From the IMG/VR virus record IMGVR_UViG_3300044971_003419, positions 1-39,888 of that record: a stretch of DNA of 39,888 bases; one strand, 5' to 3'. Shown here in pieces: positions 1 to 39,888 of this stretch (position 1 is the stretch's first letter; the number at the start of each line of letters is the position of its first letter). Made by a program: the position numbers and the translations under genes. The notes under the pieces are model-generated. The model saw nothing but the letters and a program-made list of their open reading frames with translations. It had not been told where the DNA came from and did not search any database. This DNA comes from a virus.

Positions 1-83
1 CAGCACCGTTCCGATAGGCTTCAGACCTTGCGCAACAAGCGGAATGTAGGGGAACTCATCCTCGGCGGCTTCATTCGCGCTGG
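1..83. repeat. Terminal direct repeat, left copy
   Basis: Bases 1-83 are identical to 39806-39888. The repeat lies inside one gene that reads through the junction in frame (from 480 down to 1, then 39805 down to 39326). The simplest reading is that the ends overlap because the molecule was circular or circularly permuted, and the unique genome is 39,805 bp. A true 83-bp packaged terminal repeat is less likely because it would cut a structural gene. Confidence 0.95.
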
Positions 84-480
84 TCTCAATGTAGGTCGCG
101 GTCGTGCGGTCGTCCCACGCGACATTCACGGCGGTGTCGATATTCAGCAGGTCGCCAGATGCCGTGAAAGTGACGCGCTTGATTCGCCACACAGGGTCCG
201 ATAATTGCGAGCCCTGCACAGCGCGGCCAATATAGGAGGTGGTTCCCACATAGTCGGACTCGTAGGTGTAGACGCCGGTCTGGAATCCATCGCCCACCGG
301 CGTGCGGGCCTCGGTCAAATAAACCTCGGGCCAATCAAAGAATGTCCAAGCCGTCGCGGCAGCGGTGGTGAGATACTCGGCGAGCGCGGAAGCCTGCGAG
401 GCCATAAGCGGCTGCGCGGGGTCGATGCCCATGCGGGAGATCACGCCATCGCGGACGGTGCGGTAGGGCGTCGCTTTCAT
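1..480 (-). CDS. Virion structural protein, 5' part (gene crosses the window ends)
   Basis: The ATG at 480-478 overlaps the portal stop as ATGA, so the gene is coupled to the portal. Reading leftward gives MKATPYRTVRDGVISRMG, runs to base 1 without a stop, and continues in frame at 39805, ending at 39326. The whole protein is about 319 aa. The N-terminal half has a tryptophan/tyrosine-rich segment (WTFFDWPEVYLTEA). Position directly after the portal and before the fibre genes suggests a head-tail connector or tail adaptor, but I recognise no family with confidence. Any annotation made without circularising would split it into two fragments. Confidence 0.8.
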   Translation of the reverse strand, partial: MKATPYRTVRDGVISRMGIDPAQPLMASQASALAEYLTTAAATAWTFFDWPEVYLTEARTPVGDGFQTGVYTYESDYVGTTSYIGRAVQGSQLSDPVWRIKRVTFTASGDLLNIDTAVNVAWDDRTTATYIETSANEAAEDEFPYIPLVAQGLKPIGTVL

Positions 481-2570
481 TGTGCTCCTCCTTGCTGCAA
501 GGCGGGCAGGGTGCCTTGGCGGCCGATCTGGGCGTTTTGTTGTTGCTGGAGCTGGAAGTTGAAACCCTTCATGCGGGCTTCGATCATGTTGCGGAAAATC
601 TCGTCTTGCTGGATGCGCTGTTGCAGGGCGGGGTTCGCCTGGATGATGCCTTGGAGGACTTGGGCGCGTAGCTGGTGGTTCTGCCCTTCGGCGGGAAGTT
701 CGGGCTCGGTGCCTGCGGCGATCTTCGTGAAGGCGAGTTGCTCTTCGTTGGCTTCCATGGCGGCGGCGGGGCCGGGGTCGCGGACGAGCATTTCGGCAAG
801 AACGGGATCGACGGCGCTCATGATGAATTTAATAAGACCGGCGCGGTCGATGACTCCGGCGGTATCCATCGGCACGATGGCTTTGCTGATGTAGTCGAGC
901 TTTGCGCCGAGGGCTTCGGCGTCGAGGTTTCGGGCGTCCCAATCAATGATGAGGTCGAACTTGCCTTGGATGCTTTCGCGGTCGGCTTGGAAGGGGAGGA
1001 CTTGACCGCCGGAGACGCGGAGGATTTGGACGGGCAGCATGTATTGCTGCATGAGCTGGTAGGTCTGGGTGACGATGGCTTTGAAATCGCGGAGCCAGCG
1101 ATCGACTGTGTGCTGCTGGACGAGGGCGGTGTAGTTTGGGTCCACGCCCTCTCCAGCCATGCCGAAGTATTCGTTCACATCGCGACGCACGGCGCGTTCG
1201 ATCTCGATGGTGCCTTGGTCGAAGGGCGGGGGCTGCATCCAGCCGATTTCGTTGGGGCGGCGCTCGGGGATTTGGACGGCGGGGCCGAGGATGATGTCGA
1301 GCTTGCCACGGTTGGCGGGCACGCGCATGGGCGGCAGGATGGCGATTCCGGCGCGGTCGGTGCGATAGTCGCGCTGGGTTTTGATTTCCGCCTGCATGGT
1401 GCTGACGATCTCGGGGATGCCTCGGGCTTCGATGAGGCAGCGGGTGACGCGCTCGCGGGGGAGTTCGATGAAAGGATATTCGCCGTGCGAGTAGGGGGAG
1501 ATTTCCTCTTTGGCGAAGATGTCTACATTCGGGTGCATGACCCGGCACATGATTTTTGTGGCTCCGGTCTTCTCGTCGGTTTCCTTGGAATAGACATGCC
1601 AGATTTCCACCAGGTCGCGGTGGTCTTGCCAGAGGATGGAGTCGCGGCGGTTGGTGTTCTGGTGGGCGTAGATCGGCCAAAGGCTGGTGCCTTTGTAGTT
1701 CTCGGCCTTCTCGTAAAATTCGTAGGGGTAGCCTTCGGTGACGGTGCGCTCTTCCAACTCCTCGCAAGTCACCATCTCGCGGCGGGCGATCCAGGGGGCG
1801 CGTTGGAGGTCGTAGGTGGCGGTGGGGAAAATGATGTCGTTAAAAGGTTCGAGGGCGGTCCACTCGGGCTTGCTCTCAAAGATGTAGGGCTCGGTGTATT
1901 CCACCGTGCCGCCTTCGCGGAGCTTGCGGACATTGGCGGCGGTGCCGGTGCCGGGGGCGAATTGCTCGGCGAGCTCGATGGCGATCTCTTCTTGGAGGGG
2001 ATCGAGGATTGCGCCGATGAGCATGGCGAGCGGCGAGGCGGGGTCGCCCTGCTCTTGGGCCATGACGATGAGGTCTTCGAGGCTGACGCTCTTCTGCTCA
2101 ATGCGTGTCGTCGTTTTCCAAAACACGCCCATGATGGCGAGGCCGTAGGTGGCGCGGATGTTGAGGGCTAGTTCGAGTTCGCGGCGGAGGTCGGAGGCGC
2201 AGTGGGTGAAGAGCATCCACTTCAGCACGGCCTCGGCGGCGGTGCGGGAGAGGGAGTCCGAGGATTCGACCGGCATCATTTGAAGGCGGGCGGCGAAGGT
2301 GGCGGTGAGGCAAAGCTGGGCCTCGCGGTTGCAGACGAGATCGGCGAGGCGGATGCGGCTGTCGGCGGAGCCTTCCCAGGGGAAGACATTTCGCCCGTAG
2401 TTGCTGGCCCACTTGCGGCCATCGGAGGATTGGCCATCCCACAGCGCCATGCGGGTATCGTAGTTCCGCGAGCGGAGGGTCGAGAACCAGCCGCCATCGG
2501 TGGCCGCTTCGGTGAGCTGGCCGATCCAATACTTTGTGTCCCGAGTTTCCTCGGCGGAGTCTTTAATCAT
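477..2570 (-). CDS. Portal protein
   Basis: 697 aa, forming the dodecameric ring at the capsid vertex through which DNA is packaged and ejected. The start chosen is the ATG at 2570 (MIKDSAEETRDTKYW), which overlaps the preceding gene's stop as ATGA; 43 further in-frame codons upstream belong to the overlapping gene. The length and the motif EIKTQRDYRTDRAGIAI, followed by a helical region (VNEYFG, QHTVDRWLRDFKAIV) and a Gln-rich C-terminus, match large podovirus-type portals such as the P22 group. It ends by an ATGA overlap with the next structural gene. Unusually it follows the capsid gene rather than the terminase. Family assignment is by recalled pattern, not a search. Confidence 0.88.
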   Translation of the reverse strand: MIKDSAEETRDTKYWIGQLTEAATDGGWFSTLRSRNYDTRMALWDGQSSDGRKWASNYGRNVFPWEGSADSRIRLADLVCNREAQLCLTATFAARLQMMPVESSDSLSRTAAEAVLKWMLFTHCASDLRRELELALNIRATYGLAIMGVFWKTTTRIEQKSVSLEDLIVMAQEQGDPASPLAMLIGAILDPLQEEIAIELAEQFAPGTGTAANVRKLREGGTVEYTEPYIFESKPEWTALEPFNDIIFPTATYDLQRAPWIARREMVTCEELEERTVTEGYPYEFYEKAENYKGTSLWPIYAHQNTNRRDSILWQDHRDLVEIWHVYSKETDEKTGATKIMCRVMHPNVDIFAKEEISPYSHGEYPFIELPRERVTRCLIEARGIPEIVSTMQAEIKTQRDYRTDRAGIAILPPMRVPANRGKLDIILGPAVQIPERRPNEIGWMQPPPFDQGTIEIERAVRRDVNEYFGMAGEGVDPNYTALVQQHTVDRWLRDFKAIVTQTYQLMQQYMLPVQILRVSGGQVLPFQADRESIQGKFDLIIDWDARNLDAEALGAKLDYISKAIVPMDTAGVIDRAGLIKFIMSAVDPVLAEMLVRDPGPAAAMEANEEQLAFTKIAAGTEPELPAEGQNHQLRAQVLQGIIQANPALQQRIQQDEIFRNMIEARMKGFNFQLQQQQNAQIGRQGTLPALQQGGAQ

Positions 2571-2920
2571 GCGGTGCGGAGTCCGGGCATGAGGATGGCG
2601 AACTTCCCTGTGCCGCCGCATTTCACGACGCACTGCGGGAAGTTGCGTTTGAACCACGCGATGAAATCGGAGTCGCGCCAGCAGCCGGGCACTTTCCAAT
2701 TCCAGAAGTGATAAATTTGGGGGTCAACGGAGAGGGTCAAAGCGCCCACGCCCTCGATGGAGCGGAGGTCTTGCTTGGCGTGGTCGGCGGCGATGGCGTG
2801 CTGGCGGGCGTCGGCTTGCACGGCGCGGGAGTTCCACTGCTGGAACAACTCGCTTTTCGCTCCTTCGGCGAGGTCGCCGGGGAGGTCGCTGAGGGCTTCT
2901 TTGAGGATTTCCATTGTCAA
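2567..2920 (-). CDS. Small protein between capsid and portal genes
   Basis: 117 aa (MTMEILKEALSDLPGDLAEG). It begins at the ATG at 2920 and ends in an ATGA overlap with the portal. It is hydrophilic, with a tryptophan-containing middle (FWNWKVPGCWRDSDFIAWFK) and no membrane segment. Its place between the capsid and portal genes makes a head-completion or minor head role plausible. I do not recognise the family. Confidence 0.75.
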   Translation of the reverse strand: MTMEILKEALSDLPGDLAEGAKSELFQQWNSRAVQADARQHAIAADHAKQDLRSIEGVGALTLSVDPQIYHFWNWKVPGCWRDSDFIAWFKRNFPQCVVKCGGTGKFAILMPGLRTA

Positions 2921-2989
2921 AAAGGGGAGCCCGGTTGCCGGTGGCCTGTCCTGAGACGAGGGGCCACCGGCAAGGGCTGGGGGGCGGAA

Positions 2990-4000
2990 TTAGGTCGTTG
3001 CGGCAAATTTGCCGAGAACCTGCGGGTTGCTGACCGCTACGCCGAAGATGGCGTCGCAGAAGCCACGGCGTCCACCGCCACGGTCTTCAAGCTCTTCCAT
3101 TCTTGGTTTGCGATTGAACCCGATGGACACGAGGTCCATGTCGAGCACATAGCCACGGGCTGCCGAGACGGCGGCTGCCGCGCCATGAGCGAGGTAGGTC
3201 GAAACGTGCAATGAGAGAACGCCAAAATCTCCCTCATACAGGTCGATAGTGTTCACGATCTTCTTGTCGGAAACATTGCTGTTGAAGGTGCGCACGGAGG
3301 ACATGACATCCGTCGAGCCCGCTGTGGTGCGGATGAAGTTGGTGAACGCACGCTTGAGGCTGGTGCCGCAAACGAGGTCGTAGTTGCGACGAGCGCGACG
3401 GACCTTGAAGATGCTCTCCAAGACATCAATGACATTGCTCTCGGTGAGAGAAGCAGTGGCAGTGGTGTTGATCGACGCGGCAGGGGTGCGGAACGCGGCG
3501 GGAACGGCGGTGGCTAAATCGGCCTGCGCGGTGGCTTTGATCCATTCGCCGATGCCACGGGTTTTGTAGGGGGCTGCGCCGGATTGAACCTGGCTGTCGT
3601 TGTCGGAGCCCATGATGGCTTCGATGTCCACTTTGAGTTCGACGAGGGCTTTGGCGGCGGCTTTGTTGAAAGCCTGCTTTTTGCCAACTCCAGCCAAATC
3701 AGAGACTTGCTCCACGAGATCATCGACCTGGAAGCTGCGGCGGACTTTTTGGATGCGGCCCGAGAGGAGTTCGCGGTTCGCGTGCTGGTCGTCGAAGCTG
3801 GTGACATCATCGTTGGCGAGGACGCCAGCGGTTTGTGGGTCGTTGTAGCGGTCGGCGGGCCAGGAAAATAAAACATTCGTAGGCTCTTTTGATTTCTTGC
3901 AGAGGCTGAACAGGGGTGTGTCGCCGGGTTCGATGAGGACCATCGCGTCGGAGAGATCCTCGCGTTGGCCTTTGACTGTGGTGATGGGGGTAGCTGGCAT
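2990..4000 (-). CDS. Major capsid protein, SU10-like
   Basis: 336 aa, expected to be an HK97-fold shell protein. The N-terminus (VKGQREDLSDAMVLIEPGDT, then PLFS, a Trp-containing segment and SFDDQHANRELLSGRIQKV) follows the pattern I associate with the SU10 major capsid family: QREDLSD, an E/D-DTP turn, then an N-R-x-L-x-x-R/K-x-Q-K segment. It follows a scaffold-like gene, as expected. The start is the ATG at 4000; the leader is rich in CCACC and carries a truncated heptad (AAAACTTAAAACC) with no Shine-Dalgarno motif. Confidence in the role is high; the subfamily is recalled, not searched. Confidence 0.9.
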   Translation of the reverse strand: MPATPITTVKGQREDLSDAMVLIEPGDTPLFSLCKKSKEPTNVLFSWPADRYNDPQTAGVLANDDVTSFDDQHANRELLSGRIQKVRRSFQVDDLVEQVSDLAGVGKKQAFNKAAAKALVELKVDIEAIMGSDNDSQVQSGAAPYKTRGIGEWIKATAQADLATAVPAAFRTPAASINTTATASLTESNVIDVLESIFKVRRARRNYDLVCGTSLKRAFTNFIRTTAGSTDVMSSVRTFNSNVSDKKIVNTIDLYEGDFGVLSLHVSTYLAHGAAAAVSAARGYVLDMDLVSIGFNRKPRMEELEDRGGGRRGFCDAIFGVAVSNPQVLGKFAATT

Positions 4001-4036
4001 GGTGGTGGTTTGGGGGTTTTAAGTTTTGGGTTGGGT

Positions 4037-5086
4037 TTAGTTGAAAAGTGAGGCGACGAAATTTTCGGCGGCATCACGGTTTCCTGACTTCTTCAACACT
4101 TCGAGCGGGTCGGCTTTGGTTTTGGTTTTGGGGGCGGCGGAGGGGCTGACAACCTTGGGAGCGACGGCGGGTTTCGCGGGAGCGGCGGGAGCTTTTGGCT
4201 TGGCCGCTGCGGATTTTTTGGCCATGGCCTCGGCTTGCTGGAAGCGGAGGGCTTGGCCGCGAATGGCGTCGCCGATGATGAGTTCGAGATTCGGGAGCTT
4301 GGCGATGCCGGGATAAGCTTGCAGCGTGGTGAGCATCATCTTGCGGGCCGGGGAGTCGTCTTGGAAAAGCTCGGGATAAACCTGCCGGGCTTCTTGCTGG
4401 AAGGTCTCGCGCTGGGTGAGGTAGTTCCGGCGGGCGGGCTCGGCTTTGAGGATTTGGCGGGCGACTCGCAGGCGCTCTTGAAGCTCTTGCTTCGTGAACT
4501 TGCGGGTGGACCCGTCTCCCATAGGCACTTCCACTTCGCCTTCCATATCGGCCTTGGCAATGAGGTCGGGCACATTGTCGAGGACGGTGTTGGCGGCGGC
4601 GAGGCGGCTTTCGAGGATTTCGGCGGTGGTGACATCGGCGAGGGGGTCGCTGGCGTCTTGCACGACGATGGGCTGGGCTTTTGTGAGCGCATCTCGGGCG
4701 GCGGCGAGTTCGGCTTGGAGGGTGGTGGCTTGCTCCTCGGCGCTTTTGGCGCGGGCGGTGAGCTTGTCCACGCGCTTGGTGAGTTTCCTCACGGCGGCGG
4801 GTTCGGCCTCTACGGTCTCCTCGTCGGGGTCTTCGTCGTCGGTGGTGTCGTCGGTTTCCTCGGGCTCGTCGTCTGCTTCGTCGGAGGGATCGGACGAATC
4901 GGACGAATCTTCGGGGGAATCTTCGGTCTCGGTTTCTTCGGTTGGGGTGTTGTCAGGCGTCTCATCCGCGATTGCTTCCTGGTCGGCCTCGGGGGCCGCC
5001 GGAGATGTCTCATCCACGGTGGGGAGGGTGACTCCCAGCGCGTCGATGACTTCGCCGATGCTGAATGCTGATTCTGTCTGGTCCAT
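4037..5086 (-). CDS. Capsid scaffolding protein (probable)
   Basis: 349 aa from the ATG at 5086 (MDQTESAFSIGEVIDALGV); an in-frame TTG at 5104 would add six residues. Residues 20-100 are extremely acidic (runs of E, D, T and S), followed by a long charged helical region with coiled-coil character (KLTKRVDKLTARAKSAEEQA) and a basic, Ala/Pro/Lys-rich tail before the C-terminus. That composition, and its place immediately upstream of the capsid gene, are typical of scaffolding proteins that bind the capsid protein through a basic C-terminal domain. No protease motif was seen. Confidence 0.8.
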   Translation of the reverse strand: MDQTESAFSIGEVIDALGVTLPTVDETSPAAPEADQEAIADETPDNTPTEETETEDSPEDSSDSSDPSDEADDEPEETDDTTDDEDPDEETVEAEPAAVRKLTKRVDKLTARAKSAEEQATTLQAELAAARDALTKAQPIVVQDASDPLADVTTAEILESRLAAANTVLDNVPDLIAKADMEGEVEVPMGDGSTRKFTKQELQERLRVARQILKAEPARRNYLTQRETFQQEARQVYPELFQDDSPARKMMLTTLQAYPGIAKLPNLELIIGDAIRGQALRFQQAEAMAKKSAAAKPKAPAAPAKPAVAPKVVSPSAAPKTKTKADPLEVLKKSGNRDAAENFVASLFN

Positions 5087-5230
5087 GGTTTGTGGTGCGT
5101 CCAAGTCGCGGTGTCAGAACTGAGGTTTTATGCGGCTCCGCACGGTTTCCACGGAGTTCGCGGCGAGCAGTTCAGCCCTCGCTTGCGAAAGGAAATGCCT
5201 GCGAAATGCGGGGAGCGGAAGGGGGTGCTG

Positions 5231-5280
5231 GCGCAATGGGCGCTAACGGGAGCTAATGGGTGCTAACGGGGGCTAAAAAG
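5231..5280. repeat. Five-unit tandem array with a 10-bp period
   Basis: Five consecutive decamers: GCGCAATGGG, CGCTAACGGG, AGCTAATGGG, TGCTAACGGG, GGCTAAAAAG. The conserved core is GCTAAYGGG (CCRTTAGC on the other strand). A 10-bp period puts each unit on the same face of the helix, as in arrays for cooperative DNA-binding proteins. It lies about 145 bp upstream of the scaffold start. It could be an activator site for late genes or a packaging recognition site. Confidence 0.75.
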
Positions 5281-5293
5281 ATTGCAGAAAAGA

Positions 5294-5326
5294 TTAACCA
5301 CAGAGGACACAGAGGGCACGGAGAGG
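5294..5326 (+). repeat. CACAGAGG repeat, copy 1
   Basis: Three 9-bp units (CCACAGAGG, ACACAGAGG, GCACGGAGA) preceded by TTAA. It is the only copy not touching a coding end; it lies 14 bp beyond the decamer array and together with copy 2 brackets the three small genes at 5472-6126. Confidence 0.9.
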
Positions 5327-5471
5327 AAGGGGAAGAAGACAGGGACGGGTGCGCGCTCCCTTTTCAAACGCCGGGTTTCCAAGGTTGCGCCGCCTACCCC
5401 GCCATGCGGCGGATCGGTGACTCGGCAATATGCCTCCCGACCTCGATGCGCACCATACGGTGCCATCCGTG

Positions 5472-5723
5472 TTATGCGTCTGCCTGTCGAAATTTGTTTT
5501 GGAAAGCCTCGGAGCGGGTGCGCTCGATTTCTTCGCGGAGGGTGCGGAGGGCTTCGAGGCCACCGGCGCTGTGGGCGAGGAGGCCGGGGTTCTGCGCGGT
5601 CTGTGGCATGCAGGTGATTTCGGCGGCGTCCTCGATGGCGTCGGTAATTTTTGCGATGACGCTGCGGAACCAAAGTTCCTCGGGCGGCACGCACCAGGCG
5701 GCTTGCAAGTCTTCGGCGCTCAT
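5472..5723 (-). CDS. Hypothetical 83-aa protein
   Basis: MSAEDLQAAWCVPPEELW is the N-terminus. The chosen ATG at 5723 overlaps the upstream stop by one base (TGATG); a longer in-frame extension only shadows neighbouring genes. The sequence is charged and helical, ending in a heptad-like stretch (LREEIERTRSEAFQNKF). No family is recognised. It is the last gene of a three-gene group between two CACAGAGG repeats. Confidence 0.65.
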   Translation of the reverse strand: MSAEDLQAAWCVPPEELWFRSVIAKITDAIEDAAEITCMPQTAQNPGLLAHSAGGLEALRTLREEIERTRSEAFQNKFRQADA

Positions 5724-5977
5724 CAAAAGGGAATGTCGGGAGACTCGGGGAGCGAGGCGGAATGCGGCTCGGCGGTGGAATCCTCGCGGGGTTTCTTCTG
5801 CTCGAAGTAGAGCTTGAAATACTTTTCTCCGCTGTCGCGGCTTTCGTTCACATACGCGCTGATCCAATACTCGCGGCCTTCGATGGTGCAGGAGCCTTTG
5901 TGCGTGGGGTGCGTTTCCTTTTCCTTTTTCTTGTTGCGGCTCAGGCTGCCGTGGTTGTCGGTGCGTTTGGTGCTCAT
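5723..5977 (-). CDS. Small conserved phage protein, function unknown
   Basis: 84 aa. The pattern GSLSRNKKKEKETHPTHKGS followed by CTIEGREYWISAYVNESRD and EKYFKLYFEQKK matches a small beta-rich protein I remember from many phage and plasmid genomes (usually GSLFKNDRKEKETHPDY followed by EYWISGW). Its function is unknown to me. It has ATGA overlap with the HTH gene upstream and TGATG overlap with the gene downstream. Confidence 0.75.
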   Translation of the reverse strand: MSTKRTDNHGSLSRNKKKEKETHPTHKGSCTIEGREYWISAYVNESRDSGEKYFKLYFEQKKPREDSTAEPHSASLPESPDIPF

Positions 5978-6126
5978 GCGAGTTTTTCGAGATCAGCGGC
6001 GCGATACCAGGCGCGGGCTCCTTCGCGGCGAATGGGGCGGAGAATGCCGGAGTCGATGAGTTTGGTGATTTGCTTTGCGGAAACGCCCAGTCGGGCCATG
6101 ACATCGCGGCGGCGGAGTAGTTTCAT
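5974..6126 (-). CDS. Small HTH DNA-binding protein (MerR/AlpA-like)
   Basis: 50 aa, start ATG at 6126. A winged helix-turn-helix of the excisionase/AlpA type is visible: LLRRRDVMARLGVSAKQI, then ITKLIDSGILRPIR and a final AWYRAADLEKL. Such proteins bind DNA and act as recombination directionality factors or regulators. It sits just downstream of TerL, beyond CACAGAGG copy 2, and overlaps the next gene by ATGA. It could be a cassette regulator; a packaging role is possible but unsupported. Confidence 0.75.
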   Translation of the reverse strand: MKLLRRRDVMARLGVSAKQITKLIDSGILRPIRREGARAWYRAADLEKLA

Positions 6127-6165
6127 GCTTAGGGAGATTTTACGGGGGGAGGTCAAGGGAGGGGA

Positions 6166-6197
6166 TTGACCACAGAGGACACAGAGGACACGGAGGG
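6166..6197 (+). repeat. CACAGAGG repeat, copy 2
   Basis: Units CCACAGAGG, ACACAGAGG, ACACGGAGG. It fills most of the gap between the TerL stop codon (6203-6205) and the start of the HTH gene (6126). Confidence 0.9.
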
Positions 6198-6202
6198 AGG
6201 AT

Positions 6203-7912
6203 TTAGTAGCAGCCGCCTCCTCGGGTGCGGAGGGAATCCGGGTCCACATATTCGACATCTTTGGCGAGGACGATGTAGCGGAGAACATCAATCCAGTCTT
6301 TGGTTGCGCCGTGCTTTCCGTCTTTGCCAGTCCAAGTTTTGAGGGAGTAGATGAGATTTTGGCAACGCTCGCTGATGTAGAGTCTCGGGGAGTTATCGGA
6401 CCCAAGGGGACGCTCCTCGTCGAAGGCGAGCCAATCGTTGATGATGCCGACGCCTTCAGTGATGGCTTTGCCGGAGGTGGCTTTGAAATGTAGGCCCATA
6501 CGGTCTTCGCATTGCTCGATGAGCGTGCGCACGCCTTCTTCAGTCATGGTGGGGGTGTTGCCGTAGCGAGAATCCATCCAGCGTTCTTCGACTTTGGCGA
6601 TGTCGTCGGCTTTCTCGGCAGCCTCGATGACGGCTTTGTATTCTTTGAATCCAAACCAGCAGCAGGCTTTTTGGGCGGGGCCAGGGCGGCCATCTTCGAG
6701 CTTGCCATCAGCCTCAGCCCACGGGCCGGGGTATCCGACACCTTCGATGTATTCCAGTTGGTTTGGCCATTCGCGGTAAATCCAACAACGGTTGTCTGGA
6801 GTAAATCGAATCCACAACATGGCCCACGCTTTCCCTTCGCCGGGATCGACGAAGTGGAAGACGGTTCCCGCTCTGGGAACTTTGTCGTGAGGGACGACAT
6901 GAACATTCTCGCGGAATTTCGGGAACATGGACATCCGCGCTTTGGTGGGGACGCCGTAGGCTCGCATCAAGATTCGCTCGCGGTTGCTGCCGCGCAGTTC
7001 GGTCTCCATGGCCTCGGGGTTGCCGAAGGGGTTGTCGGCGGTGTGGAAATAAACGACGCGGGCTTTTTCCCTGGTGCATTGCTGGACGCGGGGGACGGTC
7101 TCCAAGCCGATGAGGTTGCCATCGCGGTAGCGGGGAAGGAGCGGGGCGGGGCATTCTTCCAAGGTCTTCGCGCCATCGAGGTATTCTTTGACGGTGGTGG
7201 TGTAGCCTTCGATCGGTGTGAAGCCGATGCCGAGTTCGCCGTCGCGGGTAAGTAGCCTAAAACGAAGGGCTTCCAACCACAGCGGGGTGACTAATTCGTC
7301 TGCCCAACAGAAATTTAACTCGGCACCTTCTATCGAGGTGACTTCCATCGAATAGAACTTGAACCAGCATTGGGAGCCATTCGGCAGCACGAAGCTGTTT
7401 TCGGTGAAGCCGCCTTTCTGCGAGTAGGTGATGTTGGCGACGGCACCTTTTTTGAGTTTGCCGCTGGCGCTGGGTTTCCACTCTTTCGGCAAATACTCCC
7501 ACAAGTAGGGTTGCTGGTTTTGGATGCTGGCGGCTTCGGTGGATTGGAGGCACCAGACTTTTGCGCCGGGTTTCTCAACGAGGTGTTGCATGGCGCGGCG
7601 GGCGAAGTAGCGGGACTTGCCGGAGCGGTTGCCGCCAAGGATGAGGAGTTCGGTGACGCCTTTGGGGAATTTCTCGCGCAGGTCGGCATAGGCGGAATCG
7701 GCGCGCTGCCAGGCGGGGTTTAGCCAGCCGTAGCGCCACGGGTCTTCGACCATGCGGGCGATCTGCTCCTCGCGCTCGCGGTGGATGGCGAGAAGTTGGG
7801 CCTCGGTGGCGGCGAGCTTTTGGCCTCGGTAGCGGACGACGAAGCTGCCATCGGGGCGGCGGCCTTCGACTTCGATGGGGGGGATGACGGGGTTGGGGGT
7901 TTGGGGGATCAT
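6203..7912 (-). CDS. terL: Terminase large subunit (ATPase/nuclease)
   Basis: 569 aa; packages DNA into the prohead by ATP-driven translocation and cuts the concatemer. Walker A is GGNRSGKS (93-100), Walker B NFCWADE (about 200-206). The RNase H-like nuclease has FVDPGEGK (Asp356), MDSRYGN (Asp447) and KDWIDVLRY (Asp539/Asp542). The start ATG at 7912 overlaps the preceding stop as ATGA and directly abuts CACAGAGG copy 3, while copy 2 lies 5 bp beyond the stop, so the gene is bracketed by repeats. No obvious small subunit is adjacent. Confidence 0.95.
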   Translation of the reverse strand: MIPQTPNPVIPPIEVEGRRPDGSFVVRYRGQKLAATEAQLLAIHREREEQIARMVEDPWRYGWLNPAWQRADSAYADLREKFPKGVTELLILGGNRSGKSRYFARRAMQHLVEKPGAKVWCLQSTEAASIQNQQPYLWEYLPKEWKPSASGKLKKGAVANITYSQKGGFTENSFVLPNGSQCWFKFYSMEVTSIEGAELNFCWADELVTPLWLEALRFRLLTRDGELGIGFTPIEGYTTTVKEYLDGAKTLEECPAPLLPRYRDGNLIGLETVPRVQQCTREKARVVYFHTADNPFGNPEAMETELRGSNRERILMRAYGVPTKARMSMFPKFRENVHVVPHDKVPRAGTVFHFVDPGEGKAWAMLWIRFTPDNRCWIYREWPNQLEYIEGVGYPGPWAEADGKLEDGRPGPAQKACCWFGFKEYKAVIEAAEKADDIAKVEERWMDSRYGNTPTMTEEGVRTLIEQCEDRMGLHFKATSGKAITEGVGIINDWLAFDEERPLGSDNSPRLYISERCQNLIYSLKTWTGKDGKHGATKDWIDVLRYIVLAKDVEYVDPDSLRTRGGGCY

Positions 7913-8115
7913 TTGACCACAGAGGACACAGAGGGCACAGAGGAGGATTTGAGTTTATCTTCGCGGAGGCTTAACCAGGTGATGGCGCGTCCGGCGTCGC
8001 CGACATCTTCGGGGGTGACGCATTCGTCGGAGATGATGCCGTGGTCTTGCAGGAGATTGAGGGCGTGGGTGGGATCGAACCGGTGGGCGGTGAGGTAGTC
8101 GCGGAGGGAGTTCAT
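7909..8115 (-). CDS. Hypothetical 68-aa protein with a repeat-encoded C-terminus
   Basis: MNSLRDYLTAHRFDPTHALN followed by LLQDHGIISDECVTPEDVGD. It is coupled by ATGA overlap on both sides and lies directly upstream of terL. The body looks like a small helical protein I cannot name. The last 11 residues (SSVPSVSSVVK) are encoded entirely by CACAGAGG copy 3, so the natural end has apparently been replaced or extended by a repeat while the ATGA junction to terL was kept. Confidence 0.75.
   Translation of the reverse strand: MNSLRDYLTAHRFDPTHALNLLQDHGIISDECVTPEDVGDAGRAITWLSLREDKLKSSSVPSVSSVVK
7913..7946 (+). repeat. CACAGAGG repeat, copy 3 (inside coding sequence)
   Basis: Units CCACAGAGG, ACACAGAGG, GCACAGAGG. 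On the minus strand it encodes the last residues of the 68-aa protein and ends exactly at the terL start codon. Confidence 0.9.
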
Positions 8116-8246
8116 GGCTTTAGAGATTGCAGGAGGCGGCGGAGGCGAAGGGTGGCGATGATGCGGATCAAGTCGCGGTAGGGGCCGCGATATTCGGATA
8201 GGCCATGGCGCTTGATGTCGTTTTGGAATTCTTCAAGGTATGTCAT
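8112..8246 (-). CDS. Hypothetical 44-aa protein
   Basis: MTYLEEFQNDIKRHGLSEYR, then GPYRDLIRIIATLRLRRLLQ. The ATG at 8246 overlaps the zinc-ribbon stop (ATGA), and its own stop overlaps the next start the same way, which is the main support for this short gene. It is basic and helical; no family is recognised. Confidence 0.65.
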   Translation of the reverse strand: MTYLEEFQNDIKRHGLSEYRGPYRDLIRIIATLRLRRLLQSLKP

Positions 8247-8476
8247 GCGGAAACGAAGGCGGCGATGCGGGCGAGCCAGTGGGTGGATTGTTGTTTGGGT
8301 TTGGGCTTGGGGCGTTTGGGGGCGGGTTTTTTTGGCCAGGGATACCGGCCTTCGGCGGGCAATTCGCAGGTGTAAAAGCGGTGCCCGGCAGCGCACTCGC
8401 GCAGGCGGTGGACTCGATGGCCCTCCGCCCGGCAAGTGACAACGCCGGTCTCGGCTTGGCAGGAGGGGCAGGTCAT
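8243..8476 (-). CDS. Small zinc-ribbon protein
   Basis: 77 aa from the ATG at 8476. The N-terminal MTCPSCQAETGVVTCRAEGH and LRECAAGHRFYTCE resemble an NrdR-type zinc ribbon (CPxC, then RREC followed by RFxTxE), though the second knuckle has Cys/His rather than CxxC. A Pro/Lys-rich linker (KKPAPKRPKPKPKQQ) and a short C-terminus follow; the ATP-cone of NrdR is absent. It is probably a small nucleic-acid-binding or regulatory protein. It lies in the ATGA-coupled run toward terL. Confidence 0.7.
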   Translation of the reverse strand: MTCPSCQAETGVVTCRAEGHRVHRLRECAAGHRFYTCELPAEGRYPWPKKPAPKRPKPKPKQQSTHWLARIAAFVSA

Positions 8477-8694
8477 TTGGTGGCCTCTTGACGCATGATC
8501 ACGCGGAGCCCTTTGATAACGGCTGTAAGTTCTTCCACTTGGTCCCGCGCCTGGTTGCGCTCGCGCTCCATGCGGCGGCACAATTCAGCGGGAACCGTTG
8601 CACACGAATAGAATCCAATGTGTCCGGAAACTTTGGCGTCCGTCTCGGGCGTAGCCTGCTCCGTGTCCTCTGTGTCCTCTGTGGTCAATTTCAT
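8473..8694 (-). CDS. Hypothetical 73-aa protein with a repeat-encoded N-terminus
   Basis: The ATG at 8694 overlaps the previous stop as ATGA. Residues 2-12 (KLTTEDTEDTE) are encoded by CACAGAGG copy 4. The remainder has a coiled-coil-like segment (CRRMERERNQARDQVEELTA) resembling small helical phage proteins. The stop overlaps the zinc-ribbon start. If the repeat is a late insertion, the ancestral start was displaced or the N-terminus extended in frame. Confidence 0.7.
   Translation of the reverse strand: MKLTTEDTEDTEQATPETDAKVSGHIGFYSCATVPAELCRRMERERNQARDQVEELTAVIKGLRVIMRQEATK
8661..8688 (-). repeat. CACAGAGG repeat, copy 4 (inside coding sequence)
   Basis: Read on the minus strand: CCACAGAGG, ACACAGAGG, ACACGGAGC, preceded by TTGA. 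It starts 6 bp after the start codon at 8694 and encodes TTEDTEDTE. Its orientation is opposite to copies 1-3. Confidence 0.9.
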
Positions 8695-8951
8695 GGATGA
8701 GGCTCGGGGGGATAGTCTTGGAAATGCCCGGCTTTGACGACGAGGCGGCGGGCGTTTTCCACCGCGTCAAAGAAGATTTCCTGCTCGGTGATGTCGCGGG
8801 AGTATTCGGGGGCGCGGACATAGGTGAGGATGTCGCGCAGGCTGGCGGCTAACTCGGTGGCGAGCTTGCAACAATGCGCGACGCCGGGGTGGTCCTGCCA
8901 CTCGCGGCGGCAGGCGGGACAGGCGATCAAGGGGTCGATGGATTGGCTCAT
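8691..8951 (-). CDS. Hypothetical 86-aa protein with Cys/His cluster
   Basis: MSQSIDPLIACPACRREWQD followed by HPGVAHCCKLATELAASLRD. The CPAC pair and the HCC cluster suggest a zinc site at the N-terminus, with a helical remainder. The ATG at 8951 overlaps the previous stop (ATGA), which sets the start. No family is recognised. Confidence 0.7.
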   Translation of the reverse strand: MSQSIDPLIACPACRREWQDHPGVAHCCKLATELAASLRDILTYVRAPEYSRDITEQEIFFDAVENARRLVVKAGHFQDYPPEPHP

Positions 8952-9190
8952 AAATCGAAGAAGCGGTCGATGGGTTGTTTGCCGAGGTGGAGGCGCTGGA
9001 TTTCGGCTTCGATCTCGGCGAGGACGGCCCATTGCTCGCGGGTGTAGGTGCCGCGAAATGGGAAGTCGCATTTCAAAAACCTGCCGTTCTCGAAGGTGAT
9101 GACGATGTTTCCGAGGCTGTGGTCGGAGTCGTCGGTGAGGCGGTAGGTGTGCTCGGTGAGCGTGCGGCTGGATTTGTGGTTGAGGGTCAT
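8948..9190 (-). CDS. Hypothetical 80-aa protein
   Basis: MTLNHKSSRTLTEHTYRLTD is the N-terminus and LAEIEAEIQRLHLGKQPIDR lies near the C-terminus. It has a beta-rich first half and a helical second half. It is the first gene of the ATGA-coupled chain leading to terL and starts 5 bp after the AT-rich gene ends. Function unknown. Confidence 0.7.
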   Translation of the reverse strand: MTLNHKSSRTLTEHTYRLTDDSDHSLGNIVITFENGRFLKCDFPFRGTYTREQWAVLAEIEAEIQRLHLGKQPIDRFFDL

Positions 9191-9194
9191 GGTG

Positions 9195-9428
9195 TTATTT
9201 AGTTGATGGTGGTTCTGGAAAATCTTCCCAATACGAGGCGTAAACTTCTATATAGATGTTTTTTGTTAGTTTTAAATACCTAGTTTTAATTGGATAATGA
9301 ATTATAATGTTTTTTTCTCTGTAATGAAAAACATTTGCGTATTTGATTTTATTAGCTGTTTTTCTATAAAAATATTCATCAATTCCAAAACAATTAAGGT
9401 CTTCATCAAATTCAACTTGCGTGTTCAT
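9195..9428 (-). CDS. AT-rich ORFan, recently acquired (moron-like)
   Basis: 77 aa, rich in Lys, Tyr, Ile and Asn (for example KIKYANVFHYREKNIIIHYP). The stretch 9241-9300 has 12 G/C of 60 and 9301-9360 has 13 of 60, against more than 60% around it, so the gene has a foreign composition. It lies between dnaB and a coupled run of small genes, in the same direction. No membrane segment or known motif was found. It may be a single-gene insertion giving a host or phage fitness function, which cannot be named from sequence. Confidence 0.7.
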   Translation of the reverse strand: MNTQVEFDEDLNCFGIDEYFYRKTANKIKYANVFHYREKNIIIHYPIKTRYLKLTKNIYIEVYASYWEDFPEPPSTK

Positions 9429-9446
9429 TAGTGTTAACCATATTTT

Positions 9447-10811
9447 TTACCTCTGCCTTTCGTTCTGGTTGTTGCTGTATTGTTTTTCGGTGACATTTCG
9501 GAAGACGGTGTGCTGACCGATGAAGTTCAGCTTGATCTCGGGGGTGGGGCCGTTTCTTTGTTTTGCCAAGATGAGCAGGGTGTTGTGATCCATGGGCTCG
9601 TCGTCGGCGTCGCGTTTTTTGTTTTTGTCGAGGCGATGAATCAGCAGAACGGTGTCGGCGTCTTGCTCGATGCTGCCGGATTCGCGGAGGTTCGAGAGCT
9701 TGGGTTTGGAGCCTTCGTCGGCGTCGCGGTTGAGCTGGGCGAGGGCGATGATGGGGATGTTGAGTTCTTTCGCGGTGGTCTTGATGGCCTTGGAAATCTC
9801 GCTGACTTCGAGGGCGCGGCTCTCCCCTGCCCTCTTGCTGCTGCCGTGCATGAATTGCAGGTAATCGACGACGATGAGGCCGAGGCCGTGCTGGGTCTTG
9901 GCGCGGCGGGCGCGGGAGCGGAATTGGGCGACGGTGAGGCCGGGGGTGTCGTCGAGGTAGAGCTTGGCCTGGGCGAGGCGACCGGCGGCGGCTCCGACTC
10001 CGGAGAGCTGGGCGGTGCCAAGGAAGCCGTCGCGGATGCGCTGGAGATCGACCCCGGCTTCGGAGCAGAGGGCGCGGACCATGAGTTCCGTGCTGGGCAT
10101 TTCGACACTGAAGACGAGGGTGGGCACAGCGGCCTCCATGGCGGCGTGGAGGGCGAATTGCATCCCGAGCGCGGATTTGCCGCAGGCGGGGCGGGCGGCG
10201 ATGATGATCATTTGCCCGCCGAGGAATCCTCCGGTGGAGCGGTCGAGATCGTGAATGCCGGTGGCGAGGCCGACGGTCTGGCCTCGGTTGGCGTAGACTT
10301 TCTCGATGTGATCGACGGCGGCGAGGACGGCGGTTTTGCAATGGGAGACGGGGTTTTCCCTGGTGCTTTGCTCGCGGAGGCCGTAGAGGGCGACTTCACA
10401 GCGTTCCATGGCGTCGTCGGTGGTGAGGGCGGGGTCGTTGGCGGCTTCGGCCATGGCGAGGGCGGCTTGGCGCATGGAGCGGCGTCGCCAGATGTCGAGG
10501 ACTTCGGCGGCGTAGTAGCGCCAGTTCGCCGTGACGGCGAGGTCTTGGACGAGATCGGTGAGCCCCTGATGGCCGCCGCACTCTTCGAGCTGGCCGAGTT
10601 TTTCCAACTCGGTGGTGACGAGGATGAGATCGACGGGCCGGGCCTCTTGGCGCATGGCGGCGAGGCAGGAGAGGATGAGGCGGTGGGCGGGGTGCGTGAG
10701 CTGGTCGGGGCTCACGACCTCCAACACGGCATCGGCGTGGCGGCCATCGGCGATGGCGGCTCCGAGGACGGCGCGCTCGGCGAGGAGGTTTTCGGGTAGG
10801 GAGTTTTTCAT
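9447..10811 (-). CDS. dnaB: Replicative DNA helicase, DnaB family
   Basis: 454 aa. Residues 5-100 are the DnaB N-terminal helical domain; the RecA-like motor has Walker A ARPACGKSA (206-214), catalytic Glu in VFSVEMP (about 237), Walker B LIVVDYLQF (312-320), and the H3 motif ALAQLNR with an arginine-finger region after it. It unwinds the phage replication fork. Its start overlaps the upstream 108-aa gene by TGATG. The downstream initiator-like protein would be its loader. Confidence 0.95.
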   Translation of the reverse strand: MKNSLPENLLAERAVLGAAIADGRHADAVLEVVSPDQLTHPAHRLILSCLAAMRQEARPVDLILVTTELEKLGQLEECGGHQGLTDLVQDLAVTANWRYYAAEVLDIWRRRSMRQAALAMAEAANDPALTTDDAMERCEVALYGLREQSTRENPVSHCKTAVLAAVDHIEKVYANRGQTVGLATGIHDLDRSTGGFLGGQMIIIAARPACGKSALGMQFALHAAMEAAVPTLVFSVEMPSTELMVRALCSEAGVDLQRIRDGFLGTAQLSGVGAAAGRLAQAKLYLDDTPGLTVAQFRSRARRAKTQHGLGLIVVDYLQFMHGSSKRAGESRALEVSEISKAIKTTAKELNIPIIALAQLNRDADEGSKPKLSNLRESGSIEQDADTVLLIHRLDKNKKRDADDEPMDHNTLLILAKQRNGPTPEIKLNFIGQHTVFRNVTEKQYSNNQNERQR

Positions 10812-11137
10812 CAGGCGGCGAGGGCGGCGAGCTTGGGTGAGGCGGCGGCGGTGGCGATTTTCAAATCTGCGCCGAAGCCGAGGAGGTGGAAGACTTTGAC
10901 AAAGACGGTGGGGTTCGTCTCGTAGCCGATGAGGCGGTGCTGGATGGCGTCGGACTCGGTGAGGATGGGCTGGCCATTCTCGTCGTAAATAGTCTCGTAG
11001 AGAGGTTCTTCGACGGGGCGGGCGGTGTAGATGCCGACTTGCCAGCGGAGAAAATCATTCACGCAATCGGGGTAATGGCGGGTGACGACACGGGGGCCTT
11101 CGGTGGCTTCTTGGATGGTTTCGATGTAGTTGATCAT
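10811..11137 (-). CDS. Hypothetical 108-aa protein of the replication block
   Basis: MINYIETIQEATEGPRVVTR and YPDCVNDFLRWQVGIYTARP. No recognised domain. It lies between the initiator-like gene and dnaB and shares one base with dnaB (TGATG), so it is probably co-expressed and possibly replication-related. The C-terminus is Ala-rich. Confidence 0.7.
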   Translation of the reverse strand: MINYIETIQEATEGPRVVTRHYPDCVNDFLRWQVGIYTARPVEEPLYETIYDENGQPILTESDAIQHRLIGYETNPTVFVKVFHLLGFGADLKIATAAASPKLAALAA

Positions 11138-11153
11138 GTTGTTTTTATTTGGT

Positions 11154-12053
11154 TTATGCTGCGGAAAGTTCGCGTTGTTTTTCGCGGACCCATGCTTTCA
11201 TGCTATCGGGGAGAGCGGCCCAGGTGGTGAGGTTGCATTCGGGGTGTTCGGACTCGATAAGGTCTCGCCAGCCAGCGGGTTCGACGGCGGCGGGGGCGGT
11301 GGCGGTGGGGTTGTGGCCGGAGCGGGCGGCCCAATCGCGGGCGCGGGTGACTTCGGCGAGGAGGTTATTCAGAAGGGTGGATAAGTCCTTGCGGCGGAAC
11401 TGCGCGGCGAGGCCTTCTTTTTGGCGGTAAGCCCATTCGAGGGTGCGCCACTCGTCTTCGGTGAGGGCGGCGGCGCTTTTTTTATTTTTTTCCCAAGCTC
11501 GGAGGGAGGAAGTGTCGAGCGGTGTCGAGGGCTGGATGCGGAAGAGGGCGCGGAGCCGGGCGAGATGGGGGTGTGTCTCCTCGGGTTTGGGAGTTTCTTC
11601 GACCTCCAACATCATGTCCCCTGTGGGGACTATAGGGGATATATCTATTCTATTCTTATCTAGCTCCTGCCCGTGTCCACTTTCTGTCTGCAATGGAAGT
11701 GGACATTTCTCGGACGAGTGGCGGACAAATTGCTTGCGCTTGGCCTCGTATGCGCGGCGTTTTGCGGAAGCTCCGTTGTGCTCATCAAAGCGTGCAATCT
11801 CAACGCCTTCTTCATTTTCCAAAACCCAACCGACTTTGACCAAGGCGGCTCCGATGCCCTTGACTCCGGTCTTGCGGTCGATGGTGGCGGTGGAGAGGCC
11901 GTGAAGCATCCCGTCTTGGGTCTGGACATCGGCCATGGTCCAGAGCCAATAGAGACCTCCGATGATCTCGGCTTCTTTTTTTCCAGTGAGGTCGCAAAGT
12001 CGGGCGACGCGGGGGTCATCCCAGAGATTGCTACGCATTTTAATCCAGTTCAT
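11154..12053 (-). CDS. Replication initiator / helicase loader-like protein
   Basis: 299 aa. The N-terminus MNWIKMRSNLWDDPRVARLC, with the segment LYWLWTMADVQTQDGMLHGL, matches the winged-helix replisome-organiser domain that many phages carry next to the helicase. A charged linker follows, then a C-terminal helical region (AWEKNKKSAAALTEDEW) that may contact DnaB. The position just before the 108-aa gene and dnaB supports this. The linker contains an A7-T-A7 tract on the coding strand, a possible slippage site. Confidence 0.75.
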   Translation of the reverse strand: MNWIKMRSNLWDDPRVARLCDLTGKKEAEIIGGLYWLWTMADVQTQDGMLHGLSTATIDRKTGVKGIGAALVKVGWVLENEEGVEIARFDEHNGASAKRRAYEAKRKQFVRHSSEKCPLPLQTESGHGQELDKNRIDISPIVPTGDMMLEVEETPKPEETHPHLARLRALFRIQPSTPLDTSSLRAWEKNKKSAAALTEDEWRTLEWAYRQKEGLAAQFRRKDLSTLLNNLLAEVTRARDWAARSGHNPTATAPAAVEPAGWRDLIESEHPECNLTTWAALPDSMKAWVREKQRELSAA

Positions 12054-12054
12054 G

Positions 12055-12225
12055 TCAGTAGTTGCCGAAGCGGCGTTTTTTCTTTTTTGAGGGTGGGGTG
12101 TTTTTTTCGAGCCAGCGGTTGCAGGCGGCGTCGATGTCTTTGCCCCCTCCGGATGGGAATTTCCAACCGGCGCGGCTGTCGTCGCGGTCGTAGGTTTCTA
12201 GGAAATGCTGGCCGTTTTTTTTCAT
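12055..12225 (-). CDS. Hypothetical 56-aa basic protein
   Basis: MKKNGQHFLETYDRDDSRAG and a Lys/Arg-rich tail (PPSKKKKRRFGNY). The ATG at 12225 overlaps the exonuclease stop as ATGA. The basic tail suggests nucleic-acid contact. No family is recognised. Confidence 0.6.
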   Translation of the reverse strand: MKKNGQHFLETYDRDDSRAGWKFPSGGGKDIDAACNRWLEKNTPPSKKKKRRFGNY

Positions 12226-12791
12226 ACAATGGTCGGGGGGGGTAGGCGGTCGATGAGGCGGCGGAGGCACGCGGTCGTCATGAGGGCGTCTTCGAGGGCG
12301 TTGTGCGTGTCGCTGCTGCGCGAGAAGCCCATGGCGGCGGCGATGTGGTCGAGGCTCAGGCGGGGGAGGCCGTCCTTGCCCTCGGGGAGCGGGAGCCGAC
12401 CGGCTTCGTAGGCGAGCCACGCGGCGGCTTGCAGATCGACGCTCTTGTTCATGGGCCAGGTCATGCCGTGGCGGGCGAAGGCGGCGCGGAGGAAGTCGCG
12501 GTCGAAGGCGACATTGCACCCGGCGAGGAGGCTGAACCGGCGCTGGGCGATCCAGAGGGCGAGGTCTTGGAGGACATCGCGCTCGGGGCGTCCGTTTTTT
12601 TCCAGAAATTCGAGGGTGAAGCCGTTCTTGGCCAATGCCTCGGGCTCGGTGATCCAATCGGCGTGGGGGCGGATGAGGCCGACAAATGCCTCACCATCCG
12701 TGCTATCCACGGCGGCGACGCTCAAGAGGGCGTGGCGCTCGGGATCGAGGCCGCCGGTCTCGGTATCAATGACGACAAGACGGGCCTTCAT
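12222..12791 (-). CDS. DnaQ-like 3'-5' exonuclease (DEDDh)
   Basis: 189 aa. Exo I motif VIDTETGG (Asp9, Glu11), Exo II GCNVAFDRDF (Asp97), Exo III HNALEDA (His163, Asp167): the complete DEDDh set. It is a stand-alone exonuclease of proofreading type, probably acting in phage replication or nucleotide salvage. The ATG at 12791 has one of the best Shine-Dalgarno sites in the genome (AAGGAGGT, read on the minus strand at 12803-12796), which sets the start; upstream in-frame codons overlap another gene. Confidence 0.92.
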   Translation of the reverse strand: MKARLVVIDTETGGLDPERHALLSVAAVDSTDGEAFVGLIRPHADWITEPEALAKNGFTLEFLEKNGRPERDVLQDLALWIAQRRFSLLAGCNVAFDRDFLRAAFARHGMTWPMNKSVDLQAAAWLAYEAGRLPLPEGKDGLPRLSLDHIAAAMGFSRSSDTHNALEDALMTTACLRRLIDRLPPPTIV

Positions 12792-12934
12792 GCGGACCTC
12801 CTTGCGCGGAAGGCGCGGAGAGCGGCCAGAAATGCGGCAGCGTTGATGCGGGGGGATTGTTTTTCCAGAAATCGGCGGAACAAAGCCGCTGATTCCGAGG
12901 CGGTTGAATAGAGGGTAACGGGTTGTTTTTTCAT
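12788..12934 (-). CDS. Hypothetical 48-aa protein
   Basis: MKKQPVTLYSTASESAALFR followed by a basic helical C-terminus ending ARRSA. The ATG at 12934 overlaps the upstream stop (ATGA) and its stop overlaps the exonuclease start (ATGA). The strong Shine-Dalgarno for the exonuclease lies inside this gene's last codons. Support is positional; function unknown. Confidence 0.55.
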   Translation of the reverse strand: MKKQPVTLYSTASESAALFRRFLEKQSPRINAAAFLAALRAFRARRSA

Positions 12935-13212
12935 AAAATCGAGGGAAAAGGTTCGACAACAAGGGGATCGTCGGTGCGACGCACACGGACGACGGCGTTT
13001 TTTTTGAAGCAATGGGCGAGGCGGAGCGGCACGCGCATCCTCACCCGCGAGAAGCCCCCCACCCCATCGGGAACGGAGAGAGTGAGGAACTGCTTGTTGA
13101 TCTCATGCCCTAGCAGGCGGGCGGTGATATACTCCGGCACCGGCTGGGCGGGCGGCGTATCCTGAGCCGGAGACGGCTCCAGCGCGGCGTTTTTTTGTTT
13201 TTTAGTGCTCAT
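12931..13212 (-). CDS. Hypothetical 93-aa protein
   Basis: The N-terminus MSTKKQKNAALEPSPAQDTP is disordered; the rest (EYITARLLGHEINKQFLTLS) is probably beta-rich. ATGA overlaps on both sides. It contains two A7-A8 tracts followed by CGCCG on the coding strand. No known domain. Confidence 0.65.
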   Translation of the reverse strand: MSTKKQKNAALEPSPAQDTPPAQPVPEYITARLLGHEINKQFLTLSVPDGVGGFSRVRMRVPLRLAHCFKKNAVVRVRRTDDPLVVEPFPSIL

Positions 13213-14225
13213 GGTAGGGTTGATGGTTGCGAAGAGGCAGGGGCCGTGGTAGAAGGCCCTTTGGTGAAAATTTTCTGTGAACCCAAACCAGTGCTATCCA
13301 ATGGGGGGGCCTCAAAATTCTCGACCCCCTCCCCCCCCTGGTCGGCGTTATCTAGGTCATAACTTCCACTAATCACCGGAGTGGATAATTGACCTGTCTT
13401 GATGCTGAATGGCTTACAACTATCGACTTCTCGGATTGGGACAACAGCGCATTCTTCAATATGCAATACGCTTTCACTGTCCGCATTTTGTGCGCCTTTA
13501 ACCAAGGGGGAGGGCAGGCCGGGGGCAGAGGCAGCGGGCGGCATTTGGCTGGACTCGCTCGGCTGTAAACCGGTATCCACCACCTCGGCTTCGAGGATCG
13601 GCAAGGCAGCCAGCATTTCGGCGAGCTTGTCTTGAGAGACTTCAACCTTCTCGACTCGGCTTGTGGCCTCACCAGACAACAACTGCATCTTGTCCACCAT
13701 CACAGCGGCGACGATGGCCGCATCTTTGGCGTTGTTGATCGAAGGCACTAGCTCGATAGCTCTCTCCACCGAGAGACGGGCCGCACGGCGAACATCCCTC
13801 AGTAACTCCTTTTTCTCCTGCTCTATTGAAATTCCTTCACGCTCCCTCACGGCGGCAACCGTGTTTCGGCTCACCGAAAGCGCTCGGGCCGTAGCCGAAA
13901 TGCTCTGTCCCTCGGCAGCCATGCGGACTACGGCCCGATAAACATCCGGGCGGCGAGCCAGCAAGCGTTCCCCAGTGAACTCTCCCGTAGCTTCCAGCTT
14001 CTCAAACCCGATTTCGTCTTCAGAAAATAAAAAAGGCGCGGCGGAAAGGGCGGCTTCGGATTCCTGCAACGGCGTCTCTGGTTTCTTCGTAGCGGCGGAT
14101 TCCATCATGGCCCGCTCCGTGGCGTTCAGCGTTCCACCGGCCTTCACCTTCTCCACGATGTTCCGCACATTCGCTTCGAGCACCTTGGCCGCGATGTCCG
14201 CGTTGAGGTTGGAAGGCTCAGGCAC
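13209..14225 (-). CDS. HTH DNA-binding protein; candidate small terminase
   Basis: 338 aa, with a GTG start at 14225 supported by GGAGG eight bases upstream. The visible HTH is MAAEGQSISATARALSVSRN with TVAAVREREG after it (about residues 100-130). A long helical segment (LLRDVRRAARLSVERAIELV) and DKMQLLSGEATSR follow, then a low-complexity Pro/Ser-rich C-terminus. An HTH followed by oligomerising helices is the small-terminase plan, and no other candidate lies near terL, but a transcriptional regulator is equally possible. In the leftward operon it overlaps the PLD-like gene. Confidence 0.6.
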   Translation of the reverse strand: MPEPSNLNADIAAKVLEANVRNIVEKVKAGGTLNATERAMMESAATKKPETPLQESEAALSAAPFLFSEDEIGFEKLEATGEFTGERLLARRPDVYRAVVRMAAEGQSISATARALSVSRNTVAAVREREGISIEQEKKELLRDVRRAARLSVERAIELVPSINNAKDAAIVAAVMVDKMQLLSGEATSRVEKVEVSQDKLAEMLAALPILEAEVVDTGLQPSESSQMPPAASAPGLPSPLVKGAQNADSESVLHIEECAVVPIREVDSCKPFSIKTGQLSTPVISGSYDLDNADQGGEGVENFEAPPLDSTGLGSQKIFTKGPSTTAPASSQPSTLP

Positions 14226-14922
14226 CTTGCACCTCCTGCATCCATTCCAGATGCCAATTCAGTAGCTCCTCATCATTCCAGATGGCGAACTGCTCGATGT
14301 TGTCGCTCGACCGGAGATTGGCCGATCCCTCCACCACAAAAAAAGACGGCGCGGCAGAGACCAGGATCACCTTCGCATGAGTGCGAGCCACCACCACCGC
14401 GTCACCCAGAAGCCCCTTCACCTCCCGATAGGTTCCCGTCTTATCGACTTGGGAAAAATAATGGCTCACCAGCAAAAAAAGGCGGCGCACCTTGCCCGTG
14501 GCCAGCAGCTCGGCCAGCTTCACCGCGTTATCCCTGCTCATCCCCAGAGTCGAAATCCCCACCAAGTCGGCAACTCGATTCCCCAAAAGCAGCGGAATGA
14601 TTTCCGCCATCACGAAATCCCCACGCACCACCGCATGGGTGCATTCCCCCGGCTCCGGCAAATACTCGGCAAGCGCGGCAGCGTTCTCCGGCCTCACCAG
14701 TCGCTTAATCCCACGGCGGCTCCGCTTGTCGTCAGCCTTCGCGGCATGGAATTGCTTCATGTAGCGATTCGAGCGAAGAGGGAAGGCCACCTCGGCCCGC
14801 AACTCTCCCAAGCCCTCCAAGTCGATCTCCGTTGCCAATGGGGCATTCACCCCATCCGAAAAATCGGCACAAAAAAAAGGCGGCGCGTCCGGCGTCAATG
14901 GGGTGTTTCCCTCAGTGGTCAC
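14218..14922 (-). CDS. Phospholipase D-like (single HKD-type) phage protein
   Basis: 234 aa. The C-terminal half has the PLD pattern THAKVILVS (His-x-Lys) then VVEGSANLRSSDNIEQFAIW, preceded by a Rossmann-like segment (VGISTLGMSRDNAVKLAELL). I remember similar single-motif proteins in many prophages; their job is unknown, and a nuclease or structural role is possible. The GTG at 14922 follows a T8 tract and has no Shine-Dalgarno motif, so the exact start is uncertain. The gene contains three further T7-T8 tracts. Confidence 0.7.
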   Translation of the reverse strand: MTTEGNTPLTPDAPPFFCADFSDGVNAPLATEIDLEGLGELRAEVAFPLRSNRYMKQFHAAKADDKRSRRGIKRLVRPENAAALAEYLPEPGECTHAVVRGDFVMAEIIPLLLGNRVADLVGISTLGMSRDNAVKLAELLATGKVRRLFLLVSHYFSQVDKTGTYREVKGLLGDAVVVARTHAKVILVSAAPSFFVVEGSANLRSSDNIEQFAIWNDEELLNWHLEWMQEVQGA

Positions 14923-14940
14923 AAAAAAAAGGCGCGGCGG

Positions 14941-15171
14941 TTAAGAAAAAGAAGCAGCCAGCGGGGCAGACCCACGGCCACGACGCACCCCTGCGGCGGC
15001 ATTCACCGTATGGCGATTTAGCCAATCCGAAGCCGCCGACTCAGGGATCAGCACCCTCTTCCCGATCCGCACCGCTCGGAGATCACCCTCCTCCACGCGA
15101 TGGCTCAAAGTCACATGGCTGATGCCAAGCACCCGCCCAAGCTCCCGCATCGAGTAATGCTTCTCGATCAT
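14941..15171 (-). CDS. Excisionase/AlpA-like HTH protein
   Basis: 76 aa from the ATG at 15171. YSMRELGRVLGISHVTLSHR is the helix-turn-helix and LRAVRIGKRVLIPESAASDW the wing and terminal helix, as in Xis/MerR-type excisionase proteins. In a temperate phage with a tyrosine integrase it is the best candidate for directing excision. It is in the leftward (lytic) unit, as expected for Xis, and overlaps the small membrane protein by ATGA. Confidence 0.78.
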   Translation of the reverse strand: MIEKHYSMRELGRVLGISHVTLSHRVEEGDLRAVRIGKRVLIPESAASDWLNRHTVNAAAGVRRGRGSAPLAASFS

Positions 15172-15275
15172 CGGACCACCCTCCAAGTCAGCGCCGCCAA
15201 AAAAACCGCCGGGCTGATCGCCCACACAAAATCCCAGGCATAGCCCGCCAACCTCAAAAAATCCGCGTGGGTCAT
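15168..15275 (-). CDS. Single-pass membrane peptide, 35 aa
   Basis: MTHADFLRLAGYAWDFVWAI with SPAVFLAALTWRVVR. It has one hydrophobic segment with a basic end, so probably an inner-membrane peptide. Gene support is positional: ATGA overlap at both ends. Function unknown. Confidence 0.55.
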   Translation of the reverse strand: MTHADFLRLAGYAWDFVWAISPAVFLAALTWRVVR

Positions 15276-15430
15276 TTCTCGAGCCTCCAGTGGTTCGGGA
15301 TTGCGCCGAAACGCAGGCTCCACTCCTGCCTCGCCTCGCCGGATGTGTAGGCCCAAAAATAATCGCCCACTTTGTGCCGGAGAGCATTCAAGCCCTCGAC
15401 ATACCAAAGAAACTTTCTCGGCGGCCTCAT
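15272..15430 (-). CDS. Hypothetical 52-aa protein
   Basis: MRPPRKFLWYVEGLNALRHK, VGDYFWAYTSGEARQEWSLR, FGAIPNHWRLEK. It is rich in Trp and aromatics. The ATG at 15430 has a good Shine-Dalgarno (GGAGG, seven bases upstream) and overlaps the RHH stop as ATGA; the stop overlaps the next gene too. Function unknown. Confidence 0.7.
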   Translation of the reverse strand: MRPPRKFLWYVEGLNALRHKVGDYFWAYTSGEARQEWSLRFGAIPNHWRLEK

Positions 15431-15573
15431 ACCGGCACCTCCTGGCGTTTGGATTTTACCATGCGGAGGAGGAGTGAGCGAATCACCTGTCCGGGCTTGA
15501 GGCCCTGTTCATCGGCCATCCGGGCGATTTCCCGGTGGAGTTCTGCTGGCAATCGAATGCTGATCGTTTTCAT
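15427..15573 (-). CDS. Ribbon-helix-helix DNA-binding protein (leftward)
   Basis: 48 aa: MKTISIRLPAELHREIARMA then DEQGLKPGQVIRSLLLRMVK. The MKTISIRLP strand, amphipathic helix, GLKPGQV turn and second helix are a textbook CopG/Arc fold. It is the first gene of the ~37-kb leftward unit. Its start codon is 3 bp from a perfect 27-bp palindrome, which is the likely operator. It would act like a Cro-type or autorepressing switch protein (inference). Confidence 0.85.
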   Translation of the reverse strand: MKTISIRLPAELHREIARMADEQGLKPGQVIRSLLLRMVKSKRQEVPV

Positions 15574-15576
15574 TGC

Positions 15577-15603
15577 GGGTGTGTTTGTGATTCAAACACA
15601 CCC
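15577..15603. promoter_or_regulatory. Perfect 11-bp inverted repeat, probable operator
   Basis: Arms GGGTGTGTTTG (15577-15587) and CAAACACACCC (15593-15603) with spacer TGATT. It lies in the divergent gap between the two RHH genes, 3 bp from the leftward start codon. Occupancy would block leftward transcription or ribosome access. It is probably the switch operator. Confidence 0.8.
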
Positions 15604-15635
15604 ACTGGTCAACAAAAAAATTGCGAAAAATTTAT

Positions 15636-15647
15636 TTGTGATACATT
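15636..15647 (+). promoter_or_regulatory. Candidate rightward promoter -10 and possible second half-operator
   Basis: TTGTGATACATT contains an extended -10 like element (TGA TACATT), with TTGCGA 15 bp upstream as a weak -35. The first ten bases repeat TTGTGATTCA from the palindrome centre (15585-15594) with one mismatch, 51 bp away. The predicted start of transcription is close to the GTG at 15655, so the message could be leaderless, as for lambda cI. This is inference from motifs only. Confidence 0.4.
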
Positions 15648-15654
15648 GCAACTA

Positions 15655-16044
15655 GTGAAAAAGACCAAACCCAAGACGCAATTTTCAGTCCGACTGCCCG
15701 AGGAGGTCATTGCATTGCTCGACGAAATCGCCGCGAATACCGGCCTCAACATCACCCGGAACAATGTCGTCGAGCAGGCCTGCGAATGGTTCGTCCGCAC
15801 CTACCGAGCGAACGGCAACCGCTCCCTCACTGAGGCCGACATGTGCGACCTCGAAACCTATTTGAAGGAAAAATTATTTCCCAATCATGCGCCCTTATCT
15901 CGCGTTCACTTGAACGACAAGACAACACCCGCCGAGGCCCATGGGGACTCGATCCACGATCCATCCGACAAATCCGTTGGTGGGTTGAAAACAGCGAAAA
16001 CCCCGATCCGCTACCAAGCCAAGCGGCGGAAATCATCGAGCTAA
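15655..16044 (+). CDS. Ribbon-helix-helix repressor candidate (rightward)
   Basis: 129 aa if started at the GTG at 15655 (VKKTKPKTQFSVRLPEEVIA); an in-frame TTG lies 9 bp upstream. Strand QFSVRLP, helix EEVIALLDEIAANTG, turn and second helix NNVVEQACEWFVRTY form an RHH fold; a charged C-terminal tail of about 65 aa follows. It heads the lysogeny unit and is divergent from the other RHH gene across a palindrome, so it is the best lysogenic repressor candidate; no CI-type HTH repressor was found. Confidence 0.75.
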   Translation: MKKTKPKTQFSVRLPEEVIALLDEIAANTGLNITRNNVVEQACEWFVRTYRANGNRSLTEADMCDLETYLKEKLFPNHAPLSRVHLNDKTTPAEAHGDSIHDPSDKSVGGLKTAKTPIRYQAKRRKSSS

Positions 16045-16048
16045 AAAA

Positions 16049-16393
16049 ATGGACCCATCAGGAATCGCGGCAATAAAGTTTGTAAATAGTCCATTTTGGG
16101 GATTTCCATACGCTCTTTGCTTGCTTTCGATGGCTGGCTGCTGCTGGGTCGGTTGCTGGTATTTGGCAAACGAGATTTTCAAAACCAAACCAGCAAAATT
16201 CATTGGTTGGTTTATTCTATTTTCCATGTGTGCGGTTGTTGCGTTTGTGAATCCCGCAACCCCGCCACGCGTTAAAAACGCCATGGCCAAGCGGGAACTT
16301 ACCGAACTCATTTGGGATTGGAAACGAGGAGACCGCGTTGCAATAGAAAAAAGGCTTTCTGATCCGAAAATTCAAAAATTCTACGAAGAATGA
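16049..16393 (+). CDS. Two-pass membrane protein of the lysogeny unit
   Basis: 114 aa. Two hydrophobic segments are clear (about residues 17-42, YALCLLSMAGCCWVGCWYLA, and 52-68, FIGWFILFSMCAVVAFV), followed by a charged cytoplasmic tail (KRELTELIWDWKRGDRVAIE). It starts 4 bp after the repressor stop and overlaps the lipoprotein gene by ATGA. Expression with the repressor suggests a prophage-expressed function such as superinfection exclusion, which is inference. Confidence 0.75.
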   Translation: MDPSGIAAIKFVNSPFWGFPYALCLLSMAGCCWVGCWYLANEIFKTKPAKFIGWFILFSMCAVVAFVNPATPPRVKNAMAKRELTELIWDWKRGDRVAIEKRLSDPKIQKFYEE

Positions 16394-16845
16394 AGAACCT
16401 CATCAGACCCGCATATTTCCTAGCTCTAGCGGCCATGCTGGCAAGTTGCACCAGCCCCAAGCCAGAGCCTATCACACGGCCCGCGCAAGCTGTCATTGCC
16501 CCCGTCGAGATCACCATTCACACCAGCCCCGCAGGCGGCATTGTGGATTGGAACGGCAATGTCCTCGGCGCGGCCCCCGTCACCATCAAAGTCACCCCGC
16601 AAAAGCCCTATCCGAACACCTATCCCCGCTGGCCCTACAACGGACGCATGAGCCAGAAATTCCGCGCCCGCTGGCCCGACGGCTCTATGAATTTTGAACT
16701 CTTCGGCAGCGACGAACCCATCCCGCAAAACATCGGAATCGTCAGCCCCGCGCTCCATTCCAGCGGGCATCTTGCTGCCCTCGATTATTTGAGAAACACA
16801 TATGGCCCCGACCGAAAACTCACCCAAAAGCGAACCGGCCCTTGA
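16390..16845 (+). CDS. Lipoprotein with a PEGA-like segment
   Basis: 151 aa. The signal peptide MKNLIRPAYFLALAAMLASC ends in a lipobox (LASC, Cys20). The mature part has TSPAGGIVDWNGNVLGAAPV, the pattern of the small PEGA beta-domain, then an aromatic Pro-rich stretch (YPNTYPRWPYNGR). A lipidated surface or periplasmic protein made from the lysogen is a good superinfection-exclusion candidate. Coupled by ATGA to the membrane protein. Exact function unknown. Confidence 0.8.
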   Translation: MKNLIRPAYFLALAAMLASCTSPKPEPITRPAQAVIAPVEITIHTSPAGGIVDWNGNVLGAAPVTIKVTPQKPYPNTYPRWPYNGRMSQKFRARWPDGSMNFELFGSDEPIPQNIGIVSPALHSSGHLAALDYLRNTYGPDRKLTQKRTGP

Positions 16846-16969
16846 AGCCCTTGCCAAGTTCATCGACCAGCTCGACATTCCAGTGACGACCGATGAAAAG
16901 CTGGCAACCGAAGACCGAGAATTTCCACCCGCTCTGGTGGACGGAAAAGAGCCAGCAAATCCTATCTAA
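16802..16969 (+). CDS. Small 55-aa ORF after the lipoprotein
   Basis: MAPTENSPKSEPALEALAKF with IDQLDIPVTTDEKLATEDRE. It overlaps the last 44 bases of the lipoprotein in another frame. Its acidic, soluble composition and G/C-rich third positions look coding, but there is no clear ribosome site. It may be a real small protein; moderate to low confidence. Confidence 0.45.
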   Translation: MAPTENSPKSEPALEALAKFIDQLDIPVTTDEKLATEDREFPPALVDGKEPANPI

Positions 16970-17031
16970 CCGACATGCAAAGCGGCAGGCGTCTTTGATA
17001 AGATATTCATTTTCAAATAAAGAACGCCGGT

Positions 17032-17073
17032 CTCTTAATCAATTGGTTCCGGGTTCGAGTCCCGGGGGGCGCA
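17032..17073 (+). other. attP: attP core: 3' part of a tRNA gene (probably tRNA-Lys, CUU)
   Basis: Positions match tRNA numbering 32-73: anticodon loop CTCTTAA (anticodon CTT), 3' anticodon stem, a five-base variable loop, T arm CCGGG-TTCGAGT-CCCGG, acceptor strand GGGGCGC, discriminator A. The 5' anticodon stem does not pair (CCGGT against TCAAT) and no D arm or acceptor 5' strand precedes it, so this is a fragment. A 3' tRNA fragment 120 bp upstream of a tyrosine integrase is the classic attP core: integration would rebuild the host tRNA. Confidence 0.85.
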
Positions 17074-17164
17074 CTTCCTGATTGTTGATCGGAGGGTTCA
17101 TTTAGAGGGTTTTACACTGGTCGTTCTGTTAAATGTGGAAAATTGGTTCGGTTGTGGTTTAGTG

Positions 17165-17192
17165 AAAAGTGGCATGCGGAGTGGCCACTTTT
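17165..17192. promoter_or_regulatory. Hairpin directly in front of the integrase start
   Basis: Arms AAAAGTGGC (17165-17173) and GCCACTTTT (17184-17192) with a 10-nt spacer; the right arm ends at the base before the integrase ATG. It also contains the 8-bp palindrome GTGGCCAC (17181-17188). It could sequester the ribosome site, act as a weak terminator, or bind a protein near attP. Confidence 0.6.
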
Positions 17193-18344
17193 ATGAAAGA
17201 AAAATCACAACGGAAATGGGGGGAGGTTTCGGTCACCTGGGACGATTCCCGGCATGTTTGGTATTATCGCTGCCAGTATCGGGGCAGACGGTATCTGCGG
17301 TCCACCGATGTCAGGACGAAATCGGACAAGCCGACGGCTTTGAAGGTGGCGAAGCGTTTGGCGGAGGCCATCAAGACGGGTGACACGAAGACCCAAGAGG
17401 AGGTGTCGAGGCGGCAGGGGTTCGCTACCGTGCAAGAGGTGGCGGAAAAATGGGAGGAGAAGGGGCCGAAGTCGGCGCGGGCAGTCGCGGGGAGGTTTGA
17501 GCGGTATGTGCGCGAGGAGTTTGAGACGGAGGCGGCGGGAGGTCGCCGGATCAATGAGGTTTTGAGGGCGGATCGGTTTCGGAAATGGGTGGAGAAACAA
17601 GTGGCGGCGGGGCGGGCGGCGGCGGGGATTCGTTCGGATGTGAATTCGATCAAGTCGATGTTTGCTCCAGGAGTGATGCACTATTACGAGGATTTGCATT
17701 TGCCCGATGTGGCGGGGTTTCGAGCGGTGGCGTTTTCGACTCGGCGGCGGGGCGGGGCGGAGGCTGGCAAGGCGGAGCCGTTTCGAGTGATCGACCCGAA
17801 GCAGCTTGTGGCCATGGAAGCGGCGGCGGAAATTTTGCGGACGAGCGAGAAAGAAGAGGATCGAAAAATTTGGGCGGTCTTTGCGTTGATGCGGTGGTGC
17901 GGTTTGAGGAACAACGAGACGATGGAGTTGCGCTGGGATTGGGTGCGCGAGGGAACGAAGGGGCCGGTGTTGGAGTTTGTGAAAAGAAAACTATCGGATG
18001 GCTCCTACTATGTTCCCAAGGGCCGCGACGGGGTGGTTCCGGTTCGGCGGGAATTGTTGGAGCAATTGCGCGGAGCATTTCCAGAGTCGGAAGATTTTGT
18101 GATTCCGCGCAAGCACCAGACGGATGCCGAGGATTTGTATCAGCGGACGATCAATGATTGGGCGCGGGCGTTTCTAGTGAACCGACCTGGGCACAAGGTG
18201 AGCTATGCGCTGCGGGGACAATTCGGCGCGGAGATTGCGATGCGGAGCGGGTTGGAGGTGGCGAGCCGTATGTTGCGGCATGGATCGTTTCAGACCACAT
18301 GGGCGCACTACCATGATTTGATTACGGAGCCCGACCCGTTGTGA
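17193..18344 (+). CDS. int: Tyrosine recombinase (phage integrase)
   Basis: 383 aa from the ATG at 17193; an in-frame GTG at 17169 would add eight residues lying inside the hairpin. An N-terminal arm-binding and SAM-like core domain (residues 1-185) precedes the catalytic domain. Catalytic residues: Arg239 (GLRNNE), candidate Lys276, Arg341 (YALRGQF), His363 (LRHGS) and nucleophile Tyr373 (AHYHDL). The box II position usually His is Tyr338. It would integrate at the tRNA site just upstream. It ends 3 bp from the convergent giant gene with no terminator between. Confidence 0.92.
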   Translation: MKEKSQRKWGEVSVTWDDSRHVWYYRCQYRGRRYLRSTDVRTKSDKPTALKVAKRLAEAIKTGDTKTQEEVSRRQGFATVQEVAEKWEEKGPKSARAVAGRFERYVREEFETEAAGGRRINEVLRADRFRKWVEKQVAAGRAAAGIRSDVNSIKSMFAPGVMHYYEDLHLPDVAGFRAVAFSTRRRGGAEAGKAEPFRVIDPKQLVAMEAAAEILRTSEKEEDRKIWAVFALMRWCGLRNNETMELRWDWVREGTKGPVLEFVKRKLSDGSYYVPKGRDGVVPVRRELLEQLRGAFPESEDFVIPRKHQTDAEDLYQRTINDWARAFLVNRPGHKVSYALRGQFGAEIAMRSGLEVASRMLRHGSFQTTWAHYHDLITEPDPL

Positions 18345-18347
18345 GGA

Positions 18348-21300
18348 TCACGGCCCGTCAGCGGCGACCATTTCGGCTTGGGTGGCGGCTTCGTTGGCGA
18401 GGGCGGCGTCGTATTCTTGCTTGGCGCGGGTCTTGAGGTCGGGGCGAGACAAGAGGATGCGGTATTTGGCGGCGGTGGCGGCTTTCTCCAGGGCGCGGGT
18501 CATGGCGCGGGCTTTGGCGTCCCAGGTGGCTTTGTCGTAGCGGGGATCGGAGAGGACGAACTTTTCCAGCGCGGCGATGCTGAGGGCTCCCATGTCTTTC
18601 TGCATGGCGCTGATCTCTTCGGAGGTGAGGCGGACTTTGACGCCTTCGACGGTGAACTCCGGTTTGACCTGGTTCGGGATGGCTCCGGCCTCGGCGGTGT
18701 ATTTGTAAACCTTGCTCATTTCGGTGAGCGCAGGGCTGCCTTTGATGTAGGAGACCATCGAGGGGTTGAAGAGGACATTGAAGAGCGTGTTGCTGTCCTT
18801 GGCCCAACGCTCGATGGGTTGCCCGGTGATGTCGTATTTCTGCGGGAGGGTTTGGCTTTGGCCGGGGAGTTGCGCCTTGAGTTCGTTGATGAATTGCCGA
18901 GCTGGGGAGCTGTCGCGGGTTTCGCGGACGGCATTGTCGGTGAGTTGCATCCATTGCCTTGCGGCGGTGGGGATGAAGGTGCCGGGAGCGTCGGCGGCGG
19001 TTTTGAGGAGAGCGCCGGGGATGTTGTCGTAGCCGACATCGCGGGCGAATTGATTGAGGCCGGTGAGAAGCGGCTGCTCGACGAGGGAGTTCATGGCTCC
19101 GGTGGCTGCGCCGCCTGCGTAGGCGAGCCAGTTGAGGCCGGTGGCGGCGAGGCTTTGCTTCTTGCCTGCGAGGATGTCTTGCTTGATGGCTTCTTGATTC
19201 TCTCGGGAGTAGGCCCCCATGGCGACGCCGATGGATAGTGGCTGTGCCCAATCGTAGCCGATCACCATGTCGTCGCGCTGTTGTTTCTGAGGGGTCCAGA
19301 AATTGCCGGTCATGAGGGCACGCTTGAGCGCATCGACATTGAGTTTGTAGGCTCCCCAGCCCATGGCGCGGTTGAGATTGCGCTTGTCTTCATCCTTGGC
19401 GTCGCTTCCAGCGGAGATGATGCCGAGGTGGGCGAGCCAGTAGCCGGTGGCGACGAGGCCGGTGGTGCCGACGAGGGCGCGGGAGAAGGAGTCAGCGAAG
19501 GCTTTTTGGTCAAACTCGCGGGAGCTGGAGAGCATCGGCGCGAGGCTTTCGTAGGCGGTGCGAATGAATCCGAGGGGGGAGAATTCCACGGCGCGGGTGA
19601 GGATCGAGCCGGGGACTTGGGTGAATTTCATCAGCAGGGAGCCAATGCCCCAGCGTTGATTGAAATTGAGGACGCGGCGGAGGCCGCCCAGCGTGCGGCT
19701 GGCGGCGTTGTCGTCTTGGTAAATGGCGCGGCCAGCATCCATGCGGGCGGCTGTCACCATGTCGGGATCGGGCGCGAGCATGGGCGTGCCATTTGCGGCG
19801 GCAGCTTTCATGCGGGTGTCGAGGCTGGCGCGGAAGGCGGATTCGTAGAATCCCCGGTCGGAGATGGAGAGGACGAGGCCGAGTGTGGATTCCAGTTGGC
19901 GCAGGACGGGGGCGGTGAAGGTGGGGCCGCTGAGGGCGGAGATGTCAGAGGCGTTGTATTTGCCCGAGGATTGGAGACGACCGAGGCGGATGAGGGTATC
20001 GACCCCCTCGGCGATGCTGGCGATGCGGCCACGGCCTTCCGAGCGGGCGAAGGTGTAGCCTGCCTTGATGTCCCCTACCCCGGCTCCGAGGCCCATGAGG
20101 CGTTCCCCGAGTGAAAGACCGGTGCGGGTGCGCTGGCCGGTGCCGAGGGAAACCAACGCATCCATCGGCACGGAGACGGCATCGGCGGCGAGGTCGGCAC
20201 CGGCCATGAGGGTGTTGCCAACCACATTTCGGATCACCGTTTTAGGATTCAGCAGCATGGCAATGGTCTGGAGGGTGTCCACTTTGTCGAGGAAGCCCGG
20301 CGGCATGAAATCGCGGTAGACGACATCGAGGGCTTCGGCGGCTTTGACGAGCTTGATGCGGGGGTCGGTGGCCTTCTCGTGCTGGGCGAGGATGCGGCGG
20401 ACTTTGGCGCTGTGCTCGGCGCTCCAATGCGGGATGCCGAGCATCTTGGCCATGGCGGCGTGCAGGCTGGCATCGGTGAGCTTGCCTTCGCGGTTGAGGC
20501 GGATGAGGGAGCCGAGCTTGGATTTATCCAGGCGGCGGTCGGAATCGGCGGTGGCGAGGAGGTCTTGGAGGACTTTGGCGCGGGTGTCCTGCGTGGTCTT
20601 GAGGAAATCGCGGACGATGCTGCCGGAGATGCGGGCGGCTCCTTTGTCGGAAAGACCTTGGCCGGTGAGGATGGAGGAGGTCGCGGCTTGGGCGGCAAGC
20701 GGCGTGGGTGCGCCGAGGATGGCTTCGCGGATGGCGATGTTGACCTGCACGGCATCGACTCCAGCGGGGAGCGAGGATTTGATGAGGTCTTTATTGCCGA
20801 CGATGGCGGCGGTGGTGGAGTCGCGGCGGAGTTTGTCCACCTCGCCTTGCAACTGCCCGGCCTCGGTGATCTTGGCTTGGATATCGGCCTTCTGCTTGTC
20901 GGTTTTGGCGGGCTTGGTGGCGGCGGCTTGAAGTTGGCTTTGAGCGAATAGCTCGATGCCTTGCGGCCCGAGGCGGCCAATCATCGAGAGGGCTTGGATG
21001 GCGCGGCCTTGGTCGGTGGCGCGGGTGGCCATCATGTTGGCGATGGAGGCGGCATCGGCATGGCGGCTCCGGTTTTGGAGTTGCGCCATGAGTTCCATGC
21101 CGGTGGCGTAATCCTCGGCGGTAGGCTGCCAGCCTTCGATGGCGGGCTTGCCCATGAGGTCGGTAAAGGCGGTGTCGATGCTACCTGCCGAGTCGATGCG
21201 GGCGCGGGCGTTGGCGAGGGTTTGGGCGTTCGAGACAGGATCGTAGTCGAGCGAGGTGAGGCGGGATTTGACCTCGGGCGCAACGCCTGGGGCGGCTTGG

Positions 21301-24300
21301 AGGGATTGGCCGAACTTGCGGGGCTTGGGTTCGGTAGCGAGATCAACATTTTTGTTGACGGGTTGCCGAAGCGACATAGCGTATTCAACAGAATACTTAC
21401 CTGGAAGAGGTTCTAGCGGGGGGTTCGGCCTTGCAATCCCCTGAGCGGTTGGTCCGGGTGCTCTTGCCGATTGAGCAAAGGCGGCTCTGCGACCGTCAAG
21501 TATTCGCACCCCGGCTGGTTTCCAGCTGGGGTTTTTCTTTGGGAAGCCTGTGACAACGGAATAAAATCCGCCCTTCTCTTCTCGCAACTGCACGACGGAG
21601 ACAATGGTTGGGCGGCGGGAAAGCAAGGCCAGTTTTCCATCCTGTTGCAAATAGACTTCGTTGAAATCCAGCAACACGCGGTGAAGCACAGTTTCCAAAG
21701 GCTCTCGAAAGGCTTCAAAATCCTGTTTGTGCTCTGCAATAATGTGCTGGATTCCGTAACCTTTGTTTGGCCCGAAATGGCTGCCTTTGAGCAGGCGAAT
21801 GGGAAGAGATTTAATTTTCCCTAGGGAGTTCGCTTCGTCTTGATCGGTAAACACGCTCCAATCTTGGTGCCCGGTCGGCGAAAGGATGAGGTCGGTCGGC
21901 TTGTATTGAGGCTCCGATGCAAAACTTATTGAGGGAATGGTCTCTTGAGCGGACGCGGCAGCGGAGGGAGTTGAAGCGGAAGCAGACTCGCGTGAGACGG
22001 GTTGTCCGTTCTCGGCTTTGATTTTGATGAAGTTTTCGTTGAATACCACATAGTTGTAGGTGCCTTGACCTTCCTTTCGACTTCCTTGGTCTAGGTAGCG
22101 GATGCCTGGGATTCCAAGGCGCAGTAAAAACTCACTTTTCTGTTTTGCTGCATCATCTTTGAGATTTGCCCCATAAAATGAATCGGCTTTCCATGTTTTC
22201 ATGGACTCCCAAAGCTCTGGGTCGTCAGCCCATTTTTGAAGTATGCCTCGCACCTTTGCACTCTGCTCATTTAGCGGCTTGTCCCAATCGAGTAGGTCAG
22301 AGTCGTCCACATCGAGTTCGACGGTGTAGAGGTTGCCCATATTGCCTTTTGCAATTTCGTTTGTTTTAGAAATTGCGTTTTCTACTTCGGCATAATTCTC
22401 GTCGCTGAAGTATTTATTGCCACGGGATTTTTCAAACTCACGGGCTGACTTAATCTTGGCTAAAAGTTGTTCTTTAGTTTTAGCTCCGTCAGCAAAATAC
22501 TGGCTTGCGTGTCCCCATATTTGATTTCCAGTTTCGGTCCGCTTTTGCATGGCGGAGATGCCATCCAGAATTAAAGTGTCGCTGGTAAGACGGTTGCGGT
22601 ATTCCTCGGCGACTCTTGGATTTTGAGCAAAATACAACCCCCATCCATAAGCCTGCGCTCCTTCGCCGGTTCCTATCTTTGCGGTGCTGAATTTGTTCAC
22701 CTTATGCGGCGTTCCGTGGTGGGCCTCGATGGCGAGGTCGATGAGGGCCGGGGCTGTAGTGACTTCGGCGTTGGATAAAGCCTGCGTGGGCGGGCGGAGC
22801 GCGGTGCGGGCGACTCGGGCGAGGTCGCGGCGCATGGCGCTGAGGTTAGTGGCGAATTGCTCGGTGCCCCAGGCGGTGCCTTTGGAACGGGCGAGGATTT
22901 CATTGAACCAATTCGTGAGGTTTTCCCAGAGGCGCTTGGCCATGGGCTGATCCTCGGCGCGGAGGGAGTTCCAAAATTCGGGGTCGAGGAAGGCGTCGCC
23001 GAGGGTGTTGTTCGTGAGTTCGGCGGTCTTGGCGCGGGTGCCTTGGTAGAGGGGGCTGGCTCCGGCCTCGCGGGCGCGGGTGCGGTAGTTATCGGTGTAG
23101 CGGGCGACGACGCGGCGGAGTTCCTTGTAAAGTGCGGGGTCGGAATTCTGGATGGTATGGCCCCATTCGTGGCCGATGAGGGCGAGTGCGGGGCGCTGGG
23201 ACTCGGCGTTGATGAAGATCGTGCGGGCATCGTCGCTGCGGACGGCTCCGCCGAAGATGGTCGGGTCGCTGGGCTTTACGAATTGGACGGTGGTGCCGGT
23301 GATGGATTGGAAGCCTTCGAGGAAATCGGCAAACCCGGCTCCGGCGTCCACTCGATCCAGGGAGACGGGCTGAAGGGCGAGGCTTTGGTCGGGAGTGAGG
23401 ATGCCTTGGGTGCGGAGCTGCTGGTTGATGGCTCCTGCGAAGAAGTCGGTGCGGGCTTGTTGCTCGGGAGTGATGCCATTGGTGGTGAAGGAAAATCTCG
23501 CCCCCTCCCCGGTGATCAATTCGGGTGAGCCTGTCGGTTCAGGCGCTATGGGTGCGCTTGCAGCGGGAGCAGAGGCGGTTGGGGGAGTTCCGGAGGCGGG
23601 GCCAAAGGCCTCATCGAGGGCGGCTTGGTCGATGGCGATCTGCGGGGCGCGGACTTGGCCGAGGGTGCGGGGCGCGGGGGAGGAAATGGGGGTGAAGTTT
23701 TGGGGGACTTCGGCGGGGGCGGGCTGGGCGATGGGAGCGGATGATGGAGGGGCCGTCGGGGACGACGGCGTTCCCATGGGGGCGGGCTGGGTCGGTGGCT
23801 GGGCAGGAGGAGTTGGGCGGCGGAGCCTGTCGGCTATCGTGGTGACGCCGGTTTCGAGGGCGACGGGGCCACCGCCGAGGAGGAGGGATTGGGCGGCGGC
23901 GACTTTCATGGCTTCGCCTGTATTGGCGGCGAGCTGGGCGTTGGAAATGGGGTCGCGGACTCCGGCGGACTCGGCGACTTTCTGCTCGATGACGGTCTGC
24001 GCGGGGGTGGTGATGAGGGTTTCACCGGCTGCGGCGGCCCCGAGTTGGCCTGCGCGGCGGGGGAGATTGGCGACGAAGGAGGAGACGGCCCCGGTGTCGC
24101 CCCCACGGATGGCGCGGATGAGGGCTTGGCCGCTGGTGGCGATGGAGTCGCGGGCGACTTTGGCGAGGGCGAGGTCGCCGACGAGTTCAAAGGGGGTCTG
24201 GAGGAGTGCTTGGGAGTGGGCGTAGTCGGAGCGGGCGGCGGGGTCGAGGGGCTTGCCGGTCTGGGCGGCGGATTGGTCGAACTCCTGCTCGGCATTGGAA

Positions 24301-25469
24301 TAGACCTGCGTGTAGCCCATGGCGAGGCCGAGGTAGGGATTGAGGATGGCGGCTCCGGCGGTGGGCACGGTGCGGCCAAGGCCATCGGCGACGGTCATCC
24401 AAAATTCCTTGTCGCGCTCGGGGGTAATTTGCTTGTCGGTGTAGTCGGCGCGGATGGTGGCTTGGTTTTGGCGGGCCTCGGTGGCGAGGTCGGCGGAGGC
24501 GCGGGAGACGCTGCCCAGGAAGTTCTCGGTGACAGGCTCGCCAGTGGTGGCTTGGCGGGCTTTCTCCAACTGGCCGGTGAGGCTGGAGATTTCATGGTCG
24601 AAGGGACTGATGCGGTCGCGGTTCGGGCCGAGGTCGCCTTTGACAAATTCGGTGCGGCGTTGTTGGAGATCGGCGAGGCGGCTTTCGATCTTGGGGACAT
24701 CGGCCTCGGCGGTCTGCGGGGAGGAGTAGAGGTAGGGGTTTTGTTGATCTTTGAAGAAATTTTCGACGATGGAGTAGAAGCCGGAGCGGACATCTTCGAC
24801 TCCGAGGCGAGCCCCACGCTCGGCGCGGTTGTAGTATTCCTCTGGGCGGCTGGGCGGTGCGAGATCGGCAGCGGCTTCGGCGCGGATGGCGGCCATCTGC
24901 TGGTCGGCGGCGGCTTGGGCCTCGGGGGAGACGGCTTGGGCGCGGCGGATGGTGACGGTGCCATCGGCGTTGACGGGGGCGGCTCCGAGTTGGACCTTCT
25001 CGTATTCGGGGAGGCCGAGGATTTCGCCGAGGGCGGCGGCTTGGGAACGGCGTGCTCCTTCTTGGGGGTCGCGGTAGTCGAGGACTCCGAGGGCATCGGC
25101 GAGTTCGGGCTTGAGGACGGGGAGGTTTTGGTCGGGTGTGGTGGCCTCGGCGACGGCTTGCTGGGTGGCGGCTTGGGCTTGCTGGTCGGCTTGCTGGCGC
25201 TCTAGGTAGGCGAGCGCGGCGGCGTAACCGTCGCCCATGGGCTGCGAGGGTGCGGGAGCGGGTTCGTATGCGGTGGCGGTGAGGGTTTCTTCGGAGTCCT
25301 CGGGTATCGAAATGAAATCGGGCTCGCCTTCCATTTCTGGGAGCGGCGTTTCAAAGTCGATGATCTGCGCGCCTTGGGCTGGGGTGGGCGCGGCGAGAGG
25401 ATCGGGGGATTGGTTTGTAGGCCCGTTGAGTTTCGCCAGGTAATCGAGGGCTGCTTGGTAGCCGCTCAT
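18348..25469 (-). CDS. Giant polyvalent protein with protease, ART and nuclease-like domains
   Basis: 2,373 aa from the ATG at 25469 (MSGYQAALDYLAKL). In order: disordered Pro/Ala-rich regions; a zinc-metallopeptidase-like motif HEWGH (767-771); an ADP-ribosyltransferase-like domain of polyvalent proteins (about 915-1150: HHGTPHKVNKF, YGWGLYFAQNP, LLDWDKPL, RYLDQGSR); a Barnase/EndoU/RelE-type nuclease-like domain (about 1190-1330: HFGPNKGYGIQHIIAEH and LETVLHRVLLDFNEV); then a long helical C-terminus (about 1400-2373) with hydrophobic segments such as GLVATGYWLAHLG. By analogy with large podovirus internal proteins it is probably ejected into the host with the DNA. Domain names are from recalled family patterns. 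The ART and nuclease regions are AT-richer than the flanks. Confidence 0.8.
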   Translation of the reverse strand: MSGYQAALDYLAKLNGPTNQSPDPLAAPTPAQGAQIIDFETPLPEMEGEPDFISIPEDSEETLTATAYEPAPAPSQPMGDGYAAALAYLERQQADQQAQAATQQAVAEATTPDQNLPVLKPELADALGVLDYRDPQEGARRSQAAALGEILGLPEYEKVQLGAAPVNADGTVTIRRAQAVSPEAQAAADQQMAAIRAEAAADLAPPSRPEEYYNRAERGARLGVEDVRSGFYSIVENFFKDQQNPYLYSSPQTAEADVPKIESRLADLQQRRTEFVKGDLGPNRDRISPFDHEISSLTGQLEKARQATTGEPVTENFLGSVSRASADLATEARQNQATIRADYTDKQITPERDKEFWMTVADGLGRTVPTAGAAILNPYLGLAMGYTQVYSNAEQEFDQSAAQTGKPLDPAARSDYAHSQALLQTPFELVGDLALAKVARDSIATSGQALIRAIRGGDTGAVSSFVANLPRRAGQLGAAAAGETLITTPAQTVIEQKVAESAGVRDPISNAQLAANTGEAMKVAAAQSLLLGGGPVALETGVTTIADRLRRPTPPAQPPTQPAPMGTPSSPTAPPSSAPIAQPAPAEVPQNFTPISSPAPRTLGQVRAPQIAIDQAALDEAFGPASGTPPTASAPAASAPIAPEPTGSPELITGEGARFSFTTNGITPEQQARTDFFAGAINQQLRTQGILTPDQSLALQPVSLDRVDAGAGFADFLEGFQSITGTTVQFVKPSDPTIFGGAVRSDDARTIFINAESQRPALALIGHEWGHTIQNSDPALYKELRRVVARYTDNYRTRAREAGASPLYQGTRAKTAELTNNTLGDAFLDPEFWNSLRAEDQPMAKRLWENLTNWFNEILARSKGTAWGTEQFATNLSAMRRDLARVARTALRPPTQALSNAEVTTAPALIDLAIEAHHGTPHKVNKFSTAKIGTGEGAQAYGWGLYFAQNPRVAEEYRNRLTSDTLILDGISAMQKRTETGNQIWGHASQYFADGAKTKEQLLAKIKSAREFEKSRGNKYFSDENYAEVENAISKTNEIAKGNMGNLYTVELDVDDSDLLDWDKPLNEQSAKVRGILQKWADDPELWESMKTWKADSFYGANLKDDAAKQKSEFLLRLGIPGIRYLDQGSRKEGQGTYNYVVFNENFIKIKAENGQPVSRESASASTPSAAASAQETIPSISFASEPQYKPTDLILSPTGHQDWSVFTDQDEANSLGKIKSLPIRLLKGSHFGPNKGYGIQHIIAEHKQDFEAFREPLETVLHRVLLDFNEVYLQQDGKLALLSRRPTIVSVVQLREEKGGFYSVVTGFPKKNPSWKPAGVRILDGRRAAFAQSARAPGPTAQGIARPNPPLEPLPGKYSVEYAMSLRQPVNKNVDLATEPKPRKFGQSLQAAPGVAPEVKSRLTSLDYDPVSNAQTLANARARIDSAGSIDTAFTDLMGKPAIEGWQPTAEDYATGMELMAQLQNRSRHADAASIANMMATRATDQGRAIQALSMIGRLGPQGIELFAQSQLQAAATKPAKTDKQKADIQAKITEAGQLQGEVDKLRRDSTTAAIVGNKDLIKSSLPAGVDAVQVNIAIREAILGAPTPLAAQAATSSILTGQGLSDKGAARISGSIVRDFLKTTQDTRAKVLQDLLATADSDRRLDKSKLGSLIRLNREGKLTDASLHAAMAKMLGIPHWSAEHSAKVRRILAQHEKATDPRIKLVKAAEALDVVYRDFMPPGFLDKVDTLQTIAMLLNPKTVIRNVVGNTLMAGADLAADAVSVPMDALVSLGTGQRTRTGLSLGERLMGLGAGVGDIKAGYTFARSEGRGRIASIAEGVDTLIRLGRLQSSGKYNASDISALSGPTFTAPVLRQLESTLGLVLSISDRGFYESAFRASLDTRMKAAAANGTPMLAPDPDMVTAARMDAGRAIYQDDNAASRTLGGLRRVLNFNQRWGIGSLLMKFTQVPGSILTRAVEFSPLGFIRTAYESLAPMLSSSREFDQKAFADSFSRALVGTTGLVATGYWLAHLGIISAGSDAKDEDKRNLNRAMGWGAYKLNVDALKRALMTGNFWTPQKQQRDDMVIGYDWAQPLSIGVAMGAYSRENQEAIKQDILAGKKQSLAATGLNWLAYAGGAATGAMNSLVEQPLLTGLNQFARDVGYDNIPGALLKTAADAPGTFIPTAARQWMQLTDNAVRETRDSSPARQFINELKAQLPGQSQTLPQKYDITGQPIERWAKDSNTLFNVLFNPSMVSYIKGSPALTEMSKVYKYTAEAGAIPNQVKPEFTVEGVKVRLTSEEISAMQKDMGALSIAALEKFVLSDPRYDKATWDAKARAMTRALEKAATAAKYRILLSRPDLKTRAKQEYDAALANEAATQAEMVAADGP

Positions 25470-25471
25470 GG

Positions 25472-26062
25472 TTATTTCCAAAAAGGGTTTTCTTGCTTTT
25501 CGATGTATTGTCTAGCATACCCCAAACCGGCTTTATCCATTTCGGCCAAAGCTTGCTCATGGGTCATTTTGCCTTGCTGTATGAGCGCTTGGTAAAATTG
25601 ACGACCGTAGTTGGCATCGAGCTTGGGTTGAGCGGTCGCGGCGGCAGGAGTGTTAGCGGATTTGTAGTCGGCGAGGTCTTTGTAGCCTTCGATTTGGGCG
25701 GCTTGGTTGTAGCGAGTTTGGAGGTTTTGCATGGCGGGCTGGAAGGCCATGTAAATGCCGGACATTTTATCGAGGTTGTTACCAGCGTCGGCCATTCGCT
25801 TGGTGATGATTTGTTGCAGGGCTACTCCTTCGGCTCCGTAAGTGGGCAGGGTGGACTGCATGGTATTAAGGGCTTCGCCAATGGCAGTTGCTTTACTTGC
25901 CTCCTCTTGTTTCTGTTTAAGGACTCCCGTGAGCGCGGTGCCTACATTGCCAATTTGCTCGCCCAAAAATTGCTTGGTCTGCATATCTTGCTCGGCGGCT
26001 TTTATTTGATATGCGGCGAGAATTTCGCCGGAGCGGTCGTTGACGGTGGGGTTGTAGGGCAT
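25472..26062 (-). CDS. Internal virion protein candidate, 196 aa
   Basis: MPYNPTVNDRSGEILAAYQI then a helical Gln/Ala-rich protein with no membrane segment. It lies between the glycine-zipper protein and the giant protein, 2 bp from the latter's start, so the three probably form an ejection/internal core set. No family is recognised. Confidence 0.65.
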   Translation of the reverse strand: MPYNPTVNDRSGEILAAYQIKAAEQDMQTKQFLGEQIGNVGTALTGVLKQKQEEASKATAIGEALNTMQSTLPTYGAEGVALQQIITKRMADAGNNLDKMSGIYMAFQPAMQNLQTRYNQAAQIEGYKDLADYKSANTPAAATAQPKLDANYGRQFYQALIQQGKMTHEQALAEMDKAGLGYARQYIEKQENPFWK

Positions 26063-26067
26063 GGGAT

Positions 26068-28290
26068 TTAGGCGGTTTGGAGGGTGGATTTAGCTGGGGT
26101 CCAAAGGCGTTGGAGCGTCGAGAGGACGAGGCGGGCGAGGGCGCGGCGGGCGGGGGTGTGGATGTGGCGGGCGATGGATTCGCCGTGCTGCATGTAGGCG
26201 GCGACGAACCATTCGGGGGCATGGGTGAGCATGCTGTCGCGGAACTCGACCCAACGGGGATTGTCTTCTCCCCAGGCAGCGCGGGCGATCCAGCAGAAGT
26301 ATCCGACACCGCCGCCACCGGCGGCTCCCATGGCTCCACCGATTGCAGCACCGGCCAGCGTGCCTATGCCCGGCACTACGCTACCCATCGCTGCTCCCGC
26401 TATAGCTCCCCCTGCCAATCCTACGCCTGCGCCCATAGCGGCATTGCCAGCTCTGTTTGTTGACCCCCCCACGACTCCTGCTCCTCGCAGGGCGGCTTGG
26501 TTGTTCATCCAAGAGTTGTAGATCGACGCCTGCATGTTCGTGTTGGTGTTGAAGAGGTCGGAGCCGTAGTTCATGGTGTTGCCGTAGGCTTGGCCGATCA
26601 TCGAGGCGGCGTTGGCTTGGCTGGCTATGGGGATGTTGGATCCGAGGGCGCGTTGGTAGGGGTCGAGGGCGACATTGGCCTGGGCGAGGCCGAGGTTGTT
26701 GGCGTATTGGTTTTGGGCGATGCCTGCTTGCTGGCCGTAGAGGGAGCCGAGCATGCTTTGCTGTCCCGAAAATTGGTTGAAATTCTGGCTGGCGACGCCT
26801 TGCAGGAAATTTTGGTTCGCGTAGTTCGCGTTGTAGTTTGCCGATTGGTTGGCCTGCTGGGCGGCGAGGTTTTGGCTGCTGTTGTATTGGGCGGCGTTGA
26901 GGTTGGCGTTTTGGTTTGAGAGAGCGGCCTGTTGGGCGTAACCTGCATCGGTTATGGCGCGTTGCTGCGCGGCGTCGTAGGACGCGCCAATAGCGGTTTG
27001 TTGCAGGCGGGCCTGCTCGGCGGCTTGGGAGAGCCCTGCTTGTTGGTTTGCCAAGGAGGCTTGAAGCCCGCCCTGCTGCGCAAATTCAAGGGCGCGGGCG
27101 TTGGCGGCTTGGTTGGCTTGCTGTGCGGCGAGTTGGTTTTGGGCCGATTGGATAGAGGCGGCTTGCCGTAGCTGCGCGTTTGTTTGGCCGAGATTAAGAC
27201 CGGCGGATTGGTTGGCGAGATCGGCTTGAAGTGTGCGGCCTGCGTTGGCGTCCTGCCTGCCCATGTAGGCTTGGTTTGCTGCGGCGCGGATACCAACGCC
27301 TTGCTGCGCAACATTGCTGGCAAATCCTCGGCGTTCGGCTTCGCGCTGGGTAGCGAAGCGGTCACGATTCAAAAGCTCTGCGGCCATGGCAGACTGGCCG
27401 AGGCCAAGGCCACGGGCTGACGCGGCCGCTCGGGCGGATTGGGTGGCGTCGCGGGATTGCTCGGAGGAGAGGGAGCGGCCGAGGGCGAGGTCGTTGGCGG
27501 CTTGGCCTTCCAGTTGGCCGAGGAGCCCATTGCCTCGGGCTTCATTCATAAGGCCGCGCTCTGCGGCGCTGGCGCGGATGTTGTTAGAAGATACACTATC
27601 GACCGGTCCAGCCTGGGCGGCGCGTATGCGCTGGGCTTGCACTTGATCGGCGGCGTAGCCTGCGGGGCCTTGCACATTGGCGACTTGGCCGAGGCGGGCG
27701 TAGTCCATCTGGCCCACATTAGCAACGCGAGAGCCGGTCACTTGGTCGGCGGCGACAGCCTGGGAGGAAATCTGGTCGGGGCGGTAGAGCTGCCCCATAG
27801 CCATCTGGTTCAGCCGGGCTTGAGCGGGATCGTTGTAGGCGGCTACGCGGTCGGCAGTCTGGCCGACTTGGTTGTAGCTCTGGCCGAGCTGGGCGGCAGA
27901 GGTTCCGGCGTCGCGGATGTTTTGGTTGGCGGCGGCGGTGTAGGTGCTGTCTTCGAGGCGTTGCGCAATGTCGCCGGTGCTTTCGATGGCTTGGTCGCTG
28001 AGGCGGCCTGCGGTATCGACAATCGTGTTGGCCTGATCTTGGGCGATCTGGCCGCTGGCCGTGCGTATGGCTGATAACTCATTGCCAAAATCTCGCGTGC
28101 GGGGGGCGCGGCGGGGGTTTACAGACATGCCGGTGCGGAGTGGGTCGCCACTCATGCCTCCGCCGCCAGACATTGCCCCGCCAGACATGGCTGACCCGGT
28201 TGACCCTGTTGACATGGCGTTGTTGCCGGACATGGCTGCGCTCATCGCGCCACCTCCTCCGCCGCCGCTGTTGCTCATGTTCATTGCCAT
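26068..28290 (-). CDS. Internal/ejection protein with glycine zipper
   Basis: 740 aa. Gly/Met/Ser-rich N-terminus (1-50); a very long Ala/Gln/Asn-rich region with degenerate repeats (about 60-560); a glycine zipper that could span membrane (614-665, GVGLAGGAIAGAAMGSVVPG); and a C-terminal module CWIARAAWGEDNPRWVEFRD, then APEWFVAAYMQHGESIARHI, which I remember from other phage proteins. Shine-Dalgarno AAAGGAC precedes the ATG. The layout suggests a DNA-ejection protein forming a channel through the cell envelope. Confidence 0.75.
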   Translation of the reverse strand: MAMNMSNSGGGGGGAMSAAMSGNNAMSTGSTGSAMSGGAMSGGGGMSGDPLRTGMSVNPRRAPRTRDFGNELSAIRTASGQIAQDQANTIVDTAGRLSDQAIESTGDIAQRLEDSTYTAAANQNIRDAGTSAAQLGQSYNQVGQTADRVAAYNDPAQARLNQMAMGQLYRPDQISSQAVAADQVTGSRVANVGQMDYARLGQVANVQGPAGYAADQVQAQRIRAAQAGPVDSVSSNNIRASAAERGLMNEARGNGLLGQLEGQAANDLALGRSLSSEQSRDATQSARAAASARGLGLGQSAMAAELLNRDRFATQREAERRGFASNVAQQGVGIRAAANQAYMGRQDANAGRTLQADLANQSAGLNLGQTNAQLRQAASIQSAQNQLAAQQANQAANARALEFAQQGGLQASLANQQAGLSQAAEQARLQQTAIGASYDAAQQRAITDAGYAQQAALSNQNANLNAAQYNSSQNLAAQQANQSANYNANYANQNFLQGVASQNFNQFSGQQSMLGSLYGQQAGIAQNQYANNLGLAQANVALDPYQRALGSNIPIASQANAASMIGQAYGNTMNYGSDLFNTNTNMQASIYNSWMNNQAALRGAGVVGGSTNRAGNAAMGAGVGLAGGAIAGAAMGSVVPGIGTLAGAAIGGAMGAAGGGGVGYFCWIARAAWGEDNPRWVEFRDSMLTHAPEWFVAAYMQHGESIARHIHTPARRALARLVLSTLQRLWTPAKSTLQTA

Positions 28291-28294
28291 AGGG

Positions 28295-28693
28295 TTAGTC
28301 CTTTTCTAAAAAGTGTTTGGCGTTTTCTGCGCCGTAGTTCAGGGTGATTTCTTCGCCTGCGGCGATGTCGCGCAGGGCGTAGTGCCGCATGAGTTCGTTC
28401 ACCTGGTCGATCTCGTGGGAGGCGTTGGGGGTGTCGTGGTGGTTGTAGAGGGGAGCGAGGCCGAAGCCGATGATGCTGGTCGCGTCGTCGAGGTAGTAGC
28501 TGTAAGTCTCACAGGCGGGGGCTTTTGCGAGTTGCTTCTTCGGCACGCAAGCGTAGGGGGCCTCCTCGAGCACTTCGTGCTTGGCGATTGGGGCCGTGGC
28601 GAAGACGCCCCACCGGTGCAGCGGAGACCGGCGCACGGCGAGCTTGGTCGCGTGGTAGGGCTCGGGGCGGAGCATGGTGGGGGCGGGGGTCAT
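28295..28693 (-). CDS. SET-domain protein (putative lysine methyltransferase)
   Basis: 132 aa from the ATG at 28693 (ATGA overlap with the fibre gene). SET features: RSPLHRWGVFATAPIAKHEV at the N-terminus (SPLHRWGVFA), NHHDTPNASH (the NHxxxPN motif), ALRDIAAGEEIT and LNYG near the end. SET proteins transfer methyl groups from S-adenosylmethionine to lysines. A stand-alone copy between a tail fibre and an internal protein is unusual; it might modify virion or host proteins. Function is inferred from motifs only. Confidence 0.82.
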   Translation of the reverse strand: MTPAPTMLRPEPYHATKLAVRRSPLHRWGVFATAPIAKHEVLEEAPYACVPKKQLAKAPACETYSYYLDDATSIIGFGLAPLYNHHDTPNASHEIDQVNELMRHYALRDIAAGEEITLNYGAENAKHFLEKD

Positions 28694-30096
28694 TTGGCTT
28701 CGAGGGCGGCGACGCGGGCAGCGAGTTCTTGGACGGCGGCGACGAGGAGCGGGACGAGTTTGGATTGGTCGATGCCTTGATGGATGGGTTTGCCGTCTGC
28801 ATCCACGGCGTCCTTGGTGCCGGTGACGGCTTCGGGCACAACGGCTTGGGCTTCGTGGGCTAGGAAGCCATCGACTTTCGGTGCGGTAGGATGGCCAACC
28901 CACTTGAACCGGTGGACCGGCAAGGCCGACAAGCGATCCAATGCGCCGGTTAGTTTTTCGAGGTCGGTTTTAAGCCGGTGGTCGGAGCTAGTGCTATAAA
29001 TGACGCCTGTGTTTGTGCTGTTGGTTAAAATTCCGCCAATGTATGTTCCTGTCGATGTATTTATATTGTATATTCCACTACTAGGCCCAGGCGAAACGCC
29101 TGTTATGAGAGCAATGTCTATGCCACCGAAATTATTACGAGCTACAATAGTATTGATTAAATTACTGCTCGTGGCCGTGGTGCGAGCGTTTGCAAGAGTC
29201 CCGCTTGTAATTGTCTCAGCGCTCTGATTGTGAACAATGTTTGCTTTACCTGACAAAAGCGTTCCAATTTCAAGCTCAGTATAGTATCTGTCATCGTGCG
29301 TGTGCGCGGTCGGCGTCCTAGCATCCGAGAGACGGGAATCCGTCGTGATGACCGCCGTGCCCGTGATGGCACTTGGCGCGATGCCGCTGGCAGGCGCGTA
29401 GCTTCCAGACGCCTGCTTGCCTGCCAACAGAGTATTTATCTCTGTCTCGGTGTAATATCTGTCGTCGTGGTTGTGGTTTGCTGGAGCGGCGTAAGCACTG
29501 AAATTTGCAGAATGTAAAAGAGGATAAGAATTATTGCCTTGCGACCAACCGCCCACTTTTAGTTGATTGTCATTATCGACACCTAAATATGTTGCATAAG
29601 TGCCAGGCCGGTGAAATGTCATCATCGCCGCCCCGCCGGTTCCAATAACTTCCAATTTATTTAACCCACCGGTTTCGTTTGCGATACTGCTATTTGCTGA
29701 AAGAAAACTGATATTGTTGGTCGCAGTTCCGGAAATGCTTGATGCATCGTGCGTGTGGCTGGCGGCGGCGTAGCTCCCGGCAGCCTGCTTGCCTGCGAGC
29801 AGGCTATTGACCTCGGTCTCTGTGTAGTAACGATCATCATGCGTATGCGTGGTCGGCGTCCTGGCGTCCGAGAGGCGCGAGTCGGTCGTGATCACCGCCG
29901 TGCCCTGCACCGCAGTTGGAAGAACTTTTCCTGCCGTGCTGATCTGCGCGAGCTTGGTATCAGCGATGGCGGCATTTGCGGCGAGGTCGGCGTTGGTGAT
30001 GTTGGCGATAGTGGCCGAATCGACGAGTTGGTGAATTTTCTCGGGAGTGACGAGTTCGCCGTTTACGAAGGTTTTGCCTTTGGTGATGGTTGCCAT
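28690..30096 (-). CDS. Tail fibre with C-terminal peptidase S74 chaperone
   Basis: 468 aa. Repeated receptor-fibre modules: HTHDDRYYTE at about residues 84 and 265 and the variant HNHDDRYYTE at 208, and a duplicated stretch ITTDSRLSDARTPT. The C-terminal intramolecular chaperone (about 369-468) has SSDHRLK (Ser371/Lys376 dyad), then FKWVGHP and GFLAHEAQAVVPEAV, as in auto-cleaving tail spikes. It trimerises and cleaves itself. The leader carries the heptad repeat A with no Shine-Dalgarno site. Confidence 0.92.
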   Translation of the reverse strand: MATITKGKTFVNGELVTPEKIHQLVDSATIANITNADLAANAAIADTKLAQISTAGKVLPTAVQGTAVITTDSRLSDARTPTTHTHDDRYYTETEVNSLLAGKQAAGSYAAASHTHDASSISGTATNNISFLSANSSIANETGGLNKLEVIGTGGAAMMTFHRPGTYATYLGVDNDNQLKVGGWSQGNNSYPLLHSANFSAYAAPANHNHDDRYYTETEINTLLAGKQASGSYAPASGIAPSAITGTAVITTDSRLSDARTPTAHTHDDRYYTELEIGTLLSGKANIVHNQSAETITSGTLANARTTATSSNLINTIVARNNFGGIDIALITGVSPGPSSGIYNINTSTGTYIGGILTNSTNTGVIYSTSSDHRLKTDLEKLTGALDRLSALPVHRFKWVGHPTAPKVDGFLAHEAQAVVPEAVTGTKDAVDADGKPIHQGIDQSKLVPLLVAAVQELAARVAALEAK

Positions 30097-30105
30097 GGGT
30101 GGGAG

Positions 30106-30135
30106 AGTTTTAAGTTTTAAGAATTAAGTTTTAAG
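30106..30135. repeat. 30-bp heptad repeat, copy A
   Basis: Exactly identical to copies at 34525-34554 and 37717-37746. Built of 7-bp units AAGTTTT with one AAGAATT variant (on the other strand CTTAAAA / CTTAATT). It ends 9 bp upstream of the S74 fibre start codon and touches CACAGAGG copy 5 on the other side. Confidence 0.95.
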
Positions 30136-30166
30136 CCTCTGTGTTCTCTGTGTGCTCTGTGGTTAA
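30136..30166 (-). repeat. CACAGAGG repeat, copy 5, supplying a stop codon
   Basis: On the minus strand: TTAACCACAGAG, CACACAGAG, AACACAGAGG. Its leading TTAA provides the TAA stop of the 635-aa gene. It is directly adjacent to heptad repeat A. Confidence 0.9.
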
Positions 30167-32070
30167 TTCAAAGTGCGGGTTTCGGTGGGGTCGAGGGCGC
30201 TGCGGGTGGCTTCGGCAGAGATTTGGCGCAGGGTCGGGCGGCCTGTGAGCGTGCGGTATTCGAGGTCGAGGCCGGTGGCCTTTGTGCGGAGGGGGGCTTT
30301 GAGCGTGTAGTCTTCTTGCTCGCCCGAGGTATTGGCCAGGGTGGCGACTTGGAAATCCGCGTCGTAGTCGGTGGTCACGGCGCGGAGTTCGCAGGAGGCA
30401 TCCGCAGGCAGGAGCAGGGAGGCTTTGGCGCGGGTGAGGCGCTTGGTGTTGAGGCTTCCCCATCCGTAGCGGCGGGTTAGGAGATAGCCGGGAATGTCGG
30501 TGTAGAGGTCTTCGTCGTTGGCGAATGGCACCTCGTCGCCGGTGTCGAGTTCGTCGAGCAGGAAGAGGCTTCCGGTGCGGCTGGCGCAGTAGAGCCGACG
30601 CTGGCTGTCGTATCCGGCGATGAGGAGTTCATCGAGCCCGAAGCTGTAGGTGTCGCGGGATTCCCACTGCTGGTTGAGGGCGTTCCAGAGGAACAGGGTG
30701 TTGTTCGACTCGGCGTCGGGGCCGATGGGGACGGCGAGGTAGTAGCGGTTGTTCCACCATTTTCCCACGGCGGCGTCGGCGTATTCGGTGTTAATTTCGT
30801 CGAGTTGGTCGGCGATGGGGTCGGAGAGCGGTTGGGTGTTCGCCCTTAACTTGAGGTCGAGCTGGGTATCGAGGCGATAAACTCCGGCGTCCGAGAGGAA
30901 GAAGACGAACTGCCCGGCAGTGACTACGCTGCGGCGGGCTACGCAGCCGATCTCGTCGGTGAGGAGAGTTAGGCGGGAGACGGCGCTGTCCACCGTGAAG
31001 GTGTCGCCCGTCGCGTTGCTGGTGTCGGAGAGATTGGCGAGCCAGATGCTGTTCCGCATGAAGACGAGGGCCTGCCCCTCCACCCAGGGATGGATGGCGA
31101 CGAGGTAGTCGTTGCTGCCCTGGTTGGCGCGGAAGGATTGGAAAAATGGGTCGTAGAGGTCAGGCTCAAGAACATCCGAGATCGCCACCGTGTCGCGGCC
31201 GTCGGGGATCCACAGGCGGTTGCCGATGTAGCTGGCCCAGCCGATGGAGCGCAGGGTCTTGAAGGTCACGCCCTCGGCAGGCACGCCCGAGGCGGCGCGA
31301 TCAAAGTCTGCGGTTGAGCCGTCCCACCACAGCGGCGGCTTGACGCGGCGGATGGCGATGTTTGCCGAGGGGTCAGCGGGGGTGCCGAGGGGGACGGCGA
31401 TGGTAAAGGAATTTGTCGCCGCCGAGAGGATGTCGAACTCATGGCCTTGGAAGGCTGCCTCGTTCCCCTCCTCGATGCGCACGCGCATTCCAGCGCTAAG
31501 GCCGTGGGCGGTGATGTGGACCGTGGCCGTGGTGCTTGAGACGGCAATCCCCGAGGATGTGGTGTATTTCCACTCCCAGCCGGGCACAGACATGTCGGCC
31601 TCGCGCAAGAGGTAGAAACGGTTGAAAGCCTGGATGCAGGTGGCGGTGTCTGTGGCGGCGAGCACTTCGTCGGCAGGGTGTGGCGTGGGTTGTGCCGGGT
31701 AAAAGATTTCTTCGATGGGTTCGTTTTGCCGATAGAGGAATGCCGATGTCGGCCCGCAGAGGACGATGTATTCATTCTCATCGTTGTAGTTCGGCGAGGA
31801 GAAGACACCGCTGGCGAGGATTCCGCCGTCGTAGACCGTCTGTATGATGGTGCTGCTGTCGAGGGCGAAGGGCAACACCAGCGGCTGCGTGCCCGCCGCG
31901 ATCCCGTCGCCCAGGCGTTTGGCCCCTTTGCGCGTCTGGGCGACGCCTCGGTCGAGTCGCATGTTTTCGGCGTATTGGACCATGCCCGGCTGGAGTTGCA
32001 GCGGGTTCAAGCGGGAGGCCATGCCGAGGAATCCGGCGTCGCCTTCGACTATGGTTTGGTCGTCGGGCAT
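30163..32070 (-). CDS. Tail hub / nozzle-like structural protein
   Basis: 635 aa. MPDDQTIVEGDAGFLGMASR, LNPLQLQPGMVQYAENMRLD and RKGAKRLGDG form a start pattern I recognise from podovirus-type tail proteins, followed by long beta-rich repeats of propeller character (for example SIGWASYIGNRLWIPDGRDT). It probably forms the tail tube or nozzle. Its start directly follows the stop of the upstream 138-aa gene (TAG ATG), and its own stop is contributed by CACAGAGG copy 5. Confidence 0.8.
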   Translation of the reverse strand: MPDDQTIVEGDAGFLGMASRLNPLQLQPGMVQYAENMRLDRGVAQTRKGAKRLGDGIAAGTQPLVLPFALDSSTIIQTVYDGGILASGVFSSPNYNDENEYIVLCGPTSAFLYRQNEPIEEIFYPAQPTPHPADEVLAATDTATCIQAFNRFYLLREADMSVPGWEWKYTTSSGIAVSSTTATVHITAHGLSAGMRVRIEEGNEAAFQGHEFDILSAATNSFTIAVPLGTPADPSANIAIRRVKPPLWWDGSTADFDRAASGVPAEGVTFKTLRSIGWASYIGNRLWIPDGRDTVAISDVLEPDLYDPFFQSFRANQGSNDYLVAIHPWVEGQALVFMRNSIWLANLSDTSNATGDTFTVDSAVSRLTLLTDEIGCVARRSVVTAGQFVFFLSDAGVYRLDTQLDLKLRANTQPLSDPIADQLDEINTEYADAAVGKWWNNRYYLAVPIGPDAESNNTLFLWNALNQQWESRDTYSFGLDELLIAGYDSQRRLYCASRTGSLFLLDELDTGDEVPFANDEDLYTDIPGYLLTRRYGWGSLNTKRLTRAKASLLLPADASCELRAVTTDYDADFQVATLANTSGEQEDYTLKAPLRTKATGLDLEYRTLTGRPTLRQISAEATRSALDPTETRTLN

Positions 32071-32487
32071 CTACCTTTTATTGTGCGGGGGCTTGTCAAG
32101 GAGGGCGTTGACTTGAGCACTGGTGACGCCGCCACGGAGGCGCGGCGGCAGGTAGGCGATGATGCGGTGCGCGGGCTTGTCGGGGTGCCGGGCGGCGACG
32201 CGCAGGATGGCGGTGGTGAGTTCGTCGGCGGGGCGGGAGGATTTGGGCTCGGGGGAGGATTTGGTTCCGGCGGGGCGCTGGCGGTAGCCGGTTTGGTAGA
32301 GGAGTTGGCGGCTGCCGGGTTGCCAGTGTGGGAAGTTCTGCTTCTCGACTTGGCCGTCGCGGATGGCGGCGGCGAGGATTTTGGGGACTTCGGAGATTTC
32401 GCAGTCGAGGTCGGCGGCGATTTCGTCGGTGGTGCTCCAACCTTCGGGGAGGCTGTTGGTGCGCTTGGCGAGGTGTTTCCAGGTCAT
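32071..32487 (-). CDS. Winged-helix-like protein, 138 aa
   Basis: MTWKHLAKRTNSLPEGWSTT with a predicted HTH (EGWSTTDEIAADLDCEISEV) and a second helical unit near the end (TTAILRVAARHPDKPAHRII). It could be a late regulator or a virion-assembly protein. The start overlaps the metallophosphoesterase stop (ATGA). No family is recognised. Confidence 0.6.
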   Translation of the reverse strand: MTWKHLAKRTNSLPEGWSTTDEIAADLDCEISEVPKILAAAIRDGQVEKQNFPHWQPGSRQLLYQTGYRQRPAGTKSSPEPKSSRPADELTTAILRVAARHPDKPAHRIIAYLPPRLRGGVTSAQVNALLDKPPHNKR

Positions 32488-33491
32488 AGGTAAATGGGAG
32501 AGGTCATGGTTCGTCCGCGCTTCTTATCGAGGAGGAAGTAGGTCTGCGTGGGGGGCTCGAAGGAGGCTTTGATTGAGAGGGCGTAGGCGTTGTAGCCGAT
32601 GAGGCTGCCGTTGCAGAGCCAGTCACGATTTTGTTGAAACCGATGCCAGTGGCCAAAAATATCAAGGTCGGCTCGGTTGGGGGATTTGTTCCAGTTTGCG
32701 ATGGCTTTGTTGACGCCAATGCTTATGTCGCCGATGCCGCCATTGTATTTCAATCCATCGCCATGATGGAAGCGGAGGCGGCGGTCGAAGACGGTCATGA
32801 AATTGAAGTAGCTGTCGGCGATTTGAAATTCGATTTGCTGGTCGTCGGCGAAGCGGCCTTCGAGGATGCGATACAGCAGCCACTCGTAGCTGTGGGCGGC
32901 TCCGGTGGCGTGGCGGGGCTTCACGGTGGTGCGTCCGTGGTTGCCGTAGCTGGTGGGAATCAGGATGCGCTTGAAGTGGGGCTTGAGCGTGGCGAGGCCG
33001 TCTGCGAGCCGGTCTTGCAGCCAGAGGATGACTTGCGTGGGCGTCTTGGAATTACTCTCGGCGAGTTCCTCGTGAATCATGCCGGTCATGAGGTCGCCGC
33101 CGAGCCAGAGGATGAGGTCGTCGATCTTGGCCCCGTGGCGTTCGATCTCGGTGAGGCGGGCGATGGTGGAGAAGAATTTCTCGATGCGGGTTTTGGCGAT
33201 GGGGAGGCGGTATTCGTTCAGGCCATTGACGCTGGCGGATTCGACCGTTTCCTCGACATGCCAGTCCGAGGCGAGCGCCACGGCGACGGCTTCGGCTTTG
33301 TCGCTCATCGAGACGGTGAGGGGCTGCGGGCGGATGCGTGTCTTGCCGAGCGATAGCGCGATGCCGAGTTGCTTTTCTAGGCTTTCGACGCTGGCTTGGT
33401 ATTGAGCGAGCTTGGCTTTGAGCGCATCGACTTCGGTCTTGTGCGCTTTGTCCGCTTGTTCGCGGGCGATGGAACTCCATGATGTTTTCAT
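32484..33491 (-). CDS. Calcineurin-like metallophosphoesterase
   Basis: 335 aa from the ATG at 33491. An N-terminal coiled coil (about 8-46) precedes the catalytic fold: SDWH (Asp76, His78), LGGDLM (Asp133), SYGNHGR (Asn184, His185), HHGDG (His242/243) and GHWH (His281, His283), the full set of metal ligands. Substrate unknown; it could be nucleotides, phosphoproteins or DNA ends. It is embedded between tail and lysis genes, so it is expressed late. Confidence 0.88.
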   Translation of the reverse strand: MKTSWSSIAREQADKAHKTEVDALKAKLAQYQASVESLEKQLGIALSLGKTRIRPQPLTVSMSDKAEAVAVALASDWHVEETVESASVNGLNEYRLPIAKTRIEKFFSTIARLTEIERHGAKIDDLILWLGGDLMTGMIHEELAESNSKTPTQVILWLQDRLADGLATLKPHFKRILIPTSYGNHGRTTVKPRHATGAAHSYEWLLYRILEGRFADDQQIEFQIADSYFNFMTVFDRRLRFHHGDGLKYNGGIGDISIGVNKAIANWNKSPNRADLDIFGHWHRFQQNRDWLCNGSLIGYNAYALSIKASFEPPTQTYFLLDKKRGRTMTSPIYL

Positions 33492-33739
33492 TCTTCGTCC
33501 TCCTCGTCTTCGTCTTCGGTTTCGTAAGGCCACAAAATTTCGTCGGCCTCTCGGCACAGGGCGCGGGCTGCGTAGTCGTTGCCGAATTTCAAATCCATGT
33601 AGAAAGTCTCGCCCTCCGCTTCCCAACTCACGATGCAGAGGCCCACATCGAAATGCTCGGCGAGGAGCTGCCGGACTTGGAGCAGCACGGCCTCGCGGTC
33701 TTTGGGTGGGGAGGATTTGGGTTTGCGCAGGCGGCTCAT
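33488..33739 (-). CDS. Hypothetical 83-aa protein with acidic tail
   Basis: MSRLRKPKSSPPKDREAVLL begins the protein and YETEDEDEEDEE ends it. The middle is mixed alpha/beta. ATGA overlaps with the endolysin and metallophosphoesterase genes. Function unknown. Confidence 0.65.
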   Translation of the reverse strand: MSRLRKPKSSPPKDREAVLLQVRQLLAEHFDVGLCIVSWEAEGETFYMDLKFGNDYAARALCREADEILWPYETEDEDEEDEE

Positions 33740-34188
33740 GCGAAGATGTCTTTCCCTGCGGCGACGCGCTCGCGCATTTGGGCGAGGGTGAGGCCGGTGG
33801 GCACTTCGTAGTGCGGTGTGTCTTTGAAGCTCTTGAAATCCCCTCCCCATGTCAGGCCGAGGCTGCGGGAGGCTTGGCCGATCTCTGTGTAGATAGGCGA
33901 GTCGGTTAGGTAGGCTTTGTCTTTGAAGAGGCCGATGTCCCAGGCGGTGCCGAAATTGTGATTGGAAAAGCCAGCGCGGGCGTTGGTCACTTTCGGGCCT
34001 GCGGTGGTGCGGCCTTTGGCGTAGAGCGCATCCTGCTCGGCGTAGCTACGCAGGCCGCTGATGATGCGGACCACTACGCTATGCTTGCCTGCGAGGTCGA
34101 GCGCGAGTCGCATGAACTCTCGCGCTTTAGGCTGAACAGCCGGGTGCAGCGTCGAGATATTCCGCTCGGTGCGCTCGTCGAAGGTCAT
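33736..34188 (-). CDS. Endolysin, M15-type peptidase
   Basis: 150 aa from the ATG at 34188. The motif SNHNFGTAWDIG supplies His77 and Asp84 and PHYEV supplies His126 and Glu128, the zinc-site pattern of VanY / L-alanoyl-D-glutamate peptidases, as in T5 endolysin. It cleaves the peptidoglycan peptide at lysis. It lacks a cell-wall-binding domain and a signal peptide, as expected for an endolysin released by a holin. Confidence 0.92.
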   Translation of the reverse strand: MTFDERTERNISTLHPAVQPKAREFMRLALDLAGKHSVVVRIISGLRSYAEQDALYAKGRTTAGPKVTNARAGFSNHNFGTAWDIGLFKDKAYLTDSPIYTEIGQASRSLGLTWGGDFKSFKDTPHYEVPTGLTLAQMRERVAAGKDIFA

Positions 34189-34352
34189 TTGCTTGAGGAC
34201 GGCTTGGGCAGCTCGGGGAGGGTGTAAGAAAACCTGCCGTAGTCGGTTTCGAGACTGACGCCGAGGGTGGAGCAGCCGGTCAAAAATGAGATGCAGAGAA
34301 AGATGTAGCCGAGCAGCAGGCCGGTGGCGGCGATCTGGGCGGGCGAGGTCAT
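34185..34352 (-). CDS. Small lipoprotein, spanin-like
   Basis: 55 aa from the ATG at 34352: MTSPAQIAATGLLLGYIFLC then ISFLTGC with a lipobox at Cys27 and a short Pro-rich tail (SYTLPELPKPSSSK). The size and position, just upstream of the endolysin and after a holin-like gene, suggest an outer-membrane spanin; a u-spanin is unlikely since there is no C-terminal membrane segment. It supports a Gram-negative host. Confidence 0.7.
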   Translation of the reverse strand: MTSPAQIAATGLLLGYIFLCISFLTGCSTLGVSLETDYGRFSYTLPELPKPSSSK

Positions 34353-34513
34353 TTCTCGTCGCGGAATACTTCGTAGGCTCCCACGAGCGCGATGACAACC
34401 GCACTGATGGCCGAAAATTGGTCGGGACTGACTTGCCAACCGGTGAGGGCTACGAGCGAGGCGATGCCAGCCCAGGTGGATCTTTGCTTTAAGTGCGAGA
34501 TGATTTTATTCAT
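34349..34513 (-). CDS. Holin-like membrane protein, 54 aa
   Basis: MNKIISHLKQRSTWAGIASL, VALTGWQVSPDQFSAISAVV, IALVGAYEVFRDEK. Short N-terminal basic helix, then two hydrophobic segments with the SP-D turn often seen in small phage holins. The ATG at 34513 follows the heptad repeat B. Its stop overlaps the lipoprotein start (ATGA). Confidence 0.8.
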   Translation of the reverse strand: MNKIISHLKQRSTWAGIASLVALTGWQVSPDQFSAISAVVIALVGAYEVFRDEK

Positions 34514-34524
34514 GGGGGGGAGGG

Positions 34525-34554
34525 AGTTTTAAGTTTTAAGAATTAAGTTTTAAG
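34525..34554. repeat. 30-bp heptad repeat, copy B
   Basis: Identical to copies A and C. It begins 11 bp before the holin start codon, and its far end supplies the TAA stop codon (34552-34550) of the 61-aa membrane protein, so it fuses two gene ends. Confidence 0.95.
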
Positions 34555-34735
34555 GGTCGTGGGGCGGGGACTTCTTTCTGAGGATGGCGTAGAGGGAGGC
34601 CAGGCCGACCGCGATGCCGACTAGGAGCGAGGCGATGCGGAGCCAGGCTTCGATCTCTGGAAGCATCGACACCCCGAGCCCCGTCGCCGTAGCGACGAGG
34701 CCGGTGAAGGAGGCGGCGGCTTGGTGCGTGTCCAT
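34550..34735 (-). CDS. Small membrane protein, holin-like
   Basis: 61 aa: MDTHQAAASFTGLVATATGL with a second hydrophobic helix (IASLLVGIAVGLASLYAILR). Two membrane segments and a charged end fit a second holin or antiholin. It lies just after the long fibre gene and before the holin-like gene. Its last codon and stop border heptad repeat B. Confidence 0.7.
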   Translation of the reverse strand: MDTHQAAASFTGLVATATGLGVSMLPEIEAWLRIASLLVGIAVGLASLYAILRKKSPPHDP

Positions 34736-34737
34736 GG

Positions 34738-37032
34738 TTAGCTCAGGGCGGCTGCGAGCTGCGCTCCGGTGGTGGCCACGGTCGAGCATTGCGCGAGGCG
34801 GTCGGTCTGGAGTAGGTCGGTCTTGGCTTTCACCGCGTCGAGCTTCGAGGCTTCGGAGGCAGCGAGTCTGCTGCTCACGGCTTGGTCCACTCGGGCCAAC
34901 TCGACCGAAAGCTCGGAACGCACGGCTGCTGCCACCGTGCTGGCGGACGGCGCAGTGACTCCGGCGATGGCGGCTTCGAGGAGGCTTTGGTCTGCGGGAT
35001 CGCTAGGCAGCGCATCGGTCTTCGATTTGATCGCCGAAAGCTGGGTCGAGTTGCTATCGAGTTCTTGGCGAATCTCGATGGCGGTCGGGCCGCTGGCACT
35101 GGTGAGCGTGCGGGTGGCGTGCGACCAGATGTCGCTTGGCGTGACTGATGCTGGGGCGTTGGTGAGCGTGTCAACCACGCCGCCGGTGATGGTGCGGCTG
35201 GCGGCTCCCCACACGGCATTTGCCACGCTGGCTGCGGTTGGGGCGCTGGTCGGCGCGTTGTAGTCTGCCGATGCGAGCCTGCTCGAAACGGAGGCATCCA
35301 AGTTGATGAGCTTGCCGCCGGTGCGCTCAAGGTCGGCACGGATCGCGGCGACGAGGGCGACTTGATCCACATTGCTGTTTCCGATGGCGCCCACGATGGC
35401 GTTGAGGATTTGCTGTCCGTCGGCCTCGTTGAGGATCGAAGACTCTACGGCGGCGGCAATGGCTGTGCGCTCGGCGCTGGTGAGGCTGTAGCCTGTCTTG
35501 TCTGCGGCGGCCCACACTGCCGAGGCGATGTCTGCGGCAGTTGGTGGAGTGCTTGGCGCGGTGTAGACCGAACCGGCGAGCCTGCTCGACACGGAGGCGT
35601 CGAGGTTCGCCAGCTTGGTGGAGTTGGAATCCATTTCCGTGCGAATCTCGACCACGGTGGGGATCGAAAGGGCGGAGATGGCGGCCTGGACGAGGCTTTG
35701 GTCTGCGGGGTCGCTGGGGAGATTGTCTGTGGAGGCCTTGATGGCGGCGATGTCGGCGGTTGGTATGTCGCTGACGGCTGCAGGGCTTGCTGGCAAGTTG
35801 TCGGTTTTGGCCTTGATTGCCGAGATGTCCGAGGTCGGGATGTCAGCGGCCACGGCGCGGGTGCTGGTGGCGACATCCAAGCGCGAAAGCTCGGTGGATA
35901 GCTCCGTTCTCACCTGGCTGGCGATTTGGCTTGGCGTCGGCACGGTCGGTGCGGTGGTGAGCGTGTCAACTACGCCGCCGGTGATGGTCTTGGTCGAAGC
36001 TCCCCATACCGCTGTAGCGATTTCTGAAGCGGTGGGCACTGAAATGGTTAGGGTTCCGACCGTATCGTCCACGGGAGTTCCCATGGCCACCGCTGCCGGG
36101 CTTGGAACGGCACAGGTGCCGAAGACGACTCCTCCGATGCCATAGGGAGTGCCGCTGCGGACATTGCTGGCGGCGGGGAAGTTTGTGGCGTTGTCGGGGG
36201 TGACGAGGTTGCGCTTTTCCAGGAGGGTCTGCGTGCCGACTTCGATATAAGTGTGGTTGTTCAGCGCGGAGGCCCATCGCCATGCGACATTGGCAATCGG
36301 GTTGACGCCGAATGTGGGCGAGATGAGGAATGGGCCGGTGAGGAGCGTGACTTGGGCGCGGTTCGCACCGGCGACGCCTGCGGCAAATTCGCTGGCTTGG
36401 ATGACTCCATTGATGAGCATAGTTCCGGTGGAGTTGTTTTGCGCACCAACCGACGCTGCTCCAGTGACAGGACCAGTGATATTCAAGGTTCCACCAGCAT
36501 TATTGTTGGCTCCGGGACTCCCTGCTCCTGACCCGCCAAAAACGCTTCCGGTGATATTCAAGGTTCCACCAGCGTTGTTGTTACAGCCGTAGGCTGGGAA
36601 AGACGGGCTTGCATTTGATCCTCCGGTGACGACTCCCGTTATATTGAGAGTTCCCGTTCCAGTGTTGTTTAATGCAAAAGCCGAAGCGGCGCCTCCTGTA
36701 GCGTTTCCAATAAAAAATGCAGAGTTTCCTGAATTTAGTGAAAAAATAACACAATGATGTGAAGCCACTGTTCCCCCAAAAGCATTTGCCGTAAGCGTCA
36801 CGCTATTGGAAAGCGTAAAAGATCCGCCTGCGGTGGCTCCGCCAGTCGTATCATTACGCACCTCGCCAGTAGCGCCGAGGTCGGTCGAGACATTGACCGT
36901 GATGGCGAATGAGTTTGCCATGAGGACATCGCCAGCGGCGAATGTGACAGCCGATGCCGTTCCGGCGGGAGCGGTCGCCCAGACATCGGCGGCGTTGATG
37001 TTTCCTGCCTTGCGGGCGTAATAGGTTGGCAT
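34738..37032 (-). CDS. Long fibre/adhesin-like protein with tandem modules
   Basis: 764 aa. Residues 1-300 have beta-solenoid-like repeats (NNNAGGTLNITG appears twice, NNTGTGTLNITG once). The second half repeats modules of the type IRTEMDSNSTKLANLDASVS, then SSRLAGSVYTAPSTPPTAAD and IKAKTDNLP, ending in a short C-terminus. Such modules are known from phage tail and adhesin proteins. It probably contacts receptors or the baseplate. The start is the ATG at 37032, with AAAGGAC upstream. Confidence 0.8.
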   Translation of the reverse strand: MPTYYARKAGNINAADVWATAPAGTASAVTFAAGDVLMANSFAITVNVSTDLGATGEVRNDTTGGATAGGSFTLSNSVTLTANAFGGTVASHHCVIFSLNSGNSAFFIGNATGGAASAFALNNTGTGTLNITGVVTGGSNASPSFPAYGCNNNAGGTLNITGSVFGGSGAGSPGANNNAGGTLNITGPVTGAASVGAQNNSTGTMLINGVIQASEFAAGVAGANRAQVTLLTGPFLISPTFGVNPIANVAWRWASALNNHTYIEVGTQTLLEKRNLVTPDNATNFPAASNVRSGTPYGIGGVVFGTCAVPSPAAVAMGTPVDDTVGTLTISVPTASEIATAVWGASTKTITGGVVDTLTTAPTVPTPSQIASQVRTELSTELSRLDVATSTRAVAADIPTSDISAIKAKTDNLPASPAAVSDIPTADIAAIKASTDNLPSDPADQSLVQAAISALSIPTVVEIRTEMDSNSTKLANLDASVSSRLAGSVYTAPSTPPTAADIASAVWAAADKTGYSLTSAERTAIAAAVESSILNEADGQQILNAIVGAIGNSNVDQVALVAAIRADLERTGGKLINLDASVSSRLASADYNAPTSAPTAASVANAVWGAASRTITGGVVDTLTNAPASVTPSDIWSHATRTLTSASGPTAIEIRQELDSNSTQLSAIKSKTDALPSDPADQSLLEAAIAGVTAPSASTVAAAVRSELSVELARVDQAVSSRLAASEASKLDAVKAKTDLLQTDRLAQCSTVATTGAQLAAALS

Positions 37033-37035
37033 GGC

Positions 37036-37320
37036 TTAGAGTCCTTTCGCTTGGAGGTAGGCTTGGAGGGCAGCTTGGATCGCGCTGATGGCGGCTTGCT
37101 CTTCAGCGCTGGCTTGTGAGAGCGATCCGAGGACGACGGCCTTGCGGTGTTCAAGACCGGCTTGCTCGACCACTCCGTCTTCGACGCGGGTCGGGATGAG
37201 GGACATGGCCACATTCGCGTCGGGCTGGCCCTCGGGTTTGTAGAAGCCGGTGATGGCGAGGTTCAGCGAGTAGCGGTCGTAGGTTTTGCCGTCGATTTGG
37301 AGTGGAGTGGATGCTGTCAT
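37036..37320 (-). CDS. Small structural protein, 94 aa
   Basis: MTASTPLQIDGKTYDRYSLN, then LAITGFYKPEGQPDANVAMS. Helical C-terminus (QAAISAIQAALQAYLQAKGL). It is in the fibre cluster; the leader is CCACCACC-rich without Shine-Dalgarno. A tail-fibre chaperone or small tail protein is possible. Confidence 0.65.
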   Translation of the reverse strand: MTASTPLQIDGKTYDRYSLNLAITGFYKPEGQPDANVAMSLIPTRVEDGVVEQAGLEHRKAVVLGSLSQASAEEQAAISAIQAALQAYLQAKGL

Positions 37321-37341
37321 GGTGGTGGTGGGTTTGATGTT

Positions 37342-37710
37342 TTAAGAAAATTGGAGGGACTCTTTGAAAGCCCACGCGCCGACTGCGGATTGCTCGGAGG
37401 AGACATTGCCTGCGGCGTCGGTGGTGATTTTGTAGATGGTCCAGGATGGGGCGTCCTCGGCGGGGCCGGTGGCGGGGTAGTCGGCCCAGGCGAGGCGGCC
37501 CATGTAGAGGGTGGTGCCATCGGTGGCGCTGAGTTGCAGGTAGTCGCTGGGGTCGCGGGGGCGGGCGAGGCGGAAGACTTCTCCGGTGTGGTCCTTGGAA
37601 TACAAGCGCCGGTCGGCGAGGTTGAGGGCGAGGCTCCCTTCGGCCACTTGGGCGGCGGTGGGGACTCGGCCTGCTACCGTGCTGCGGAGGAGCTTGAAGA
37701 CCGTGGGCAT
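37342..37710 (-). CDS. Fibre N-terminal-domain-like protein, 122 aa
   Basis: MPTVFKLLRSTVAGRVPTAA, QVAEGSLALNLADRRLYSKD. The pattern P-x-x-x-QVAEGSLALNLADRRLY is the short module that opens many phage tail fibres (virion attachment domain). It stands alone here, so it may be an adaptor. The leader is heptad repeat C, 6 bp upstream of the ATG. Confidence 0.72.
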   Translation of the reverse strand: MPTVFKLLRSTVAGRVPTAAQVAEGSLALNLADRRLYSKDHTGEVFRLARPRDPSDYLQLSATDGTTLYMGRLAWADYPATGPAEDAPSWTIYKITTDAAGNVSSEQSAVGAWAFKESLQFS

Positions 37711-37716
37711 TGGAGA

Positions 37717-37746
37717 AGTTTTAAGTTTTAAGAATTAAGTTTTAAG
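37717..37746. repeat. 30-bp heptad repeat, copy C
   Basis: Identical to copies A and B. It lies 6 bp upstream of the 122-aa gene start in the 98-bp gap after the coiled-coil fibre gene (stop at 37809). Confidence 0.95.
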
Positions 37747-37808
37747 CAGTGGCCCCGTGGCGGCGGCGCGGGCTGGAACCGCACCGCCGCTGTGGGGGGA
37801 GGGAGCTA

Positions 37809-38687
37809 TTAGAAGCTGCCGCCGTCGATCTCAGTCTCGAGCGCGGAAACGCGGGAGGTGAGCGAGGTGGCTGCGGATTCGATGTTGCCTGCGCGGGATT
37901 CGAGGGCGTCGATGTCGCCTTCGTTGGTCGTCACACGGCCAGCCAGCGTGGTCGCTGCGGACTCGATGGCGTCGATGTCGGACTCGGCAGTCGTCACACG
38001 ACCGGCGAGGGTCGTCGCGGCGGACTCGATGCTAGTGGCGCGGCTCTCCAACGCGGCAATGTCGCTCTCCACCTCGTCGAGGCGTGAGTCGGCGCTGGCG
38101 TTTTCGAGAGTGGTCACGCGGGCTTCGACTGCATCAATGTCGCCTTCGGCTGTGGTGACACGGCCTGCGAGGGTCGAGGCAGCACCTTCGATGCTGGTGG
38201 CGCGGGACTCAAGGGCGTTGATGTCGCTCTCGGCTGTGGTGACACGGCCATCAAGCGCTTGCTCGGCTGCGGTGGCGCGGTTGACCTCGGCGGTCAGGGC
38301 GCTGGAGGCGCTGTTGGCGAGGGAGGTGATCGCACCGTTGAGGTTGCTGTCGGCGGCCTCGAAGGCGGCGACCACTTCCGTCAACGAATCGAGCGAGCCG
38401 GGAGTGACATTCGAGAGAACATTGTCAATGCGGGTGCCGAGGGCGGCTTCCGCTGCGGTCGCACGGGAGTTTTCGGAGCTGATGCTGGAGTTCAGCGTGG
38501 AGACTTCCGAGGCGAGGTTTGCGTTTGTGGCGAAGTGTCCTTCACCGGCGAGGACTTTGATTTGGTCGTCAAGACCGATCCAAAGTTTGTTGTCTACTTT
38601 TGAATAGGCCAACTCACCTACAGCAAGACTGGAGGGAGCGCCTGAGGCACCGGTTAAGCGGCGTTTGATGCGAAGGGTATTTGGCAT
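37809..38687 (-). CDS. Coiled-coil tail fibre protein
   Basis: 292 aa. The N-terminal attachment-like module (SSLAVGELAYSKVDNKLWIG) is followed by a long trimeric coiled-coil made of copies of RVTTAESDIDALESRATSIE and variants, with spacings of 28, 21 and 28 residues, all heptad multiples; one copy has a longer insertion. At DNA level these are near-identical tandem repeats and could change copy number. Confidence 0.85.
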   Translation of the reverse strand: MPNTLRIKRRLTGASGAPSSLAVGELAYSKVDNKLWIGLDDQIKVLAGEGHFATNANLASEVSTLNSSISSENSRATAAEAALGTRIDNVLSNVTPGSLDSLTEVVAAFEAADSNLNGAITSLANSASSALTAEVNRATAAEQALDGRVTTAESDINALESRATSIEGAASTLAGRVTTAEGDIDAVEARVTTLENASADSRLDEVESDIAALESRATSIESAATTLAGRVTTAESDIDAIESAATTLAGRVTTNEGDIDALESRAGNIESAATSLTSRVSALETEIDGGSF

Positions 38688-38725
38688 GGTGTTTTGGGGG
38701 TGTTTGGTTGTTCTGCGGGGTTGTC

Positions 38726-38998
38726 CTAAAACTCACCGCCGTCCGCGTCGGAGGCGATGGGCTTGTAGGAAAGGGTGTCCACATCCCAGCGGTGCGGGAT
38801 GTTGGTATCTGCGGGAAAGTAAATGCGGGCGACGGTGCCGGGGTTCGGGAAATCGGCCACGGAGTCGAAGCGCTGCACATCGTCAAAGTCGTCGGGGATC
38901 ATCGCGCCGGAGATTTGACCCGAGGAGTCGAGCTGCGCGATTTGCGCAGTGGTCGAGATCATCGTTCCAGTCAGGGGATCGAAGGCGATGCTGGACAT
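38726..38998 (-). CDS. Small tail-fibre-associated protein, 90 aa
   Basis: MSSIAFDPLTGTMISTTAQI; the segment SVADFPNPGTVARIYFPADT followed by RWDVDTLSYKPI resembles the short beta modules found in phage fibre N-termini. It starts 3 bp after the 94-aa gene's stop. Probably structural. Confidence 0.65.
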   Translation of the reverse strand: MSSIAFDPLTGTMISTTAQIAQLDSSGQISGAMIPDDFDDVQRFDSVADFPNPGTVARIYFPADTNIPHRWDVDTLSYKPIASDADGGEF

Positions 38999-39001
38999 AA
39001 A

Positions 39002-39286
39002 TCAGAACGGCGGGAGAACGAGGTAGGAGCCGGAGACGGCGGCGTTGTCGGTGGTGGGAGTGCCGACGAAGTAGGTCACATAGATGCGGGCCACGGGCAC
39101 ACCGGCGAGCGAGTATTCGGTGTAGAGAGTGTTGTTCGTGGAGCCCACGCGGGTGATCGTGAAGCGGTCGTAAAGCGGAAGCGCAAATCCGGTGGTGACT
39201 CGCAGAGCCCCATCTGGAGTGGCTTGGACGGGTTGCACAATGCCAGCAGAGGAGCGGGCGGCGATCTGGACGGTGGGGTTGCTCAT
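39002..39286 (-). CDS. Small virion protein, 94 aa
   Basis: MSNPTVQIAARSSAGIVQPV, then a beta-rich region (TGFALPLYDRFTITRVGSTN, YTEYSLAGVPVARIYVTYF). It lies between the adaptor-like and fibre genes; probably a tail or baseplate component. No family recognised. Confidence 0.65.
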   Translation of the reverse strand: MSNPTVQIAARSSAGIVQPVQATPDGALRVTTGFALPLYDRFTITRVGSTNNTLYTEYSLAGVPVARIYVTYFVGTPTTDNAAVSGSYLVLPPF

Positions 39287-39325
39287 GTCAGTAATTTAAT
39301 TATCGGGAGGGGTGTCAATAGGGGG

Positions 39326-39888
39326 TTATTGGAAGCTGGCGGAGTAGCGTCGCACCTCGCCTTTGCGGAGCCACGCGTCGTCCATTCGCTGTTGGAGGAT
39401 GCCTTCGGCGCGGGCGAACTGGTAGTTGGCTTTGTCCATCTGGCCGTCCTCACTGAGCGTTTCGGCGAGGGCGTAGAACTTGAGGTAGTCCGCCAAGAAC
39501 GCAGGGATGCGGTGGCGCAGCCAGAACTCCTCGGAGGTCGGGAGATTGCCGGTCGTGTCAGCGATGGCTTCGTAGCAATCGCCGGTGGTGTTGTAGTAAA
39601 CGAGATCGCCCGCTGCGTAAGCCGTGGAGGCGTTGAAAGCGGTCGCAGTAAAGCGGGGCTGCGGCAGTGAGAACTCCACCCAGACCGGCTCGCCCGCCGT
39701 GTAGCTGGTATCGGTGATGAGGATGCGGTCGTCGGTGACGACATGGCAAAAGGTCTTGGTTAGTGGCTGCGAACCGCATTCGTGAGGATTGCGGTCGTAG
39801 ATTTTCAGCACCGTTCCGATAGGCTTCAGACCTTGCGCAACAAGCGGAATGTAGGGGAACTCATCCTCGGCGGCTTCATTCGCGCTGG
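39326..39888 (-). CDS. Virion structural protein, 3' part (continues from base 1)
   Basis: C-terminal half of the gene that begins at 480. Within 39806-39888 it repeats the first 83 bases of the window; unique sequence ends at 39805. The part reads LKIYDRNPHECGSQPLTKTF, has a WVEFSLPQP segment, and ends in a helical tail (ILQQRMDDAWLRKGEVRRYS). A GTG near 39811 could be mistaken for a start, but the frame continues across the junction. Confidence 0.85.
   Translation of the reverse strand, partial: SANEAAEDEFPYIPLVAQGLKPIGTVLKIYDRNPHECGSQPLTKTFCHVVTDDRILITDTSYTAGEPVWVEFSLPQPRFTATAFNASTAYAAGDLVYYNTTGDCYEAIADTTGNLPTSEEFWLRHRIPAFLADYLKFYALAETLSEDGQMDKANYQFARAEGILQQRMDDAWLRKGEVRRYSASFQ
39806..39888. 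repeat. Terminal direct repeat, right copy
   Basis: Exactly equals bases 1-83. Indicates circularity and should be removed when numbering a circular genome. Confidence 0.95.

Follow-up and report, generated by a model that had tools for sequence, protein, structure and literature searches.

Pseudomonas Mu-like phages carry accessory ORFs at fixed plastic regions that coincide with GC valleys, and some of these ORFs are anti-CRISPR genes, according to the available portions of that study (PMC4378225). A second point of reference is DUF551, described as having the hallmarks of a portable domain and present in YfdS as well as in variant V2 of Ea22 (PMC10834534, available portions). YfdS has been linked to stress tolerance, and an excess of YfdS and its neighbours to the inhibition of replication initiation (PMC4776307, available portions).

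Here, we analyzed a window of 39,888 bases, an IMG/VR virus record with an overall GC content of 60.3%. It contains a 77-aa AT-rich accessory ORF without a database family, AT77 (9195–9428, minus strand), between a dnaB-like helicase gene and the conserved gene g80. This slot resembles the plastic regions of the Mu-like phages, as far as the available portions of the study describe them (PMC4378225): a single small ORF of lower GC lies at a fixed place between genes that are adjacent in relatives, the set of ORFs varies by phage, and no recombinase target is recognised. However, the phage family and the host are different, we found no dedicated promoter or terminator for AT77, and no full-length relative of it is known. 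In keeping with the description of a moron, AT77 is a single coding region between genes that adjoin in related phages (33 of 70, with the exact empty junction in locus L050), and its composition is unlike that of its surroundings (26.5% versus 60.3% GC). Since the promoter and terminator that a moron should possess were not found, in a scan limited to the sigma-70 consensus and therefore not final, we call AT77 moron-like and not a moron. We read AT77 as an accessory gene acquired recently in a variable dnaB/g80 slot, and assign this reading a probability of roughly 85%. It is a new occupant of a type of slot already known.

The minus-strand genes around AT77 follow each other in the order replication-initiator-like gene (11154–12053), 108-aa gene (10811–11137), dnaB (9447–10811; Pfam DnaB_C, 3.5e-84; phrog_19), AT77, g80 (8948–9190), further small genes and large terminase gene (6203–7912). 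The dnaB gene forms the left edge of the slot and g80, an 80-aa gene conserved in 11 viral loci and located next to dnaB in relatives, forms the right edge. A tyrosine integrase gene (17169–18344, plus strand) adjoins a tRNA-Leu gene (16989–17074), and the phage is therefore probably temperate. Relatives of the terminase in bacterial genome records were found in two Verrucomicrobia MAGs, one of them labelled Chthoniobacter flavus, and the family most likely consists of temperate phages of Verrucomicrobia. Elsewhere in the window, a 2377-aa ORF (18348–25481, minus strand) had no PHROGs match at E 0.001. A dispersed repeat, ACCACAGAGGACACAGAGGACACGGAG, occurs at 5297–5314, 6169–6195 and 7916–7942 on the plus strand and at 8659–8685 and 30137–30163 on the minus strand; nine matches with at most three mismatches were counted against 0.03 expected, and a similar pattern gave 106 matches in 55 of 80 related loci. 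In L070–L072, a related repeat lies directly after dnaB and before the DUF551 gene.

AT77 begins with an ATG and comprises 77 codons followed by TAA. The initial annotation had singled it out as a very AT-rich single gene after dnaB, which our analysis bears out: over all 234-base stretches GC averages 0.603 (sd 0.062) and falls to a minimum of 0.252 at 9216, compared with no less than 0.410 (at 22339) elsewhere, so that AT77 is by a wide margin the most AT-rich stretch of its length in the window. The accompanying counts of 12 and 13 G/C per 60 bases came to 13 and 13 when repeated (lines 9240–9299 and 9300–9359). The next most AT-rich stretches, with 41–43% GC, lie at 22339–22572, 29025–29258, 29492–29725 and 16160–16393 and are possible further accessory regions, judging by composition.

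The GC content of the three codon positions in AT77 is 34.6, 25.6 and 19.2%, a pattern as expected for an AT-rich coding gene. When the slot was shuffled 5000 times with dinucleotides preserved, only 3 shuffles contained an ORF of at least 77 codons on that strand, and AT77 is therefore longer than expected by chance in this AT-rich slot. Its start follows the dnaB stop by 18 nt and its end precedes g80 by 4 nt on the same strand, and it is thus collinear with the replication genes, as had been proposed. No terminator-like sites were detected in 8900–9700, and the sole minus-strand promoter-like match (9330–9301; sigma-70 consensus scan only, not final) lies inside the AT77 ORF and not ahead of it. 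AT77 would be transcribed by read-through from dnaB and hence made early. A well-spaced ribosome-binding site was not found before the AT77 ATG. The dnaB end carries an AGAGG whose spacing better suits a 9-codon ORF, MVNTNEHAS, which runs across the start of AT77 in a different frame (9412–9441, minus strand); this small ORF may couple or limit the translation of AT77.

The lack of a well-placed ribosome-binding site and the presence of AT77 in one record only would be in line with the insert being an assembly chimaera, or with the ORF not being a gene. The frame is intact, however, with coding-like GC at its codon positions and a length that shuffling rarely reproduces, both junctions match known empty sites, and the N-terminus is related to that of a different gene in the family, with matching positions of the start codons. 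We consider an artefact of either kind very improbable.

To relate the slot to other phages we used a DnaB scan, in which 85 loci were found and 80 kept. A junction was considered readable when it showed the end of dnaB as well as the core gene that follows (g80 or g126). Five loci without the dnaB end (L074, L075, L076, L077 and L080) and five without a g80 or g126 anchor (L017, L053, L070, L079 and L081) were left out of the junction count, so that 70 relatives and the window remained. The slot is empty in 33 of the 70 relatives, with the core genes adjacent or at most 60 nt apart; these include five loci with g126 instead of g80 after dnaB (L062–L066) and one with 48 nt between the core genes (L046). 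A GC-rich DUF551 gene is the only occupant in 18 relatives, seven of which were recovered from tblastn matches after being missed by the ORF filter (L002, L011, L012, L015, L018, L020 and L025). Other small genes, mostly of 26–45% GC, are present in 19, several of which also hold a DUF551 gene (e.g. L004, L007, L013 and L026). In 17 of these 19 loci the first cargo gene has at most 45% GC, and in four it has 26%. The cargo comprises an 83-aa gene (33–35% GC), a 107–108-aa gene (26% GC), a 260-aa gene (37–41% GC), helix-turn-helix genes, a DUF6551 gene and a P-loop fragment. Homologous cargo recurs at the slot in lineages with differing dnaB (L027/L068, 57%; L022/L057, 49%; L030/L052, 41% identity), which looks like exchange of cargo within a family pool.

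An AT77 homologue was found at none of the 70 readable junctions. The nearest g80-bearing relatives, with nucleotide identities of 94–97% in dnaB and 97–99.6% in g80, mostly hold a DUF551 gene in the slot. Since the junction lacks a homologue even in these close relatives and empty sites exist, AT77 appears to have been gained recently, and this part of the earlier proposal of a recent arrival from a low-GC source is retained. The initial annotation had named family-wide homologues of similar composition at this locus as the observation that would speak against it; no such homologues were seen at the readable junctions, although some relatives hold unrelated genes that are similarly AT-rich. 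In a MAG contig (L096), dnaB is followed by another GC-rich gene and not by g80. A second variable slot was noticed just upstream of dnaB in L003, L034, L038, L041 and L047, where an extra 91–92-aa gene of 41–44% GC lies between the 108-aa gene and dnaB.

The same counts bear on the idea that the AT-richness has a local DNA cause, i.e. an origin or regulatory region in which the ORF is incidental. Such a cause would suit the AT-richest stretch of the window, located directly beside replication genes, but 33 of the 70 relatives do without this DNA, which indicates that no essential family site lies there. In addition, only short weak repeats and no repeat array were found, and we regard a local DNA cause as extremely improbable.

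The junctions themselves were compared letter by letter. The left junction, TAAAAAATA (9441–9449, minus strand), includes the dnaB stop and is the same as in the empty sites of L050, L031 and L041. The right junction, AAATAACACC (9191–9200, minus strand), contains the AT77 stop and is likewise found in empty sites. The empty junction from dnaB to g80 reads TAAAAAATAACACC followed by ATG in L050, and is one A longer in L031, L041, L047 and L078. Read together, the two flanks of AT77 in the window give exactly the L050 junction. With the same letters on either side, AT77 thus sits cleanly in a site of the empty type. The ends of the insert share a direct repeat of five bases, AAATA, which is too short to be informative. 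Recombination between related phages through the conserved flanks, dnaB and g80, may have brought AT77 in; alternatively, it may have entered by illegitimate recombination at the short AT-rich junction.

Several unrelated cargo genes in the family are preceded by a leader like TTTTCCCCAGAA. Among the 80 loci it was found eight times, in each case 3–4 nt past the dnaB stop (L005:4834, L016:2664, L017:7366, L022:7366, L030:4313, L034:3577, L053:3403 and L057:5965), and is possibly a recombination anchor or a regulatory element. The leader is absent from the window when searched as TTTCCCYAGAA with one mismatch allowed.

Next to its position, we examined the relationships of the AT77 protein. Searches against Pfam, NCBIfam and PADLOC gave no family at E values up to 1, and PHROGs returned only two weak matches, to families without an assigned function (best E 0.031). 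There was no match among PDB sequences and there were no homologues in viral contigs or genome contigs; AT77 was also absent from both MAGs that hold relatives (0 of 2). Plasmid records gave matches with a best E of 5, mostly Acinetobacter integrase genes among the matches listed, which we took as chance. The same applies to the matches in 4 of 384 genomes of the class at E ≤ 0.1: the best (E 0.0025) has four internal stops, and of the other three (E 0.03–0.04) two lie inside long frames and one has two stops. An AlphaFold prediction, made without relatives, reached a pLDDT of 38.6, and the model is unusable. AT77 is confined to one record among those examined, and no full-length relative was found.

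The initial annotation had further suggested a search for homologues in low-GC phages, which came to nothing: the best match in 50,697 phage records had an E of 5. This bears on a reading along the lines of that annotation, in which the gene came from a low-GC phage and its product acts in counter-defence or host takeover. The gene is small, AT-rich, single and located beside early genes, and anti-CRISPR genes have been described in the low-GC accessory regions of Mu-like phages of Pseudomonas, in the available portions of that work (PMC4378225). The analogy is general, however, and fits any accessory gene, and the proposal finds no PADLOC family, no homologue among the phage records and no donor; we judge it unlikely. 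A low-GC source as such is plausible but unproven. A gene pool shared among phages is no less likely, because four other occupants of the slot also have 26% GC and two relatives have, beside dnaB, an AT-rich segment that the N-terminus of AT77 matches.

We then asked whether AT77 is related to the DUF551 gene that siblings carry in the same slot. Its C-terminal tail, IEVYASYWEDFPEPPSTK (9198–9251, minus strand), resembles the end of the DUF551 slot gene, IEAAVLHWADFPSPPTTK. Residues 60–77 matched this end by tblastn, and since the pair was picked after scanning all loci, the set-wide E of 0.011 is weaker than the single-pair figure. Hhalign gave P 1.2e-4 and a probability of 54%, and only 1 of 20,000 shuffles scored as high against the profile of alignment A3. 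A C-terminal tail of the type W-x-P-[LF]-P-x-P-P, also seen in alignment A3, is a mark of DUF551, and AT77 has a tail of this type, WEDFPEPP. A pattern search for a YWxDFP tail gave no matches. Upstream of the tail the similarity fades: the 30 residues before it match the DUF551 profile weakly (p 0.21 at the strict offset; p 0.04 to 0.09 when the best of 3 to 7 offsets is taken). Pfam assigns the sibling slot gene to DUF551 with E 8.9e-5; the copy in L006 passes the gathering score of 22 bits with 23.7 bits and that in L007 fails with 14.3 bits. AT77 does not match Pfam DUF551 (PF04448) even at E 10. The model of the sibling DUF551 protein is a small beta fold (pLDDT 87), the best BFVD viral structure matches of which are mostly named DUF551; its similarity to Tudor domains in the PDB is not significant (best E 0.76). 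PDB sequence matches of the DUF551 profile were mostly 'Cake'/'Scone' repeat proteins found via short repeats and were discarded.

AT77 therefore shares with DUF551 the slot in siblings, a W-x-x-F-P-E-P-P tail and a similar length, whereas it fails the Pfam model, its first 60 residues are not convincingly alignable, and its GC content is 26% in contrast to about 60%. The similarities could mean that AT77 is a genuine, highly diverged DUF551 protein that stems from a low-GC phage and whose gene displaced the GC-rich one by xenologous replacement. The shared slot, the tail, the best-offset similarity upstream of it and the lack of any other DUF551 match within the window are all in favour. The silence of the Pfam model at E 10, the resemblance of the N-terminal third of AT77 to the start of an unrelated gene and a right junction of the empty-site and not the DUF551 form argue against it. 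We hold such a replacement to be possible but doubtful. The tail also suggests that AT77 might substitute for the siblings' DUF551 protein from the same slot, and we propose a DUF551-like role only tentatively, as less likely than not.

The N-terminal module of AT77, MNTQVEFDEDLNCFGIDEYFYR (9363–9428, minus strand), has a counterpart in L061 and L076, where the gene upstream of dnaB begins with a similar AT-rich segment. Residues 3–22 share 12 of 20 identical positions with this start (BLASTP, E 5e-6 for the one pair); as this similarity, too, was picked after scanning all loci, the set-wide E is a weaker 0.004. None of 5000 shuffles scored as high. The upstream gene belongs to the g108 family, with an added AT-rich stretch at its N-terminal end, and has the pattern TQxEFDEDxNxFG in common with AT77 over the first ~20 residues, with the start codons aligned; in L061 it is AT-rich like AT77 (31% GC in the first 144 nt). 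However, it runs on into a GC-richer g108 domain that is absent from AT77, and dnaB lies between its position and that of AT77. Apart from proteins judged unrelated, degenerate DNA patterns of this N-terminal motif matched only the L061 and L076 contigs (present again as L092 and L094), and a scan with the L061 N-terminus gave nothing beyond the same two contigs.

Taken with the tail, this N-terminus would allow AT77 to be a newly assembled chimaeric gene, composed of an AT-rich N-terminal module, shared with a gene beyond dnaB, and a DUF551-type tail, in the slot that holds a complete DUF551 gene in siblings, which we consider decidedly unlikely. If it were so, the slot would be a site that builds small replication-linked accessory proteins from exchangeable ends, and AT77 would be a new small protein that regulates replication of the host or the phage.

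As a recently gained accessory gene, AT77 would encode a small modular binding protein that probably functions early in infection. Its most likely role would be that of an early auxiliary factor modulating the host or the choice between lysis and lysogeny. By analogy, the DUF551 literature, in its available portions, makes a regulatory role conceivable without proving it. For this environmental family of Verrucomicrobia phages, the empty and differently filled sites in the 70 relatives show that a precisely delimited slot with mostly AT-rich cargo adjoins the helicase gene. Such slots are good places to seek new counter-defence and host-takeover genes.
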